Assembly (NCBI GenBank): GCA_937899725.1
Contig: CALCCA010000096.1
Coordinates: 1-64,000, forward strand
Direction: 5' to 3'
DNA length: 64,000 nucleotides
Origin: an uncultured Halomicronema sp.
GTDB taxonomy: Bacteria > Cyanobacteriota > Cyanobacteriia > Phormidesmidales > Phormidesmidaceae
Shown: piece after piece, positions 1-64,000 of the stretch
Layout of the letters: every line of letters begins with the position of its first letter
Numbering within the stretch: the first letter of the stretch is position 1
The notes under the pieces: generated by a model
The model's database searches: none
Told to the model about the DNA's origin: nothing
The model's input: the letters and a program-made list of their open reading frames with translations, nothing else
Position numbers and translations under genes: made by a program

Positions 1-1053
1 GTTTTGCCACTAGAAATTGGCCAACTCACCCAGCTAGAAGAACTCGACATCAGCAGTAACTCGCTGGGAGAACTCCCACCAGAAATCGGGCGATTGGTTC
101 GGCTTAAGAAGCTAACGCTTGGGCACAATCAACTGAACACACTACCGTCAGAGATTACTCAACTCACCCAACTACAGGAGCTTGATATTAGCGGCAGTCA
201 GCTAAGTCAGTTTCCATCAGCACTTCTGAAACTTCCAAATCTGCGGAAGCTCAGCCTTAAAGCGAAAGAACTGACTGCATTGCCGCCAGAACTCTTTCAA
301 CTTACCCAGCTAGAAGAACTCGACATCAGCAATAACCCGTTGAAAGAACTCCCACCAGAAATCGAGCAATTAATTCAGCTTAAGAAACTGAGACTTAATA
401 GAACCCAATTGAGCGTACTGCCGCCAGAAATCGGTCAATTAGTTAAACTGCAGAAGCTACATCTTGGGCACAACCAGCTAAGCACACTACCGCCAGAAAT
501 TGCTCAACTCATTCAACTACAGGAGCTTGACATCAGCGGCAGTCAACTAATTCAGTTTCCATCGGCACTTCTGAAGCTTCCAAATCTGCGGAAGCTTAGC
601 CTCAGGGCGAAAGGACTAACTGCACTGCCGCCGGAACTCTTTCAACTTACCCAGCTAGAAGAACTCGACATCAGCAATAATCCACTGAAAGAACTCCCAC
701 CAGAAATCGGGCAATTGATTCAGCTTAAGAAACTGAGACTCAATAGAATCCAGTTGAGCGTACTGCCGCCAGAAATTGGTCAATTAGTTAAACTGCAGAA
801 GCTAACGCTTGGGTACAACCAGCTGAGCACACTGCCGTCAGAAATTGCTCAACTCATCCAACTACAGGAGCTTGATATCGGCCACAATCGATTGAGTACG
901 TTGCCAAAAAGTATCACCCAACTAAAAAAGCTTGAGGCATTAAATTACAAAAAGAATCCCCTGTCAATTCCTTCCGAAATTCTTGGACAACATGCAATCT
1001 GGCAAGATTCGAGAAAAGTTCAGGAGTTCCTACAACTACTGCTAATGCAGTAA
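1..1053 (+). CDS. Leucine-rich-repeat protein, 5' end outside window
   Basis: The reading frame is open from the first base, so the true start lies upstream. The 350 visible residues are almost entirely 23-residue leucine-rich repeats of the LPxEIxQLxxLxxLxxxxN type. Such repeats form a curved solenoid used for protein binding. The repeats are organised in a larger unit of five (115 residues, about 345 bp): positions about 271-615 and 616 onward are nearly identical in DNA. The protein stops soon after the last repeat with a tail containing PSEILG and KVQEFLQLLL, which resembles the segment that precedes the Roc GTPase domain in cyanobacterial ROCO proteins, but no GTPase follows. It could be a stand-alone LRR protein or a truncated ROCO gene. 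The partner is unknown. Confidence 0.9.
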   Translation, partial: VLPLEIGQLTQLEELDISSNSLGELPPEIGRLVRLKKLTLGHNQLNTLPSEITQLTQLQELDISGSQLSQFPSALLKLPNLRKLSLKAKELTALPPELFQLTQLEELDISNNPLKELPPEIEQLIQLKKLRLNRTQLSVLPPEIGQLVKLQKLHLGHNQLSTLPPEIAQLIQLQELDISGSQLIQFPSALLKLPNLRKLSLRAKGLTALPPELFQLTQLEELDISNNPLKELPPEIGQLIQLKKLRLNRIQLSVLPPEIGQLVKLQKLTLGYNQLSTLPSEIAQLIQLQELDIGHNRLSTLPKSITQLKKLEALNYKKNPLSIPSEILGQHAIWQDSRKVQEFLQLLLMQ

Positions 1054-1323
1054 AGTCTAAAGCTCTTTTCTATGAGTGTTTCTCCCAAGTAAAATCGTTG
1101 CCTAAAAGCTTTCTGAGATCGAAAATCAAGGTGTAGTTCTTTTCACTGATTCTCATAGGCGAACGTTACCGCATAGGACTTTCTTTTGCCTGTTTTTTTT
1201 CGCTCGATGCGCTGGCTGTCTCGCTCAACGCCCGATGAGCGATCGGCGCGATACGCCAACCGTCAATTGCCAGGCTGACATGGCTCACGGTAGATCGCGT
1301 CTGCTTGGTCACTTAGCCCCAGC

Positions 1324-1737
1324 TCAATCTCGGACGTTGCCGCGCAGGGCCTTGGTTTGGCTGCGTTTGGTCTTGCGATCGAGCCGCTTGCGATTAGCAC
1401 TTTTAGAGGGCTTGGTGGGCTTACGCTTTTTGGGCGTGACGGTGACGCTTTTAATTAACTGTTGCAGGCGCTTGAGCGCATCCTCCCGGTTTTGCTCTTG
1501 GGTGCGATGCTGCTGCGCTTTGATAATGATGATGCCGTCTTTAGTGATGCGGCTATCGCTGAGTTTGAGCAACCGTTCCTTATACAAGGGCGATAGCGAC
1601 GAGGCGTTGATGTCAAACCGCAAGTGAATGGCGGTCGCAACCTTGTTAACGTTTTGGCCACCGGCCCCCTGCGATCTCACGGCGCTGAGTTCGATTTCAC
1701 TCAGGGGGATGGCGGTGCGCTTGGTAATTTGCAGCAT
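1324..1737 (-). CDS. arfB: Alternative ribosome-rescue aminoacyl-tRNA hydrolase ArfB
   Basis: This is a small RF1-type peptidyl-tRNA hydrolase (137 residues). It carries the catalytic GGQ loop in the context RSQGAGGQNVNKVATAIHLR near residue 25-45, followed by a strongly basic C-terminal tail (KKRKPTKPSKSANRKRLDRK). In known ArfB (YaeJ) proteins the tail enters the empty mRNA channel of a stalled ribosome and the GGQ releases the nascent chain. The frame extends further upstream, but the ATG giving MLQITKRTAIPL matches the usual family N-terminus, so I take the start at 1737. It lies 118 bp downstream of the glutamine synthetase on the same strand. The function is secure by motif and length. 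Confidence 0.9.
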   Translation of the reverse strand: MLQITKRTAIPLSEIELSAVRSQGAGGQNVNKVATAIHLRFDINASSLSPLYKERLLKLSDSRITKDGIIIIKAQQHRTQEQNREDALKRLQQLIKSVTVTPKKRKPTKPSKSANRKRLDRKTKRSQTKALRGNVRD

Positions 1738-1855
1738 GGTTAGGGCAAAGTGTCTCTCTATACCATAGCTAGAAGCTCCGTCTGCCACCGGTTGAATTCT
1801 GAATTAGTGATCAGGCGATCGCCCAAAAGCGATAACTCGTCAGGGTTATTGGCTT

Positions 1856-3139
1856 TTAGTCGGTCATCTGGGCAACGTGCTCGGCCCAAGCCTGGTGCTG
1901 CAGCTTCAGATAAGAGACCGTGAAATCTTGCCCCATGCTTGCAGGGAGAACGGTATTTTGCTCTAGCTGTTGCAGGGCATCGAGCAGGCTTTGGGGCAAC
2001 GTTTGCACCGTGCCCGGCGGCAGCGGATCAGCATAAGCATTGTTGTCATAGCGGGGGCCGGGATCGCGTTTGGCGGCAATGCCGTCTAACCCAGCAGCGA
2101 TCACGGCAGCGGGCAGCAGGTAGGGGTTAGCGGCACCGTCACCGAGGCGAAACTCAAAGCGCCCTGCTTCGGGAATGCGGATCATATGGGTGCGATTGTT
2201 GCCGCTGTAGCTGAGGGTATTGGGTGACCAGGTCGCTCCCGATGTCGTGACGGGGGCGTTAATGCGGCGGTAAGAGTTTACCGCCGGATTCGAAAAAGCA
2301 CAGACGGCGGGGCCGGAATGCAGCAAGCCGCCAATGAACTGGTAGCCCAGAGATGACAGCCCCAGCTCACCTTCATCATCGAGGAACAGGTTGGACTGGC
2401 GATCGCTATCCCAAATTGAGAGATGCATGTGACAACCATTCCCCGTCAGATGCGGAAACGGCTTGGGTTTAAAGGTGGCCTGCAGCCCATGCTTCTCGGC
2501 AATGGTTTTGACCATGTATTGAAAAAAGGCCTGGCGATCGGCGGTCACTAAAGCATTGTCAAACGTCCAGTTCATTTCAAACTGACCGTTGGCATCTTCA
2601 TGATCGTTTTGATATGGCCCCCAGCCCAGCGCCAACATGCCATCACAGATTTCGCGAATCAGCTCATACTGTCGCATCAATGCTTGCTGGTCATAGCAGG
2701 GCTTGGCCTGGCGATCGCGGCTATCGGCAATACCGCTGCCGTCTGCGTTCAGCAAAAAATACTCGCATTCCACCCCGGTACAGACCTGATAGCCCAATTC
2801 CGCCGCCTGCGCCAGCACCCGCTTCAGTACCAGACGCGGTGTTTGGAGGATCGGCTCACCATCGACACCGTAAAGATCGGCAGGCATCCAGGCGACGTCA
2901 GGTTGCCAGGGCAGTTGAAACAGGCTGTTGGGGTCAGGAATCGCCAACATGTCGGGATCTGCCGGGGTCATATCGAGCCAAGCGGCAAACCCGGCAAAGC
3001 CCGCCCCGTTGACCGCCATGGTGTCGATGCTTGGCGCCGGCACTAATTTGGCTCGCTGTACGCCAAACAGATCGGTGAAGGAGATGAGGAAATAGTGGAT
3101 ACCGCGATCGCGAGCCAGATCAGAGAGGGCCTGAGTCAT
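1856..3139 (-). CDS. glnT: Type III glutamine synthetase-family enzyme (GlnT-like)
   Basis: This 427-residue member of the glutamine synthetase superfamily would ligate glutamate, or a related acid, to ammonia or an amine using ATP. Visible family motifs are the N-terminal beta-grasp (LISFTDLFGVQRAK), the metal-binding ECEYFLL near residue 120, NGCHMHLSIWD near 235, NPAVNSYRRINAP near 285, and RFEFRLGDGAANPYL near 330. It is closest in style to the GlnT / gln_synth_III group rather than the main GlnA (about 470 residues). Some relatives act on methylamine or other amines, so the acceptor is not fixed by sequence. A perfect GTA-N8-TAC word lies 90-103 bp upstream, which suggests nitrogen control by NtcA. 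The desaturase-hydrolase pair upstream has a similar site. Confidence 0.9.
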   Translation of the reverse strand: MTQALSDLARDRGIHYFLISFTDLFGVQRAKLVPAPSIDTMAVNGAGFAGFAAWLDMTPADPDMLAIPDPNSLFQLPWQPDVAWMPADLYGVDGEPILQTPRLVLKRVLAQAAELGYQVCTGVECEYFLLNADGSGIADSRDRQAKPCYDQQALMRQYELIREICDGMLALGWGPYQNDHEDANGQFEMNWTFDNALVTADRQAFFQYMVKTIAEKHGLQATFKPKPFPHLTGNGCHMHLSIWDSDRQSNLFLDDEGELGLSSLGYQFIGGLLHSGPAVCAFSNPAVNSYRRINAPVTTSGATWSPNTLSYSGNNRTHMIRIPEAGRFEFRLGDGAANPYLLPAAVIAAGLDGIAAKRDPGPRYDNNAYADPLPPGTVQTLPQSLLDALQQLEQNTVLPASMGQDFTVSYLKLQHQAWAEHVAQMTD

Positions 3140-3228
3140 AGGGATAGGGATGAGAAGAGTGGGGCTAGGGAAACAAAATTGACGAGATTGAGGCAGCCCA
3201 ATCTTCTAGCGAGACGTCGCCCCCGTTA

Positions 3229-3242
3229 GTAGCAGACATTAC
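3229..3242 (-). promoter_or_regulatory. NtcA-type binding word upstream of glutamine synthetase
   Basis: The + strand reads GTAGCAGACATTAC, a perfect GTA-N8-TAC. NtcA is the global nitrogen regulator of cyanobacteria and binds this consensus. On the minus strand the best -10-like hexamer (TAGAAG) begins 20 nt downstream; it does not match TAN3T exactly, so this promoter is less complete than the one at 5435-5477. Chance alone gives about one such word per 4 kb, so support comes mainly from sitting before a glutamine synthetase gene. Confidence 0.5.
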
Positions 3243-3439
3243 CAAGCTCACTTGTTCGGCGTGATGTTTTGGAGGATGTTGAGGGGATAGAAAGCCGGGG
3301 CGATCGCGCCCAAGACAACGGAGCTAATCTTATGGCAGTGGTTGAGGCGCTTGAACTGACCGCTGCTCCGCCCCAGTCAGTCGCCTTGCCAGATTTTCTC
3401 CTGGCTAAAGCGCTAGCAACACTTCAGTTTTGAATGAGC

Positions 3440-4462
3440 TTACGCTTGGGGCTGCAGCAATGCCGCGATCGCCTGTCGAATAAACGCTTCATCTTCCGGG
3501 TTTTGATAGGGATTGCCGGCTCGGTGGCCCCACATGGAGGGAATAGAGCGGTACTCAGCATTCGCGATCAGGTCAGCTTCAGCGGCACAGTCGGCGGGCG
3601 TGAAATAGAGATCCGTGTCTGCAGGCATCACCAGCGTTTGCGCCTGAATTGTGCTGAGTGCTTTGGTGTAATCGCCTTGAAAAACAGGTGTATTGCCAAC
3701 GTCACACCGGAGCCAGGTGTCGATCATCGCGATCAGGTTATGAGGGTCGCGCTGGCGATAGCCCGCTTCCCAACTGCGCAGCAGATAGTCCTCCAGCGAG
3801 TCATAGCCAAATTGCCGATAGAGCTGTGCTTTGTAATAGGGTTGCGAAGCGGCCCAACTGGCATAGATGCAGGCATAGGCGCGGTAGCCGCGATCGGGCA
3901 CGCCATCAAATCTACGACCGTTCCACATCGGGTCGGCGGTGAGGGCCGCTCGTAAGCTCCAGAGAAAAATCTTGTTGTGGTCAGTCGTCTTCGCAGTGCC
4001 GCAGATCGCCGCGATCCGCTCCACCTGCTCAGGATAATGGGTGCCCCAGTAGTAAGCCTGCTGCGCCCCCATCGACCAACCGTAGATCAGTGCCAGTTTT
4101 TCCACCCCGAAGACCTGGCGCAACATCTGCTCCTGAGCGCAGATGTTGTCGTAATGGGTGAACCAGAAACCGTCTTCTGCTAGGCCACAGTTCGAGTCGT
4201 TGCTGGGGGAGGTGGAAAGGCCGTTGCCGAGCTGATTCGGAATGATGATGAAGTAGCGGGTCGGGTCGAGAATGCGCTTTTCGCCAATCAGCCAGTCAAT
4301 ATCCGGATGCTGTGCTCCGTAGGAAGTGGGATACAGAATGACGTTGGCGCGATCGCCCGCCAGCTCCCCATAAGTCTGATAAACCAGCGTGGCTTCTGAC
4401 AAAGTGACACCACACTGGAGTTCAAAATCTTTCAGCGTGAATGATGGGGCAGATGTGCTCAT
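3440..4462 (-). CDS. Alpha/beta-fold hydrolase of the MetX-like family
   Basis: This 340-residue alpha/beta hydrolase resembles homoserine O-acetyltransferase (MetX). The early segment LVYQTYGELAGDRANVILYP and the nucleophile elbow GWSMGAQQ (Ser near residue 140) are typical. The likely acid is Asp in MPADTDLYF near 285 and the likely base is His in MWGHRAGNP near 315. The protein lacks clear features that would commit it to homoserine, and many cyanobacterial relatives are uncharacterised, so the acyl substrate is open. Its ATG overlaps the stop of the upstream desaturase gene (ATGA, 4459-4462), so the two are translationally coupled in one operon. The glutamine synthetase follows 300 bp downstream on the same strand. 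Confidence 0.8.
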   Translation of the reverse strand: MSTSAPSFTLKDFELQCGVTLSEATLVYQTYGELAGDRANVILYPTSYGAQHPDIDWLIGEKRILDPTRYFIIIPNQLGNGLSTSPSNDSNCGLAEDGFWFTHYDNICAQEQMLRQVFGVEKLALIYGWSMGAQQAYYWGTHYPEQVERIAAICGTAKTTDHNKIFLWSLRAALTADPMWNGRRFDGVPDRGYRAYACIYASWAASQPYYKAQLYRQFGYDSLEDYLLRSWEAGYRQRDPHNLIAMIDTWLRCDVGNTPVFQGDYTKALSTIQAQTLVMPADTDLYFTPADCAAEADLIANAEYRSIPSMWGHRAGNPYQNPEDEAFIRQAIAALLQPQA

Positions 4463-5409
4463 GAAGCCGCTGGCCCAAAATCGGCCACGACAGCACGATT
4501 CACCGCCACATAGCCCGGAGCCACATAAGCAAAGTGCTGAGAAAGCTCATCGTGAGCGGCTGCCAGCTGGTGAAAGGGGATGGACGGGTAGAGATGATGT
4601 TCCGCGTGGAAGGGCATATTCCACATCATCAGCCTAATCGGCCAAGTGGTGAGGGTGGTGCGAGTATTGGTCAAGGGATTATTCTCATCGGGGCAGCCGG
4701 TGTGTTCAGCAATCAGGATGAAGCGCAGCAGCGGCTGACCAATCGCTAGGGGCAGCACCCAGTACAACAAAAACCAAGGCTGACCGACGGCGATCGAGAG
4801 GGCGATCGCGCCGCCATAGAGCGCCAACTGTAACCAAGTGGATCGCTGCACTTCCTGATAGGCCGTCTCAGGCAAGTAGGGCATGTTTTCAAACTGCCCC
4901 ATAGCGACCTGCCAATGGCCCTTAATCTTGCCAAGCCACCAGGGAATACCGCTCATCACCCAGAGATACTCCGCCTGGGTGGTCGGGATCAAATCGTCCA
5001 GTTCTGGATCTTTACCCGGCACCTTGGTATAGCGATGGTGCCATTTGTGATAGCGCCGATAAAACGTACTGTTGTAGCCCGAGAGCAGACCCGCCAACCA
5101 GCCGACACCGTCGTTGAGACGATTGCTGGCAAAGGCCGAGCGGTGAACGCATTCGTGCACGGCGGCAAACATAGTCGCCAAACTGAGGCCGTAGAGTATC
5201 AAGGCCGGTAGGGCGATCGCCCAGTGTTCTCGCTGAGTTGCCCACAAATAGCCGCTGATGACGATCACAGCCAAATGAGCGGCCAGCTGACTCAATCCTT
5301 TCGCGTTTGAGCGTTCATTCAGACGCTTCAGGTCTGCCGCCGCTAACAGCTGACGCGGATCGCTCGCCTGCCCTTGAGCTGTCGTAGCCGAAACTTCATT
5401 TGCAGCCAT
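4459..5409 (-). CDS. Membrane fatty-acid-desaturase family protein
   Basis: This is an integral-membrane di-iron enzyme of the desaturase/hydroxylase superfamily, about 316 residues. It has three histidine boxes: HECVH in the first third, HKWHH shortly after, and HAEHH near the C-terminus. These are separated by hydrophobic segments (AVIVISGYLW, LPALILYGLSL, ALYGGAIALS, LLYWVLPLAI). Such enzymes introduce double bonds or hydroxyls into acyl chains or isoprenoids; the substrate cannot be read from the sequence. Earlier in-frame ATGs exist at 5439 and 5415. The one at 5439 overlaps the -10 box of a well-formed NtcA-type promoter, so I prefer the ATG at 5409 (MAANEVSATT), with 5415 as an alternative. 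It is the first gene of a two-gene operon with the MetX-like hydrolase. Confidence 0.85.
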   Translation of the reverse strand: MAANEVSATTAQGQASDPRQLLAAADLKRLNERSNAKGLSQLAAHLAVIVISGYLWATQREHWAIALPALILYGLSLATMFAAVHECVHRSAFASNRLNDGVGWLAGLLSGYNSTFYRRYHKWHHRYTKVPGKDPELDDLIPTTQAEYLWVMSGIPWWLGKIKGHWQVAMGQFENMPYLPETAYQEVQRSTWLQLALYGGAIALSIAVGQPWFLLYWVLPLAIGQPLLRFILIAEHTGCPDENNPLTNTRTTLTTWPIRLMMWNMPFHAEHHLYPSIPFHQLAAAHDELSQHFAYVAPGYVAVNRAVVADFGPAAS

Positions 5410-5434
5410 ACCCATCCCCAAAAAACACCTCCCG

Positions 5435-5477
5435 ATCATAAAAGCTCTGAGACGATTGTGGGTGTAATGGCAGCTAC
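5435..5477 (-). promoter_or_regulatory. NtcA-activated-type promoter of the desaturase-hydrolase operon
   Basis: Read on the minus strand, GTAGCTGCCATTAC (5464-5477) is followed after exactly 23 nt by TATGAT (5435-5440). This is the canonical class II NtcA architecture, GTA-N8-TAC, N22-23, TAN3T. Transcription would start near 5428 and leave a very short leader before the chosen ATG at 5409. The site lies just beyond the stop of thiM (5480), in a 70-bp gap where a promoter is needed. The architecture is seen; binding is inferred. Confidence 0.7.
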
Positions 5478-5479
5478 GG

Positions 5480-6289
5480 TTAGTGAGACAGAATGCGTGC
5501 CTGAGCCTCTAAATCGGCTGGCGTCAGGTGGGCCAGGGCATCGATAAAGTGAGGCACGAAGGTACCTGGCCCCTTAGCCTCCTGTCGAGCTAGCTCTCCG
5601 GCGACGCCCATGGTCGCCATCGTGGCCACGGCAGCCACTAACGGCGAGGCCACTCCCCTTCCTCCAGCCCCGACAAACGCCCCCATCAGCGCGGTCGCGG
5701 TGCAGCCCATACCCGTAACCTGAGCCATGACGCGATCGCCGTTCTGCACTTCGACCCACTGTTCAGCACTGATGATGTGATCAACTGGGCCGCTAATCAC
5801 CACTGTCGTGCCAAATTGCTGCGCTAGGGTACGAGCCGCTTCTAGGGCCGCCTCAACGGCTAATATGCTGTCAACTCCGCGCGTTTTGACTGTAGCCTGG
5901 GCCACCGCGCAAATCTCGGAAGCATTGCCACGAATTACGGCGGGTGGGGCGATCGCGAGCAGTTGTTGAGCCGTACGCGTACGCAGCTGAGTGGCTCCGG
6001 CGCCCACCGGATCAAGCATGTAGGGAATCCCCTGTTTACTGGCACGGGTCACGGCCTTTTGCATGGCGACAATCCAGTCGTCGCTGAGGGTGCCGATGTT
6101 GATCACTAACGCTTGGGCCAAGCCCACCATCTCTTCGACTTCGGCGATCGCATGGGCCATGACGGGCGATGCACCGACGGCCAGCAGGGCATTAGCCGTC
6201 AGGTTCATGACCACGTAGTTCGTAATGTTGTGGACGAGGGGATGTTGGGCTCGCACCGTCTCTAAACAGGTGGCATAGTCAGACAGCAT
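5480..6289 (-). CDS. thiM: Hydroxyethylthiazole kinase
   Basis: ThiM phosphorylates 4-methyl-5-(2-hydroxyethyl)thiazole, salvaging the thiazole half of thiamine. The protein is about 269 residues, the usual size. It shows the family start PLVHNITNYVVMNLTANALLAVG-like segment, the AEVEEMV and DPVGAGAT motifs, VIRGNASEI near residue 145, and the C-terminal ATP-site glycine motif VTGMGCTATALMGAF. The open frame extends upstream to 6454, but that extension has no family similarity and holds repeat-like DNA, so the start at 6289 (MLSDYATCLETV) is used. It stands alone here with no thiE or thiD beside it. I looked for a TPP riboswitch upstream and did not find its conserved core. Confidence 0.92.
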   Translation of the reverse strand: MLSDYATCLETVRAQHPLVHNITNYVVMNLTANALLAVGASPVMAHAIAEVEEMVGLAQALVINIGTLSDDWIVAMQKAVTRASKQGIPYMLDPVGAGATQLRTRTAQQLLAIAPPAVIRGNASEICAVAQATVKTRGVDSILAVEAALEAARTLAQQFGTTVVISGPVDHIISAEQWVEVQNGDRVMAQVTGMGCTATALMGAFVGAGGRGVASPLVAAVATMATMGVAGELARQEAKGPGTFVPHFIDALAHLTPADLEAQARILSH

Positions 6290-6335
6290 GGGCAGCAAGG
6301 TGAAGAGTCGCGGCCCGTTTATCCTAGCGGTCTTT

Positions 6336-6353
6336 ATACCGATTCTCTGAGAC
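6336..6353. repeat. Solo end of the 166-bp MITE-like repeat
   Basis: ATACCGATTCTCTGAGAC matches the reverse complement of the right end of the repeats at 43590-43755 and 57817-57982 at most positions. No body of the element is recognisable beside it, so it is either a solo end or a short word that the larger element shares. Confidence 0.35.
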
Positions 6354-6370
6354 AAATCGACAAATTTGGC

Positions 6371-6398
6371 CTGCTCCTCAGCCCCCCTGCTCCTCAGC
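6371..6398. repeat. Short pyrimidine-rich tandem repeat
   Basis: CTGCTCCTCAGC occurs twice, at 6371-6382 and 6387-6398, with a period of 16 nt. It resembles the degenerate short tandem repeats common in cyanobacterial intergenic DNA. Similar C/T-rich runs occur near 14875-14952, 57728-57760 and 61497-61545. Confidence 0.4.
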
Positions 6399-6457
6399 TC
6401 TCCGGCCTTGCCAAGATGGCACCAGGACCGAGCACGAGAAAAATCGCGGCCCAACCG

Positions 6458-6835
6458 CTACTCACCCCAAAACTGTTCAATGCTTTCAATGGCGTCTAGA
6501 CTGGCCAGAGTAGTCAACACGTCACGGTAATTGGGCTGGTAAGTTTCGCCAATCGCCAACACTTCCAGCGGACTACAACCAATGCGCCCCGGCGACTGTA
6601 GGTAAATAATGACCGTTGGGTCAATGTCTTGCACCGTCCGAATCGTGTGCAAATCGTTAGGCACACAAAACTCGTAACTGAGCGATCGCTTGCCATCGTC
6701 TAAGCCGTACAACCCGGCCTCATCAAGCTGGTCTAAATCAAACTGAATCTTTCTGACCGCAGGGAGCTCAGGATCGGCATATACCGAAGTCGATAGCGCG
6801 ATTGTGGTGACGATGGCCGTTATTAAAAGTCTCAT
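6458..6835 (-). CDS. Small exported protein of unknown function
   Basis: I do not recognise this 125-residue protein. It opens with a typical signal peptide (MRLLITAIVTTIALSTSVYA, likely cut after VYA), so the remaining roughly 105 residues should be periplasmic or secreted. Two cysteines (in SYEFCVPND and RIGCSPLEV) could form a disulfide. The rest is acidic and predicted soluble. It lies between thiM and the large PAS-GGDEF gene on the same strand, with 91 bp to the latter, so co-transcription with either is possible but not shown. A broadly similar layout (signal peptide, small acidic domain) is seen in the protein at 58034-58612, without obvious sequence identity. Confidence 0.7.
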   Translation of the reverse strand: MRLLITAIVTTIALSTSVYADPELPAVRKIQFDLDQLDEAGLYGLDDGKRSLSYEFCVPNDLHTIRTVQDIDPTVIIYLQSPGRIGCSPLEVLAIGETYQPNYRDVLTTLASLDAIESIEQFWGE

Positions 6836-6926
6836 AAAGATCTCTCAATCCCTGTGCCAAAAGTATTGACTTTGTGCTTAGCGATCGCGCCCACTGAAGG
6901 ACACCTTCTAAAGCGTCCCCTCACGG

Positions 6927-9881
6927 CTAACGACTGATAAAACACTGACAATTGTTGCGGCCCGCCTGTTTGGCCGAATAGAGTGCCTGATCAGCTTGAC
7001 GAATTAACACGTTAGGCAACGTCTCAGGTAAGGGCACGATCGCACTGACGCCCAGGCTGGCAGTAACCACCGCGTGAACCGGAGAAGACGCATGGGGCAG
7101 GTTGAGCTGCACAATGTTGTCGCGGATGCGCTGGGCAATGGTGTAAGCCCCCTTCAGCTCTGTATTGGCCAAAATCACCGCAAACTCTTCCCCCCCATAC
7201 CGAGCGACCAGATCGGCGGCGCGATTAACCGCCGCTAACGCCGCCTGGGCCACCTGATACAAGCAATCGTCGCCCGCTTGATGCCCGTAGGCGTCGTTGA
7301 ACTGTTTGAAAAAATCTAAATCAAAGAGAATAAAGGAGAGGGGCTGCTGTTCGCGGCTAGAACGCTGCCATTCACGGTCCAAGTGCTCGTCGAGGCTGCG
7401 GCGATTGGCCAAAGTGGTGAGGGAATCTGTCAGCGAAAGCTCGGCTAATCGCTCATTGGCTGAACGTAGTTCGAGTTCTATGCGGCGGCGCTCACTAATA
7501 TCTCGCACCATGACCAAAACTTCGTCAGCCGTAACGGGAACCACTCGCACCTCTTCATACTGCGGCACCCCACCGATATCGACGGTCTGCTCATAAAGCT
7601 GCACCTCGCCGGTACTTAAAGCCTGCTGCATGGCCTGCATTTTTTGGTTGATGTGCTGCTTCAAGGCATCGGTGGTGGCATACTCCTTGAGGTTGTGCCC
7701 AATCTGCTTGCTCCCAGGGGCACATAGATCAGCAAAATTAGCGCCGCTCAAATAGTTGAGGATCAGACCATCCTGACGCATATGAAACATCAGATCAGGA
7801 ATCGCCTTCAAGATGGCCGCTTTTTGCGCTTCATTTTGCTGCAGCGCCTGTTCGGCTACCTTGCGATCGCTAATATTTTGAATCATCAGCAGCGCCTCAT
7901 CCTCACCGCTCGGAACGACTCTCACCTCTTCGTATTGAATGTCGCCATTGAAGGAAGTCTGCTGCTCATACACCTGCATTTCACCCGTGGCCAACACTTG
8001 GCTGACGACTTGCATTTTGCGTTCAATGTGGGTCTTCTGATGCAGATAAGTATCCGCAAAATCGAAAATATTATGCCCAACGGGATCGGCCACATTTTCT
8101 AAAAGATCGTGAGTCTTGCCACTTTTGCAATATCCCAAAAAGGTGCCATCTCGATGGAGTCGAAACATTAAGTCGGGCATCGCCGCGACAATGGCACGGT
8201 TTTCGGCCTCACTCTGCTGCAGCGCCAGCTCAGTGGCTTTGCGATCGGTGATGTTGCGCACGATAAAGAGCACTTCCTCTGCGCTGTAGGGAATGATCCG
8301 CACTTCTTCATACTGGACTCGGCCATTAACCCTGAGCTGCTGCTCAAACATCTGCATCTGACCGGTGGTCGCGACCAAACGGATTTTCTCAAGCTGCTGC
8401 TGCGCTACCTCAGCAGGCATATGCTCAGACAGATGCTGCCCGATCGGGTCATAGTCATCAGCAATATAGTCAATCGTGGCGTTGGTGCGCACATAGCTTG
8501 ACCGATAGCCATCGCACGTGACTCGAAACATCAAATCAGGCAGGGCTTCGATGATGCGGCGGTGCTGTTCTTCTTGCTGCCGCAACGATTGCTCAAGGAG
8601 TTTACGATCGCTAATATCCCGAACAATTTCCAGCACTTCATCCGGCCCACAGGGAACAATGCGGACTTCTTCGTACTGTATCCGTCCCTGCACAGACAGC
8701 ACTTGCTCAAACATCTGTACCGTGCGATCGTCAAGCGCTGTTTGAATGAAGGCCACATGCTGAGCGGCGGCAGCTGCCGGCATGTAGTCCCCCAGGGGAC
8801 ACCCAAGCGGCTCATCACCAGGGAGCAACATATCAATGTCAGGGTTATTGCGCACCCGACTAATGAAGCGACCGTCTCGGCGGAGCCGCACGATCAGATC
8901 AGGAATGGCTCTGAGAATCGCCTCGCTCTGCATGGCCTGCGGATGGGTCCAGGGCTCAGACCACTGATGTTGGCTAACGTCTAGCAACCAGCCATGCCAG
9001 CAGACATCCCCATTGGCGCGGCGTTCGGGTTGGGCATAGGTCTGCAAATGTCGCAGTCGCCCGGACGGTGACACCGTCCGCCAGGCATAAACAAACACGC
9101 TCAACGCAGCGGTACTTTGGGTGATCGCCGCCGCAAAGCCAGGGCGATCGGCAGCCTGCATCTGCCGCCCCAAGTACCGTCTGGGAGCCCGCAAAATCGC
9201 CGTTCTCGGCGCTTCGTAAATGGCCTCAATCTGGCGGTTGACGTATTCGCCCTGAAGCGTGCCATCAGCCTTGACACATAGTGAATAGAGGCCCCCAGGC
9301 AGCCCCTCCGCGACCGTCTCCAGTCGCCTCATCTCGTCGTCTACCCGCGGCGGCGCTTGCCCCGCAGATGCCAGAGTGGCTGGGTGCGATGGCTCCTCAC
9401 GCACCGACTGCTGAAGATCGGGGGCCGGCGCGACAGCAAGTGATACCGACTCCGTCAGGTTTTCAAAGGCGACAATCACATGGGTGATCTGTCCCTGCTC
9501 GTTGCGAACCGGCAGAGCATTCGCCTGCAACCGGATGCGGCCATCGTCTCGATGCAACTCGACATCCTGGAGGCAGACTGATTGCCCTTGCAGCGCCTGG
9601 GTGGCCGGGAGCCGCGCCGGCGGATAGGGTGTCTCGGTGCCGACCAAGTAAAGCTGGCTCCAGTACGCCCAATTGTCTGGAGCTACTGGCGATTCAGCAA
9701 TGGGGCCAAACAGGCTTTGAGCGGCCTCATTGCAGTAGGCAACCCGACCATCAGCCGCGTGCACAACGATGCCGATCAACAAATTATTGAAAAAGCGATC
9801 ACTTTCGGACTCGACGACACTGAGTAACCAATCCGAAAAGTTCAGGCTGTTTGAGGGAGCATGGGGTGAGCGAGACATCAC
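6927..9881 (-). CDS. Multi-PAS diguanylate cyclase
   Basis: This is a 984-residue soluble signalling protein. I count six PAS-like domains: one near residues 28-145, one near 190-310, then four in tandem (roughly 315-435, 440-560, 565-690, 690-815) that share the pattern AIPDLMFRxxxDG ... MFEQxxxxxGxxQYEEVRxxP ... VRxISDRK. The last 165 residues are a GGDEF domain with the active-site variant GGEEF, and an RxxD inhibitory site (RAAD) exactly five residues before it. It should therefore make cyclic di-GMP and be feedback-inhibited by it. No transmembrane segment, EAL or HAMP is seen, so it probably senses a cytoplasmic signal or binds small ligands or haem in one PAS. The four tandem PAS copies look recently duplicated. 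Confidence 0.92.
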   Translation of the reverse strand: MMSRSPHAPSNSLNFSDWLLSVVESESDRFFNNLLIGIVVHAADGRVAYCNEAAQSLFGPIAESPVAPDNWAYWSQLYLVGTETPYPPARLPATQALQGQSVCLQDVELHRDDGRIRLQANALPVRNEQGQITHVIVAFENLTESVSLAVAPAPDLQQSVREEPSHPATLASAGQAPPRVDDEMRRLETVAEGLPGGLYSLCVKADGTLQGEYVNRQIEAIYEAPRTAILRAPRRYLGRQMQAADRPGFAAAITQSTAALSVFVYAWRTVSPSGRLRHLQTYAQPERRANGDVCWHGWLLDVSQHQWSEPWTHPQAMQSEAILRAIPDLIVRLRRDGRFISRVRNNPDIDMLLPGDEPLGCPLGDYMPAAAAAQHVAFIQTALDDRTVQMFEQVLSVQGRIQYEEVRIVPCGPDEVLEIVRDISDRKLLEQSLRQQEEQHRRIIEALPDLMFRVTCDGYRSSYVRTNATIDYIADDYDPIGQHLSEHMPAEVAQQQLEKIRLVATTGQMQMFEQQLRVNGRVQYEEVRIIPYSAEEVLFIVRNITDRKATELALQQSEAENRAIVAAMPDLMFRLHRDGTFLGYCKSGKTHDLLENVADPVGHNIFDFADTYLHQKTHIERKMQVVSQVLATGEMQVYEQQTSFNGDIQYEEVRVVPSGEDEALLMIQNISDRKVAEQALQQNEAQKAAILKAIPDLMFHMRQDGLILNYLSGANFADLCAPGSKQIGHNLKEYATTDALKQHINQKMQAMQQALSTGEVQLYEQTVDIGGVPQYEEVRVVPVTADEVLVMVRDISERRRIELELRSANERLAELSLTDSLTTLANRRSLDEHLDREWQRSSREQQPLSFILFDLDFFKQFNDAYGHQAGDDCLYQVAQAALAAVNRAADLVARYGGEEFAVILANTELKGAYTIAQRIRDNIVQLNLPHASSPVHAVVTASLGVSAIVPLPETLPNVLIRQADQALYSAKQAGRNNCQCFISR

Positions 9882-10374
9882 GATGCCGACGAGAATCCAG
9901 GAGAATTGACAGCCAGTACGCCCGTCTTGAAGCCATGAACACTGTAATCAAGCCACACCTGACTTAGGTGCCCTCAATTACCAGCCCATTGGTGAAATCA
10001 GCAAAGATTTTCAGGGAGAATCTGAGCAGGTTGATGAGGTCGGAACTCGGCTTAAGCAGCCTTGAGCGGGCAAAGACTCCCGATTTCAACTGAAGCTATG
10101 AGCAGCGAGACTCGTCCTGTCTTTAGCTTGCATGAACATGTATCAGCAGATTAAGCACATCCTGCCATCTTCATTGTGTGAAAAATACTGGAAACCTGTC
10201 AACCGCAGGCCTTAACGACGATGACAGCTTGGGGTTAGGAACAGTGGCTGCTGTTGCAATCGCCGCACCGTTTAAAGGGGTTCCCCGCCATTGATTAGCC
10301 ACCTTCGGTCGCAAAGCACACGACACATTCACGCTCTAGACTTTTATCTTGGCGGGCTTCACGCCTTTGCGGCT
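9882..10374. other. Gene-free interval upstream of the PAS-GGDEF gene
   Basis: This 493-bp interval lies between the start of the PAS-GGDEF gene and the end of the ABC ATPase gene, both on the minus strand. It presumably holds the promoter of the former. I see no convincing terminator, NtcA site or long inverted repeat. A 27-codon ORF at 10132-10215 on the + strand has no supporting feature. Confidence 0.5.
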
Positions 10375-12294
10375 TTAGCGGGCGATCGCACCTTTCCGAG
10401 CCGCTTGTAATTCTTGAATCCGTTCCAGGTTGCCGACCGGAATCGCCTCAATCAGGCGCTGAGTGTAAGGCTGCTGCGGTTCGTTATAAACCTGGTCGGC
10501 AGGCCCCAACTCTTCCAGCTGACCTTGATTCATTACCATGATGCGATCGCTCATGAATTTCACCACGGCCAGATCATGGGAAATAAAAATGTAGGTCAAC
10601 TTAAACTCTGTCTGCAGTTCTTTCAGCAGGTTCAGCACTTGAGCTTGCACCGAGACATCCAGCGCCGATACCGACTCATCGCAAATGATGAACTGAGGAT
10701 TTAACGCCAACGCACGGGCAATACAGATGCGCTGCCGCTGGCCGCCCGAAAATTCATGGGGAAAGCGCTTGATGCAGCCCGGGTCAAGCCCGACCCGTTC
10801 TAACAGATAGGCAACGCGCTCCTGCTGATTGCGACGACTGCGGGCTACCTTGTGAATGCGCAGCGGTTCGGCGATCGCTGCCCCGACACTCATGCGCGGA
10901 TCAAGCGCGCTAAAGGGATCCTGAAAAATGTACTGCATTTCTCGCCGCAGCTTTTTCAGCGCCGCTCCGCGCGCCGCCAAGGCATCTTGGCCATCAAACC
11001 AAATATGGCCGCCCATCGCCGGCACCAGCTGCAATAGGGCTCTGCCCAGAGTGGTTTTACCGCAGCCCGATTCACCCACCAGGCCAAACGTTTCGCCTTG
11101 ATACACCGCAAAGGAAACATCATTCACCGCCATCACACGGCGCTGAGTGTTGCCAAAAACCCCGCGAATCGGATAGCCCACGCGCAAATTTTCGACCTGC
11201 AGTAGCGGCCCCTGCTGCTCAATGACCTGCAGCCGGGTCACCGATTCCTCGGCAGAAACTGTCGCCTGAAAGGCAGCCAACCCAGCTTGATCAGGCAACC
11301 GCTCGCGAATTTGCACGGCGCCGTTGGTCGTCGGCACCACTTCCATAAAATCGGCCACCGTGGGCAGCTGACGCAGGCGCTGCGTGGGTGAGGGCCGACA
11401 GGCGAGAAGCCCCTTGGTGTAGGGATGCTGGGGATGGGCAAAAATATCCCAAACCGGGCCAGATTCGACGATTTGGCCTTGGTACATCACGGCAACGTGA
11501 TCGGCAATTTCGGCAATGATGCCGAGGTCATGGGTGATAAAAACCATGCCCATGCCCCGCCGATCGCGCAGTTCGCGCAGCAGATCGAGAATGCGCGCCT
11601 GCACTGTGACGTCCAAAGCGGTGGTGGGTTCGTCAGCAATCAACAGCGTCGGATCGCAGGCGATCGCCATGGCAATCATCACCCGCTGCAGTTGTCCGCC
11701 CGAGAGTTCATGGGGATAGCGATTGAGCATCTCTTGTTTGCGGCGCTGCACGGCTTCGGCAACTTGCCGATCATCCCAGCCGGGGGAGGCCGCAGCGATT
11801 TCTGTCATCAATTCAGCATCGCTGTCGAGCAGTTTCACCTCTTGCAGTCGCGAGATGGCCTGCTGCGTTGCCGCCTCTTTAGTGATGGTCTGGTGTTGCA
11901 AAATTGCCTCCACCAGCTGAAACCCGCAGGTATAGACCGGATTGAGGGAACTCATCGGCTCCTGAAAAATCATCGAGATTTGCTCGCCCCGCAGCTTTTG
12001 CAGCGTTTGCGGCGTGACTGAGCGCAAATTAACGGCAGGTACGCCGTCCTCAGCACAAAAATAAATCTCGCCCGCCGTAATTTCGCCTGGTGGACTCGGC
12101 ACCAGATCCATCACGGTCAGCGCCGTCACCGATTTGCCCGAGCCAGATTCGCCCACAATGCCCAGAGTTTGGCCCCGAGGCACTTGAAAAGAAACGTCAT
12201 CAACGGCGCGAATCAGGCCGCTATCGGTTTTGAATTGCACAGACAGGTGACGAACATCCAACACAGGAACAGTCATGGGGTCAAACACAGACAA
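10375..12294 (-). CDS. Fused dual ATP-binding protein of a peptide/nickel-type ABC importer
   Basis: Two complete nucleotide-binding domains are fused in one 639-residue chain, as in GsiA/YliA and DppD-DppF-like fusions. Domain 1 has Walker A GESGSGKS near residue 50, signature ELSGGQLQRV near 195 and Walker B LLIADEPTTALD. Domain 2 has GESGCGKT near 410, EFSGGQRQRI near 515 and FIICDESVSALD. Each domain is followed by the short oligopeptide-ABC tail (HPYTKGLLACRPS and QQPYTQRLIEAIP), which marks the Opp/Dpp family. It would power uptake of oligopeptides, glutathione or similar solutes. The permeases and binding protein are not adjacent. The gene is divergent from the CNNM-type gene at 12367. 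Confidence 0.92.
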   Translation of the reverse strand: MSVFDPMTVPVLDVRHLSVQFKTDSGLIRAVDDVSFQVPRGQTLGIVGESGSGKSVTALTVMDLVPSPPGEITAGEIYFCAEDGVPAVNLRSVTPQTLQKLRGEQISMIFQEPMSSLNPVYTCGFQLVEAILQHQTITKEAATQQAISRLQEVKLLDSDAELMTEIAAASPGWDDRQVAEAVQRRKQEMLNRYPHELSGGQLQRVMIAMAIACDPTLLIADEPTTALDVTVQARILDLLRELRDRRGMGMVFITHDLGIIAEIADHVAVMYQGQIVESGPVWDIFAHPQHPYTKGLLACRPSPTQRLRQLPTVADFMEVVPTTNGAVQIRERLPDQAGLAAFQATVSAEESVTRLQVIEQQGPLLQVENLRVGYPIRGVFGNTQRRVMAVNDVSFAVYQGETFGLVGESGCGKTTLGRALLQLVPAMGGHIWFDGQDALAARGAALKKLRREMQYIFQDPFSALDPRMSVGAAIAEPLRIHKVARSRRNQQERVAYLLERVGLDPGCIKRFPHEFSGGQRQRICIARALALNPQFIICDESVSALDVSVQAQVLNLLKELQTEFKLTYIFISHDLAVVKFMSDRIMVMNQGQLEELGPADQVYNEPQQPYTQRLIEAIPVGNLERIQELQAARKGAIAR

Positions 12295-12366
12295 TTGCAG
12301 CGTACAGTTGAATTAGCAGGATCATAACAGCGGTGTCCCCTCAAAAACGGTTCACTTTAGAGAAGG

Positions 12367-13431
12367 ATGTTGAAACTCGCGATCGCCGTGCTCATTATGC
12401 TGATTGGGTCGGCCCTCTGCTCCGGCACCGAAACCGCCCTCTTATCGGTGTCAATTCTCAAGGCGCGGCAGCTGGCACAATCACGCCATCCCCGAGCCTT
12501 AGCCCTGCTAGCAATTCGGCAGCGGATCAATCGTCCCATTGCCACGATCGTCATTCTCAACAACCTATTCAATATTGTGGGCAGCATCGTCATCGGCAGC
12601 GTGGCGGCAGACGTCTTTGGCGATGCGCTCTTGGGTGTGTTCTCGGGCATCCTCACCTTTCTCGTCATTGTCTTCGCTGAAATCCTACCCAAAACCCTCG
12701 CGGAGCAGCATGCCCAACCCATCGCCTTAATGATGGCGATGCCGACACAGGGCGTGACTTGGGCGATGACGCCGCTCGTGGTGCTGCTAGAGCGCATCAC
12801 CGCCCCCTTTACGCGCCAAGGCCGTCAGCCTATTACCAACGAAACCGAAATCAAGCTGCTCGCCTCGATTGGTTATCAAGAAGGCATCATCGAACAAGAT
12901 GAGGCCGAGATGATTCGTCGCGTTTTTCGACTCAACGATATTGAGGCGGCCCACATTATGACCCCCCGGGTCGAGCTCACGTACTTACCCGCAGAAGCGG
13001 CGATCGCCAATCTAAAGGACGATATCATCGCCTCTCAGCACAGTCGCATTCTCTTAGTCGAAGAAGATATTGACCGCATTCAAGGCATTGCCCTGAAAGA
13101 TGACTTGCTGACCGCGCTGATTCAAAACCAAGGGGAACACCCGATCAGTACTCTGCAGCGACCGGTGCGGTTCATCGCCGAAACGGAGCGCGCCGACAAA
13201 CTGCTGCAGGCCTTTCAAACCAATCAGGAACATATTGCTGTCGTAGTAGATGAATACGGCGGCGTCTCAGGCGTCGTGACGTTAGAGGATGTTTTAGAAG
13301 AGCTGACGGGCGAAATTGTCGATGAAACCGATCTCAACGTTGACCTCCAGGCGTTAGCTCGACAGCGCCGTAAGCGGCTATTGCAGGCGAAGGGATTTGG
13401 CGATTTAACCCAGCCCAGCGATCCACCCTGA
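12367..13431 (+). CDS. CNNM/HlyC-CorC-type membrane protein with CBS pair
   Basis: This 354-residue protein starts with a DUF21 (CNNM) membrane domain of about 150 residues containing the signature CSGTETALLSVS and three to four helices, including FSGILTFLVIVFAEILPKTL. It is followed by an acidic linker (EGIIEQDEAEMIRRVFRLND) and a pair of CBS domains (MTPRVELTYLP near 195; VVVDEYGGVSGVVTLEDVLEE near 290). Relatives have been linked to magnesium or cobalt efflux or homeostasis, with CBS domains sensing nucleotides. The usual C-terminal CorC/HlyC domain is absent: the chain ends soon after the second CBS domain with a basic tail. It is probably a monocistronic gene. Confidence 0.88.
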   Translation: MLKLAIAVLIMLIGSALCSGTETALLSVSILKARQLAQSRHPRALALLAIRQRINRPIATIVILNNLFNIVGSIVIGSVAADVFGDALLGVFSGILTFLVIVFAEILPKTLAEQHAQPIALMMAMPTQGVTWAMTPLVVLLERITAPFTRQGRQPITNETEIKLLASIGYQEGIIEQDEAEMIRRVFRLNDIEAAHIMTPRVELTYLPAEAAIANLKDDIIASQHSRILLVEEDIDRIQGIALKDDLLTALIQNQGEHPISTLQRPVRFIAETERADKLLQAFQTNQEHIAVVVDEYGGVSGVVTLEDVLEELTGEIVDETDLNVDLQALARQRRKRLLQAKGFGDLTQPSDPP

Positions 13432-13614
13432 GAGGTAACGCATGGCCCGCGTTTATCCACGGTGGCGCTGGAGTCAGCGGACGAAAGCGTCATCATCCTA
13501 TCCAATGTCGGTGGGTGCCGTCCCACTGAATTACCCACTTACCGGAGATTCTGGGAGAAGCCGGATGCCCAGAGATCTCTACAATTCAAAAGGGGCAAGG
13601 CAAATTTAGGCACT

Positions 13615-14835
13615 ATGGCGAGGCAAACATCACCTTCAGACACCACCGTCGCTAGGCGGAGCGATCGCGCGGCGTGGGCCTGGCCGTTTTGGCCAGTGGT
13701 GCCGCTGTATCCCTATGGCCAACGCCCCACCCTGATGCAAGAAGTCGTCAAAGCAACCATTTGGACCTTTGATCAATATCAGGGCATCTTTTACGTCGTG
13801 GTGCCCATTCGCATGACGATTATCAGGCTGCAACCGTCGGGACTGCTGGTGTATGCGCCAGTGGCCCCGACACCAGAGTGTATTCGTCAGGTGCGATCGC
13901 TCGAGGCGCAATACGGGCCGGTGCGATACATCATTCAGTCCACCACCACGGGTATCGAACATAAAGTGTTTGTCGGCCCGTTTGCCCGGCGCTTTCCCCA
14001 GGCTCATGTCTACGTCGCACCTCACCAATGGAGCTTTCCCCTCAATCTGCCGTTAAGCTGGCTCGGCCTGCCCCGCCAACGGACCCAGATATTATCTGAG
14101 GGCAGGCGTCTCCCCTTTGCCGACCAGTTTGATTGGGCAACGTTAGGCCCGATCAAGTTGGGGCTAGGCCCGTTTGTCGAAGTGGCGTTGTTCCACCGCG
14201 ATACCCGTACCCTGCTGCTCACCGATGCACTCGTATCGGTACCGTTCACGCCCCCCGCCGTGCTTGATCTCGACCCCTACCCACTACTGTTTCACGCCCG
14301 AGATCGCGCTGATGAGCCCCTGATCGATACGCCCGAAAACCGGCAGCGAGGTTGGCATCGCATTGCGCTCTTCGCCTTTTTCTTTCAGCCCAGTGCGTTA
14401 GACGTCCCGACCCTCACTCAAGCCTTCAAGGACGCTAAAAATGCGCCGGATCGATCACGCCAGGCCTACTTCGGGCTCTATCCTTTTTGCTGGGCAGCGG
14501 ACTGGCCAGCGGCCTTTGAGGCGCTGCACGGTGGCGGTCGCCCCTTCGTCGCCCCCGTATTGCAAACCCTGATCTTTAATCGCGATCGCACCACCGTCAA
14601 CACCTGGGTCGAAGCCGTCACCCAATGGCAGTTTGAGCGCGTCATTCCCTGTCATCTAGAGGCTCCTATCAAGATGGGGCCAACTGAGTTGAAAGCCGCT
14701 TTTGATTTTTTGGCTCCCGATCATCCACCGGGCGATCGGCCCCTGCCAGCCCAAGAGTTTGAGTTTTTGCAAACGCTAGATGCCGGACTGGTGCGGCGCG
14801 GCATTACTCCGCCCGCCGAACCGCGCACCCCATAA
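13615..14835 (+). CDS. DUF4336 domain protein
   Basis: This 406-residue soluble protein belongs to the DUF4336 group found in cyanobacteria and plant plastids. Typical segments are LYPYGQRPTLMQEVV, the repeat of VVVPIRMTIIRL-type strands, PVRYIIQSTTTGIEHKVFVGPFARRFPQAHVY-like sequence, and VNTWVEAVTQWQFERVIPCHLEAP near the end. The fold resembles a metallo-beta-lactamase fold without the usual HxHxDH metal site, as far as can be judged by eye. No biochemical role is established that I can name. The open frame begins at 13462, but the ATG at 13615 (MARQTSPSD) gives the family-like N-terminus. The gene follows the CNNM gene with 183 bp between. Confidence 0.8.
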   Translation: MARQTSPSDTTVARRSDRAAWAWPFWPVVPLYPYGQRPTLMQEVVKATIWTFDQYQGIFYVVVPIRMTIIRLQPSGLLVYAPVAPTPECIRQVRSLEAQYGPVRYIIQSTTTGIEHKVFVGPFARRFPQAHVYVAPHQWSFPLNLPLSWLGLPRQRTQILSEGRRLPFADQFDWATLGPIKLGLGPFVEVALFHRDTRTLLLTDALVSVPFTPPAVLDLDPYPLLFHARDRADEPLIDTPENRQRGWHRIALFAFFFQPSALDVPTLTQAFKDAKNAPDRSRQAYFGLYPFCWAADWPAAFEALHGGGRPFVAPVLQTLIFNRDRTTVNTWVEAVTQWQFERVIPCHLEAPIKMGPTELKAAFDFLAPDHPPGDRPLPAQEFEFLQTLDAGLVRRGITPPAEPRTP

Positions 14836-14874
14836 ATTTCCCCTCATCCATCGCAAAAACCATGTGGGCCATCT

Positions 14875-14952
14875 AGCTCCCCCCCTCGCACCCCATCCAA
14901 TGCTCACCCCCATAACCTGACTCCTGTTCCCTCGCCCCCTCACTCCCTGACT
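14875..14952. repeat. Pyrimidine-rich intergenic run
   Basis: This stretch of the + strand is strongly C/T-biased and contains runs such as CTCCCCCCCTC, CTCGCCCCCTCACTCCCTGA and similar degenerate heptamer-like words. It resembles short tandemly repeated intergenic sequences of cyanobacteria. Nearly the same words occur, on the opposite strand, at 61497-61545. Confidence 0.35.
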
Positions 14953-15081
14953 GTCATTCCTCACGTCCTCTTCTCAAAATATTCGAAAAACTCCATCGGT
15001 TGACTCAATGGCTACTGGTGGCTGAATGTTATCCTCAAAGTCGTATCCCTCTAGCCTTTTCAACCCGTTAAGAGCCTACCC

Positions 15082-16002
15082 ATGAAAAGTTTGCGTCGAT
15101 GGCTTTCCTCTACTGCTTTATTGGTCAGTGCTGCCTTGATCGCCGTCGCCTGCGCGGGGAGTACAGGTGGGGGCGAGACTATTCGCATTGGCTCTAAAGA
15201 CTTTACCGAGCAGCTCATTCTGGGCGAGATCTACGCGCTGGTGCTCGAAGATGCCGGCTACCAAGTCGAACGCAAGCTCAATTTAGGCGGTACGCCGGTC
15301 GCCCAAGCCGCCCTCGAAAGCGGCGAAATTGACCTGTATCCCGAATATACGGGCACTGGTTTGCTGACGGTGCTCAAAGCACCGGCCGATAGCGACCCAG
15401 AGGCGGTGTTTGAAACAGTCTCTAGTCAGTACAAAGAGCGCTTCAACTTGGTTTGGCTGGCGCCCGCGCCGATGAATAACACCCAGGCATTGGCCATGAC
15501 CCAAGAGAAGTCCCAAGAGCTAGGCATTACGACGATTTCTGACTTTGCTGAACAGGCCAGCGACTTAGTGTTAATTGGGCCGCCGGAGTTTGAGGTCAGA
15601 GAAGATGGCCTGCCGGGATTAAAGGCTGCCTACGGAAATTTTGAGTTAGCCAGCTACAAGGCCGTTGACCCCGGCCTGCGATATCAGGGATTAGTCGATG
15701 GCGAAGCTGACGTCGCCGTGGCCTTTGGCACCGATGGCGAGATTAGCGCCTTTGACCTCGTGATTTTAGAGGACGATCAGCAACTCTTTCCGCCTTATCA
15801 AGTCGCCCCAGTGGTGCGTCAAGAACTGCTGAATACGATGCCGGAAGTGCAGGGGATTTTAGACGATTTGTCACCTGTGATTACAGACGAGGTCATGCAG
15901 TCTCTCAATTATCAGGTCACCGGCGAGGCGCGCGAACCCGAAGAAGTTGCCCAAGACTTTTTAGTTGAATATGGTTGGTTGCCAGAAGACGCGGCAGAGT
16001 AG
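15082..16002 (+). CDS. Glycine betaine/osmoprotectant substrate-binding lipoprotein
   Basis: This is the binding component of an OpuC/OsmF-type ABC importer. It has a bacterial lipoprotein signal peptide with Cys24 in the lipobox (LIAVAC), so it should be anchored at the outer face of the plasma membrane. The mature part shows OpuAC-family motifs IRIGSKDFTEQLILGEIYA, LGGTPVAQAALESGEIDLYPEYTGT and GEADVAVAFGTDGEI. Candidate ligands in this family are glycine betaine, choline or glucosylglycerol-like solutes; which one is not readable here. It is the first gene of a three-gene operon with an ATPase and a permease on the same strand. Confidence 0.9.
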   Translation: MKSLRRWLSSTALLVSAALIAVACAGSTGGGETIRIGSKDFTEQLILGEIYALVLEDAGYQVERKLNLGGTPVAQAALESGEIDLYPEYTGTGLLTVLKAPADSDPEAVFETVSSQYKERFNLVWLAPAPMNNTQALAMTQEKSQELGITTISDFAEQASDLVLIGPPEFEVREDGLPGLKAAYGNFELASYKAVDPGLRYQGLVDGEADVAVAFGTDGEISAFDLVILEDDQQLFPPYQVAPVVRQELLNTMPEVQGILDDLSPVITDEVMQSLNYQVTGEAREPEEVAQDFLVEYGWLPEDAAE

Positions 16003-16113
16003 CCCACGCCACTGAGAGCACAGCACTGAGACCGCTTGCTATCTGCTGGCTGCCCAATGCACACCAGCGATTATATTCCCTGTTCCGAGTTTCTCAATTT
16101 ATCTTGCAACGCT

Positions 16114-17076
16114 ATGGGCAGCATTCAATTTGATCAAGTCACCCTGGAGTTTTCTGGGATGTCTCGACCAGCAGTGAACCAGGTCAGCTGCGAAGTCGCT
16201 TCTGGGGAACTGGTGGTGATTTTAGGCCCCTCGGGCTGCGGCAAGACAACGCTACTCAAAATGGTGAACCGTCTTTATGAGCCCACATCCGGGCGTATTT
16301 ATATTGATGGCCAAGATATCAAGCGCCTCAAGCCCACTAAGCTGCGTCAAAAAATTGGCTATGTGATCCAGCAATCAGGGCTGTTTCCGCATATGACCGT
16401 GGCCGATAACGTAGCGGTAGTGCCCAAGCTGTTGAAATGGCCCAATCCGCGCATTCAGGCGCGAGTGGATGAACTGCTGCAGCTGGTAAAGTTACCGCCA
16501 ACAGAATATCGCGATCGCTATCCGGCTCAGCTCTCGGGCGGGCAGCAGCAGCGCGTCGGCATTGCCCGTGCCCTAGCGGGCGATCCGGCCTACCTGCTAA
16601 TGGACGAACCCTTTGGCGCGATCGACGCGATTACACGGACGGCGCTGCAGACTGAGATCTTGCGACTGCAGCAGCAACTGCAAAAGACGATTTTGTTTGT
16701 CTCCCACGATGTCGATGAGGCGCTGCGGCTGGGCGATCGCATTTTAGTCATGAATGCCGGTCAGATCGTGCAGTTTGATACGCCCTTTAATTTACTAACT
16801 CAGCCGGCCGATCCCTTTGTACATGAACTGTTGGGTGCCGATGACATGGTGCGTCAGTTGGGCCTGTTGACCGTCAACTCCGCCATGATGGCACTGCCTG
16901 ACAACTATCAAAACGGCAGTAAGCCGACGGTCAACGCTGTCGATAACTTGCGCGATGCGCTGTCGCTGATTTTGAAAACCGGTGCCCCCGAACTGTCAGT
17001 CGTGGATCAGGATAAGCCGGTGGGTCTGCTGACGCTAGAACATATTCGCAGTTACGCTGCCGAGGCTAATCGCTAG
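16114..17076 (+). CDS. Osmoprotectant ABC importer ATP-binding protein
   Basis: This 320-residue ATPase of the OpuCA/ProV type has Walker A GPSGCGKTT near residue 40, Q-loop VIQQSGLFPHMT, signature LSGGQQQRVGIARALAG and Walker B LLMDEPFGAID. The C-terminal segment (DNLRDALSLILKTG, SVVDQDKPVGLLTLEHI) looks like a single CBS-type half, the element that senses ionic strength in OpuA. The frame can be extended upstream to a TTG at 16036, but MGSIQFDQVTLEF at 16114 is the family-like start. The stop codon TAG overlaps the GTG of the permease by one base (17076), indicating tight translational coupling. Confidence 0.9.
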   Translation: MGSIQFDQVTLEFSGMSRPAVNQVSCEVASGELVVILGPSGCGKTTLLKMVNRLYEPTSGRIYIDGQDIKRLKPTKLRQKIGYVIQQSGLFPHMTVADNVAVVPKLLKWPNPRIQARVDELLQLVKLPPTEYRDRYPAQLSGGQQQRVGIARALAGDPAYLLMDEPFGAIDAITRTALQTEILRLQQQLQKTILFVSHDVDEALRLGDRILVMNAGQIVQFDTPFNLLTQPADPFVHELLGADDMVRQLGLLTVNSAMMALPDNYQNGSKPTVNAVDNLRDALSLILKTGAPELSVVDQDKPVGLLTLEHIRSYAAEANR

Positions 17077-17708
17077 TGGGGTATCTGCTCAACAATCCCA
17101 GTGAGGTCGGCTGGCTGCTTTGGCAGCACCTGCAGATGACGAGCATCACGCTAATCATTGCGATCGCAGTGGCCGTCCCCATTGCCTTGCTGATTACCCG
17201 CTATCGTTGGCTATCAGTGCCGGTGATGGGCACCCTCGGCGTGATTTACACCATTCCCAGTCTGGCCCTGATTATTTTTCTGGTGCCGGTATTTGGGTTA
17301 AACGCCACGTCAGTCATTGTGGCGATGGTGCTCTACACCCAGGTGATTTTGGTGCGTAACCTCACGGTCGGGTTGGCGAGCATTGACCCCGCTGTGTTAG
17401 AAGCCTCACGGGGCATGGGCATGAGTCCGTGGCAGCGGTGGTGGTGGGTGCAGGTGCCGCTGGTGCTACCGGTGTTTGTAGCCGGTGTCCGCATTGCCGC
17501 AGTTGTGGCTATCGCGATCGCCACGATTGGCGCGAAGTTTAATGCCGGTGGCCTCGGCCAGCTGCTGTTTGATGGCATTCAGACGAACCGCATTGACAAG
17601 ATTTGGGCCGGTTCAATCACCGTAGCAGTCTTAGCCTTTGCGATTAATGCGCTACTGCTGTGGCTAGAGCGGCGCAGCCATCCCATCCGCAAAGCGCAGA
17701 CCAAATAG
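17076..17708 (+). CDS. Osmoprotectant ABC importer permease
   Basis: This 210-residue inner-membrane permease has about five or six hydrophobic helices and the cytoplasmic coupling loop EASRGMGMSPWQRWWWVQVP near residue 110-130. It is of the OpuCB/YehY class. It starts at a GTG that overlaps the ATPase stop. Many OpuC-type systems carry two permease genes; here only one follows, so the transporter is either a homodimer at the membrane level or uses a second permease from elsewhere. No fourth gene follows: 205 bp later the ribosomal protein gene rpmB begins. Confidence 0.9.
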   Translation: MGYLLNNPSEVGWLLWQHLQMTSITLIIAIAVAVPIALLITRYRWLSVPVMGTLGVIYTIPSLALIIFLVPVFGLNATSVIVAMVLYTQVILVRNLTVGLASIDPAVLEASRGMGMSPWQRWWWVQVPLVLPVFVAGVRIAAVVAIAIATIGAKFNAGGLGQLLFDGIQTNRIDKIWAGSITVAVLAFAINALLLWLERRSHPIRKAQTK

Positions 17709-17913
17709 GAACCGCAGTCTGATCAGAAGCCAGTCAGCCATGTTACTGCGATCGCCAGTGCTAACGCCGTTGCCCCACGACCGCAGCTGACAGCCACGGC
17801 CATCCATAAGACAGGCAAATACTGGCGACTTTTAGTGTGAACCCTCACCATTTGAGAAAGATTTAGCTTACAATCGAGAATCGTGACCAAACTTAAGCGT
17901 TCCGGAGAACCTC

Positions 17914-18150
17914 ATGCCTCGCCATTGTGATTTGACTGGCAAAAAGGCCAACAATGCCTTTGCGATTTCTCACTCTCACCGCCGCACCAAGCGATTGCAA
18001 GAGGCTAACCTCCAGTCAAAGCGTGTCTGGTGGCCCCAGGGCAATCGCTTCGTTAAGCTTCGCCTATCGACAAAAGCGATCAAAACCTTAGAAAAAAAGG
18101 GCATTAACGCGATGGCGCGTGAAGCAGGCATCAACTTGGCCAAATATTGA
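17914..18150 (+). CDS. rpmB: 50S ribosomal protein L28
   Basis: This 78-residue basic protein matches L28 along its whole length: [20 protein letters not shown] at the start (the Cys-Asp-x-Thr-Gly-Lys signature), the SHSHRRTKR segment, and [15 protein letters not shown] in the second half. It is part of the large ribosomal subunit. An A/T-rich segment ending in TACAAT (17869-17874) lies about 40 bp upstream of the ATG and may be the -10 box. A 7-bp hairpin without a U-tract lies downstream (18170-18190). Confidence 0.97.
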
Positions 18151-18169
18151 TGATTCAGTTGCGATTGAA

Positions 18170-18190
18170 CTCTTCAGACTTTGTGAAGAG
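18170..18190 (+). other. Small hairpin between rpmB and the ACT-domain gene
   Basis: CTCTTCA and TGAAGAG form a 7-bp stem with a 7-nt loop. No T-run follows, so it is not a standard intrinsic terminator. It could be a processing or attenuation structure. Confidence 0.3.
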
Positions 18191-18231
18191 CCATGTTCTC
18201 ACAAGAGTCATCAGCTTTCGCATGAATTACC

Positions 18232-18669
18232 ATGAATCCGCCAATCGGTGAGTCGAACCTTGCAACACTGTTGGCAACCCTGCAACCTGAACTGCAGCCA
18301 ACAGTGTTTGTTTTTTGTACGATAGGCCCTGAGGTAGCTTTACCTCAGGGCCTATCGTACGTTTGCCAGTTCTATGAACAGGAAGGCACAACATTAATCT
18401 TGCCGCAGGCCGAAGCGGATCGCGCTCACCTGCCTTACCACTATCGGTGTCGGCAGATCACGCTGAAAGTCCACTCAAGTTTGGCTGCGGTCGGGCTCCT
18501 CGCGACGGTGACCCAAGCCCTAGCCGCAGAAGGCATCAGTGGCAACGTGGTGTCAGCCTACTTTCATGACCACTTGTTTGTCCCCAGCGATCGCGCCACA
18601 GACGCTGTCTTTTGTTTAGAAAGAGTTGCCTTGCAGGCCATCTCAAATCTCGATAATCAAACAGATTGA
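18232..18669 (+). CDS. ACT-domain protein (DUF2241/COG3602-like)
   Basis: This 145-residue protein resembles a small two-ACT-domain family: TVFVFCTIG near the N-terminus, EQEGTTLILPQAEADRAHLP mid-protein, then ITLKVHSSLAAVGLLATVTQ and EGISGNVVSAYFHDHLFVPS. ACT domains usually bind amino acids and regulate enzymes, but this stand-alone family has no defined target that I know of. The coding sequence holds a perfect 20-bp inverted repeat with a 4-nt loop at 18317-18360. The encoded protein aligns without an insertion to the expected family pattern, so the hairpin is built into native codons rather than added as a block. Confidence 0.8.
   Translation: MNPPIGESNLATLLATLQPELQPTVFVFCTIGPEVALPQGLSYVCQFYEQEGTTLILPQAEADRAHLPYHYRCRQITLKVHSSLAAVGLLATVTQALAAEGISGNVVSAYFHDHLFVPSDRATDAVFCLERVALQAISNLDNQTD
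18317..18360 (+). other. Perfect 20-bp intragenic hairpin
   Basis: The left arm GTACGATAGGCCCTGAGGTA (18317-18336), the loop GCTT, and the right arm (18341-18360) form an exact reverse complement with no mismatch. It lies 85 nt inside the ACT-domain coding sequence. T-residues precede rather than follow it on the + strand, so it is not a rho-independent terminator for either strand. Confidence 0.95.
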
Positions 18670-18792
18670 AGATTTGTCTCAGACCGAAAGAGGCGTTTCA
18701 CAGCTAAATGCGCCAATTAATGCCAGCGATTACAGCAGCACAAAGGTCAGCCAATCGGCATGACAAAGCTCAAGGCTAAATGAAATCGCCGA

Positions 18793-19305
18793 TTAGAGGG
18801 CGAGAGCATCGCACTCGGCATCTCTGGCAGTTTTCAGCGTCCCCAAAATGGTTGCAACTATCACACACTGCTGGGCACTACTATTAGCGGGGCTAATTGT
18901 AACGACAAACGGGACATCATCTGCCGATACCATGCCCTGGTAGTCAAAAGTAATTTGCGAAGGTCCTGGAACAGGTCCAAGAGCAAGCATGCCAATTGTG
19001 TTCGGTGCTAATTCGTCTGGCCCAATCACCTGAGTGAAGCCATCGGTGTCAACTGTAGGCAGCGGCTCGAGGGTATTGATAGTGACCGTGACATTACGGC
19101 GCTCTTGAATGGCATCTTGCTGAGCTTGCTTAAACACTTGCAGCAAATCGCTTTCGACGGCGCTGATGCGCTGCCGGTTGGCATAGGAAATCCAGCTGGG
19201 TGCCGCGATCGCTCCCAAGATAGCGACAATCACGACGACTGCCAGAACTTCCAAGAGGGTAAATCCGGATGTCGTATTTTTAGGGTGAGGTCTTAAAAGA
19301 CGCAT
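18793..19305 (-). CDS. GspH/FimT-type minor pseudopilin
   Basis: This 170-residue prepilin-like protein has a short basic leader followed by the type III signal SGFTLLEVLAVVVIVAILG. Cleavage and N-methylation after Gly are expected, and Glu5 is present. A globular part follows with AVESDLLQVFKQAQQDAIQE (alpha1-C) and a C-terminal strand-rich region with two cysteines. It matches FimT/GspH, a subunit of minor-pilin tip complexes. It is the last of four same-strand genes (hpsA, hpsB, hpsC, this one), 51 bp after hpsC, and is likely co-transcribed. Confidence 0.85.
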   Translation of the reverse strand: MRLLRPHPKNTTSGFTLLEVLAVVVIVAILGAIAAPSWISYANRQRISAVESDLLQVFKQAQQDAIQERRNVTVTINTLEPLPTVDTDGFTQVIGPDELAPNTIGMLALGPVPGPSQITFDYQGMVSADDVPFVVTISPANSSAQQCVIVATILGTLKTARDAECDALAL

Positions 19306-19356
19306 GGTTATGAACCGAATGAAGTTGTCACGAATAAAGTTGAGAAACCTTCAAAG

Positions 19357-20433
19357 TTAATTATCGGCCCGTTTTTCGATGACCCCTCTAACTAAGACTT
19401 CTGACTGGATAGCCGGCAACTTACTAGCATCGTTAGAGGCAAAAGTAGAAGGCTCATTATTAACGTCACCGGTTAGATAAACAATCAAACTCTGATTACT
19501 ACCACCAATGCGAACGCCTGCTGCATCTGCGTCATCTCCAGTGCGCGCACAAATATAAAAGCTGTCGGAGGCGGCGGGTAAGCGCGCATAAGGATCAACA
19601 GTGGGGTCGCCAGTATCCCCAGGGCAGGCGGTAGCATCACCATTTACCGCAGTCACATGATCGGTCAGGACGGCAACATTACCCGCAGGCGTGCCAGCAC
19701 CAACAACCCAGTCTGCGAAGTCCTCATCATCAATGGCAGGATCATCAACAGTGGGGTCGTCGTAGCCAGAAGTTGGAGTAAGCGTCGTCACATCGCTGTA
19801 TTTGGGCAGCTCATAGCGAATAATTCTGGACGGACCGTCCCAAACGGTGGTGCCGTCGTTAGCGACCTGTAGATAAACCACCAGAGAGGGAGTACTTTGG
19901 CGAAGTTTAAGAGCGCTACATTCAGCTGCTTCATTCGAATTAGCACCAAATTCTCCCACGCAGCCATCGGGATCAGCCGCATTGTAAGTTGCAGGATTGG
20001 CGGGCAAATCCGCCATATCAATGGGGTCTAGCCGCCAGAAAGCGATAACAGGAACGACATCGGGAGCAGCGCCAGGCCAAGCCGGATCGGTCGTCAATTG
20101 TCCTGTGATTGCATCCAGTTGGGCTTGAGTCGAGTAAACATAATCAGCTTCAGCCACATCGCTGGCCATGTAGTCCAGCGCTCGGCGCATGTCTTGCTGG
20201 GTTTGGGTCAAGACTTCTTCACGCTGGCTGACCTTCAATAGCTCTAGCACTAAAGCCAGCATGGTTGAAACAATTAACGCCCCGATAATGATGGCCACCA
20301 ATAGCTCGATCAGGGTGAAGCCTGACTGTCGTCGCCTTGCCGACCGCCGATGATAACCGACCAAGAAATTGTTGACGAATTTAGGTGACATAGAAGAGTA
20401 CCTCGGTAGAGGCAAGGAAGAACTTAAGGTCAA
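19357..20433 (-). CDS. hpsC: Hormogonium polysaccharide secretion pseudopilin HpsC
   Basis: This 358-residue pseudopilin has a prepilin signal (RRQSGFTLIELLVAIIIGAL, Glu5 present) preceded by a longish basic leader, then a PilW/GspJ-like helix (EEVLTQTQQDMRRALDYMAS) and a large acidic globular domain with several cysteines. HpsC homologues in Nostoc are required for polysaccharide secretion and gliding of hormogonia. Its first ATG (20433) overlaps the hpsB stop as ATGA. An internal ATG at 20391 (MSPKFVNN) with an upstream GAGGT could be the real start. The gene sits between hpsB and the GspH-type gene in one operon-like row. Confidence 0.85.
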   Translation of the reverse strand: MTLSSSLPLPRYSSMSPKFVNNFLVGYHRRSARRRQSGFTLIELLVAIIIGALIVSTMLALVLELLKVSQREEVLTQTQQDMRRALDYMASDVAEADYVYSTQAQLDAITGQLTTDPAWPGAAPDVVPVIAFWRLDPIDMADLPANPATYNAADPDGCVGEFGANSNEAAECSALKLRQSTPSLVVYLQVANDGTTVWDGPSRIIRYELPKYSDVTTLTPTSGYDDPTVDDPAIDDEDFADWVVGAGTPAGNVAVLTDHVTAVNGDATACPGDTGDPTVDPYARLPAASDSFYICARTGDDADAAGVRIGGSNQSLIVYLTGDVNNEPSTFASNDASKLPAIQSEVLVRGVIEKRADN

Positions 20434-21134
20434 TTGCAGCCGATAGGTTTGGCTTTATCGGTTGGGTTACCCCCTGCCGGGGCGGAAAAATCAATGTAGT
20501 TGCAAAGCGCCGCGCCCTCAGCCGTGTCAAACACAGACGTGTAAAGGGTGGCCAAAGGTTCGTTCAACCGTTCGCCAGAAGTTGCCGTCATGCCCACGGA
20601 GGCTCCTTCGATGCCTAAATTGCTCCCTTCAGTAATCGCCCGATAATCATAAACTCGCACCCCAACGTAGAAGCCATCGGTCAAAGTGCCCACCTGTCCC
20701 CGAAATCGCTGCACTGCGAAGTCGGGGGTGCCATCACCATCAATATCTTTAGCCAAGGTTTTGGTGACGGCATCCAGGTTAGCCGGGTCAGTGACCGGTG
20801 TCGCGGGAGCAGCCGGGGCAGCCGTATTGTCAATGTTGCCAGCCGGTGACGCCGGCAGGTCAGCTAGAGCTAAGTTAATGCTATCGTTGCTCCCTTCCTC
20901 TAGCAGCACTCGAATCCGGTCAATTTCCCCTTGCGCTAAAGCAAGGGCCTGCTCAGCTTTTTGGCTTTGCACGCGAGTCGCCACCGAAAGCACCAAAACA
21001 GGCGCGATCGCGGCTCCCATCAGGCCCACCACGACGATCGCAGCCAAACATTCCAATAGCGTTAGCCCAGCCTCACCATCATTGGCGGATCGCCGCTTGG
21101 CTAGAAATCGTCGATATTGAGACCACAGCATCAT
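20430..21134 (-). CDS. hpsB: Hormogonium polysaccharide secretion pseudopilin HpsB
   Basis: This 234-residue pseudopilin of the PilV/GspI style has the signal EAGLTLLECLAAIVVVGLMG (cleavage after Gly, Glu5 present), then a coiled helix (ATRVQSQKAEQALALAQGEI) and a modest globular domain. The start at 21134 is preferred over the more upstream ATG at 21164 because a strong Shine-Dalgarno sequence (GGTGAGGG) lies about nine bases before it. It follows hpsA by 54 bp and overlaps hpsC by four bases. By analogy with Nostoc hps genes it belongs to a pseudopilus-like apparatus that exports or anchors gliding polysaccharide. Confidence 0.85.
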   Translation of the reverse strand: MMLWSQYRRFLAKRRSANDGEAGLTLLECLAAIVVVGLMGAAIAPVLVLSVATRVQSQKAEQALALAQGEIDRIRVLLEEGSNDSINLALADLPASPAGNIDNTAAPAAPATPVTDPANLDAVTKTLAKDIDGDGTPDFAVQRFRGQVGTLTDGFYVGVRVYDYRAITEGSNLGIEGASVGMTATSGERLNEPLATLYTSVFDTAEGAALCNYIDFSAPAGGNPTDKAKPIGCN

Positions 21135-21188
21135 TGGAATTAAACCCTCACCTTTGAACAGCAAACAGACATCGCAAGGACTGATCGG

Positions 21189-24100
21189 TTAGGGGCAGAT
21201 ACCACCCGTGAAAACTCGTGTGCCGCCAGCCTCTTCCGCACATATTAAGTTGTTGATATAAGGATCATTAGCGGGCAGTTCGCGGTAGTACTCACTCCGA
21301 TCATTACTTAAAGCCACAAAGCGTCGAGCGGCTGGTGAAGGCGGCACATAGAGCAAGCCGACATCGTAGCCCCAGCGTCGATCAGGAGGCCAGTAATAAA
21401 CGATGTACTCGTTTGCTGTTGGTGGAGCCCCAGGATCGTAAGCTTCTTGCTCTTGAGGACCCACCCCAGCCGTTGAGAAATTGAGCTGTAAGAACGAGCC
21501 TTGAATAGTTAAGGCTTGGTCGCCCCAGTCTTCTAGCAGGCGAGGATAGTTGTGTAGCCCGCCGTAACCTTGTTCGGGTCGCCGGGGGATAATGCCGCTG
21601 ACAAAAATGGAGTTGACAAACGTATTGGTTGCATCTTGCAGGTTTCGTCTGCGCTCAGCATTGATGCCGGTCTCTTCAAAATCTATCCACTCGCCGTCAG
21701 TATTGTATTCAACATAGAACGGCACAGTATTGCCGGAACCGTCGATCACGTAATAACTACCGTTACGATCAATCCAGAGAGGTGAACCAGCATCATCGGG
21801 GTTTTCCTGTACCCAGTTGTTGGGCAATGGGATATCAGCACCAGTGAACTCAGGTCGGAGCTGATTCGTGTATGAGGTTTTAACACTGGCGTTGGTGTCG
21901 GCAACCGTAACCGTGTCAGAAATTGCCCCGTCTCTGAAGCTCTGCGACAAAATCGTCATCGAATCGGCCAGTACTTCGACCGGCCGCCAATGGTCGGCGG
22001 CCAAGTTAGCAAAGGTGCCGGTGTTGAGGTTCTGACGATTCGGATAGAAGTCGTCGAATTCGAAGGCTCCACCCAAGATCGTCTCATCAAACTCTTCGAG
22101 CAGATTAGCAGTCGTGCCGTCGCTGCTATGGGGGTTAAAGTCACCCTTGATGTAAACGCTATTGTCGGTCACAAACGTCATGCCGTCTTGGCGAGCATCA
22201 GTCGCAGCCGGATTGCCGCCGCTGAAATCCGCTGGGGTGCCATCGCGGGTGGTCAACCGGAAGCCATAGGAACGCCGCTCGCCATCAGGAATATAGTCAA
22301 CCGGCTTGAGGCTAATTAACTCATCGGTGAGAGGGGGATCTTGAGCATTCGCCCCAGACTGCGTCCCAAACTCCATAAAGCAGCGATCGTCATGCTCTAA
22401 GCGAAATAGCTGAGGCAGTTGTTTATCAACTACACCACAGTAGTTAGCGTCTGTGGCAGCATCTCTAGGACGAACAATCTCGTCTTCGCGGACCGCATCT
22501 TCGCGGAAAGCATAGACGACGCCTTCAGCCTGAGCAGTCGGGTCATCAGAAATCCAGAAGTCACCGCCGCTAGTGGTTCCCTCAATGAGTGCTTTGAGAT
22601 CCATATCTAGCACGCGGACATTCAGCAGCTCGCGACCATCATACATACCCTTATCGAGCATAGACAGGTTGTAGGCATTAGGCGTAGCACCCACATTAAT
22701 ACCAAAGGACTGTGCCTCTAGGTTGGCTGTTGTGAGTGCAACACCAGCACTCGTTGGTAAAGTCCAAGAACCAGCGGCAAGAGCAGCAGCAGTTTTTGGT
22801 GCTCCCGCTACAGCACTAGGGTCTACTAGTTGGAAATCGGTGGCACTGGTATTGACGACATAATCGGGGATGTTGTCGTTCGTACCAACCGTTGCCGGTG
22901 CAGCCGTCGCATCAATAAACTCTTCAGTTTCGTAACCATCGAGTGTCGTAGCGGTCGTCAGGGTCAGATCCTTTTGGCCGTGGTTAGCTAAGGGGAACAG
23001 ATAATAAAGAGAAGGATACTTAACTGCTTTTGCGGCGTTTGCAGCAGTCAAATTTTCTCGTTTAGGACAAAGGGCTAGAGCAAGCGTCAAAGCCTGATCA
23101 GCATTGGTAACTCCGTTAGCAGCAAAGAAATTAGGGTCGCAACTAACGCTGTAAGTTCCAGCAGCAGTAAATGTTGTAGTACCGGCGGGTTGAAACTCTC
23201 CTGAAGCTGGAGTGTAAGTACCAACCGGAGTAACTGGAGGTGGGGCAGCTGCGGCTAAGCCCTGACCGGTCGCAAAACCAAAGGTGCGATCGCGCAACAC
23301 TTGCCAACGCTCAGCGGCAATTTTCATCAGCCTGACATTATCAAAGTCGGCAGGAGTCACTGCTGCCGCTTCAGCCAGACGAATCCACTCATCGGGAGGC
23401 GTGGTATCGGCAGTGCCCACAGCGGGATCAACCAGATCAGGACCTACACCAACTCGGGCCAACAAAGCCGTCGCAAGGGCACTCCACTGGGCATTAGTGG
23501 TGATGGCTGTAAACTCACTCTCGATCGCATTGAGGTTATGGCCCAGCAGGCCAAGCGTGCAGGCCGCAGAGTGCAGAGTGCTCTGATCGGCAGGGCTCAG
23601 GTTCGCATAGGTTTTGGGCGAGCCGGTAGGCGGAGCGATGATGCGTCTGAGAACCGAGAAATCACCCCACATTGCCATGTAAGGGAACGGATGCACAAAC
23701 CCATCTTGAACCGCCGCAAAGGAAGGCGCGCCGCCGCTAGGGTCACCCGCAAAGAACGCCAGGTTGGTCAGCGCCTTTTTAAGATCTGAAGTAGCTGAAT
23801 TATATTGGGTTGCAAAGTTAGTAGCATTGGCAAAAGCGGCATTGTAGGCAAACTCCCACCCGTTTGTGCCCTTACCAGCCAAGAAATCAGTTTCTAAAGG
23901 AGCGGCAGCAGACGGATAATCCTCGAAGGTGCGGCTCGCGAGAATGCTTTCAGGCGTGCCGGGGTGGGCGGTCATTGCCATGCAGGCTGCAGGGAAACTG
24001 CCATTCCCTACTTCGTCATAGTGATAAACCACCATGCCCTGCACTGCCGCCAAGTTGTCGCGGAGCGACCTGCGGTGCAAATTCTCGTTATCACCACCGG

Positions 24101-25937
24101 TGCGGAGATTATCGCCGGTCAAGCCTGACTTTAGGGTTTTGGGTGGATAGAGCGGATCACCATCGGCCTGAAGTGTGGGAGTTGCAGCCGAGACCACGCC
24201 AGCAGTGGGATCGTAGCCCCAGCCGTTGCTGTTGCCCAACTCTAGCCGTTGTCCTATAATTACCCGCAGGCCCGTTCTGACTGCTTGCCGCTCCCAATAG
24301 CCATCAAGGCCGTCGTTGGGGTTAGTGAGATTTGAGTCAGCAATTGCGTTGTAGTCAGCGTTAGTGGTGTCTTTGATATCGTCACCCGCCTGGGTATTGG
24401 CCCGAAATGTAGGATCGGTCAGATCTAGTAACTCATCTCTAGTCCCGTAGCGGGGCTTGGGACCCCAGCGATCATCCGCCCGATAAAAATCATCCACAAA
24501 GGGGCGAGCTGCTTCGTCGTTGTAGATCCGCTCAGAGGTGACCACAGTACGGGCTTCCCAGCCGGCATCTCGTTCCCAGGTCGTAGGGTCAATATGGGAC
24601 TCGAGATCTTGGGTAAACAAGATGATCGGGTTCATCGCGACGTCAGAAGGTAGCCCTCCTCCAGCATCATCCACCGAGTCAGTGCCGCTATTGAGCTGAA
24701 AGGTACCTGGTTCAGTGGTGCGGGTGGCGTAGGTATGAACGATAACATTGTCACCGGTAAAGCCGTTTGTGCGAGTTAGGGCTGTGATAGCCTGCCCCTG
24801 AAAATCTCCCAACTCTCCGACAGCAGCAGTCGTGATATCAATCCCATTAGTGCCATCATTATCAAACTGGCCGAGGGTGATTTCTGAAGCTTCTTGACTG
24901 TAGACGCAAGAGTTAAAGGAACTGACCATGTGGGGCTCAACGCCGCCATTTAAGACTAGGTTGCCATCCGTGTGCATGGCACCATTCCAATCGAAGGGCT
25001 CACCGGGGTGAATTTCCATGTCATAACGGAACCAAGCTCCCCACTTATTCGCTCGATCAGCAATGCGAGATTGCTGGAACTCTAGAGTTTCAGTAGTGGC
25101 CTTGGTGGGACTGCTGCCAACTACAGAGGCGTTGACCTGAAAGTTTTTTTGTAGACTAGCGATATTACCCGCAGTCACGATCTGCCAGCCCCCTTCAGCG
25201 GCAGCAGCGGCGCACAGGGGGGTTGCCTCAGTGGTTGACAACGGGCCAGTACGGGTGACCAATGAGTTGGCTTTAGTTTGCTCGTCAGCTTCAGTAATAA
25301 AGACGGCAGCCGCATCATCGGGAGCGATATCGCCTGGCCCCAAATCATCAATCATGATGGAGTAGACGGCAAGATCGTTTACCCCGTCATTGTCCACATC
25401 CTGCTGGGTATCGAAATACCAAGCATTATCTAAATCCCCGTCATTGTTGAGGTCGACTCGGGTTTCATCGGGAAGGGTGTAAGGGTCAGCATTGGTACCG
25501 GTGGGAATAGTGAGGTCAGCCACAACCGGGACATTCGGCGTGACGTCAGTATTGAGCAGCACCCGAGAAGCTTCAGGCAGCATCATGTCAGAGATGCGAT
25601 CGCTGGGAGGAACCCCACTGGGTAGCCGGTTGTCTTCTTGAAAGAGATACTCAATTTTGGCCCGCGCTCGATCAATCGCCGGGGTGGCCGCGTTGTAAAT
25701 CACTTGCTGCTCACGCTGACCAATGACCTGCTCGCTACGACTAAAGGTGCGATAGGTGAGCGCTGTTGCGGTGAGCGTCACCATCAACAGCAGTAACAAG
25801 GTGGTCGGAAAGACAAACCCTGCCTGGGCCGATCGCCGACCACTGAGCTGCATCAGTTGGCGAAATAAGCTCTGCATAAACCGCTTGAGCGGCTGAACAG
25901 GTCGAGATTTACGAGAGTTGTGACGATCCAAAGACAT
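21189..25937 (-). CDS. hpsA: Hormogonium polysaccharide biosynthesis protein HpsA
   Basis: This 1,582-residue protein has a basic N-terminal 38 residues and a single hydrophobic segment (GFVFPTTLLLLLMVTLTATA, about 40-60), then a helix (QVIGQREQQVIYNAATPAID) and a very large, acidic, Asp/Asn/Thr-rich exported part with scattered cysteines. The N-terminus looks like a PilX/GspK-type pseudopilin (no Glu5). The body has no catalytic motif that I recognise, although the name implies biosynthesis. HpsA heads the hps locus in Nostoc punctiforme and is linked to hormogonium polysaccharide and motility. Here it is the first gene of hpsA-hpsB-hpsC-gspH, and no glycosyltransferases follow, unlike the longer Nostoc locus. 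The upstream 359 bp hold two inverted repeats. Confidence 0.88.
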   Translation of the reverse strand: MSLDRHNSRKSRPVQPLKRFMQSLFRQLMQLSGRRSAQAGFVFPTTLLLLLMVTLTATALTYRTFSRSEQVIGQREQQVIYNAATPAIDRARAKIEYLFQEDNRLPSGVPPSDRISDMMLPEASRVLLNTDVTPNVPVVADLTIPTGTNADPYTLPDETRVDLNNDGDLDNAWYFDTQQDVDNDGVNDLAVYSIMIDDLGPGDIAPDDAAAVFITEADEQTKANSLVTRTGPLSTTEATPLCAAAAAEGGWQIVTAGNIASLQKNFQVNASVVGSSPTKATTETLEFQQSRIADRANKWGAWFRYDMEIHPGEPFDWNGAMHTDGNLVLNGGVEPHMVSSFNSCVYSQEASEITLGQFDNDGTNGIDITTAAVGELGDFQGQAITALTRTNGFTGDNVIVHTYATRTTEPGTFQLNSGTDSVDDAGGGLPSDVAMNPIILFTQDLESHIDPTTWERDAGWEARTVVTSERIYNDEAARPFVDDFYRADDRWGPKPRYGTRDELLDLTDPTFRANTQAGDDIKDTTNADYNAIADSNLTNPNDGLDGYWERQAVRTGLRVIIGQRLELGNSNGWGYDPTAGVVSAATPTLQADGDPLYPPKTLKSGLTGDNLRTGGDNENLHRRSLRDNLAAVQGMVVYHYDEVGNGSFPAACMAMTAHPGTPESILASRTFEDYPSAAAPLETDFLAGKGTNGWEFAYNAAFANATNFATQYNSATSDLKKALTNLAFFAGDPSGGAPSFAAVQDGFVHPFPYMAMWGDFSVLRRIIAPPTGSPKTYANLSPADQSTLHSAACTLGLLGHNLNAIESEFTAITTNAQWSALATALLARVGVGPDLVDPAVGTADTTPPDEWIRLAEAAAVTPADFDNVRLMKIAAERWQVLRDRTFGFATGQGLAAAAPPPVTPVGTYTPASGEFQPAGTTTFTAAGTYSVSCDPNFFAANGVTNADQALTLALALCPKRENLTAANAAKAVKYPSLYYLFPLANHGQKDLTLTTATTLDGYETEEFIDATAAPATVGTNDNIPDYVVNTSATDFQLVDPSAVAGAPKTAAALAAGSWTLPTSAGVALTTANLEAQSFGINVGATPNAYNLSMLDKGMYDGRELLNVRVLDMDLKALIEGTTSGGDFWISDDPTAQAEGVVYAFREDAVREDEIVRPRDAATDANYCGVVDKQLPQLFRLEHDDRCFMEFGTQSGANAQDPPLTDELISLKPVDYIPDGERRSYGFRLTTRDGTPADFSGGNPAATDARQDGMTFVTDNSVYIKGDFNPHSSDGTTANLLEEFDETILGGAFEFDDFYPNRQNLNTGTFANLAADHWRPVEVLADSMTILSQSFRDGAISDTVTVADTNASVKTSYTNQLRPEFTGADIPLPNNWVQENPDDAGSPLWIDRNGSYYVIDGSGNTVPFYVEYNTDGEWIDFEETGINAERRRNLQDATNTFVNSIFVSGIIPRRPEQGYGGLHNYPRLLEDWGDQALTIQGSFLQLNFSTAGVGPQEQEAYDPGAPPTANEYIVYYWPPDRRWGYDVGLLYVPPSPAARRFVALSNDRSEYYRELPANDPYINNLICAEEAGGTRVFTGGICP

Positions 25938-25986
25938 AGTGGCTCACCCTAAGTAGCAAGTCCGATAGATGAACAGCAAACGATAA

Positions 25987-26037
25987 TTTTCTGCGCAGTA
26001 ATCTGGCAGCCCTATATTAGCTAACCCGCGCAGAAAA
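25987..26037. other. Inverted repeat in the hpsA upstream region
   Basis: TTTTCTGCGC (25987-25996) and GCGCAGAAAA (26028-26037) are exact reverse complements separated by 31 nt. The pair lies 50-100 bp before the hpsA start. It may be a leader-RNA stem or an operator. Confidence 0.55.
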
Positions 26038-26158
26038 CGACCTGAGTGGCTCGGCGTGTGCAATTCCTGTAGATGACGCTCTCCTGCAGCCTTGAGGACA
26101 TTGTCCAATCGACTACAGAGAAACGGTCAGAGATCCCCGAAGGATTTTAGCGAATCTT

Positions 26159-26181
26159 TTACAAAAAGCCATTTTTTGTAA
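26159..26181. other. A/T-rich hairpin in the hpsA upstream region
   Basis: TTACAAAAA and TTTTTGTAA form an exact 9-bp stem with a 5-nt loop, about 220-245 bp upstream of hpsA and 115-140 bp downstream of the ABC ATPase stop. It could end ATPase transcription or act as an operator. The stem is A/T-only except for one pair, so it is weak as a terminator. Confidence 0.45.
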
Positions 26182-26296
26182 GGAGACGTTAAAGACAAGA
26201 TACCCATCTATTTTGGCAAAACAATCAGTAAGCGTCAAAACTTTTGATGCGATTTAACGCACATAAAATACGTATTTCCACCAAGGCTCTGTGCGT

Positions 26297-27274
26297 TCAC
26301 TTAGCCGATCTCCGTTGGCTGATCTGATCTAAAAAGAATTCTTCTAGCGTGGGGCGCGCCAGCTTGAGGTCAACGACTGTACCGCCCATGCCCCGAAGGC
26401 TTGACAGAAAGTCATAGGGCTCGCCATTGAGGATGCCGTGCCAGAGCCCTCGCTGAAATTGCAGGTCAGGTAGCCACTTATTGAGCACTTCTAGATTACC
26501 GCCACGGCCGGAAACGCGGTAGCTAGCAGATGTGCCCAATAATTCATTCAGCGTGCCGCTGCAAAGCAGCTGGCCCTGATCAAGCAGCGCCACGCGATCG
26601 CAGATGGTTTCCACATCAGACAGGACATGACTATTGAAGAAGATGGTTTTACCCTTTTCTTTTAGCGCTAGAATCACCTCCCGCACCCGAAATCGCCCGG
26701 TGGGGTCGAGGCCTGACATAGGTTCATCCAGAAACACGACTTCGGGGTCGTTGATCAACGCTTGGGCGAGCCCAATGCGCTGCAACATGCCCTTGGAATA
26801 TTTTTTGAGCGGCTTTTTATAAATGGCCTTGGGGTCAAGCTCGACCATATCGAGTAGTTGCGAAATCCGTTGGCGCTGCTCGGGCATCGATAGGCCAAAC
26901 AGGCCGGCCGTATATTGCAGCAGTTCGATACCAGTTAGATAGTCGTAAAAGTAAGCATTCTCAGGCAAATAGCCGAGGCGGTGCTTGACGGTGCGATCGC
27001 CAACGGGTTGCCCCAACAGAGTGGCTCGACCACTCGTCGGGCGCACAATGCCGAGCAGAACTTTCAGCAGGGTGGTTTTGCCCGCGCCGTTTGGCCCGAG
27101 CAGGCCAAAGGTTTCACCGGGCTGCACGGTTAGAGAGCACTGGCTCAGCGGTGTCACTTGCTGGTTAAGCCAAAAACCGGTGCGATAGGTTTTGGTCAGG
27201 TTGTAGGTCTGCACGACCGCCGGAGCGATGGGGGGCTCAGGCGCATCGACAAAACTCGGAACTGGGGCGCTCAT
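26297..27274 (-). CDS. ABC transporter ATP-binding protein (CcmA/NatA type)
   Basis: This single-domain ATPase has Walker [11 protein letters not shown] near residue 65, Q-loop [14 protein letters not shown], signature [16 protein letters not shown] and Walker [17 protein letters not shown], plus a C-terminal domain typical of export-type ATPases. The partner permease is not adjacent, so the cargo is unknown; gliding-associated or polysaccharide export complexes use similar ATPases. A GTG start at 27295 is possible, but the ATG at 27274 (MSAPVPSFV) is used. It lies 359 bp upstream of hpsA on the same strand and is divergent from a 42-residue microprotein gene. Confidence 0.88.
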
Positions 27275-27360
27275 AGCGATACCGTTTTGTGTCACGCTAG
27301 TGCGTAGCAGCGGCCTGCAGTCATTGCTTAGGCCAACTAGGGGACGAATCCCCCTGGGTC

Positions 27361-27374
27361 GTATTTTAGGTTAC
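27361..27374. promoter_or_regulatory. NtcA-type word between ABC ATPase and microprotein genes
   Basis: GTATTTTAGGTTAC is a perfect GTA-N8-TAC. For the microprotein gene (ATG at 27391) it is too close for a class II promoter. For the ATPase the hexamer at the right distance is TAGTTG, not a match to TAN3T. It could act as a repressor site or be fortuitous. Confidence 0.25.
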
Positions 27375-27390
27375 CGGAAACTACGTCATT

Positions 27391-27519
27391 ATGAACCGTT
27401 CTAAGATTGTGGCTGTGATTACGGGTGCACTATCGCTGCTATTGGCGATCGGCTATTTGCTGCTCGTGCAACTGCTCGACTTTCGCGGTGAAATGTTGCC
27501 TGCACCCATGGGCTTTTGA
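27391..27519 (+). CDS. 42-residue membrane microprotein, conserved in cyanobacteria
   Basis: This tiny ORF encodes a short basic start (MNRSKIVAVITG), one hydrophobic helix (ALSLLLAIGYLLLVQLL) and a terminal DFRGEMLPAP segment. From memory, near-identical small proteins are annotated as hypothetical in many cyanobacteria, which is why I call it a gene despite its length. The pattern (single helix, conserved charged tail) suits a subunit or regulator of a membrane complex; the complex is unknown. It is divergent from the ABC ATPase gene, and a perfect NtcA-type word lies 17 bp before its ATG. Confidence 0.75.
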   Translation: MNRSKIVAVITGALSLLLAIGYLLLVQLLDFRGEMLPAPMGF

Positions 27520-27674
27520 CCCGGATGACAGCGTTAGCGGTGAAGCGATGACAGCGCTCTGAAGGTCTGTCTGCGAAATTGTCGGGTTTGGGCTCGATGG
27601 GCTTAGACAGACCCCAGCAAACTGGTTTAGGCCAAGTGGAGTCGCTCTGACTCAACTGCGTGGGATAACGGCAA

Positions 27675-27923
27675 TCAATAATAGTCGCGGTCTAATTCAG
27701 TTTGCGGCGTATAAAAATTGGAAGGATCCATCAGGAAGCGGAGGGCTTCTTCTTCGACGCGATTGATGAGGTAAGGCTCCAAGGCGTCAGCGTGGCGCAA
27801 GGCGGCAATGTAGCCCTCATAGAAGAGGCGCAGGTCATCAGTGCGGTAGCCCCGGTTCCACCGGTCAACGAGGGCATCGGTAATGCGCTGATAATACCGA
27901 ACGGATTTGGCATCCTGAAGCAT
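27675..27923 (-). CDS. 82-residue conserved cyanobacterial protein (DUF6761-like)
   Basis: This small, soluble, helix-rich acidic protein carries YYQRITDALVDRWNRGYRTD, LRLFYEGYIAALRHA and RVEEEALRFLMDPSNF. I recall this family from cyanobacterial genomes, where it is annotated as a domain of unknown function; the DUF number is from memory. No catalytic residues stand out. The gene stands alone on the minus strand, between the microprotein gene and the response regulator, which is read the other way. Confidence 0.75.
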   Translation of the reverse strand: MLQDAKSVRYYQRITDALVDRWNRGYRTDDLRLFYEGYIAALRHADALEPYLINRVEEEALRFLMDPSNFYTPQTELDRDYY

Positions 27924-28283
27924 GGCTTTGGTTTGATCTCACCTGGCAGTAGCTGGCGATGACAGTTGGCTAGCAGCGGTGCAAGACAAGCTGTCTCAAA
28001 GGATTACAGTCACCCTAGTTACTAACACTGTAATCAAGTTTGGGACAAAACGCTGTCGGAGATCTCTACTCGCGGTCGCCCACGTTTGCGCAAAATACCG
28101 GGAGCGCTATCTGCTAGACCTCTTGCCAGAAGCCCGGAACCAGAAAAAGAGCATTTTGCAGAACGTCAGGATTTGGAGATGTTTGAGGGTCTGAAATCCA
28201 TACCTGGCAATCTTTAGACGTTAGGGCAACGATGGCTTCACGGACCTGAGGCGCAGCTTGCCGACGCGGCAATGACAGTAGGG
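27924..28283. other. Gene-free interval upstream of the response regulator
   Basis: No gene is seen in this interval. It contains one inverted repeat, GATTACAGT (28002-28010) with ACTGTAATC (28027-28035), separated by 16 nt. An NtcA-type promoter follows at 28284-28325. Confidence 0.5.
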
Positions 28284-28325
28284 GTAGTTGCCGTTACAAA
28301 AAAAAAGTTAACGCTTTGTTATGTT
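28284..28325 (+). promoter_or_regulatory. NtcA-activated-type promoter of the response regulator
   Basis: GTAGTTGCCGTTAC (28284-28297) is a perfect GTA-N8-TAC, followed after 22 nt by TATGTT (28320-28325), a TAN3T -10 box. This is canonical spacing for activation by NtcA. The predicted transcript start near 28332 leaves about 30 nt before the GTG start at 28362. Confidence 0.65.
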
Positions 28326-28361
28326 GAATCAAATTTTTAGCAGCTTAAGCCGGGAAAATTG

Positions 28362-29129
28362 GTGGGTACAGCGACTATACAAGTTATCGAGGGTAACCCC
28401 CATTTGCGATCGCTGTTGGGCTGGCATTTGCAGCAGTCTGGCTACCGCGTCCAGCAGTCGGCTGATCTGGGTAGAGCGAGAGAGACCTACCAGGCTCATC
28501 AACCCAACCTGATTATTTTGGATGCCCAATTGCCAGGGGGCAATAGCTTAGAATTTTGCCGCTGGGTGGTGCAGCAAGGTCCAGCCTATCTGTTAATGCT
28601 GTCGGCGCGTGACACCGAGGCCGATATCGTGACGGGGCTCAAAGCCGGGGCGGACGATTATTTGACTAAGCCCTTTGGTATGCGGGAATTTTTGGCGCGG
28701 GTCGAAGCCCTGACACGGCGGATTAATCGACTCAGCGCTCCGGCAGCCTTGACCTACGGCTCCCTACACATTGATCTGGTGCAGCGGCGCGTACGGTATC
28801 GAGACACGTATATTGACCTGACCCCGCAGGAATTTAGTCTGCTGTATGTGCTGACTCAAGTGGGCGGACAACCGCTGAGTCGTTCTGATCTGCTGCAGCG
28901 GGCCTGGCCAGATGCGATTGATAACCCCCGCACGGTCGATACCCACATTTTGTCTTTGCGCAAAAAGATTGAGGCGGATCCTCGCCAGCCCAGCATTATT
29001 CAGACCGTGAGAAATGTCGGCTATCGGTTTAATGTTGATCGCCTAGTGACCGATGCCGCGTTGCAAGAGCCGGTACGCGGCGAGGCGCGATCGATGGCAG
29101 CAGTGACATCGGCGCCGGGAGCCGGCTGA
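28362..29129 (+). CDS. OmpR/PhoB-type response regulator with atypical receiver
   Basis: This 255-residue protein has a receiver (about 1-115) and a winged-helix DNA-binding domain (about 130-235; LTPQEFSLLYVLTQ, TVDTHILSLRKKIE, IIQTVRNVGYRFN). The phospho-acceptor Asp is present in LIILDAQLPG and the conserved Lys in LTKPFGMREF. The N-terminal acidic pair that binds magnesium is reduced to E-G (VIEGNPHL), so phosphorylation may be weak or unnecessary. The sequence style reminds me of cyanobacterial NblR, an atypical nutrient-stress regulator, but I cannot verify this. An NtcA-type promoter upstream supports a role in nitrogen stress. Start codons TTG (28359) or GTG (28362) are possible. No histidine kinase is adjacent. 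Confidence 0.85.
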   Translation: MGTATIQVIEGNPHLRSLLGWHLQQSGYRVQQSADLGRARETYQAHQPNLIILDAQLPGGNSLEFCRWVVQQGPAYLLMLSARDTEADIVTGLKAGADDYLTKPFGMREFLARVEALTRRINRLSAPAALTYGSLHIDLVQRRVRYRDTYIDLTPQEFSLLYVLTQVGGQPLSRSDLLQRAWPDAIDNPRTVDTHILSLRKKIEADPRQPSIIQTVRNVGYRFNVDRLVTDAALQEPVRGEARSMAAVTSAPGAG

Positions 29130-29180
29130 ACAGACCCATCCGTGCGCATGACACGCCGGGGTGAAAGGCTTCCCCCCCTT

Positions 29181-30824
29181 TTACTTGAGACGGCCCGATC
29201 GCAAGATACTGACCACCAACCACAGACCCAAAAAGGTGGCCGCAGCAAATAGAGTGTTGCTCAAGATAATGCCCTGTGAGCTTTGCTGGTTAGTGGAGAC
29301 GATCGCCGCTCCCACAATCAGCGCAGCCACCACGGTGCTGTAGGCGCGCCGGTTCGCCGCATCGTCAACACTGCGACGCAGGCCTTCAAGACCACTGAGG
29401 GTGACGTTCCATTTCAGCGTTTCAGAACTGAGACGATCAAGCAAAAAGGCAAACTGACGCGGCGACTCCAAAGACAGATTGCGAAACTCTAAGCCCGTAC
29501 GCAGCAGCGTTTGCACCAGATCTTCGCCGCCGAGCTGCTGGCGAAACAGATCGGCCATCAGCGGGCGAATCTCCGCCAGCAAATTGACGCGAGGGTTGAA
29601 CTGGCGAGCGGCCCCTTCGAGGTTAGCCAGAGATTTGGTGAAAAGGCCGACGTTGGCGGGCCAGCGTAGATTATTTTGGGTGCCCGCTTCTAAAATTTCA
29701 CCAAAGACCTCAGCCGTATTCACTTTTTCGAGGCTGAGGCCGTAGTAGCGTCCCATCAGCCGGGTAAAGTCACTTTCCAGTTTAGAAATATCGGTAGGCT
29801 GCAGCGGCTCGGTCAGCTTCAGGGCCAATTGGGTGCAGCGCTGGGCATCGGAGCTGGCGATCGCCAAAATCATCTCGGTCATGGTGGCGCGGGTGCGGGG
29901 GTCGAGCCGTCCCATCATGCCGCAATCGAGGATGGCAACCCGACCATCGCGGAGAAAAAAGAGATTACCAGGATGGGGGTCAGCGTGGAAAAATCCATCC
30001 ACAAAATATTGCTTAAAAAAGGCCCGAAACAACAGCGTGGTGATTTGTTCGCGCTTGCGTTCGGCTTTGGCCGAGTCGTCCCGCGCGACGGGCGTGGTGA
30101 GAATGGGCGCCCCATCCAGCCATTCCATCACCATCAGTTTGGAGTTGGTCAGAGGCCAAAAAATTTCGGGTACGACCAGCTCTTTGGGGTCATACCAGGG
30201 ACTTTCTTTGAGATTGCGCCGCAGGATGTCAGTGTATTCGGCCTCGGTGGTGAAATCCAGCTCGGCGCGAATCGCTTCGCTAAATTCGTAGGCGAGGTCA
30301 ACCACGTTGTAGCGCTGCCCAAACTGGGTGGCCGACATCAGCCGCGCCACGTCGCGAATCAAGGCCATGTCCCGCTCAACCAGGCTATCGATGCCGGGCC
30401 GCTGCACCTTGATAGCCACCTGGCGACCGTCTTTGAGCACGGCGCGATGGGTTTGCCCAATCGACCCGGCCGCGATCGCCGTGTATTCAATCTGCTCAAA
30501 CAGGCTTTCGGGCGATTGCGGCAGATGTTGGCGAATAAATGGCTCCATCTGACTGGCTGGGACGGGAGACACGGTGGATTGCAGACTGCTGAGCACCTCG
30601 ATATAGCGGGGCGGCAGCAGATCGGGGCGGGTGCTCAACAGCTGGCCAAACTTGACATACACCGGCCCCAGATCCGTCAGAATGTTGCGCAAAACTTCGG
30701 GGGTGGGAATTTCGGGCTCGGCCGCTTTGCCGCCGCTCAGGAGCCGCCGCATATAGTCCCAGCCATTGCGGAACACGACTTCAACAATTTCACCCTGACG
30801 GGATATCCGAGACGATGCGAGCAT
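29181..30824 (-). CDS. ABC1/AarF/UbiB-family kinase-like protein
   Basis: This is a 547-residue atypical kinase fold of the ABC1K group. It has the KxGQ-type motif (YVKFGQLLSTRPDLLP), the Ala-rich loop AAGSIGQTHRAVL replacing the P-loop, the ATP-binding Lys in VAIKVQRPG, the catalytic HADPHPGNLFF and a DCG (AILDCGMMGRL) metal motif. Two hydrophobic C-terminal segments (VVAALIVGAAIVS and AATFLGLWLVVSI) anchor it to a membrane. Relatives act in quinone biosynthesis or lipid homeostasis; in cyanobacteria and plastids several are linked to plastoquinone/tocopherol metabolism and light stress. It is convergent with the response regulator gene. Confidence 0.92.
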   Translation of the reverse strand: MLASSRISRQGEIVEVVFRNGWDYMRRLLSGGKAAEPEIPTPEVLRNILTDLGPVYVKFGQLLSTRPDLLPPRYIEVLSSLQSTVSPVPASQMEPFIRQHLPQSPESLFEQIEYTAIAAGSIGQTHRAVLKDGRQVAIKVQRPGIDSLVERDMALIRDVARLMSATQFGQRYNVVDLAYEFSEAIRAELDFTTEAEYTDILRRNLKESPWYDPKELVVPEIFWPLTNSKLMVMEWLDGAPILTTPVARDDSAKAERKREQITTLLFRAFFKQYFVDGFFHADPHPGNLFFLRDGRVAILDCGMMGRLDPRTRATMTEMILAIASSDAQRCTQLALKLTEPLQPTDISKLESDFTRLMGRYYGLSLEKVNTAEVFGEILEAGTQNNLRWPANVGLFTKSLANLEGAARQFNPRVNLLAEIRPLMADLFRQQLGGEDLVQTLLRTGLEFRNLSLESPRQFAFLLDRLSSETLKWNVTLSGLEGLRRSVDDAANRRAYSTVVAALIVGAAIVSTNQQSSQGIILSNTLFAAATFLGLWLVVSILRSGRLK

Positions 30825-30989
30825 TGAGCCTCCAGCGAGCGCTGTCTTGATGCTAACGAAGTTTAAGGTACGTCATCAGTTAATGCCCCAACCTGATGGC
30901 CCCAGCCTGACCGCGCTGGCCCCAAACCAGGCCAGAGTCTGAAACTGCTGCGGTATGGACAGTAACTGCTAGCTGATGATAGCCCCTAG

Positions 30990-32231
30990 TCAGACCATTG
31001 AAGTGGCTTTGGCAATGTGGTCGAGGGCATCGAGCAGGCGGTGGGCGATCGCCTCCGAGCCGCCCGCTTCACCCACTCGTTCGCGGCCATTGTGCTGGCA
31101 ATGCTGCAAAAATTCCGTATCGTCGAGAATCTGATCAATCTTGGCCGCCGCATAGGCGATCGTTTTGCCGGTAGCCGGGCGGGTGCCCACCGTAATCACC
31201 GAATCACCCAGCAGCCGCATCTGGGCTTCGGCAAAGAGGTAGGTAAACTGCGGCCCTGGCCCCGGAATTTGCACCACCGGCTTGCCCAGACCGACCGCTT
31301 GTTCCACTGCAGTGCCCGCCATGCCAATGACCAAATCGCACTGATGCAACACATCGGCAAAGGCATCGTAGTGATAGTGCACGATAGTCTGGCCCTGGCG
31401 CAGAATGCCAAAGTCTGACGTGGCCCAGCAATGCTCGTGGCCCAGCATTTGCAGATATTCAGCCGTAAAGCCGGGGACGAGAGCGGCGTGAAAGTGGGCC
31501 GATCGCCGATGATTGATCGCCACACACAGCGCTAGCATCAGCGCCAAGTTGGCTTGGGCCTCGGGCAGGCGACTGCCCGGCAGCAGTGCAATCAGAGGAG
31601 CCGTCGCCGGAGCCAGGCACTGACCGCTGGGGGCCAAGACATCCATAATCGGGTAGCCCAAAAACTGAGTGCGCACAAACCCGCGTTTGAGCAGATCTTG
31701 GGCCGTGTAGCGATCGCGGGTCAAAATGCCCAAACACTGCGGTGACTTCATGCCCCATTGGGCCAGCCAGGGCAGCTTGACTTTGCCCTCGTAGTAGCTC
31801 GACGTGCTGACCAAAAACACCACAAAGGGCCGCCCCGTCAGCCGCGCAAACAAAATTGGCACGATGTCGCCGCAGGCAAACAGCAGATCGCAGCTGGGGC
31901 TATAGCGCTTGACGGCTTGATACTGGCCCCAGGTCAGCCCAATCAAACCCGAAAACAGATCCTTTAACAAGCTCACCGGATTGGTGTCACGCCACCAGTT
32001 CACCGGGTTGAGAAAACGACCAAAATTAATATAGTTAAAGCCCCCCGACGGCAGTTGTTGCGTCGGGCCAATGATGGTGACCTCTAGCTTTTGGTAGGCG
32101 CTACCTTTGCCGACAATCGGCATGGCCGCCATCTCAATTGCTGGGGCCACCCGACGCAAAGCTTTCAGCACCAGGCTGGCATTGAGATCCTCTCCATGTC
32201 CATTACTCAGAAACAGTACCCGCCTGGTCAT
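30990..32231 (-). CDS. Lipid-A-disaccharide synthase-related glycosyltransferase
   Basis: This 413-residue protein resembles the LpxB-related family of cyanobacteria (TIGR03492-like). It begins RRVLFLSNGHGEDLNASLVL and has the GT-B style motifs FACGDIVPILFARL and FVVFLVSTSSYYEG, with a C-terminal nucleotide-sugar region VIGMAGTAVEQAVGLGKPVVQIPGPGPQ (given here as the two parts GMAGTAVEQAVGLG and KPVVQIPGPG). Cyanobacteria make lipid-A-poor lipopolysaccharide, so the acceptor may be another envelope lipid. It lies 165 bp upstream of the ABC1K gene on the same strand. The assignment to the family is firm; the reaction is not. Confidence 0.85.
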   Translation of the reverse strand: MTRRVLFLSNGHGEDLNASLVLKALRRVAPAIEMAAMPIVGKGSAYQKLEVTIIGPTQQLPSGGFNYINFGRFLNPVNWWRDTNPVSLLKDLFSGLIGLTWGQYQAVKRYSPSCDLLFACGDIVPILFARLTGRPFVVFLVSTSSYYEGKVKLPWLAQWGMKSPQCLGILTRDRYTAQDLLKRGFVRTQFLGYPIMDVLAPSGQCLAPATAPLIALLPGSRLPEAQANLALMLALCVAINHRRSAHFHAALVPGFTAEYLQMLGHEHCWATSDFGILRQGQTIVHYHYDAFADVLHQCDLVIGMAGTAVEQAVGLGKPVVQIPGPGPQFTYLFAEAQMRLLGDSVITVGTRPATGKTIAYAAAKIDQILDDTEFLQHCQHNGRERVGEAGGSEAIAHRLLDALDHIAKATSMV

Positions 32232-32798
32232 TACCCGTTCCGCAGTAACTCCTCAATAAGCGTACAAGAAACGGAAACCGGCTTTGCGAAATGACACAGC
32301 ATTAAGGGCGGGTTAGGCCCAATGATCGGAGGCGACGCCGTCCACCTCAAATTAGGGGGCGCGATCGTCGTGGCCCTGTTCCCCACCTCAGAGGTTTCAA
32401 GCGCGTCAGTACCAATATCCATCTATTCGGTTACAGATTTAACTGTTAACCACTGAGAATGGCTGGGCATCCTTTAAAAAGCCGCCAAACCGCCTTGTAA
32501 CACTGCTCTGTAAAACCACTGAGGTCTGAACCGATAACAGTCTTCCACTGCTGTTGCCGACACCGCTTACTGCCATCGCCATCATTGCTTATAAGGAACG
32601 AGGATCATATTGAATTTCGCAATTTGGCTTGAGGCAAAGCAGGATGACATGTCCCCTTCTGGGAGGGGCAACGGGCGGGTTGACCATGAGTGCTGGAGAT
32701 CGAACCCACCCCGCCTACGGCCCCCCTTCCGAAATCCGAGCCTAAGGCGATCGCTCATGTTTCAACATGCCAACTGAGTTCAGCCCTTGCTATCTAAC
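32232..32798. other. Gene-free interval with repeat-element fragments
   Basis: I see no gene in this interval. It contains two fragments of the palindromic element described at 51251-51470: an arm like CCCCTTCTGGGAGGGG (32653-32668, continuing to about 32683), and the opposite arm AACCCACCCCGCC (32704-32716 and following). Confidence 0.5.
32653..32731. repeat. Degenerate copy of the palindromic dispersed element
   Basis: This stretch carries the two arms of the same element as 51251-51470 in the reverse order: a right-arm-like CCCCTTCTGGGAGGGG with GGGCGGGTT, then a left-arm-like AACCCACCCCGCC. The centre is unrelated. Confidence 0.5.
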
Positions 32799-32918
32799 AT
32801 GCTGACCAAACAATTAATTTACGTCACGGGCCTGCCCCGCGCTGGCTCCACTTTGTTGTGCCAACTGTTGGGTCCACAACTAGCCCCCAAGTCTCTCCTC
32901 TTCATACGCAGAAGCTAG
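32799..32918 (+). pseudogene. Sulfotransferase 5' stub
   Basis: A 39-codon frame starts with MLTKQLIYVTGLPRAGSTLL, the strand-plus-P-loop (PAPS-binding 5'-PSB motif) with which cytosolic-type sulfotransferases begin, and is intact for about 25 residues. It then runs into unrelated repeat-like DNA (PQLAPKSLLF) and a stop, so nearly all of a roughly 300-residue enzyme is missing. The break falls immediately before a copy of a palindromic C/G-rich repeat, suggesting that repeat-mediated rearrangement removed the rest of the gene. The adjacent adhesin gene is in the same direction. Confidence 0.65.
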
Positions 32919-33095
32919 GTGAGGTTCCTCCCACTGCCCCTAACCTCACCGCCTGCGGCACCTCTCCTTTTGAAGAAGAGGTTTATCCAGACCTCGGATG
33001 AGACGTGAAAACTGCTCAAGCCCCAGCCCGCCTCCGATTGCTCTCCTTGAATTGGTGCAGCCTGTCCGAAGGACTTAGTGGAGGTGAGGTTCTTT
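32918..33095. repeat. Repeat-like palindromic DNA before the giant gene
   Basis: This stretch contains GGTGAGGTTC-type arms (32918-32928 and again near 33083-33093) and an AACCTCACCGCCTGCGGC block (32941-32958). The layout matches the palindromic element family (CACC-CCGCC-...-AAGAGG arms) seen more clearly at 51251-51470, in a diverged form. Confidence 0.4.
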
Positions 33096-33167
33096 ACCCG
33101 ATCCGCGCATCTAGACCCAATACCCACACGAAACCAACCCGCACACCCGACAAACAGGAACATCACC

Positions 33168-36100
33168 ATGGCAAACTACAACGTCACCCAAGCGACCGAC
33201 AACGGCCTCGGCGATACCGTTGGTAGCCTCAGTTGGGCCATCTTGCAGGCCAACACCGATGGCGAAACGCTGAACAGCGGCAATGCGAGTGGCACTGACG
33301 ACACCATCACTCTGCAAACCAATGTGCAGATTGACGGGGTGATGACAACCCTGCTCAACAGCAACATCGAAATCATTGGTAATGGCTACACCATCGACGG
33401 CGACAGTAGCACCGACGCCGACACTGATGGTGACTTTCGCCCCCTATTTGTGAAATCGGGCACGGTGACGCTGAGCAACCTCACCATTGCCAATGGCCTG
33501 GCCCAAGGGGGGGTGAGTGGCCGCGGTGGCGGCGGCGGTGGCGGTGGCCTGGGGGGTGGGCTATTTATCTATGACGGGGATGTCACCCTCACCAATGTGA
33601 CCTTTAGCAACAACCAAGCGATTGGTGGCGTAGGTGCCAGCCGTGGAAATGTTAACGCCGGCGGCGGCGGCATGGGCGGTTTCAGCGGCAGCAGTTCCAA
33701 TCGTGGCGGCGGTGGCCTATTCAGTGACGGCTATGGCGGTAATGGTAACTATGGCGGCTTCGGCGGCGGCGGTCAGGAAGCTTTCACTTCCGCTAGTGGC
33801 GGCTTTGGTGGCGACGGTGGCTTCGGCGGCGGCGGCGGTGGTGGCGTCCGCAGCGTCTGCGTGTTTTGGTGCTGGGTGTTGTTGTTCTTCGTCTTCTTTG
33901 TCTTTGTTTTTTGCGTCTTGGGGGGGTGTGGCCGCGTCGGCGGCTGTGGCGGTGCGGGCATCGCCACAGGCAATGGTGGCTTCGGTGGCGGCGGCGGTGG
34001 CGGCAACGGCAACGGCGGCTTTGGCGGTGGCGACGGCGGCAGCCCTGCCGGAAGCGGCGGCGGGGCTGGCCTTGGCGGTGCCATCTTTGCCCGCAGCGGC
34101 TCTCTCAGCATGACCGGAGTCAGATTTACCGATAACTCCACCAGAGGCAGCAATGGTAGCCGGGGTGCAGAGGCTGGTCAGGGGCTGGGCGGTGCCATCT
34201 TTGCCATTACCCAAGCCGCCCTTGATGCCAATACCAACGATCAGGGCGAGCCGGGTGTCCTCCCTACGGTTACTACCGCAGGCACCGTCCTTTTCTCAGG
34301 CAACACGGCCGCCGAAGCTGCCAGCCCAACCGCCACTCCAAGTACCAATGGCGTCGGCAATAGCCAAGACAACAACGATATCTTTGGTTCCATTACGGCT
34401 GGTGTCTTGGCAACGGACACGACTGCCCCCGCTCTTAACAGCTTTACCCGCCAGACCCCAAGCACTGAGACGACCAATGCTAACAGCCTGACTTTCAGGG
34501 CCACTTTTAGCGAAGCGATCACAGGTGTCGATCAGAACGATTTTGTTGTCACAGGCACCACCGCAACAGTCAACAATGTTTCAGGCAGTGGCACCACTTA
34601 CGACATCACCGTCTCTGGTGGCGACCTGGCCGACCTCAACGGCATCGTTGGCCTTGACCTCGTTACCGCTCCCACAATTATTGACGGTGTGGGCAATCTC
34701 CTCCTGCCCGCTGGGGAACCCGCCACCGATCAAGCTTACATCCTCTCCAACGTCAACACGGCCCCGACTTTGACGGGCAACACCACCCTCACCGCCATCA
34801 ATGAGGACGTGCTCGACACCAGCAACCCTGGCACCACCGTCGCCGCACTGTTAGCAGGACTGACCAGCACCATCGACGCCGACTTTGACCCGCTGGGCAT
34901 CGCCGTCACCACCGTCGATGACACCAACGGCACCTGGCAATATTCCACCGATGGCGGCACCACCTGGACCGACTTTGGCACCGTTAACAACAATAACGTC
35001 GTCACCCTGGGGGCCACCTCGATCTACAACGGCTTCGATACCACCGATCACGGCCCCGACGACCAGGGCTATCTGGCCGCAGCCTCGGTTATTCTCGGTA
35101 CGCCGCCGACACCCGTGATCACCGAGACCGAGCAAACTGTCGGCGTCACGGTGGACACCACCGCCAACAAAGACATCTATGCAGGCTACAGCAACCACAT
35201 CCTCGACCTAGCAGGCAATTTCAGTCCGGTCGATGCACTTCCTGGTGCACCTGATTTTCCCACCTTAGACAGCACAGCGGGCTACACCCTCTCCTTTAAC
35301 GCTCAAGTCGTGTCAGAAGTGGTGGAAACCGGACGGCCTCGCGCCGGGTTTAGCATCCTTGTGGTCAGCCAAGACACGAGCAAAGCGGTGGAACTCGCCT
35401 TCCAAGAGGGTCAGATTTTTGCCCAAACCCTGCAGGATTTTGGCCCTCCCCTGAACAACCAGTTTGTCGCTTCCACCACCGATGTCGTCACCTTCGACAC
35501 GACCAAAGAGGTGCAATACAGCCTAGCGGTGCAGGGCAACAGCTACACCCTATCGGCCAATGGCACCGCCATTTTGACCGGTACCCTGCAAGACTACACG
35601 GCAGGCAACACCAACGGTGCCCCCAACCCTTACACCACCTCTAACTTCATTTTCTTAGGCGATAACACCACCTCCGCTCGCGGCGAGTTCCGCCTTAACC
35701 AGATCGCCCTGGAAACGCCGACCCAAGTGCGCTTTGCCCCCGATGCAGACTACGCCGGGGATGCCACCCTCAACTTCCGCGCGTGGGATACCACCAACAG
35801 TTCTGCCAATGGCGAAACCGGCGTCAATGCGTCTCAAACGGGTGGCACCAAAGCCTTTAGCGCCACTGAGGCCACCGCCACCATCACCGTGAACGCGGTG
35901 AATGATGCGCCGACTCTCACCAATCTGAATGGTGACAACGCCACCCACACCGTCGGGCAAGCGGCAACCTTAATCGATGCAGGCAGCGACAGTGTCGTCA
36001 CCGATATTGACTCCGCTGATTTCGACGGCGGCACCCTGACAGTGGCAATCACCAGCAACCTCGTCGCGGCTGAAGATTTGCTCACTCTCGATACGTCGGG

Positions 36101-39100
36101 CAACATCGCCCTCTCGGGTACCACGGCAGGGTCAACGGTCGCGATCGCCGGTACCGTCGTCGGCACCCTGGCTAATGCGATCGCCGAGGGTAACGATCTC
36201 GTCATCAATTTGAATGATCAGGCCACCCCTACTAATCTGCCCGCGCTACTGCGAGCCATCCAATACCAAAATACTGAGACCACCACGCCGACCACCACGG
36301 CGCGCACCGTGCAGGTGACGCTAGCCGATGGCGATGGCGGCACCTCCACAGCCAGCACCGTTACCGTTAGCCTGCAGACCATGCCAGAAATCAACATTTT
36401 AGGCGGTGGTCAAGCCATCGTTGATGGTGACACCACACCCGACAGCACCGACAACACTGACTTTGGCGCGCAGCCAGTCAGTGCTGGCAGCCAGGTCAAC
36501 ACCTTTACGATCGCCAACGAGGGCTCGGCGGCTCTGACCCTCTCGGGTGCGCCCTTGATTACCCTGAGCGACAACACCCATTTCACTGTGACGGCACAAC
36601 CAGGGAGCAGCATTGCCGCTGGGGGCAGCTCCACCTTTGATATCACCTTTGATCCAGCGGCGGTGGGCTTTCACACCGCCACAGTGACTGTCACCAGCAA
36701 CGACAGTGATGAAAGCACCTATACCTTTGATGTCACCGGCTACGGCACGCCCTTTGTCGTAATTAACGAAATTGATGCCGACAACTCTGGCACTGATGGC
36801 ATCGAATTTATTGAGCTGTACGACGGTGGAGCTGGTAACACAGCCCTGGATGGGCTGGTGCTGGTGCTGTATGACGGGGCCGGAGACCAGTCTTACGACG
36901 CGATCGATCTGGATGGCCAAACCACCGATGCCAATGGCTATTTTGTGGTGGGCAGTGCAGCTGTGGCCAATGTGGATTTGGTTGAGTTCACCACTGACGG
37001 GCTGCAAAACGGGGCGGATGCGGTAGCGCTGCACGTCGGCGATGCGGCTGACTTTCCCAATGGCACGGCGGTGAGTACGGCGACCGTGATTGACGCGATC
37101 GTCTATGACACAGACGATGCCGATGATGCGGGACTGCTGCCCTTGCTGAACGTCGGCCAAGCCCAGGTGAATGAAAATGGCGACGGCCAGGGCACGATGC
37201 AATCGTTGCAGCGGGTCGCCAATGGCAGCGGCGGTCAGCGCAACACCAGCAGCTTTATCACCGCCACGCCGACGCCGGGGGCGGCAAATTTGCCTAGTGT
37301 GCAGTTCACTCAAGATACATTCATCACTGCTGAAGACGGGGGAACGAGCACCATCGTCACGGTGACCCGAGGTAGCACCCAAGGCACAGCTTCTGTGCAA
37401 GTCAACGTGCAGCCGGGCAGCACGGCCACGGCAGGCAGCGATTATGACGGTAGTGGCTTGCCCGTGACGGTGAATTTTGCCAATGGTGAAGGCAGTAAAA
37501 CCGTGGCGATTCCCATCACCGATGATGCGACGGTCGAAGGTGCCGAAACCCTGGTGCTGGGGTTGAGCAATCCGACCAATCTGACGCTGGGCGATCGCGC
37601 CACCGCCACCCTGACGATTACCGACAACGATGGCCCTGGTTTCACGGTGGTGGAATCTGGCGGCACCACCACCGTTGACGAGTCGGGCACGACTGACACC
37701 TTGACCGTGGTGTTGAATAGTCAGCCGCTCACCAATGTGGAACTCACCGTCGCCAGTGACGATACGGGCGAAGCCACCGTCGATACCACCACCCTGACCT
37801 TTACCAACAAAAACTGGAATCAGGCCCAAACGGTGACGATTACCGGCGTTGATGATGCGGGAACCGATGGCACCCAAACCAGCACCATCACCCTCAGCGT
37901 TAATGATGCCACTAGCGACAACGCCTTTGATAGCTTGCCAGATAAAACCGTGACAGTGAGCACCACTGACAACGATGTCGTGGGCATTACCCTCGTCGAG
38001 TCAGATGGCACCACCGCCGTCACCGAAGGCGACCCAACCGATAGCTATACCCTGGTGCTCGATACGCCACCGACGGATACGGTGACGGTAGATCTGTCGC
38101 CCGATAGCCAGACCACGCTAGACAAAACCACCCTGACCTTTACCTCGAAGAACTGGGATACGGCCCAAACGGTGACAGTGGCGGCAGTGGATGACAGTGA
38201 CGTGGAAGGGGCACACACCAGCGCCATCAGCCATACCGTCAGCAGCACCGACAAGGACTACAGTGGCTTGAGTCTGGCCGATGTCACCGTCGCCGTCACC
38301 GATAATGATGTGCAGGCGGTGAATCTGGCGGTGAGTGCCGCCAGCGGCAGCGAAGCCGATGCCACCGCCATTACCGTAACGGTGACGGCGGCGGGTGCGG
38401 TCACGGGTGATCAAACCGTGAATTTGGGGATTGCTGGCAACAACCTCACAGCCGGAGACTACACCCTGAGCACGCCGACGATTACCATTCTCGACGGCCA
38501 GACCACTGGCACTGCCACCTTTACCATCGTCGATGATGACTTAATTGAAGGAGCCGAAACGGCGATCTTAACCCTGAGTAATCCTTCGGCGGGACTGACA
38601 CTGGGGGGCGTGAGCAGCCAAGCGATCGCGATTGAGGACAACGACCGCAGCGCGAATCCGGTCTTTACCTTCGCGCAGTTCGTGCAGTTTCAGGCCGTGG
38701 ATAATGGCCAGCTCGCGCCTAATGAATCTGCCGCGCTCGGGCGAGAAATGGGGGGTCTGCCACTGGCGGAACTCTTTGATGAGATCTACTATCTCGCGCA
38801 AAATCCTGACATCGCTGCCGCCGTCGCGCAGGGAACTTTTGCCACTGGCTACGACCATTTCGTGCAGTTTGGCATCACCGAAGGCCGCAACCCCAGCGCC
38901 TATTTTGACGAAGCCTTTTACCGAGCCCACAATGCCGATGTGGCCGCAGCGATCGCCAACGGTAGCCTCAGCAGTGGCCTGATGCACTATCTGAGCTTTG
39001 GGCATTGGGAAAACCGCGACCCCAGCGCCCTGTTTGATGCCAGCGATTACTTGCTGAACAATCCAGATGTCAGTACTGCTGTAGCCAGCGGTGCCTTTGC

Positions 39101-39416
39101 CAGCGGCTTTGAGCACTTTATCGAGTTTGGCGACTACGAAGGGCGGCTCTCGACCTTACTGTTTGAAGAGGCCTTTTATCAGCAGCAAAACGCCGATGTG
39201 GCGGCAGCCGTGCAGGCGGGCGCGATCGCGAGTGGTTTTGAGCATTTCATCAGCTTTGGCCAACAGGAGGGCCGCGCCCCGTCGAGTTTCTTCAATGAAA
39301 GTGCCTACCTAAGTGGGCACAGCGATGTGGCGGCAGCCGTGCAAGCGGGCGCTTTCTCTAGCGGCTTTGAGCACTATGCGCTGTTTGGTCGAGCCGAGGG
39401 GAGAGTGGCGGTTTGA
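33168..39416 (+). CDS. Giant adhesin-like secreted protein with Calx-beta and C-terminal repeats
   Basis: This is a 2,082-residue extracellular protein without a classical signal peptide, typical of type I secretion. In order I see: an N-terminal beta-helix-like part with Gly-rich loops (1-330); a cadherin/Ig-like region around 420-520; a region with DVVTFDTTKEV-type lectin-like sequence (650-850); further Ig-like repeats; a HYDIN-type (choice-of-anchor D) domain near 1065-1190; a lamin-tail-like domain (VVINEIDADNSGTDGIEFIE) near 1195-1370; and at least three Calx-beta-type repeats (1375-1820). The end has five roughly 48-residue repeats of the form (Y/F)YLxxNxDVAAAVxxGxxxSGxxHFxxFGxxEGR. 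The start at 33168 (MANYNVTQ) is chosen over an upstream ATG. A hydrophobic run from an A-free DNA tract lies near residues 227-252. Confidence 0.9.
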   Translation: MANYNVTQATDNGLGDTVGSLSWAILQANTDGETLNSGNASGTDDTITLQTNVQIDGVMTTLLNSNIEIIGNGYTIDGDSSTDADTDGDFRPLFVKSGTVTLSNLTIANGLAQGGVSGRGGGGGGGGLGGGLFIYDGDVTLTNVTFSNNQAIGGVGASRGNVNAGGGGMGGFSGSSSNRGGGGLFSDGYGGNGNYGGFGGGGQEAFTSASGGFGGDGGFGGGGGGGVRSVCVFWCWVLLFFVFFVFVFCVLGGCGRVGGCGGAGIATGNGGFGGGGGGGNGNGGFGGGDGGSPAGSGGGAGLGGAIFARSGSLSMTGVRFTDNSTRGSNGSRGAEAGQGLGGAIFAITQAALDANTNDQGEPGVLPTVTTAGTVLFSGNTAAEAASPTATPSTNGVGNSQDNNDIFGSITAGVLATDTTAPALNSFTRQTPSTETTNANSLTFRATFSEAITGVDQNDFVVTGTTATVNNVSGSGTTYDITVSGGDLADLNGIVGLDLVTAPTIIDGVGNLLLPAGEPATDQAYILSNVNTAPTLTGNTTLTAINEDVLDTSNPGTTVAALLAGLTSTIDADFDPLGIAVTTVDDTNGTWQYSTDGGTTWTDFGTVNNNNVVTLGATSIYNGFDTTDHGPDDQGYLAAASVILGTPPTPVITETEQTVGVTVDTTANKDIYAGYSNHILDLAGNFSPVDALPGAPDFPTLDSTAGYTLSFNAQVVSEVVETGRPRAGFSILVVSQDTSKAVELAFQEGQIFAQTLQDFGPPLNNQFVASTTDVVTFDTTKEVQYSLAVQGNSYTLSANGTAILTGTLQDYTAGNTNGAPNPYTTSNFIFLGDNTTSARGEFRLNQIALETPTQVRFAPDADYAGDATLNFRAWDTTNSSANGETGVNASQTGGTKAFSATEATATITVNAVNDAPTLTNLNGDNATHTVGQAATLIDAGSDSVVTDIDSADFDGGTLTVAITSNLVAAEDLLTLDTSGNIALSGTTAGSTVAIAGTVVGTLANAIAEGNDLVINLNDQATPTNLPALLRAIQYQNTETTTPTTTARTVQVTLADGDGGTSTASTVTVSLQTMPEINILGGGQAIVDGDTTPDSTDNTDFGAQPVSAGSQVNTFTIANEGSAALTLSGAPLITLSDNTHFTVTAQPGSSIAAGGSSTFDITFDPAAVGFHTATVTVTSNDSDESTYTFDVTGYGTPFVVINEIDADNSGTDGIEFIELYDGGAGNTALDGLVLVLYDGAGDQSYDAIDLDGQTTDANGYFVVGSAAVANVDLVEFTTDGLQNGADAVALHVGDAADFPNGTAVSTATVIDAIVYDTDDADDAGLLPLLNVGQAQVNENGDGQGTMQSLQRVANGSGGQRNTSSFITATPTPGAANLPSVQFTQDTFITAEDGGTSTIVTVTRGSTQGTASVQVNVQPGSTATAGSDYDGSGLPVTVNFANGEGSKTVAIPITDDATVEGAETLVLGLSNPTNLTLGDRATATLTITDNDGPGFTVVESGGTTTVDESGTTDTLTVVLNSQPLTNVELTVASDDTGEATVDTTTLTFTNKNWNQAQTVTITGVDDAGTDGTQTSTITLSVNDATSDNAFDSLPDKTVTVSTTDNDVVGITLVESDGTTAVTEGDPTDSYTLVLDTPPTDTVTVDLSPDSQTTLDKTTLTFTSKNWDTAQTVTVAAVDDSDVEGAHTSAISHTVSSTDKDYSGLSLADVTVAVTDNDVQAVNLAVSAASGSEADATAITVTVTAAGAVTGDQTVNLGIAGNNLTAGDYTLSTPTITILDGQTTGTATFTIVDDDLIEGAETAILTLSNPSAGLTLGGVSSQAIAIEDNDRSANPVFTFAQFVQFQAVDNGQLAPNESAALGREMGGLPLAELFDEIYYLAQNPDIAAAVAQGTFATGYDHFVQFGITEGRNPSAYFDEAFYRAHNADVAAAIANGSLSSGLMHYLSFGHWENRDPSALFDASDYLLNNPDVSTAVASGAFASGFEHFIEFGDYEGRLSTLLFEEAFYQQQNADVAAAVQAGAIASGFEHFISFGQQEGRAPSSFFNESAYLSGHSDVAAAVQAGAFSSGFEHYALFGRAEGRVAV
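33853..33959 (+). other. 107-nt tract with no A inside the giant gene
   Basis: No adenine occurs on the + strand between the A at 33852 and the A at 33960, while the flanks have a normal base mix. The tract is G/T-rich and then G/C-rich, and encodes a cysteine- and phenylalanine-rich hydrophobic run within a glycine-rich region. Because every stop codon contains A, this tract cannot contain a stop in any forward frame, so the open frame is not evidence that it is real coding sequence. Confidence 0.9.
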
Positions 39417-39601
39417 CCGGCATCCGAGGATATAGCAAGCCGCAATTTGATCCGGTCACTCTAGATAGCTGAAATCACCATCTGACGAGCCTTTTAACTC
39501 CGACTTCCGACTTCTGCTATAGAAGGGGATAACGCTTGGGATGCGGAGCAGGAAACTCAGAGTTCGGCGTTGGTGAAAAGGCGGAGTGGGTGGTCGATCT
39601 C

Positions 39602-39632
39602 AACCCACCCCATTAGCTCCTCCCCAAAGGGG
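39602..39632. repeat. Left-arm fragment of the palindromic element
   Basis: AACCCACCCC followed by GCTCCTCCCCAAAGGGG matches the left arm of the element at 51251-51280. The right arm is not clear here. It lies in the 273-bp gap between the giant gene and the PPOX gene. Confidence 0.45.
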
Positions 39633-39689
39633 AAAGAAACGGGGTTTGGCTGAACCCGAACTGGCGTTATCCAAGCTGATTGACTGCTC

Positions 39690-40268
39690 CTAAGGATTGA
39701 CCTCGATCATTTGCCAGGAGTGATCCGGCTGTCGGCAATACTGCCAGCGATTTTGTGGCGTGCCCTTTAGCGCTAGATGATCAACGGTATCGGGGTCAAA
39801 CACCAAAACGGCAAACGTATCCAGGGGTTCCGACTCGCTCAAATCAGTGGGCTCATAGCCAGTTTCCAGTCGCGGCTGACCAGGCAATGGCCAGGCAAAC
39901 TGCTGACGAGCGTTATCCGACAGCCGGTGCCAGAGGTCGCGGCGAATCGGCATCGCCGTCGCCTTTTCACTGTCAGCCGTCAGCGCCTGCAGCTCACCGC
40001 CCAGGCGAAACTGTTCACGGGTCTGGGGAAAATACCAACACAGCGCCGCCCCGCGATGCTGCTCAAGATGGTGCAGCTTGTCGCTGCGGGCATCAGTGAT
40101 AAATAGCAGGCAATTGGTGTCAGCCCAAAAGTCGCGAAACACGACCGTACGATTAGCGGGACGACCATCAGGGCGGACGGTGGCTAGTTGAGGATAGCGG
40201 CTATCGGCACGACTGCGATTACGATGCAGCGCCCGCGCCAGGGGCGATCGCCAAGGAGCAAGCGACAT
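39690..40268 (-). CDS. PPOX-type FMN flavoprotein (alr4036/Npun_F5749 family)
   Basis: This 192-residue pyridoxamine-5'-phosphate-oxidase-fold protein carries PQLATVRPDGRPANRTVVFRD-type sequence (split here as PQLATVRPDG and RPANRTVVFRD), the strand LLFITDARSDKLHHLEQ (FMN phosphate-binding Arg/Lys) and ALCWYFPQTREQFRLGG, and ends with NRWQYCRQ. These are the hallmarks of the alr4036-like group in cyanobacteria. FMN is probably the cofactor; the physiological substrate is unknown. The gene is monocistronic and divergent from the antiporter gene, with a 425-bp gap containing a bulged hairpin. Confidence 0.85.
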   Translation of the reverse strand: MSLAPWRSPLARALHRNRSRADSRYPQLATVRPDGRPANRTVVFRDFWADTNCLLFITDARSDKLHHLEQHRGAALCWYFPQTREQFRLGGELQALTADSEKATAMPIRRDLWHRLSDNARQQFAWPLPGQPRLETGYEPTDLSESEPLDTFAVLVFDPDTVDHLALKGTPQNRWQYCRQPDHSWQMIEVNP

Positions 40269-40693
40269 AAATAGACCGGAGTGATGCTAAAAAGAGCGAG
40301 GGCTGGTGACCGAGATCGCCGACTAGGCGATCGGTCACTGACTAATCCAGCTTTAGTCTACAAACTCCCTGTAAACAATTCAGAAGGTGTGACGTCAACC
40401 TCAATAGCTGCTAGGGAATATGGATATGCTAGAGAATCCGTACCGCATCGATGATTTGACCTAGCATGGTAGTTAAGGGCTATTAGCAACCGCATGACTC
40501 TCAACGTGTTCCTGACTACTCTGAGAAATCGAGCCTCGCAATTTCAGACAACACCCGATTGGGTTGGGGCCTCTGGCCCCCGGTCAGCACGCTTTAAAGT
40601 GCGATGAAAGGTTTTGGACAAAATTCCCCAGCTTTCCAGGCAGATTCCGCGCGCTGCTGGCTTAATTGAGAAACCGCTAATCGTGACTTTGCC
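40269..40693. other. Divergent intergenic interval
   Basis: Promoters of the PPOX gene (minus) and the antiporter gene (plus) must lie in these 425 bp. It contains a hairpin with a two-base bulge (40306-40338) and a short G/C palindrome (GGGGCC, TCT, GGCCCC) near 40565-40580. No further gene is seen. Confidence 0.5.
40306..40338. other. Bulged hairpin
   Basis: GTGACCGAGATCGCC (40306-40320) pairs with GGCGATCGGTCAC (40326-40338) apart from a two-base bulge, with a 5-nt loop. It carries HIP1-like GCGATC half-sites, so part of the symmetry may come from HIP1 words. Confidence 0.45.
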
Positions 40694-41821
40694 ATGAGTT
40701 TACTTGTCTTACTGTCGGTATTAGCGGGCTTTGTGTTGCTGATTGCGGGGGCCGAAGGGTTTGTCAGAGGGGCGGCCAAGCTCGCCGCTGTGATTGGCCT
40801 GTCGCCTTTAGTCATTGGGCTGACCGTGGTGAGCTATGGCACCAGCGCCCCGGAGCTAGCGGTAAGTCTGCAGGCCAGCCTGCACGGGCAAGCCGAAATC
40901 GCCCTCGGCAACGTCATCGGCAGCAACATCTTTAATATTTTGATGACCCTAGGCATCGCCGCCCTGATTGTGCCGCTAACGGTGGCCCAGCAGCTGATTC
41001 GGCTCGATGTGCCGATCATGATTGGGGTCACCGGGCTGATGCTGATGTTTTCGATGGATGGGGAACTGGGCCGGGTCGATGGCATCATCTTGCTGCTGGG
41101 CAGCATTTTCTACACCGGTTTTTTGGTGTATCAAAGTCGCCGCGAATCAGACGCCGAGGTGCAAGCGGAGTATGAAAAAGAGTACGCCGATGCCAGCCCC
41201 AAAACCTGGCAGCAGTTGCTCAAGCACGTTTCAACTCTGCTGATCGGGTTAGTTGTCTTAGTAGCCGGGGCCAACCTGCTCGTATTTGGGGCGACTGCCA
41301 TTGCTCAGTCAATGGGGGTGAGTCAGCTCGTCATTGGTTTAACCATCGTGGCCGTGGGCACGTCGCTGCCTGAGCTGGCGACCTCGATGGTGGCCTGCTA
41401 TCGCGGTGAACGCGATATTGCCGTGGGCAACGTGGTCGGCAGCAATATCTTCAACATTTTGACGATTTTGGGCGTGACGGCGACCTTTACCGGCGTGCCC
41501 GTTTCGAGTGCGGCCATCAGCTTCGACATTCCGGTGATGCTGGCAGTGGCGATCGCCTCGCTGCCGATCTTTTACACCGGCAATCGTATTTCTCGCTGGG
41601 AGGGGATGCTCTTCATCAGCTATTACGTGGCCTACACGGCCTACTTGGGGCTGAACGCGATCGGTCACGATCAGCTCGGACTCTACAGCAACGTCATGCT
41701 GCTGTTCGTCATTCCCCTCACGGTAATCACCCTCGTGACCATTGTCGTTCAGCGGCCAAAAAAACTCACAAAAGCGCCCGAAGTGGCTAAGGCTGAGCCA
41801 AAATTCCCCCGGAACGACTAG
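40694..41821 (+). CDS. Calcium/sodium antiporter (CaCA family)
   Basis: This 375-residue membrane antiporter has two internally homologous halves. Each carries the alpha-repeat signature: GTSAPELAVSLQ then GNVIGSNIFN in the first half, and GTSLPELATSMVA then GNVVGSNIFNIL in the second. About ten hydrophobic helices flank a mid-protein acidic loop (SDAEVQAEYEKEYADAS). YrbG/NCX-type proteins exchange calcium for sodium or protons. The last 35 bp overlap the 3' end of the amylase gene, which is read on the opposite strand. Confidence 0.92.
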   Translation: MSLLVLLSVLAGFVLLIAGAEGFVRGAAKLAAVIGLSPLVIGLTVVSYGTSAPELAVSLQASLHGQAEIALGNVIGSNIFNILMTLGIAALIVPLTVAQQLIRLDVPIMIGVTGLMLMFSMDGELGRVDGIILLLGSIFYTGFLVYQSRRESDAEVQAEYEKEYADASPKTWQQLLKHVSTLLIGLVVLVAGANLLVFGATAIAQSMGVSQLVIGLTIVAVGTSLPELATSMVACYRGERDIAVGNVVGSNIFNILTILGVTATFTGVPVSSAAISFDIPVMLAVAIASLPIFYTGNRISRWEGMLFISYYVAYTAYLGLNAIGHDQLGLYSNVMLLFVIPLTVITLVTIVVQRPKKLTKAPEVAKAEPKFPRND

Positions 41822-43226
41822 GCACTATTACTTTCTGGGACGTTACTTCTAGGTCACCGAAGACGGCTCGCCAATCAGTCGCCAGTTCACCATAGGCGGC
41901 GCGATCGACCGGCACAGCAGTCTGTCCCGCATTGACCAACACCAGCAGCGTCTCGTCTCCCAGCTCGCGCTTAAAGCCATAGAGGTCACCGTCGGTCAGC
42001 CACACGGTGTAACTGCCGGTGCGCAGCGCCGCATAGTGATGCCGCAGCGCCACCAACGCTTTGTGGTGCGCTAGCAGTGGCTGATGCCACGCTTTTTCGG
42101 GGGGGAAGACCTTACGGCAGTCGGGGTCAAGGCCGCCGTCGAGGCCCACTTCATCACCGTAGTAGATACAGGGCGCACCGGGAAACGTCATCTGCAGCAG
42201 CACCGCTAGCGCCAAACTCGCCAGGTCATCGCCCATGACCGTCAGGGCGCGGGCAATGTCATGGCTAGAGAGCAGGTTGAGCTGGGTGAGCTGAATCTCC
42301 CACGGATAGAGGGCGAGTAGTGCTTCGATTTTAGAACGGTAGCCCGCCGCATCTAACGCCGGGTAGGGATAGTATTCGGGCACCTCGGCATACTGCATGG
42401 CAACGCGATCGCCCGCCGCAAAGGCCATCGTCGGCCCGGCAAAGACATAGTTCATGACGCCGTCAAACTTGGTGCCATCCAGCCACTCGGGCGCGGGTTT
42501 CCAAATTTCGCCCACGATATAGGCGTCCGGATTAATCGCCTTGATGCGATCGCGAAATTCTTCCCAAAACCCCGGTACCTGCACCTCAAAGGGCACGTCT
42601 AGCCGCCAGCCATCAATACCCTGACGAATCCAGTGTTCGCCAATCTGCATGATGTATTCTCGCACCGCCGGATTAGCGTGATTGAACTGAGGCAACGCTC
42701 GATTATTGACCCAGCTTGTATAGTTAGCCGGTTGCGCCCCGTCATAGGCCGACAGCGGCCAGTTCTCAATCTTGAACCACTCTAACCAGGGGGAATGGGG
42801 GCCATTTTCTAAAATGTCGTTAAAGAAGAAGAAGCCCCGGCTGGCATGGTTGAAGACCCCATCTAACACCACCCGAATGCCGCGATCGTGGGCTGCCGTC
42901 AGCAAATCCGCAAAGGCTTCGTTGCCCCCCAGCAGCGGATCAACTTGGTAGTAGTCGTGGGTGTGATAGCGATGGTTGCAGGCTGATTGAAAAATGGGGG
43001 TGAAATAGATGGCATTGATGCCCAGATCTTTTAAATAGTCGAGGTTTTCGGCCACTCCCCACAAATCACCGCCCTTATACCCCGAGAGGGTGGGCGGGGT
43101 TTCCCAAGGCTCTAAGGTAACGGCCATAGCCGGATGATTGAGCGGGCGCTGGGTGCGAGCAAAGCGATCAGGAAAAATTTGATAAAAAACGGCGTGCTTG
43201 ACCCATGCTGGCGTCTGGATAGTCAT
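41787..43226 (-). CDS. Glycoside hydrolase family 13 alpha-amylase/cyclomaltodextrinase-like enzyme
   Basis: This 479-residue GH13 enzyme starts directly with the catalytic barrel (VKHAVFYQIFPDRFA), lacking the N-terminal CBM34 domain usual in neopullulanases. Conserved regions are VVLDGVFNHASRGFFFF (region I), GWRLDVPFE with the nucleophile Asp (II), VGEIW with the acid Glu (III) and SSHDIARAL with the third Asp (IV). A C-terminal beta domain follows (LLVLVNAGQTAVPVDRAAYG). No signal peptide is seen, so it is probably cytoplasmic and acts on maltodextrins or cyclodextrins from glycogen. Its stop lies inside the end of the antiporter gene. Confidence 0.92.
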   Translation of the reverse strand: MTIQTPAWVKHAVFYQIFPDRFARTQRPLNHPAMAVTLEPWETPPTLSGYKGGDLWGVAENLDYLKDLGINAIYFTPIFQSACNHRYHTHDYYQVDPLLGGNEAFADLLTAAHDRGIRVVLDGVFNHASRGFFFFNDILENGPHSPWLEWFKIENWPLSAYDGAQPANYTSWVNNRALPQFNHANPAVREYIMQIGEHWIRQGIDGWRLDVPFEVQVPGFWEEFRDRIKAINPDAYIVGEIWKPAPEWLDGTKFDGVMNYVFAGPTMAFAAGDRVAMQYAEVPEYYPYPALDAAGYRSKIEALLALYPWEIQLTQLNLLSSHDIARALTVMGDDLASLALAVLLQMTFPGAPCIYYGDEVGLDGGLDPDCRKVFPPEKAWHQPLLAHHKALVALRHHYAALRTGSYTVWLTDGDLYGFKRELGDETLLVLVNAGQTAVPVDRAAYGELATDWRAVFGDLEVTSQKVIVPSRSGGILAQP

Positions 43227-43508
43227 ATGCGCTCTTTGGCCTCTATGCCTAGGCTAGCGGATACTACCTCAGAAGGCGCGGAAACCCAAGGGAGTAGACG
43301 ACTAACGTTACGGCTCTTTGCAGCAGCGGCGAGGCCAGTCAACCAAGGCGAAAGTAGAAGCAGGGGAGGGTAGACGGAGGATCATGTTGCGGTAGTTACG
43401 AGCATCACCTGAAAATACTCGCCACCGCCGGTGAGCCAGATCCCAAGCGTAGTGTTGTAGCGAAGTTTCAGAATACAGAAATCGGGCTTGAGAAGCCGAT
43501 CAGACAAT
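43227..43508. other. Gene-free interval upstream of the amylase gene
   Basis: This holds the presumed amylase promoter. No clear motif is seen. From 43509 on, repeat copies begin. Confidence 0.5.
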
Positions 43509-43555
43509 GATCTCAGTCATCTGGAGTGTCTTAATCAGACGGCGGCTTGCTATAG
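43509..43555. repeat. 47-bp dispersed repeat, copy A
   Basis: This 47-bp segment is similar to 57595-57641 of the same length: both contain CAGTCAT, then CxGGAGT, ATCA, and end GCGGCTTGCT or CCGCTTGCT followed by TAG. In both places it lies before a copy of the 166-bp element, though the spacing differs (81 and 222 bp). Confidence 0.6.
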
Positions 43556-43589
43556 CAGCAGTTTGCCACGGCGGCAGAACCGATTGGTA

Positions 43590-43755
43590 ATACCAGTTCT
43601 ACAAATTAGAGCGACACAGACAAGGCGGCTTTCTCCCAGTCGGAGACACTGCGGGTTGGTCTGGCCTACCCGTTGGGCTGACGACTCCGCTCAGCCGACG
43701 TTCCTTGAACGGAGTCGTAAGGCAGATCTGTCGTTCAGTTTCAGAGAATTAATAT
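43590..43755. repeat. 166-bp MITE-like element, copy A
   Basis: This is homologous to 57817-57982 without obvious gaps. It starts ATACCAGTTCT and ends AGAATTAATAT, imperfect terminal inverted repeats (8 of 11). Internally ACGACTCCG and CGGAGTCGT form a perfect 9-bp stem that is also exact in copy B, so pairing has been retained. The element is non-coding by all visible criteria and ends 35 bp before the lipid kinase stop. No target-site duplication is obvious. Confidence 0.7.
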
Positions 43756-43789
43756 AACGCCCTCGGCGTTCCGACAGCAGTCAGGTTTT

Positions 43790-44716
43790 TCAGCGTGATG
43801 GGGGCGTTAGCACAGTTAGCGATCGCGGGCGACATTCTACGGTTAGCGGCGTTTTGCCAGCGGGTTCGCCATCAACAAAAACGGCCTGCGGTGGTTCGGT
43901 CGTGACCTCAACTCGCCGCGACTCATACCAATGCACGGTATCGCTCTGAGCCGGACGCTGTTGCACCGCAGACAGGAACAAATCAGCCGCTGACATCAGC
44001 ATGTCCCATTTGTGGTTGGGGGTCACCATCGTGATGCTGAGCGTTCCATCGTCAGCGGTGTTTTGCGGGGGGCCTTGAGCGAGCACCATACTGGCCGTGG
44101 CCGTGTTGGCGATCGTGACGGCAGTGGTCATCTCTTGCCACTGTTCTTGGTCGGTGTGCACCTGCGCCTCAAACTGCTCGATGCGCTCTAACTCTTGGAA
44201 GCTATTGGTAACGATCGCCAGCTTGCCGAGGCGAGATTTTTCTTCGCGATCCATGCGGTTGAGCAGGTTTGACTCAAAACCAATACAGGCGACCAGTAGC
44301 ATCATTTCACCATTACAGCGAGCCGTATCTAATCGCTGGCTGCGGCCGGCTTTGATGATTTCGCAGGCGTCGCGATAGTTTTCGGGAATTTGCAGAGCTG
44401 CGGCAAAGGCGTTGGCCGTTCCCGCTGGAATGATGCCCAGCGCCACATCGGTATCGACCAGGGCCTTGGCCACGCCTGATACGGTGCCATCACCGCCAGC
44501 AGCAATGACAACGTCAGCCCCGGCCACAACCGCCTGTTGGGCTAATTCCTGAGCTGAAACGTCAGGTTTTGTCAGGTGCGTGGTGAAGTTCGGCAGCAAT
44601 TCTAGTGCTGACTGGATTTCCATCAGCTTGGCACCGGGTTCTCCGGGGCCAGAAATGGGATTGAAGATCAGATGGTAAGACTTTGCGGCGATCGCGCTAA
44701 CGAGGGGGTCAGCCAT
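43790..44716 (-). CDS. YegS/BmrU-type lipid kinase
   Basis: This 308-residue diacylglycerol-kinase-fold protein has the nucleotide loop AAGGDGTVSGVAKAL near residue 75, GIIPAGTANAFAAAL near 100, and the C-terminal strands AVFVDGEPAGKTPLTVEC. These enzymes phosphorylate diacylglycerol or related lipids such as phosphatidylglycerol using ATP. The start at 44716 (MADPLVSAI) is preferred to an upstream ATG at 44740. The flanking intergenic regions carry repeats on both sides, with the 166-bp element downstream and an agmatinase fragment upstream, so the gene sits in a rearranged area. Confidence 0.9.
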   Translation of the reverse strand: MADPLVSAIAAKSYHLIFNPISGPGEPGAKLMEIQSALELLPNFTTHLTKPDVSAQELAQQAVVAGADVVIAAGGDGTVSGVAKALVDTDVALGIIPAGTANAFAAALQIPENYRDACEIIKAGRSQRLDTARCNGEMMLLVACIGFESNLLNRMDREEKSRLGKLAIVTNSFQELERIEQFEAQVHTDQEQWQEMTTAVTIANTATASMVLAQGPPQNTADDGTLSITMVTPNHKWDMLMSAADLFLSAVQQRPAQSDTVHWYESRRVEVTTEPPQAVFVDGEPAGKTPLTVECRPRSLTVLTPPSR

Positions 44717-44929
44717 GAAAAGATGTTGACAACACGTCAAGAGGGGACAACGGATAGGGCCGGTTCAGCCGTACCGCTCGGACACGAGAACGCAACCAAT
44801 GGGGGAATCTTCAGTCGCGATTACAGGTCAACCGAAGTGGCTCAATCTGTAAGACCCAGTCTATGAGGGTGATCAGCATTTTGTGTCCGTCGGGGGAAAG
44901 ATATCGGGCGGCGCTACCCCAAGCTACTC
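44717..44929. other. Interval upstream of the lipid kinase gene
   Basis: No gene, promoter consensus or strong structure is evident here. It runs into the agmatinase-tail duplication. Confidence 0.4.
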
Positions 44930-45090
44930 ACAGCCGATGAGGTTACAGAGCTTGCAGACAATCCGCGCCCCGACATTGCTATCCCACTCGCCATCGCCTA
45001 CCTCAGACACAGCAAAACCGATGATCTGCCGATCGCTGCGCATCAGCGATCGGCAGACAACACCCCTCTTCTAGCTCAGCCCACCCAGTA
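44930..45090 (-). pseudogene. Duplicated 3' fragment of the agmatinase-family gene
   Basis: On the minus strand this segment matches the last roughly 160 bp of the intact agmatinase-family gene (46330-46493) at close to nine bases in ten. It encodes, in frame at its end, VSEVGDGEWDSNVGARIV then CKLCNLIGCE and a stop. Single-base losses disrupt the frame at its 5' side, so it is a decayed copy. It lies on the far side of the ADP-ribosylglycohydrolase gene and gives what looks like the original gene ending (CNLIGCE), which the intact copy no longer has. Confidence 0.85.
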
Positions 45091-45220
45091 ATAACGAGGT
45101 AGTCAGCGACTTCGAATACACACTCAATCCTTTAGTGAGGTATCAGGGGCTGTTACGTCTAGCTGTCGTAGTGATGGCCCAGCCTACTTCTTCTCAAAAG
45201 CGATGTCTACTTGGGTCGAT

Positions 45221-46294
45221 CTAGTTTTCCTTGAGCTTTGCGGACAGCCGTTCAGAAGCTGCGGCCCAACGACTAGCCAATCCCTCTTCTTCTCTAACTT
45301 GCCTTACCCGCGTCAAATGAAAGGCCAAGTCGGCTAACGCTAGTAGCGGCTGATAGCCCCATTTCCCTTGGTCAGTGAGGAAGTGAGATACCGATTTGGG
45401 AACAGCTTCGATCCCGAGAAATGTGCCACTGATCGCTCCTGCCATAGCCGCTGTCGTATCAGTATCCCCATCACCAGCGATAGCGGTACAAATCGTTTGC
45501 CAATAATCGTTAGGTGATTTCAAGAATGAGTAGAGACTCCACATGACACTGGGCACTATCCAAGGCGAAATGCCTTCCCAGCCCTTGAGTGATTCCGGCG
45601 GATCGCCCAAGGGGGCAATAGCAGCAAGCGCTGCATCAACTGGCAATTCGATCCAGTCGGCTAACTGCTCTAAGTGGTTGGCAATGCCAGCGTCAACCGC
45701 TCGCACCCAGCCAGATAGTTGTTCGAGAAACTGAGGGGGATAGATGATGTTGACTTGGACTGAGAGTGCCACGGCCCCGGCGATCGCGACGGCCCCCGCC
45801 TGTGACCTCAGGTCTAGATGGGTGATTTTCGCTTGGTCGCAAGCAGCTTGAAGGAGTCGGTCGGCGGCGTCACAGAAGAATAAGCCAATCGGCGCGGCTC
45901 TCATGGCACTGCCGTTGCGGGCATATGGAGCAGGCGTTCCAGCGGCCCGCCAAGGAATGCCTGCAGCCAACCTTGCGGCCACCTTGTGGCTGGCACGGCT
46001 GGCACCGACAATGCCGTTTTGCTGATGGATTCGCAGGAATCGATCAGCGAAATCCTGGGGGTCGAACTCCTCACAAGCAACAAAGCTCAACAGCATTTCT
46101 CGCATTAGTTGAGAATCATCAGTGTATTGCCCAAACGGCCACAGTTCATGCTCTATGTGCCCAACCTTGCCTGCGCTTAACTGTTCAGCGTATGCTTGAC
46201 AAGCTTTGAGGGCATGACGTTCAACGGGCATCCCGACTGCATCCCCAACACATTGACCAATCAGGCATCCTCTAACGTTTGTACGCTTCAGCAT
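45221..46294 (-). CDS. ADP-ribosylglycohydrolase (DraG-type)
   Basis: This 357-residue protein of the ADP-ribosyl-glycohydrolase family carries GCLIGQCVGDAVGMPVE at the N-terminus, YTDDSQL with the metal ligands T58-D59-D60, and near the C-terminus GDGDTDTTAAMAGAISG, the second Asp/Thr metal cluster. The family removes ADP-ribose from arginine or other residues, or from DNA or RNA. Its ATG (46294) overlaps the stop of the agmatinase-family gene by seven bases. It is bracketed by that gene's end and by a duplicated fragment of the same end (44930-45090), as expected for a gene inserted at the 3' end of agmatinase. Confidence 0.9.
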   Translation of the reverse strand: MLKRTNVRGCLIGQCVGDAVGMPVERHALKACQAYAEQLSAGKVGHIEHELWPFGQYTDDSQLMREMLLSFVACEEFDPQDFADRFLRIHQQNGIVGASRASHKVAARLAAGIPWRAAGTPAPYARNGSAMRAAPIGLFFCDAADRLLQAACDQAKITHLDLRSQAGAVAIAGAVALSVQVNIIYPPQFLEQLSGWVRAVDAGIANHLEQLADWIELPVDAALAAIAPLGDPPESLKGWEGISPWIVPSVMWSLYSFLKSPNDYWQTICTAIAGDGDTDTTAAMAGAISGTFLGIEAVPKSVSHFLTDQGKWGYQPLLALADLAFHLTRVRQVREEEGLASRWAAASERLSAKLKEN

Positions 46295-47370
46295 GGGGGC
46301 TCGCCCCTGGCATCACTACGCCGCTCCGACAGCCCCATCAGGTTGCAGAGCTTGTAGACAATCCGCGCCCCGACATTGCCATCCCACTCGCCATCGCCTA
46401 CCTCAGATACATCAAAGCCGATGATCTGCCGATCGCTGCGCACCAGCGATCGCAGCAGACAAAACACCTCTTCTAGCTCCAGCCCACCCGGTACCGGGGT
46501 GCCGGTATGGGGGCAGAGCTTGGGGTCGAGGCCATCGACATCACAGCTGACGTAGACCCGCTGGGGCAGGGGGGCGATGATGTCGCGGCACAGGTCGAGC
46601 CACGACTCCCCACCATAGCGTCGCTCCTTTAACACCGGATCGTAATGGGCGACGATGCGGCTTTGAGACGCCTCGATTTTGGCCACCTCATGATGGGAAA
46701 CATCGCGGATGCCGACCTGCACCAAGCGCGACACCTGAGGCAGCGCCATCACGTTGCTCATAATCGACGCGTGAGAATATGGGAAACCCTGATAGGCATC
46801 TCGCAGGTCGGCGTGGGCGTCGATGTGCAAAATGCCAAAGTCAGCGTACTGCACCGCCAGCGCTTGTATCAGCCCGAGGGGAATGCTGTGGTCGCCGCCG
46901 ATCGCCCCGACTCGCTTGCCCGCCGCGATCGCGCGCTGGGCCTGCTCATAGAGCCATTGGTTCACTTTCTCACAGGCGTCGTTGACGGTGGCGAGCGCCG
47001 CCGTCAGGGCCGGGTCTTGCTCAATCACCCTGCCCTGCTCCGTCGCGGCAATGATTTGGGCGGCCAGGGGGCGCAGTTCGTCGTTGCGCTGCTGCATCCA
47101 CTCGGGCAGTGGCGGCATGTAGATGCCCTGCTGCCAGCCCTCGGGATTATCGAAATCGTAAAGGTCGAGCTGCGGCGATGCGTTCAACACGGCGGCAGGC
47201 CCCTGCGCCGTTCCGGCGTGGTAAGACACGGTCACCTCCCACGGCACCCCCAGCAGGACAATACCTGCCGTGTCGTAGTCAAAGGGCAATCCACAAAAGT
47301 TGCCATTTTCCAGACCCACGCCGCTGGGGTCAAAGCTGCGAATTAGGTTTTGTCGGCTCGGGGAGGTCAT
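46288..47370 (-). CDS. Agmatinase-family ureohydrolase with replaced C-terminus
   Basis: This 360-residue Mn-type ureohydrolase has the metal motifs GGDHSIPLG near residue 160, DAHADLRD near 185 and SCDVDGLDPKLCPHTGTPVP near 270, plus EVGDGEWDGN. Candidates are agmatinase (agmatine to putrescine), guanidine hydrolase as shown for one cyanobacterial relative, or aminopropylagmatine ureohydrolase. The neighbouring spermidine-synthase fusion favours a polyamine role. The usual ending (CNLIGCE in the duplicated fragment) has been replaced here by CNLMGLSERRSDARGEPPC after the insertion of the next gene. The catalytic core is intact. Confidence 0.88.
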   Translation of the reverse strand: MTSPSRQNLIRSFDPSGVGLENGNFCGLPFDYDTAGIVLLGVPWEVTVSYHAGTAQGPAAVLNASPQLDLYDFDNPEGWQQGIYMPPLPEWMQQRNDELRPLAAQIIAATEQGRVIEQDPALTAALATVNDACEKVNQWLYEQAQRAIAAGKRVGAIGGDHSIPLGLIQALAVQYADFGILHIDAHADLRDAYQGFPYSHASIMSNVMALPQVSRLVQVGIRDVSHHEVAKIEASQSRIVAHYDPVLKERRYGGESWLDLCRDIIAPLPQRVYVSCDVDGLDPKLCPHTGTPVPGGLELEEVFCLLRSLVRSDRQIIGFDVSEVGDGEWDGNVGARIVYKLCNLMGLSERRSDARGEPPC

Positions 47371-47632
47371 CAGTTAGTTACCCATTCTCAGTGATTGGAC
47401 TCCCAGTACAATTTTGGCAGCGCAGGGGAGCGGTGGGGCAGGGGGCAGATCTGTAGCCTGGTTTCAGACCGTCGGTGTAGTTGCCAATATCGGGCGGATA
47501 AGCGTAACGGCACCCGCTCTACCAGCCGGACCAGGAGCAGAAATCATGGCGGTGCAGTCAGGAAGTCGCTCACCAACAGCCTTTCTGATCGTCGGAGTGG
47601 GGCATGTCAGACCGCTTGAGAATTGGCCACCC

Positions 47633-48916
47633 TTAACCATCGAGCATGGTTTGAATAAAGGTGGGCAAACAAAACGCCGCTTGGTGAATACCCGCGTTGT
47701 AGTATTGCAGCTGCTGCGCTTGGGCAAACTCGGCGGCGCGATCGCGGGTCAGGTCGTCAACCGGATGCAGGCCGCCCTTGGAGCAGAAAGAAAAGCCCCA
47801 CATGCCCGTGGGATAGGTGGGAATAAAGGCGAGGTAGCAGTGTACCGACGCTGCCCCAAAAATGTTTTCCAGGCAGTGATGCAGTTCCACAAAAGCCTTT
47901 TGGTTAAAGCGGGGCGATTCGCTTTGGGCAGTCATCAGGCCATGGGGCCGCAAACAGCGATAGACGTCTTGATAGAAGGTTTGACTAAACAGCCCTTCCG
48001 CTGGTCCTACCGGATCAGATGAATCCACCACGATCAGGTCGTAGGCGTCGGCAGGCGAATTTTTCACAAACTCGATGCCGTCGCCAATGATCAGAGTGAG
48101 CTTCGGGTCGTCAAGCCCGCTAGAGAGGGTGGGCAAAAATTCGCGCGAGGCCCGCACCACGGCCTCATCAATTTCGACCATGGTGATCGATTCGACCTGC
48201 TCATGCTTCAAAATTTCGCGTACGCTGCCACCGTCGCCGCCACCGATGACCAGCACGTCCTTAATCGCGGGCTGCGTCAGCATCGGCACGTGAATGATCA
48301 TCTCGTGGTACGCCTTCTCGTCCTTTTCAGAACACATCACCATGCTGTCGACCGACAGCATTTTGCCGTATTCAAAGGTGTCAAAAATTTCGACGGTTTG
48401 GTAGGGCGACTTTTCATAAAAGACGCGATCGCCTTTGTGTCGAATCGATAGGGCAATATTTTCGTTGCGATCGGTAAACCAGACACTGCGACTATAGCGG
48501 GGCGTAATCAGCTTGTGAGTAGCCGAATCGCGCAGTTCACCCACGTCGATATCCGATTTTTCCAGCAGTTCTAACTGACCGCGATTGAGTTCCACCGCCG
48601 AACCGTGGTGCGCTTCAAACTCGGCCTTCAAAATTTCGTAGGAGGTCCAGGGGCTGACAGAATAGCCGCAGGTAAACAGATCGACGGCGGCGTAGCGATA
48701 TTCGGGCCAGGTGTGAATGGCCAGGTGACTTTCTTGAATCACCACGACACCCGACACGCCAAAGGGCGAAAAATGGTGAAACACGGAGCTGATGATGGTG
48801 GCTCCGGCTTCTTTCGCCGCCTTCAACATGCTCTTCTCAATGTGTGGGACATCATTAAGAATTTCACTAGAGCAACCGTGAAACTCAACGAGAATGTGGC
48901 GTCCAAGCGAGTTCAT
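47633..48916 (-). CDS. speD-speE: Fused S-adenosylmethionine decarboxylase / spermidine synthase
   Basis: Two polyamine enzymes are joined in one 427-residue chain. Residues 1 to about 130 are a class 1B AdoMet decarboxylase with the self-cleavage site [12 protein letters not shown] (Glu62-Ser63, Ser63 becoming pyruvoyl), His68 and Cys83 in the family positions. Residues about 145-427 are an aminopropyltransferase with [16 protein letters not shown], the Asp in VEIDEAVV, and [16 protein letters not shown]. The product would be spermidine if the acceptor is putrescine, or aminopropylagmatine if it is agmatine. It is 262 bp upstream of the agmatinase-family gene on the same strand, suggesting one pathway unit. 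Such fusions are known in bacteria. Confidence 0.92.
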
Positions 48917-49195
48917 AGGCCAATAGATTCCCCCGATGATATTGAGTTAAGTCTTGCTCACCGCTGCCAGCTCTGACCTTCAGCAAACGGCACCGAGCCG
49001 GCAGGTGGTTGAAGCCGTCTTGTAGCTTACCGCCTTTGGTTTGGTTTTAACGCAAAATTGAGTTTTACCGACAGAGGTGGGGGTGATCGTGGCAAATACT
49101 CCGCGTTGAGAGTAATGTCACATCTCCTTGTCGCCTAGCTCCCTAGCCCCCCGGCCCCTGGCGTTAGTCTGTAGCAAAATTAATGCTGCTCTGTA

Positions 49196-50560
49196 CTAGG
49201 ACATCTCGGGGAGTTCGCGAATGCGCTGGCGTAAGCGTGACTGCACTCGCCACCCCAACAGCACCGCCGCAAACAGCTGCCCCAAGGCTAACCCCCACCA
49301 CAGCCCCAGGCCCTGCCACGGCAAGACTTGCCCGAGCAGATAGCCGCCGCCCAGGCCGATCGCCCAGTGCGCCACAAAATCAACGGTCGCTAGCCAATAG
49401 GTGTCTCGCAAGCCCTGCAGGGTACCTAGGCTGATCAGCCGAAACCCCTGAAAGATTTGAAACACCACCCCAATTTTGAAGAGGGCGATCGCCGCCTGCA
49501 CCGTGCCCTGGTTCTCCGGCAGGCGCGGGTTGAGATACAGGCCCGAGATCGTTTCGGGCAAGAGCCACAGCGGCACCGCCAGCAGACAGACCAGCCCGCA
49601 GTTCAACAATAGGCTCACGTTCATCACTCGCTTAGCGGTATCGGGCCGTCCGGCCCCCAGTTTGTGAGCGGTGCGCATGGCGGTCGCGTAAGACATGCCC
49701 CAAGAGAGCATCAGCAACAGTTCGGTCGTCGTCATCACAATACGATGGGCGGCCAACCAATCCGTGCTCCAGCGACCCATTAGTAGCGCCGCCGCCGTCA
49801 GGGCTCCAAACTCAGTGCCGTAGTCAAAACAGAGAGGCCAGCCGAGGTAGACAATTTCTTTGAAGACAGGCGGATTGAAGCGGCCAAGGGAGCCAAACAG
49901 CTGCCACCGTCGCAGGTCGCGTCGGCGCTTTAAACACCAAGCTGCAATGATGAACAGGCCCCAAAAGACCAGAGCGCTGCTACCGCCAATGCCCGCCAGC
50001 CCTAACTGCGGCAAGCCCCATTTACCAAACATCAGAGCGTCGTTCAACATCACATTAACGGGAATGCTCCCCACCAGCAGCAGCGTCAATAGTCGGGGCT
50101 GCATCAGGGCCGTGGTGATTTCTTTGAAGACAAACAGGCCCAGCGCCGCTGGCAAGCCCCACATCATGGCCCGCAAATAGGCCATCGTTTGGGCCACAAT
50201 TGGCGGCGCTTGCCCCAACCAGAGAAGGATGCCCCCCAGCTGCCAAAACAGCAGCAGCGCCGGTAGCGAAACGCTAACGCTCAGCAAGAGCGCCTGGGCC
50301 GTAATCACTCCCACCCGCGCCTCATCCTCAGCGCCATAAGCTTCTGCCGCTAGTGCGCCGGTCATTTCTAGCAGGCCGGTGAAGAGAGCCAAAACCGTCC
50401 AAAAAATGACGGCTCCCAATCCGCCCGCCGCCAGCGCCGTGGGGCCGAGCCAGCCCATCATCAGCGTGTCAACGATGTTGACCATGCCCTCTGCCACTTG
50501 GATGCAGGTGAGCGGAATGGCTAAGTGCAATAGGGCGCGAATTTCTAGGGACGTTTTCAT
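49196..50560 (-). CDS. MATE-family multidrug/toxin exporter
   Basis: This 454-residue membrane protein has about twelve helices in two pseudo-symmetric halves, with the family-like VNIVDTLMMGWLGPTALAAGG near the start and RAMMWGLPAALGLFVFKEIT mid-way, then SYATAMRTAHKLGAG in the second half. NorM-type MATE proteins export cationic drugs or metabolites in exchange for sodium or protons. Cargo cannot be assigned from sequence. The gene stands alone on the minus strand, 279 bp downstream of the start of the polyamine fusion gene. Confidence 0.9.
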   Translation of the reverse strand: MKTSLEIRALLHLAIPLTCIQVAEGMVNIVDTLMMGWLGPTALAAGGLGAVIFWTVLALFTGLLEMTGALAAEAYGAEDEARVGVITAQALLLSVSVSLPALLLFWQLGGILLWLGQAPPIVAQTMAYLRAMMWGLPAALGLFVFKEITTALMQPRLLTLLLVGSIPVNVMLNDALMFGKWGLPQLGLAGIGGSSALVFWGLFIIAAWCLKRRRDLRRWQLFGSLGRFNPPVFKEIVYLGWPLCFDYGTEFGALTAAALLMGRWSTDWLAAHRIVMTTTELLLMLSWGMSYATAMRTAHKLGAGRPDTAKRVMNVSLLLNCGLVCLLAVPLWLLPETISGLYLNPRLPENQGTVQAAIALFKIGVVFQIFQGFRLISLGTLQGLRDTYWLATVDFVAHWAIGLGGGYLLGQVLPWQGLGLWWGLALGQLFAAVLLGWRVQSRLRQRIRELPEMS

Positions 50561-50778
50561 CGCTCTGGCCCAAATCGATCGCCGTGCAGGAGGCGGGATT
50601 CCCCAACTTTACTGGAGCGAGTCGTTCCTGGCTTAACGTCAGCCCGGAACCAGCACACGTCTAATCCTTTCCCAAGGGTGGGAGAGATCGCCTCGCAACC
50701 ACCTCTGAAGGCGCTAGCTCTGGGTTGCGGTGATTGACTATGCTGGGACAAGCGTCTTTTACAAGTGAGAGCAATTCT

Positions 50779-51090
50779 ATGTCTGCCGCTGCCATCATGA
50801 GCTTTGTCTATGGCGTGTTGTCCATTGTGGGCGGCTTCATCGGCTATCAGCAGGCGGGCAGTAAACCCTCGCTGATTTCTGGAACCATTACCGGCATCTT
50901 GTTGCTGGTAGCGGGCTTTGGCATCCTGCAGGCGCAGGTCTGGGGATTGTGGCTGGCGATCGCCGTGACGCTGCTGCTCGTCACCGTGTTCATTGTGCGC
51001 CTGGTCAAAACGCGCAAATTCTTTCCGGCGGGCTTAATGGTGGCCGTGGGCATTGGCACCCTCATCGTGCTCTTCAAAGGCATCGGCTAA
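50779..51090 (+). CDS. TMEM14-type small membrane protein
   Basis: This 103-residue hydrophobic protein has four helices (AAIMSFVYGVLSIVGGFIG, GTITGILLLVAGFGIL, LAIAVTLLLVTVFIV and LMVAVGIGTLIVLF). It matches the TMEM14/UPF0136 fold, whose eukaryotic and plastid members are implicated in small-molecule transport such as fatty acids or haem. The ATG at 50779 is preferred to 50734, since it gives the family-like MSAAAIMSFVYG. Its partner or substrate is unknown. Followed by repeat-rich DNA. Confidence 0.82.
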   Translation: MSAAAIMSFVYGVLSIVGGFIGYQQAGSKPSLISGTITGILLLVAGFGILQAQVWGLWLAIAVTLLLVTVFIVRLVKTRKFFPAGLMVAVGIGTLIVLFKGIG

Positions 51091-51250
51091 ACGTGAAGGA
51101 GATCGACGGTGACTGGCGGCGATCGCAGCTACAGGGCAAAATACTGGGAGTCATCTTGGGGCATAGGGTCGGTAATTTAAGCCCGTGCCTGGTTTTCCCT
51201 CTCCCGGGGGGCCGTAGGCGAAGCGGGTTCGAGCTCAAGGACTCATAGTC
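51091..51250. other. Gap downstream of the TMEM14 gene
   Basis: No gene is seen. A degenerate arm of the palindromic repeat (CTCTCCCGGGGGGCCGTAGG, 51201-51220) appears here before the clear copies at 51251-51470. Confidence 0.4.
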
Positions 51251-51345
51251 AACCCACCCCGCGGCTCCTCCCAAGAGGGGAGAATGCTCTGGATCTGCCC
51301 GAAACATCCCCTCTTGGGCGGGGTGCCCGCAGGGCGGGGTGAGTT
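51251..51345. repeat. Palindromic dispersed element, first tandem copy
   Basis: The left arm (AACCCACCCCGCGG then CTCCTCCCAAGAGGGG, 51251-51280) and the right arm (CCCCTCTTGGGCGGGGTG then CCCGCAGGGCGGGGTG, 51308-51341) are largely complementary and would form a long G/C-rich stem around a centre of about 27 nt. Confidence 0.75.
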
Positions 51346-51367
51346 CTGCTACGCCACTGCCCGGAAT

Positions 51368-51470
51368 GACCCACCCCTGAGCCCCTCCCTGGAGGGGATG
51401 ATGTTGTCTTCACCCAAAAAATGAAAGTACTTCCCCTCTTGGGAGGGGTGCCCGTAGGGCGGGGTGGGTC
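51368..51470. repeat. Palindromic dispersed element, second tandem copy
   Basis: The left arm is GACCCACCCCTGAGCCCCTC then CCTGGAGGGG (51368-51397). The right arm, 51433-51470, has the same 38-bp layout as 51308-51345 with four differences. Two copies side by side imply local duplication or serial insertion upstream of the carotenoid oxygenase gene. Confidence 0.75.
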
Positions 51471-51553
51471 TCGACCTGACTGATTGCCCCAGCTCAGCAC
51501 CCGATCGCGTTCTCTTGCACAATAGGGAAAGTCAGATTATTCACAGCCCCCCT

Positions 51554-52990
51554 ATGACCGCGATTACGACTACTGCCTCATCCACCAAAGCCTGGGCGGG
51601 TGCGATTGCCCAGCCTGCTCCAGAGTTCGCCCTGACGCCACTGTCGGTGCTTGCCGGTGCGGTGCCCGCCGATTTGCAAGGGAGCCTGTATCGCAATGGC
51701 CCCGGCCGGTTAGAGCGACAGGGCCAGCGGGTGAGCCACTGGTTTGATGGCGATGGCGCGGTGTTGGCCGTACATTTTGCCGACGGTCAGGCCCAGGCCA
51801 TTTATCGCTACGTCCATTCCGCGGGCTATGTCGAAGAAGAGGCCGCCGACCAGTTTCTCTACAGTGGCTATGGCAGCTTGGCCCCCGGCCCCTTTTGGCA
51901 ACGGTGGCAGGCCCAGCTCAAAAATGCGGGGAACACGTCGGTGCTAGCCCTGCCCGACAAACTGTTAGCCCTGTGGGAAGGCGGCTGGCCCCATCACCTT
52001 GATCCGGAAACGCTCGAAACCCAGGGCGTACACCCCTTAGGCGAGCTGACCGACAACGACCCTTACTCGGCCCACCCCAAACGCCATCCGCAGACCGGGC
52101 ACATTTTTAACTTTGGCATTGTGCCTGGGGCCAATGCAACGCTCAATCTCTATCGCAGTGACGCTACCGGCCACATTGAGAAAAAGGAGTCGGTGCCCCT
52201 CAACGGCATTCCGTTGATTCATGACTTTGTGCTGGCCGATCGCTACCTAGTGTTTTGTGTGCCGCCGGTGCGGCTCAATCCTTTACCGGCGGTTTTGGGC
52301 TTTCAAAGCTTTAGCGATGCCCTGATGTGGCAGCCCAAACACGGTACTCAGCTGGTCGTCGTCGATGCCGAGACCCTTGAGGTGATTAGCTCTGAGGCCG
52401 TTGACCCGTGGTATCAGTGGCATTTTGGCAAAGGCTTTGTCAATAACGATGGCGACATTGTGTTAGAGGTAGTGCGCTACGAAGATTTTGCCACCAATCA
52501 ACAGCTCAAAGAGATCGCCTCCGGGCAGTTTAAAACTCCGGCAGTGGGCCAGCTGTGGCGCGTCTGCGTCGATCCGCAAACGGCGGTGGTGCGCGCCCAA
52601 ACCTGTCTAGTCGAAGACTATTGCGAGTTTCCTCAGGTGCCCACTGATCAGCCCGTGGTGACAGCGCCTACTTACCTGTCGCTGCAAACACCGGGACACG
52701 ACAATACGGGCGAGCTGTTTCGCGCGATCGCCCGGTTTGAGCCCGATACGGCCAAGCTCACGATCGCCGAAGCCGGGAAGGAGCGGTACCCCTCTGAGCC
52801 CATTTATGTGCCCAAAGGCGACCAGGCCAAGCCAGCCGGTTGGGTCTTATCCGTGGTTTATGACGGGGCGGCCCACCAGAGCGAAGTGTGGATTTATGAT
52901 AGCGATCGCCTAGCCGCTGAGCCCGTCTGCCGATTAGCGTTGCCGAGCGTGATTCCCCACAGCTTTCATGGCACGTGGCGACCGGATTAA
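51554..52990 (+). CDS. Carotenoid cleavage oxygenase
   Basis: This 478-residue seven-bladed beta-propeller enzyme of the carotenoid oxygenase family would bind one Fe(II) through four His ligands. The candidates are His in WPHHLDPETL, KRHPQTGHIFNFG, PLIHDFVLADRYLVF and the terminal IPHSFHGTWRPD. Other family segments are LQGSLYRNGPGRLE, the Glu-containing VSHWFDGDGAV and LYRSDATGHI. Synechocystis Diox1/ACO is the nearest characterised type and makes retinal from apocarotenoids; the substrate here is inferred from family only. The start at 51554 excludes a repeat-derived N-terminal extension beginning at 51464. The stop overlaps the end of the next gene, on the other strand. Confidence 0.9.
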   Translation: MTAITTTASSTKAWAGAIAQPAPEFALTPLSVLAGAVPADLQGSLYRNGPGRLERQGQRVSHWFDGDGAVLAVHFADGQAQAIYRYVHSAGYVEEEAADQFLYSGYGSLAPGPFWQRWQAQLKNAGNTSVLALPDKLLALWEGGWPHHLDPETLETQGVHPLGELTDNDPYSAHPKRHPQTGHIFNFGIVPGANATLNLYRSDATGHIEKKESVPLNGIPLIHDFVLADRYLVFCVPPVRLNPLPAVLGFQSFSDALMWQPKHGTQLVVVDAETLEVISSEAVDPWYQWHFGKGFVNNDGDIVLEVVRYEDFATNQQLKEIASGQFKTPAVGQLWRVCVDPQTAVVRAQTCLVEDYCEFPQVPTDQPVVTAPTYLSLQTPGHDNTGELFRAIARFEPDTAKLTIAEAGKERYPSEPIYVPKGDQAKPAGWVLSVVYDGAAHQSEVWIYDSDRLAAEPVCRLALPSVIPHSFHGTWRPD

Positions 52991-53364
52991 ATCACGGTGA
53001 AGTGGGGATGCTGTCGCAGTTTATCGACATTCAGCGCCTGGATCAGGCTTAACATCTGTTGACTCTCGGCGGCCCGGTCAAGCGCGACCTGCCCTTGAAA
53101 CAGGAGCGCCAAGTAGTCTCGACGGCGGCGTACGACGATGGCAGTGGTGGCCTCAGAGTGAATCGTGATTTGTTGAAATCCTTCGAGTTCCAGCGAAGCA
53201 GAGAGGAGCGATCGCAACCCCAAAGATTGAAACGCGGTCTGCACCCAGTGGGTAGAGGGATTCGCCGCAGTCACAAAATACTCTTGCGGGAGACAATTGA
53301 GATCAAAAACTGCCACCCCTAAGATATCGATAATTTTGAGCGATACTTTAGCTGAAGGATTCAA
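52987..53364 (-). CDS. Conserved small protein, possibly Roadblock/LC7-like
   Basis: This is a 125-residue soluble protein with the arrangement VAVFDLNCLPQEYFVTA, then FQSLGLRSLLSASLELEGFQ, then TTAIVVRRRRDYLALLFQG. Alternating strand-helix-strand order and length fit a Roadblock/LC7 (MglB-like) fold. I recall similar hypothetical proteins in cyanobacteria but cannot name a function. MglB-type proteins regulate small GTPases in motility, but no GTPase is adjacent. It is convergent with the carotenoid oxygenase gene, with a three-base overlap of the stop codons. Confidence 0.6.
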   Translation of the reverse strand: MNPSAKVSLKIIDILGVAVFDLNCLPQEYFVTAANPSTHWVQTAFQSLGLRSLLSASLELEGFQQITIHSEATTAIVVRRRRDYLALLFQGQVALDRAAESQQMLSLIQALNVDKLRQHPHFTVI

Positions 53365-53922
53365 GGCAAATTCTAGAAATAGAACGAACCGATGTGACGA
53401 TGCTGACCAAATTGACGTCAGGTCTCTCAGGCGAACAACGGGGACAGAACGGTGCTTTATCCCCAGGGAGCCGCCGCTGACCGAGCCGACTCAGACGATG
53501 AGAACGCGCCCTCAAGAGAGGGGCCAATCTTTGAGATGAGGCGTCACCGCACCCGCCCCGACTCAACTTGCTCGGGCCTATGCACTAAGCTGCCCGCACC
53601 ATGTACTGTCTACTTTTGACAGGCCCGAGCGAGGGCAGTCAGCCAGCTTCTTACAACCTACCTGTTTGTACTGCCGTCTCCTTACGATCTACGAATGGGC
53701 AATCATAGAAAGATCGCCATGGAATACATTGAGTTTACAAAGATTCCACCGGGATAACTCTGACCAGACCGGCGATCGCCAGCCTCAAACTGAACCAGAC
53801 CAACAGAATTAATTATTTGGGAGTTACCCGACGAGACCCTGACGCGAATCGCGCATCTGGCAAACCGGCCTGGAGACTGCTATTTTCTGCCCCTCTAAAC
53901 ACTTGCCAAGGCCAGCCACAGA
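53365..53922. other. Gene-free interval with an inverted repeat
   Basis: This 558-bp stretch has no convincing gene. An exact 10-bp inverted repeat, GCTCGGGCCT (53570-53579) and AGGCCCGAGC (53621-53630), is separated by 41 nt. Confidence 0.45.
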
Positions 53923-54630
53923 CTAAGAAAGCAATCCCCCAATCAATAAAACTATGCCGATAGCAAAACAACCAATCATGCTGTAGAAAATGTTTTTGGC
54001 ACTGCGAGCCGTTGTCGATGCCAACATTTCTTCATCTTTGAGAGAGATCAGGTAGTGGTGGTCAGACTTCACCGGTTTGCCGATGATGACGTCTCCGGTC
54101 AAGTCGCTCACAGCCCCGACCACTAACACTTCGCGATCTAGAGGCAATACCGCTTCGGTGTGACGATAGCCTCGGGTCTCGCCCGATCGCTGGGGTCGAA
54201 ACTCGTTCAGGATTTCGATCGTTTCGATCGCCGCACCGTCAGGGTTGACCTTGATTTTGCCAGTGCGATCGTGCAGCCAAAAGGCGATCGACTGTCGATT
54301 TTGAGAAACCTGCTCCGATTTCTGCTGGACTTTGCCCTCGTCGTCTTTCGTTTCATATTCCCGCGTGACCTTTGACACAAAATGTACGCAGGGTGCTTCC
54401 TTTTGGTCAGAGTACAGCGGCTGCTCAGTCGTGACTCGGCCCCAGAGTTTCACATAGTCGCGCCAGCTACCGCCACCAATTTCTGCTGCTACGGCCCCCG
54501 CCGTCTCCTGCAGTTCGGCGGCGGTTATCGTCCGAGCCGATTTGATGCTGAACAGTTTTTGCGCTTGCCCCCGCTGAATAAAGAACAAAATCACGCCAAT
54601 AGCGAGGAAAATAATGCCGATAATTTTCAT
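53923..54630 (-). CDS. GIDE-domain membrane protein (E3-ligase-like family without RING)
   Basis: This 235-residue protein has a hydrophobic N-terminal helix (IIGIIFLAIGVILFFI), a central GIDE/MULAN-like beta domain (about 45-200; YVKLWGRVTTEQPLYSDQKE, CVHFVSKVTREYETKDDEG, AFWLHDRTGKIKVNP) and a C-terminal hydrophobic helix (FYSMIGCFAIGIVLLIGGLL). In mitochondria the same domain is followed by a RING finger. Here the chain ends without cysteine/histidine pairs for zinc, so a ubiquitin-ligase role is not expected even though databases may carry that name. Both ends in the membrane suggest a soluble domain on one side. Function unknown. Confidence 0.75.
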   Translation of the reverse strand: MKIIGIIFLAIGVILFFIQRGQAQKLFSIKSARTITAAELQETAGAVAAEIGGGSWRDYVKLWGRVTTEQPLYSDQKEAPCVHFVSKVTREYETKDDEGKVQQKSEQVSQNRQSIAFWLHDRTGKIKVNPDGAAIETIEILNEFRPQRSGETRGYRHTEAVLPLDREVLVVGAVSDLTGDVIIGKPVKSDHHYLISLKDEEMLASTTARSAKNIFYSMIGCFAIGIVLLIGGLLS

Positions 54631-54942
54631 GGTGAGTTTGCTGATTCAGAACAGGGGCCGTAAGGCTCACCCATAGTACCCAGGCAATTCTGGGCCGCTA
54701 CGGAGTCCATACAAATCCTCATAGGCCAGATTCTGGCGAAAGGCAGAAGTTTGAATTCGGCATTCGGAAGGCGGCATTGAGAGGCTAGTTCAATCATGAC
54801 GGCAGCGATTTGGAAGATCTGACCTAACTCCGCTTGGCAATATTGGTGCTCTGAAACCAGATGACAAATCTAGCTTCGCCGCTTCGTCGCGTTGCCCAGG
54901 TGGCCTTAGGCGTTCGAGCCCAGTGCCGGGCGATCGCCAGCC
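54631..54942. other. Gene-free interval between the GIDE and PadR genes
   Basis: I see no gene, strong repeat or NtcA word in these 312 bp. It presumably holds the GIDE gene promoter and the end of the cyclase-PadR transcript. Confidence 0.4.
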
Positions 54943-55527
54943 TTAACAAGAGGGGGGGAGGTCATCAGCGATCGCGAGACTCGGCAACGTCTGCAGGGTG
55001 GAAATCGCCTCATCGCACCATTTGAGCCAGCCTTGTTCAAATTGAATGCCGTTGCGCAGGGTGAGGTATTGATAGACGGCGGTTGACGATAACGTCTCAA
55101 CATCAGGAAAGAAGCGCTCTTCGATCGCCTGATATTCCACCAGTCGAGTTTGGTGCAGTTTGCGGTGGTGGCGCAGTTCTTTCAAGATGACGGCTGGGTT
55201 GACCAGGTAGCCGCCAAACAGTTTGACCAGCAGATCATCTTTGAGGGGGCTGAGGCTGCTGGGCACCGCCATCCAATCAGTGAGAAAGACTTTGCCGCGC
55301 TCGGTGATAAAGTAGTTTTTTTTATTGGGGCGGCCCGCTTGCTCGATGGTTTCAACGGTGATGTGATGTGCCTGTTCGAGCTTGGCCAACTCGCGATAAA
55401 TCTGCTGGTGGCTGGCATCCCAAAAGAAGCCGACTGAACCATCAAATCGTTTGGCCAGGTCATAGCCGCTGCTAGGAGACTCTAACAGGGCGACAAGAAT
55501 GGCGTGGGATAGAGCCACAGCAGGCAC
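54943..55527 (-). CDS. PadR-family transcriptional regulator
   Basis: This 194-residue regulator has an N-terminal winged helix (SHAILVALLESPSSGYDLAK, then QQIYRELAKLEQAHHITVE and the wing KKNYFITERGKVFL) and a C-terminal helical dimerisation domain of the Vir_act_alpha_C type (residues about 90-180). PadR proteins respond to phenolic or other small molecules and often repress a neighbouring gene. The MASE1-adenylyl cyclase gene ends 27 bp upstream on the same strand, so the two are probably co-transcribed; whether PadR controls its own operon is not shown. Confidence 0.88.
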   Translation of the reverse strand: MPAVALSHAILVALLESPSSGYDLAKRFDGSVGFFWDASHQQIYRELAKLEQAHHITVETIEQAGRPNKKNYFITERGKVFLTDWMAVPSSLSPLKDDLLVKLFGGYLVNPAVILKELRHHRKLHQTRLVEYQAIEERFFPDVETLSSTAVYQYLTLRNGIQFEQGWLKWCDEAISTLQTLPSLAIADDLPPSC

Positions 55528-55554
55528 TCCGGAGCATTAGCACATTTGAGCATA

Positions 55555-57186
55555 CTATGCGGTCGGCACGCTGGCGGGGGTGCGATCGCCCATCAAATAG
55601 GTGATCATCATGCCTTTACCCTTGACGGCAATTTCGCCCCGGCAGTCAAAGCTGTAGTACGCTTTCAACACTTCGTAAGTGCTTTGCGTCACCTGAATCT
55701 CGCCCGCAATCCCCGTTGATTCCATGCGGCTGGCAATGTTGACGGTGTCACCCCAGAGGTCGTAAATAAATTTCTTCTGGCCGATGACGCCTGCAATCAC
55801 GGGGCCGGTATTGATGCCAATGCGCATGGTGAAAGATCGCTGATGCTTTTGGCTAAAGTTGGCGATCGCCTGCTGCATATCGAGGGCCATATTGGCGATC
55901 GCCTCAGCATGGTCGCGGCGATGCTCGGGCAGACCGCCCACCACCATGTAGGAATCCCCAATCGTTTTGATCTTTTCGAGGCCATGCTTTTCGGCGAGGC
56001 CATCAAAGGTGGAGAAAATTTCGTTTAGCATCACCACTAGCTCCTGGGGGGATAACTCAGAAGACAGACGGGTAAAGTTGACGATATCAGCAAACAAAAC
56101 GGTGGCTTCGGCAAAATGATCGGCGATCGTGCCCTCTTGGCGTTTGAGGCGCGTGGCGATCGGCAGCGGCAAGATGTTGAGCAGCAGCAGCTCGGATTTT
56201 TCTTTTTCGATCTCTAGCTCTTGCCGCGCTTTTTCGCGCTCGGCCATCGTGGCGGCGAGGGCCAACGCCGTAATCACCAGCACGCAGATATAAGACTGCA
56301 GCGCCAAAATTGCCTGCTCAGGCTCGGGCGAAAACAAAAAGAACGGGCCGGCGCTGCGAATAAATCCCCAACCGGCAAAGCCCGTCGTCAAGATGATGGC
56401 CGTCGCCGCCCCCGGCGCCCCGAGCCGGAGGGCACCCCAAGCAATAAAAGGAAAGGGCAGATATTCTAATGGAAAAGGGGCAATTTCAGCCCGTAGAGAC
56501 GAGGCAAACACAAACCAACTCAGCCCCGATAGACCCACGAGCCACACAATGCCCAGAAACTTGCGATCGAGCGTTCGAAACTGTTTGGGCCACTCGGGCA
56601 ACGTCAGGAGCGCCGGAAAGAGAATCAACACGCCGCTGAAATTGCCAATCCACCAGTCAAACCACATGTCGGTGAGCACTTTAGTATTGGCCGCGTCTTG
56701 CAGGCAGCAGATCAGCACGCCGAAGCTAGCGCTCAAGGCCGCTGGCACCATGCCGCCAAACACCACTAAAAGACCGACATCGCGCAGGTGGTCAAACCGA
56801 GGCGAAAAATTGCTGCGCAGCAGCAGCCAAGACCCCAGCAGCGCCTGCAAAGTATTGTTGGCGGCAGATAAGCCGTTGATGAGCCAGTTTTGCTGATCTG
56901 ACATCAAGCTGTTGAGCAAAGAGCCAAGTGCTACGGCGGGCCAAAACTTAAGCCCCATCAACAACAAAATGATTTGGCTATAGGCGGCCGGCGGCCAAAC
57001 GGGATAAACCCGGAGACTATCGGGGAGGGGAAATTTGAAGATGAGGATGATAAGTAGGCGATACCCCAAGGCGAGTAAAGCGATCGCACAAAGATATTTG
57101 ACCCCATTAAGCCGTCGTGACCAATTAAAAAAAACGGGCCGACGCCGAGGCCGCAAACTGTCCAGCCACCTTTTTTGGAGGGACAT
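55555..57186 (-). CDS. MASE1-domain class III adenylyl cyclase
   Basis: Residues about 28-310 form a MASE1 membrane sensor (multiple helices; WPPAAYSQIILLLMGLKFWP, then WFDWWIGNFSGVLILFPALL). This is followed by a coiled linker and a class III cyclase domain (about 355-530). Catalytic elements are the metal Asp in VLFADIVNFTRLS and in IGDSYMVVGG, the purine-specifying Lys in EKIKTIGD and Asp in IYDLWGDTVN, and the transition-state Asn/Arg in VNIASRM. Lys plus Asp indicates ATP as substrate and hence cAMP. MASE1 is more often joined to GGDEF or kinase outputs; here it is joined to a cyclase. The likely signal is unknown. Confidence 0.92.
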   Translation of the reverse strand: MSLQKRWLDSLRPRRRPVFFNWSRRLNGVKYLCAIALLALGYRLLIILIFKFPLPDSLRVYPVWPPAAYSQIILLLMGLKFWPAVALGSLLNSLMSDQQNWLINGLSAANNTLQALLGSWLLLRSNFSPRFDHLRDVGLLVVFGGMVPAALSASFGVLICCLQDAANTKVLTDMWFDWWIGNFSGVLILFPALLTLPEWPKQFRTLDRKFLGIVWLVGLSGLSWFVFASSLRAEIAPFPLEYLPFPFIAWGALRLGAPGAATAIILTTGFAGWGFIRSAGPFFLFSPEPEQAILALQSYICVLVITALALAATMAEREKARQELEIEKEKSELLLLNILPLPIATRLKRQEGTIADHFAEATVLFADIVNFTRLSSELSPQELVVMLNEIFSTFDGLAEKHGLEKIKTIGDSYMVVGGLPEHRRDHAEAIANMALDMQQAIANFSQKHQRSFTMRIGINTGPVIAGVIGQKKFIYDLWGDTVNIASRMESTGIAGEIQVTQSTYEVLKAYYSFDCRGEIAVKGKGMMITYLMGDRTPASVPTA

Positions 57187-57594
57187 GTAGAATTCACCTA
57201 ATCCTTCAAACTTGATTTGGAGCCGCCATCATCGCCCAGTCAAATCAGCACCCTAACAGCACTTTAATTCAATCCTGGTACTCTAACGGCTGTCTGCCCG
57301 GCCTCAGCTCAGGCAAATCGATTGAGGCCGATTGAGTCCGGCAGCTTTCGGGCTGTGAGGTGACCGCCTCTAGGGATTCCGAGCATCTGGGTGGTAACCC
57401 TAATCTCTACCGCTCAACCGAGCGCAAATCCCGAAAAACCATTCGCTGAAATTGCCAGATCTCCACCCGGCTGTAGGATGTCCTCGGCGGCGGCGCCCGG
57501 CCAAAGGCAAAAGCGCCTGCCCTCTAGCAGCATTTCTCAAACTGGGCCGAGCCAGTATCGCCCGCTGCCCTTTGACCCAGCCACTCCAGATGAT
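57187..57594. other. Gene-free interval upstream of the cyclase gene
   Basis: This holds the presumed cyclase promoter. No recognised regulatory motif was seen. From 57595 on, dispersed repeats begin. Confidence 0.4.
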
Positions 57595-57641
57595 GATTGC
57601 AGTCATCCGGAGTAGCCTGATCAACCTGCCGCTTGCTGTAG
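57595..57641. repeat. 47-bp dispersed repeat, copy B
   Basis: This is the second copy of the sequence at 43509-43555, with the same length and the same conserved words (CAGTCAT, CGGAGT, ATCA, CCGCTTGCT). Confidence 0.6.
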
Positions 57642-57816
57642 AAATCGGGATTACCAATGGGTGCACGGATGGCCTGCTTGAGGTGCACCAGACAGGTTAG
57701 ACCGATTCTCTACAATAAGGCTACAGATCTGGCTCCCCTGCTCCTTGGCTCCCCTGCGTTTCCAAGACTGCATCGGAAGTCCGATCACTGAGAACTGGTA
57801 TTACTGCAGGCTGGTA

Positions 57817-57982
57817 ATACCGGTTCTACCAATTACAGATCCACGTGCAAGTCGGCTTTCTCCCATTGGGAGACACGGCGTGTTGGCCTGGCCTACCCGT
57901 CAGGCTGACGACTCCGCCCAGCCTCCTTGCCTTGAGCGGAGTCGTAAGGAAGATCTATAGTCCAGTTTCAGAGAATTGGTAT
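57817..57982. repeat. 166-bp MITE-like element, copy B
   Basis: This copy has better terminal symmetry than copy A: ATACCGGTTCT at the start and AGAATTGGTAT at the end (9 of 11 complementary). The internal 9-bp stem ACGACTCCG/CGGAGTCGT is exact. Roughly three-quarters of bases match copy A by eye, with no gaps needed. It lies 51 bp beyond the stop of the exported protein gene at 58034. Confidence 0.7.
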
Positions 57983-58033
57983 GAGAGGCTACTGCTGAGA
58001 GCTAGCTGCGTTTAGAGCAACGCGACAGTGTCT

Positions 58034-58612
58034 CTACTCGGGTGATTCTGTCAAACATTCGGCCTGTTGAAACTGCTCAACAATTTCTGGATGATATTCG
58101 ACGTAATAAGGAGACGCCGCCGGGTCTGCCAGCGGGCGCGGATTGGCATATTCATACCGCGCGGCCTCGTCATCGTAGACAAACGTGCTGACTAAAAAGC
58201 CACTGTCGAGCACAAACGTCAGATTAATATCCGTAATCAGATGCCCCTCAACCACCTGGCCCAAATAGAAGTCGGAGAGGTCTAAATGGCTATCAATGAC
58301 GCACACTTCACCAGGGTTAGCCGTGGGATAAATCGCCAAGTTTTCTTCGATCGCGGTCCAATCGCCTAAAAAGGGCGCAGTTGCCGCATCCACCTCAGAC
58401 CAAGCCTCAGCAAAGGTGTCGCGCTGCAGCCGCAGGGCGTGGGGGCGGCGATCGTCGTAAATCCCTGTTCGCATCAGCTGCAGGATGTTCTGCCGCATGG
58501 CTTGGAGCTGATCCTCAATTTCTGCGGCCGTGGGATGACGCTCTGACTGAGCGAAACTCGGCAATGGCAGCAACAGCAGGGCTAACGGTAGCAGGAAAAA
58601 ATGTGCGCGCAT
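58034..58612 (-). CDS. Exported protein of unknown function
   Basis: I do not recognise this 192-residue protein. A clear signal peptide (MRAHFFLLPLALLLLPLPSFAQ, residues 1-22, cut near SFA-Q; given here as MRAHFFLLPLALLLLPLPS plus FAQ) precedes an acidic soluble domain containing two cysteines (VCVIDSHLDLSDF and the C-terminal QAECLTESPE). The start at 58612 is preferred over an upstream ATG at 58669 because it begins the signal peptide. It is divergent from the GNAT gene, so a shared 125-bp promoter region lies between them. Its location by the 166-bp element is incidental. Confidence 0.7.
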   Translation of the reverse strand: MRAHFFLLPLALLLLPLPSFAQSERHPTAAEIEDQLQAMRQNILQLMRTGIYDDRRPHALRLQRDTFAEAWSEVDAATAPFLGDWTAIEENLAIYPTANPGEVCVIDSHLDLSDFYLGQVVEGHLITDINLTFVLDSGFLVSTFVYDDEAARYEYANPRPLADPAASPYYVEYHPEIVEQFQQAECLTESPE

Positions 58613-58736
58613 CGGACAACCTATGATGAGTCTGGGAAATCTTGATTTCACCGCTTGCCCCCTCTTCATAGCCGACCCAGAGCATTCCGGATATCCTCAG
58701 CTCCCGTCCCCCCCGTCGCGAGCCCCTGATCGACCC

Positions 58737-59207
58737 ATGATTCGCCCCGCCCACCCCAAAGACGTCCCGGACTTGCCGGCGATCGTGATCGCCAGTGGAC
58801 TATTTGAGTCCCCCCAGGTCGAAGAACTGACGCAAATGCTGGAGCACCATTTCAGCAGCGCTGCCGATAGCCCAGCGGTCTGGCTCACCGATGATGACAA
58901 CGGGCCAGTCGGTGTGGCCTATGTCGCCCCAGAGCCGATGACCACAGGCACGTGGAATCTCTATTGGATTGCGGTGCATCCCGATCATCAACGGCAGGGA
59001 CGTGGCCAAGCGCTGCTCAACCAGGTGGAGCAAATGCTGACCCAGCGCGATGTACGGCGGCTGCTCATTGAAACGTCGGGGACAGCAGACTTTGACTACG
59101 TGCGAAGGTTCTATCGTCAGAACGGTTATCAGGAGGAAGCCCGGATCCGCGAGTTTTACGCGGCGGGCGTTGACAAAATCGTCTTCCGCAAAGTGCTGAG
59201 CCCTTAG
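58737..59207 (+). CDS. GNAT-family N-acetyltransferase
   Basis: This 156-residue GCN5-related acetyltransferase has the acetyl-CoA motif HPDHQRQGRGQALLNQVEQM (motif A, R/Q-x-x-G-x-G/A) near residue 85, preceded by TWNLYWIAV, then the beta-strand LLIETSGTADFDYVRRFYRQ and YQEEARIREFY at the end. It transfers an acetyl group to an amine on a small molecule or protein; the substrate cannot be inferred. The start at 58737 (MIRPAHPKDV) is chosen over ATGs near 58623, which would overlap the divergent gene's promoter. The gene stands alone. Confidence 0.88.
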   Translation: MIRPAHPKDVPDLPAIVIASGLFESPQVEELTQMLEHHFSSAADSPAVWLTDDDNGPVGVAYVAPEPMTTGTWNLYWIAVHPDHQRQGRGQALLNQVEQMLTQRDVRRLLIETSGTADFDYVRRFYRQNGYQEEARIREFYAAGVDKIVFRKVLSP

Positions 59208-59439
59208 GCGATTTCTAGCAAAAATGATCCCCGTAGGGGCAGGTTTTGTAGATACCGAGTAGACTGCGGCGTGATTTCCCCGACCACTTGCCGATGCTTA
59301 GGGAGCTATGGGGGCAAGGGAGCCAGAGAAACCGAGAGGGTTGTCTTACTTCCGCCGTGGAGCGCTAGCCGCAATGAAATCAAGGTTTCTAGCTAAACCG
59401 GCCCTTACCGTAACAGTCTATGTTTGCTCAGAAATCACC

Positions 59440-59682
59440 TTAATCAACCTTCAGAGGAATGGTGACAGGATTATCAGTGGTTGAAAGTACCTCGGCGTAA
59501 GGCAGTCTCAGAGCCAAGCCCAGCCCAATCATGCCTAAACCCATGATCGCTCCCATCAAGATTGATCGCCCATGGGGTGTTTTCAGGGTCAGCATTAACC
59601 GCTGGTTATAGTTGTGGACATGAATGGCGGCTTCTGGACTGTGGCTGGACTCAGACTGGATTGAGGGCTGGGTAGATTTCAT
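59440..59682 (-). CDS. 80-residue membrane protein downstream of flv2
   Basis: I do not recognise this protein. It has a polar N-terminus (residues 1-40, containing YNQRLMLTLKTPHGRS) and one hydrophobic helix (ILMGAIMGLGMIGLGLAL), then a polar C-terminus. The segment HGRSILMGA recalls but does not equal the chlorophyll-binding HLIP motif (ExxNxRxAM), so a HLIP assignment is not supported. It lies 69 bp after flv2 on the same strand and may be a fourth gene of the operon. It is a plausible small accessory protein of the flavodiiron complex; this is inference. Confidence 0.6.
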   Translation of the reverse strand: MKSTQPSIQSESSHSPEAAIHVHNYNQRLMLTLKTPHGRSILMGAIMGLGMIGLGLALRLPYAEVLSTTDNPVTIPLKVD

Positions 59683-59751
59683 GGTGGTTTACCAATATGA
59701 GAATTAGAAGACAGACGGGGTCAGAGCAAAGCTGGACAGGGCGCTGCCGCT

Positions 59752-61491
59752 TCAATATTGATTGCCAGACTTACGATGTTGCAGAGCCGTGACACCGTCA
59801 GACTCCAGTAGACTACCGGCAGACACGTGGGCGTAGATGAGCTGATGATCGCCAGCCGGAATGCAGTCTTTGACGGTGCATTCCAGATAGGCCAGCGCCT
59901 CGGTGATGATGGGGCTGCCGTTTTCTGCCAGTCGGGTAGAGAGTAGAGAAAAGGCCGTCTGCGTTGCCTGCTGGTAGGAAAAATGCCGCCGAATCGTGCG
60001 GCCTTCTTTGAGAATATTCAGCACAAAGGGGGTGTCGGGGGCCAGCTGGCCAAACACCGGCTCATCCACCGACCAAGCCAGCATCACACCGGGGGGGGCA
60101 AAGGTGGCCTGCGATACCCAGGCAGTGAGAATCCCGTGGTGAAAGTCACCCTGTTGCACGGTGGCCACACAGAGCGAGCCCACGACTCGCCCCATTGCTT
60201 GGGCCGTGCGATCAGCCTGGGCGATCGAGATGGCTGGCTGCGAAATAGGCTGCTTTGAGCGCTTGCGCAACTGTTGAGCAAACTGACTGCCAGCGGCTTC
60301 GCAGGTCGTGAGGGTGACGTTGTCGGGGCTAAATCGTACGCGAATGGGGTCAAAGCCAAAGCGATAACCGGCATCGCTCAACTTTTGCTCTAGCAGCGCG
60401 ATCGCCTCACCACTCCAGCCATAGGAGCCAAACACACCGGCCAGTTTTGTCTTTGGCACGTTGGCCAAAATGCTGCCCAGCGCCGTTTGAATCTGCATCG
60501 GCGCATGGCCCCCCAGCGTCGGCGAGCCGATGATAAACCCGTCGCAGGCTTTGACCTGCTGGGCGATGGTCTCTGGCGGGGTGGACTCACAGTTGATCGA
60601 CTCGACGGCGACATCAGCAGTCATCAATCCGCGGGCGATCGCATCGGCGACCTTAGCGGTGTTGCCATAGGCCGAGGTATAGAGTAAGGCCACCCGCAGA
60701 CTCCGTTGGGCTTGCTGCTGACACCATTGGCGATAGTCTTGGCGCAACCGACTGAGGCTGTAGCGCACCAACGGCCCGTGGCCGGGCGCAAGGCACTGCA
60801 GCGCCAGAGGTTCAAACCGATCCAGCGCGGTTTCGACCTGCCGCGACTGCAACGCCTGCAAACAGTCAAAATAGTAACGGCGATCGCCTTCCAACTGCCG
60901 CCAATTCTCATCCCATAGGGTCTCACTGCAAATGTGCGCCCCAAATAGCTTGTCGCTATAAAGAATTTGAGTCGCCGGATCATAGGTGCACAGGCCATCG
61001 GGCCAGCGCGGAGTGGGCACAGGGATAAATTCTAGGCAGTGGCCCTGTCCTAAATCCAGACTGTCGCCAGCACGGACGCTCTCCACCGCTCCTGCCCACA
61101 GGGGCGAAGCTGTTTGCAGGGCATTGGCCGCCGGTCGCGAGCAGACGACCTGGGCTTGGGGAGCCAATTTTCGCAACTGCTCTAGGGTCGTCATACGGTT
61201 GGAATTAACGTGTCCCGTGATGATGTAGTCAATCTCGTTCAGGGACACCTGCTGCTGCAGCGATTCTAGGTAAATCGTGGTGAACGACTCGCCCGGCGGG
61301 TCAATGATCGCCGTTTTGTCACTGCGGATTAGATAAGCGTTAGCGGTGGTGCCTCGGCGGCGACCATATTCCACCTCAAACTTGAGGCGATCCCAGGTGC
61401 GCGATCGCAGCACCTGAGTACCGGGGCCAACTTCAGCAATTTGGACATCACGCGGACGCGGCGTCGTTGGTATCGCAACAGAGTGAGTCAT
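59752..61491 (-). CDS. flv2: Flavodiiron protein Flv2-type (non-canonical metal site)
   Basis: This 579-residue class C flavodiiron protein has a metallo-beta-lactamase-like domain (about 30-260), a flavodoxin domain (about 265-405) and a C-terminal NAD(P)H:flavin reductase-like domain (about 435-575). The canonical HxExDH ligands are replaced by H-V-N-S-N-R (in TGHVNSNRMTT), and the later ligands by R (PRWPDG) and K (SDKLFG), with His kept in APGHGPL. This degenerate site is typical of Flv1/Flv2, which act only as partners of Flv3/Flv4. Context (canonical Flv upstream, PsiE-like protein between) supports Flv2. The complex relieves over-reduction on the acceptor side of photosystem II. Confidence 0.85.
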   Translation of the reverse strand: MTHSVAIPTTPRPRDVQIAEVGPGTQVLRSRTWDRLKFEVEYGRRRGTTANAYLIRSDKTAIIDPPGESFTTIYLESLQQQVSLNEIDYIITGHVNSNRMTTLEQLRKLAPQAQVVCSRPAANALQTASPLWAGAVESVRAGDSLDLGQGHCLEFIPVPTPRWPDGLCTYDPATQILYSDKLFGAHICSETLWDENWRQLEGDRRYYFDCLQALQSRQVETALDRFEPLALQCLAPGHGPLVRYSLSRLRQDYRQWCQQQAQRSLRVALLYTSAYGNTAKVADAIARGLMTADVAVESINCESTPPETIAQQVKACDGFIIGSPTLGGHAPMQIQTALGSILANVPKTKLAGVFGSYGWSGEAIALLEQKLSDAGYRFGFDPIRVRFSPDNVTLTTCEAAGSQFAQQLRKRSKQPISQPAISIAQADRTAQAMGRVVGSLCVATVQQGDFHHGILTAWVSQATFAPPGVMLAWSVDEPVFGQLAPDTPFVLNILKEGRTIRRHFSYQQATQTAFSLLSTRLAENGSPIITEALAYLECTVKDCIPAGDHQLIYAHVSAGSLLESDGVTALQHRKSGNQY

Positions 61492-61496
61492 GGGAG

Positions 61497-61545
61497 GGTA
61501 GAGGAGTAGAGGGTGAGGGAGTGGGGGCGAGGGGTTTAATTCCTC
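61497..61545. repeat. Purine-rich run (reverse strand of the C/T repeats)
   Basis: GGGAGGGTAGAGGAGTAGAG followed by GGTGAGGGAGTGGGGGCGAG is the complement type of the C/T-rich runs at 14875-14952. It lies in the 107-bp gap between the PsiE-like gene and flv2. Confidence 0.35.
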
Positions 61546-61598
61546 AAATTCGGTGCGCTAAGTAGAGATGTGTTGACAGGCAAATTCCGGCAAATTCT

Positions 61599-62120
61599 TC
61601 AATGGTCTGGAGCGATCGTGACGTCAGCTAAGTCTTTGGCAAATCGGCTGCGATGGCGACGCGAAACCACTTGCTCGGGGTCAACGCCATCAAAGGTGGG
61701 CGGAATCCAGCTGCGGACGACCAACAAAGCCCCCAAGACGATGAGAAAAGAGCAGGCAGCCAGCACTTGCACCCAGGGCACTTCGAGGACGCCGCGCACA
61801 ATGACTTCTCGCAGCACCGACACGATTGAAACCTCGACGGCCACCCCGATTGAGACCCGGTGTTCCTTCAGGTAAATGATCAGCAAGCGAAACAGCTCCA
61901 CCATGATCAGCAAGAACAAAATGTCGGCGGTGACGTGGGGAAAGTTCAGTGGCGGCAGCAGCGATAAAAACATTTCGCGCAGCTGCATCACCATGAAACA
62001 GAACAAGCCCACGCACAGGGAAACCACAATCAAGTCTTGAACCAGTTCCAGCAATCGAATGATGTGTTGGCCATTTAGCCAGGTGGCCCAACGGGAAGAA
62101 GTCGGCGAAGAAGAAGACAT
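61599..62120 (-). CDS. PsiE-like membrane protein of the flv4-flv2 operon
   Basis: This 173-residue protein has several hydrophobic helices (VVSLCVGLFCFMVMQLR, ILFLLIMVELFRLLIIYL, VLAACSFLIVLGALLVV) and resembles the PsiE phosphate-starvation family. It occupies the position of Sll0218 in the Synechocystis flv4-sll0218-flv2 operon, whose product supports photosystem II assembly or stability. The ATG at 62120 (MSSSSPTSS) is preferred to 62378, because the upstream extension has no hydrophobic or family features. It lies 107 bp upstream of flv2 and 351 bp downstream of flv4. Orthology to Sll0218 is inferred from position. Confidence 0.75.
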   Translation of the reverse strand: MSSSSPTSSRWATWLNGQHIIRLLELVQDLIVVSLCVGLFCFMVMQLREMFLSLLPPLNFPHVTADILFLLIMVELFRLLIIYLKEHRVSIGVAVEVSIVSVLREVIVRGVLEVPWVQVLAACSFLIVLGALLVVRSWIPPTFDGVDPEQVVSRRHRSRFAKDLADVTIAPDH

Positions 62121-62471
62121 AGTGGATTCCGGGTAAAGAACAACAGATTTGATCAATAGGAAGCGGGGAGCGAGTGGAGAATGGAGGGGAGCGAGTGGTA
62201 GGTAGCGCGTAACGGATCGCGGGGAGCGGATAAACACCGATTGCCCATCGAGGCAGAATTCAGGGTGGGCAGCCAGATTTGGGCGATCGGGGAAAATCTC
62301 AAACGAGTGAGATCGGCAGAATCGCCGTACCCTGGGACGATTACCTGCCCTGAACCTAGAATCTTGAACCCGAGTCATGGCGAATAGTGGGTCTGTTGAT
62401 GCCGCACTCTGCTCACTCCCTCAAACCAGCAAAATGGGGATAGCCGCCGTCCTCATTGAGGGGGTAGCCGA
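62121..62471. other. Interval between flv4 and the PsiE-like gene
   Basis: These 351 bp contain no gene. Purine-rich tandem words (GGGGAGCGAGTGG occurs twice with a 21-nt period, near 62165 and 62186) resemble the same repeat class. The wide gap means that the second and third genes may also have their own promoter. Confidence 0.45.
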
Positions 62472-64000
62472 TCAATAGTGACTGCCGACTTTGCGATGAT
62501 GAATGGCCGTTAAGCCATCCACATTGGCGACCCGTCCAGCTTTGGCCGTGCAGTACACCACCCAGTGATCGCTGGCGGCTAGCCGATAGGTGACCGTGCA
62601 TTCTAAATAGGCCAGCGCTTCCGCCAAAATCGGCGAGCCGTTAGTAGCGTCATAGGTGGCGATGCCGGTAAAGCGATCGGCCCCTGGGGGAAATCGCTTC
62701 AAAAAATGCTTCATCAGATGGGCGTAGTTGCCCTCTTCGAGCGTGTTGAGTACGAAGGTGTCGCCCACTTGCAAGAGCGACTCAATGGCGCGGTCTTTGG
62801 CGATCGCGATCGCCACGCCCAAGGGTTGAAAGCTCGCCTGCATCACCCAAGAGGCCAACATGGCACCGCTGACCTCGCCTTGGCGCACGGTCAAGAGATA
62901 CAGGCCGCTGCTGAGCCGTCCCAAGGCCCGATCCAGATTGGCATCCAGTAATTTATGGGGCTGAGTGCGATCGCGATTAAGCCACTGACCCAGGTCGGTG
63001 CCCGATTCTTCACAGAGTTTGTCTGTGACGTCTGAAGGTGCAGACTTCATCACCAGGGGCGCAAAGACTTCGGTGAGGCCTAACTCTTGCAGCCGATTGC
63101 GGAGAGGGTAAATCGGCTCGTCATGACCGCCCCCGGTTTCAAACAGGCCCATCACTTGCTTTTTATTCGCCGTGGCCAAAATGGTGCTGAGAGTGGCATG
63201 CAGCTGGGAATTTGAGGCGGACTGGGGCGGCATGCCGATGACCAGCCCCGCAGCGGTGCTGACCAGTTCTCGCATCTCATGGGCATCGGCTTCTTGAATG
63301 TCGACCAGTTCTACATCGATGCCCGTTTTATCAATGCCGTGGGCGATGGCACGCGCCAGGCGATCGCTATAGCCATAGCCATCCGCATAAAACAGCGCCA
63401 CAAACGGGGCGGCTTTTGACTGGGCGTCACTCCAGCGGCGGTAGCGGTCGATCCAATCCTCCTGATGGCGTTGCAGCAATGGTCCGTGTCCCGTCGCCAC
63501 CAGATTCACCGATAGCGGGGCCATCCGCTTCAGCGCGCCCAACACCGAACGGGCATTCGGCTTCATCAGGCAGTCATAGTAATACTGAAAATCAGGCTCT
63601 AACAGCTGGGGCACCTCATCGTAGAGGGCGTCGTCACAATAGTGCATGCCGAAGACGTCACAGGTATACAACACCTGTGTTCCGTGGTCATAGGTAAAAA
63701 TGGTGTCGGGCCAGTGCAGGTTCGGCGCAGAGACGAACTCTAGCTGATGACCTTGACCCAGATCGAGGCGATCGCCACTTTTGACGACGTGAGCCTGAAA
63801 CGCTCGATGCACCTGATTTTCTAAAAACTGAATCGCCACCTTTGAACCCACCACCGTGATGTGGGGCGCTCGGTTTAAGAGCTCTCGAATCAGTCCGCTA
63901 TGGTCGGGTTCGGTGTGGTTGACAATCAGGTAATCAATCGCGGCGGGATTGATCAGCCCCTTCAGGCAGTCGAAGTAGAGCGCTTCAAATTTGATGTGAG
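62472..64000 (-). CDS. flv4: Flavodiiron protein Flv4-type, 5' end outside window
   Basis: The frame is open to the window edge, so the N-terminus is missing. Canonical di-iron ligands are all present: HTEPDHSGL (just inside the window end), His and Asp in LHWPDTIFTYDH and TCDVFGMHY, and His in ATGHGPLLQR. The flavodoxin domain (FVALFYADGYGYSDRLARAI) and the C-terminal flavin reductase domain (SGAMLASWVMQASFQPLGVA) are complete. It is a class C flavodiiron protein that reduces oxygen to water as partner of an Flv2-type subunit. Flv3 cannot be excluded by sequence alone; position with the PsiE-like gene and Flv2 favours Flv4. The first residues and the promoter are beyond the window. Confidence 0.85.
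   Translation of the reverse strand, partial: HIKFEALYFDCLKGLINPAAIDYLIVNHTEPDHSGLIRELLNRAPHITVVGSKVAIQFLENQVHRAFQAHVVKSGDRLDLGQGHQLEFVSAPNLHWPDTIFTYDHGTQVLYTCDVFGMHYCDDALYDEVPQLLEPDFQYYYDCLMKPNARSVLGALKRMAPLSVNLVATGHGPLLQRHQEDWIDRYRRWSDAQSKAAPFVALFYADGYGYSDRLARAIAHGIDKTGIDVELVDIQEADAHEMRELVSTAAGLVIGMPPQSASNSQLHATLSTILATANKKQVMGLFETGGGHDEPIYPLRNRLQELGLTEVFAPLVMKSAPSDVTDKLCEESGTDLGQWLNRDRTQPHKLLDANLDRALGRLSSGLYLLTVRQGEVSGAMLASWVMQASFQPLGVAIAIAKDRAIESLLQVGDTFVLNTLEEGNYAHLMKHFLKRFPPGADRFTGIATYDATNGSPILAEALAYLECTVTYRLAASDHWVVYCTAKAGRVANVDGLTAIHHRKVGSHY

Follow-up and report, generated by a model that had tools for sequence, protein, structure and literature searches.

Genes and features of the locus

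The window (the whole stretch of DNA that was analysed, 64,000 nucleotides) is cyanobacterial and belongs to a 7.0 Mb genome, G000, which is closest, among named organisms, to Halomicronema and other Nodosilineaceae. It carries a cassette of three genes (Table 1), predicted to encode a membrane di-iron 'desaturase'/hydroxylase (DES), a MetX-like alpha/beta hydrolase (HYD) and a gamma-glutamyl-amine ligase (the ligase). The ORFs of HYD and DES overlap by 4 nt and the ligase gene is the next one. The first ATG of the DES ORF falls within the −10 box TATGAT, so translation probably begins at 5415 or 5409; GGGAGG precedes these candidate starts. The upstream thiM gene was considered as a fourth member of the cassette and rejected, its adjacency not being conserved.

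Table 1. Features of the window and methylated-amine island of the same genome
Feature	Location	Strand	Characteristics
DES	4459-5439 (open ORF; likely 4459..5415)	minus	Membrane di-iron 'desaturase'/hydroxylase; PF00487
HYD	3440-4462	minus	MetX-like alpha/beta hydrolase, PRK07581 subfamily; NF005757
Ligase	1856-3139	minus	GmaS-family gamma-glutamyl-amine ligase (glnT/TIGR03105), clade A
NtcA-type word GTAGCTGCCATTAC	5464-5477	minus	Upstream of DES
TATGAT	5435-5440	minus	−10 box (TAN3T), N23 after the DES word
Second NtcA-type word GTAATGTCTGCTAC	3229-3242	minus	90-103 nt before the ligase ATG
Leucine-rich-repeat protein	4-1053		Window edge
ThiM	5480-6454		Hydroxyethylthiazole kinase, upstream of the cassette
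Methylated-amine island	G000:C16, locus L253 240-12412		Tmm, Tdm, 174-aa protein

Tmm, trimethylamine monooxygenase; Tdm, TMAO demethylase. Assignments of DES, HYD and the ligase are predictions from sequence.

Distribution of the cassette

In a sample of 292 genomes drawn across the cyanobacterial phylum, HYD is present in 13, and all 13 also encode DES and the ligase (co-occurrence of HYD and ligase, Fisher 8e-21; 9e-13 at the genus level). Eight of the 13 have an uninterrupted DES-HYD-ligase row; in one the ligase gene is divergent and adjoins DES, and in the other four it occupies a separate place in the genome. In 80 further DES loci, all taken from named genomes, HYD is directly downstream in about half, and the ligase is also found in the same locus in about 20. 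The proposal, made by the sequence-only reading, that the three genes form one unit is borne out by this systematic joint presence and by the recurrence and conservation of the gene order in related genomes. Neighbourhood comparison revealed no conserved flanking genes around the cassette, lipid genes included, and the trio is also found on a plasmid of the laboratory cyanobacterium Leptolyngbya sp. BL0902; the cassette therefore seems to be mobile as a block.

In a tree of 103 DES proteins (rooted at midpoint only), most DES without HYD form one clade of the heterocyst-forming Nostocales. Because this clade is nested inside the cassette family, these proteins look like the outcome of secondary losses of HYD. 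In the Nostocales loci L075 and L077, DES without HYD is followed by a gene encoding a bifunctional sterol desaturase/short-chain dehydrogenase. In L061 (399-1369; genome G215), a frameshift interrupts the DES frame; the contig is short, and the break could correspond either to an assembly error or to decay.

NtcA-type sites and other regulators

The two sites described from the sequence are present: a perfect GTA-N8-TAC word followed by N23 and TATGAT before the DES-HYD operon, and a second perfect word, having 12 of 14 bases in common with the first, before the ligase gene. The latter has no −10 box at the canonical spacing. Such words alone prove nothing, since they are not enriched: five are found in the window (3.9 expected), and 74 instances of the full promoter layout in the 7 Mb genome. 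The genome-wide comparison with the reversed pattern was not used as evidence, because this pattern is commoner than the NtcA layout itself.

The evidence comes from conservation. The DES site, including N23-TATGAT, recurs in congeners (G170, L119, L120, L121). Of 59 distinct DES-HYD loci, 19 have a perfect NtcA word at most 260 nt upstream of DES (dinucleotide shuffles: mean 2.0, maximum 6 in 300; reversed word: 3/59), and in 14 of these 19 the word is placed at −64 to −105 relative to the start codon. For DES without HYD, the word is found in 5 of 39 loci, not far above shuffles (2.3). Its recurrence upstream of DES across genera rules out a chance word. Only two other clade-A ligases (L215, L216) share the ligase word. 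The DES site is thus the solid one: comparison across relatives confirmed it and found the ligase site only weakly conserved. The proposed link of the unit with NtcA stands on the words upstream of DES, and activation of the cassette by NtcA may be inferred.

Nodosilinea relatives lack the NtcA word, and many such loci carry a divergent gene encoding a GntR-family regulator instead. A regulator of this family is also encoded by the N-methylglutamate cluster of G005, and TmoR, which controls tmm in Ruegeria, is another (PMC13390433). A clean alternative in which GntR replaces NtcA was rejected, as loci of either kind occur and four combine the two.

Relationships of the ligase

The ligase scores 640.8 bits with TIGR03105 (curated cut-off 469.6). 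Its best PDB match is RhGmaS of Rhodovulum (7cql, 581 bits), and the best match to an ordinary glutamine synthetase reaches 195 bits. A micromolar Km for methylamine and poor activity with ammonium are the enzymatic criteria for a GmaS. The homology with RhGmaS is full-length. Alignment to 7cql shows that the catalytic residues Asp177, Glu186 and Arg312 and the methylamine (MMA) pocket residues Lys30′, Tyr147, Gln175, Glu179 and Asn188 (RhGmaS numbers), named in the structural paper (PMC7948447), are identical in the ligase; all are invariant in 13 cyanobacterial orthologues. The genomic partners of RhGmaS differ from those of the ligase, whose GmaS activity is predicted. On these grounds the ligase is classified as a GmaS-family gamma-glutamyl-amine ligase. 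Its earlier designation as a type III glutamine synthetase was not retained: 'type III' comes solely from what NCBI calls TIGR03105, GSIII/GlnN proteins have about 700 aa (PMC9361551), and the ligase has 427 aa and best matches GmaS and then type I enzymes.

A clade-B ligase (about 50% identity) is found in many relatives devoid of clade-A GmaS, often in an operon with genes encoding an Fe-alcohol dehydrogenase (Fe-ADH) and an aldehyde dehydrogenase (ALDH), and often preceded by an NtcA word at −67 to −88. This operon adjoins DES-HYD in G346, G345 and L142. In G000, the Fe-ADH/ALDH pair remains without a clade-B ligase beside it, which may mean that clade A has replaced the latter. Fe-ADH was rejected as an obligatory partner in trans: it is found in G000 and absent from the other clade-A genomes tested.

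Relationships of DES and HYD

DES possesses the His boxes HECVH, HKWHH and HAEHH, invariant or nearly so in 16 homologues. Foldseek gave 8xks/8xqw as best matches, AlkB-AlkG (8f6t) with a probability of 0.93 but an E-value of 0.35, and a weak match to SCD1. Given its His boxes and fold matches, DES is a member of the membrane di-iron oxygenase family. Scores with curated DesA/DesB, CrtR and GntB are 36, 39, 37 and 62 bits (cut-offs 380-500). The nearest curated family is thus the arginine hydroxylase GntB (about 61-62 bits, below its cut-off), and MocD, involved in rhizopine catabolism, is among the relatives (about 28% identity). GntB and MocD belong to the same superfamily and act on small polar substrates, but identity with DES is low and no ferredoxin gene is found beside DES in the window.

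HYD had been described as MetX-like. It is indeed a MetX-like alpha/beta hydrolase but not MetX: it scores 489 bits with NF005757 (PRK07581; cut-off 332), and homoserine acetyltransferase was ruled out (TIGR01392, 111 bits; cut-off 500). Ser130, Asp284 and His313 are invariant among HYD orthologues and fit a catalytic triad. The closest solved structures are 5e4y (MekB-type acetyl-ester hydrolases) and 5d6o (Corynebacterium glutamicum), a subfamily whose members are known as acetyl-ester hydrolases and not as amidases; the partner genes and presumed substrate of HYD differ from theirs.

Outside cyanobacteria, plasmid-borne relatives of HYD are mostly found in unrelated contexts. On plasmids of Cupriavidus and Paroceanicella (L201, L202), a HYD-DES pair without ligase is accompanied by genes encoding an Fe-alcohol dehydrogenase and a TetR regulator, and in Cupriavidus also a rubredoxin; DES-HYD chemistry therefore need not involve a gamma-glutamyl amide. 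In Halomicronema sp. CCY15110 (L123, 1025-8817), a second DES paralogue is flanked by two other GS-like ligases, with two PhyH oxygenases nearby, a hint that DES works with gamma-glutamyl ligases.

Link with TMA/TMAO use

Contig C16 of G000 encodes a trimethylamine monooxygenase (Tmm; 787 bits, cut-off 675) and a TMAO-demethylase (Tdm) homologue (612 bits to solved Tdm). The latter, whose N-terminus is shorter than in the reference, is below the equivalog cut-off (828 of 1100), its match starting at profile position 153. Other genes of this island encode a binding protein, a PhyH oxygenase, an ammonium-transporter homologue, an Fe-ADH and an aldehyde dehydrogenase; NtcA words are found in the tmm/tdm and amt/Fe-ADH intergenic regions. 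In genome G121, a divergent tmm adjoins the row tdm, small gene (p174), DES, HYD and GmaS, and the tmm-tdm interval contains an NtcA word. The cassette is thus linked to TMA/TMAO use by position in G121 and by co-occurrence in G000; G121 is the only genome among those examined in which Tmm/Tdm adjoin it. The protein of about 175 aa encoded after the TMAO demethylase (L253 2322-2846 and L067 6795-7325, 39% identity) has no significant Pfam or NCBIfam match. No DmmABC was recognised among the annotated genes of L067 and L253.

GmaS normally feeds N-methylglutamate synthase (MgsABC) and N-methylglutamate dehydrogenase (MgdABCD). In the 13 cassette genomes, neither a SoxD-type MgdB nor a stand-alone GXGXG protein (MgsB) was found, only GXGXG proteins of GltB size. 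The two genomes with the ligase and without HYD, G005 and G060, encode a stand-alone GXGXG protein, and G060 also encodes SoxD. MgsC (at least 60% identity) is present in none of 45 genomes with HYD and ligase and in 4 of 5 with the ligase and no HYD (Fisher 2e-5); weak matches (39-43%) in four HYD genomes were not counted, and the effective number is below 45, many of these genomes being from one family. It is chiefly this mutual exclusion of HYD and N-methylglutamate genes that argues for DES and HYD replacing a step of the same pathway.

The Tmm, Tdm and GmaS homologues of G000 are common to the TMA pathway of marine Roseobacter (tmm, tdm, dmmDABC, gmaS-mgsABC, mgdABCD). The cassette genomes differ by the absence of N-methylglutamate synthase and dehydrogenase, in place of which DES and HYD are found, and by NtcA words where Roseobacter has TmaR. 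The GntR-family regulator beside DES in many relatives is matched by the Roseobacter TmoR, also a GntR protein (PMC13390433).

Proposed pathway and alternatives

The preferred reading, to which a probability of about 0.55 is given, is that the cassette is a nitrogen-controlled module that takes nitrogen from small (methylated) amines, with DES and HYD replacing one or more oxidative steps. Genomics gives good support for membership of the cassette in a methylated-amine pathway; what DES and HYD catalyse, and which amine is used, is inferred. Tmm and Tdm would turn TMA/TMAO into monomethylamine, most likely the substrate of the ligase. This substrate is not certain, because GmaS also accepts ethylamine and propylamine (PMC7948447). 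The ligase would join the primary amine to glutamate, giving gamma-glutamylmethylamide. As a membrane di-iron monooxygenase, DES would oxidise the N-methyl group of this compound, and HYD or spontaneous breakdown would complete the cleavage to glutamine/glutamate and a C1 unit. DES and HYD would thus stand in place of N-methylglutamate synthase/dehydrogenase or, alternatively, of the dimethylamine monooxygenase step. The order gamma-glutamylation, oxidation by DES, cleavage by HYD or spontaneously is the most economical scheme. Counting against the preferred reading are the adjacency of Tmm/Tdm to the cassette in a single genome among those examined, the plasmid HYD-DES pairs that lack a ligase, the Nostocales with DES and no HYD, and the kinship of HYD with acetyl-ester hydrolases. 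A more specific form of the scheme is more tentative: in oxygenic phototrophs, a third and previously undescribed aerobic methylamine route controlled by NtcA, in which DES would oxidatively demethylate gamma-glutamylmethylamide to N-hydroxymethyl- or N-formyl-glutamine and HYD would finish, may lead straight to glutamine.

For aniline, naphthylamine and isopropylamine, gamma-glutamylation is known to come first (PMC11335346). The Ipu (isopropylamine), AtdA/TdnQ and NpaA1 (aniline/1-naphthylamine) systems combine, like the cassette, a GS-like ligase, an oxygenase and a hydrolytic enzyme, which are encoded together or needed in turn. The oxygenase of the cassette is a membrane di-iron protein, whereas that of the aniline system is a Rieske dioxygenase, and the hydrolase of the cassette is MetX-like, not an amidotransferase-type enzyme. 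Within the literature searched, it still holds that no described pathway combines the three families.

DES, perhaps with HYD, could instead act before the ligase, converting dimethylamine to monomethylamine in place of DmmABC; the ligase would then only trap the product, and gamma-glutamylmethylamide would pass to other enzymes. The cluster Tmm-Tdm-p174-DES-HYD-GmaS of G121, which is devoid of DmmABC and in which DES is the only other oxygenase, is consistent with this order, as is the absence of DmmDABC from many bacteria having tmm, tdm and gmaS (PMC5520151). It is nevertheless rather improbable, as it gives HYD no role and leaves unexplained why N-methylglutamate genes are missing exactly where HYD and DES are present. 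Somewhat less probable again is the use of another amine, such as ethylamine, a larger alkylamine or an amino alcohol, by gamma-glutamylation, oxidation and hydrolysis, the Tmm/Tdm linkage being incidental. Two facts argue against it: the ligase fully keeps the MMA-pocket residues, and G000 itself encodes Tmm and Tdm, whose genes adjoin the cassette in G121. The ligase-plus-oxygenase layout of the aniline and naphthylamine systems, the glutamylated intermediates of isopropylamine (PMC11335346), the Fe-ADH/ALDH operon of clade B, which in some genomes neighbours DES-HYD, and the DES paralogue flanked by GS-like ligases all fit it.

The sequence-only reading had suggested an acylated or lipid-linked nitrogen compound. 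Such a pathway, in which DES would desaturate fatty acyl chains, HYD would act as a lipid esterase and the ligase would be an ordinary glutamine synthetase, is very improbable. Only Pfam names point to it; DES is far below the curated acyl desaturase cut-offs and closest to GntB, HYD is closest to small acetyl-ester hydrolases, the ligase is GmaS-like, and conserved lipid genes are lacking nearby. All evidence found leads to small methylated amines, which remain the preferred substrates here.

Another cluster of G000 (contig C175; L086, 5928-12671) encodes an agmatinase-family (guanidinase-like) enzyme, another TIGR03105 ligase, HypB and a taurine/sulfonate-type ABC transporter. It is partly conserved in four genomes (L086, L087, L088, L069) and is possibly devoted to guanidine use.

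Significance

Organic nitrogen is widely present in the form of methylated amines, whose use has been described mainly in proteobacteria. The cassette supplies candidate genes for the oxidation of dimethylamine or gamma-glutamylmethylamide, for which the known enzymes are missing in many genomes, and makes this long-noted bottleneck (PMC5520151) directly testable. If the preferred reading is true, this nitrogen-controlled cassette would make many cyanobacteria, which are primary producers, direct consumers of methylated amines.
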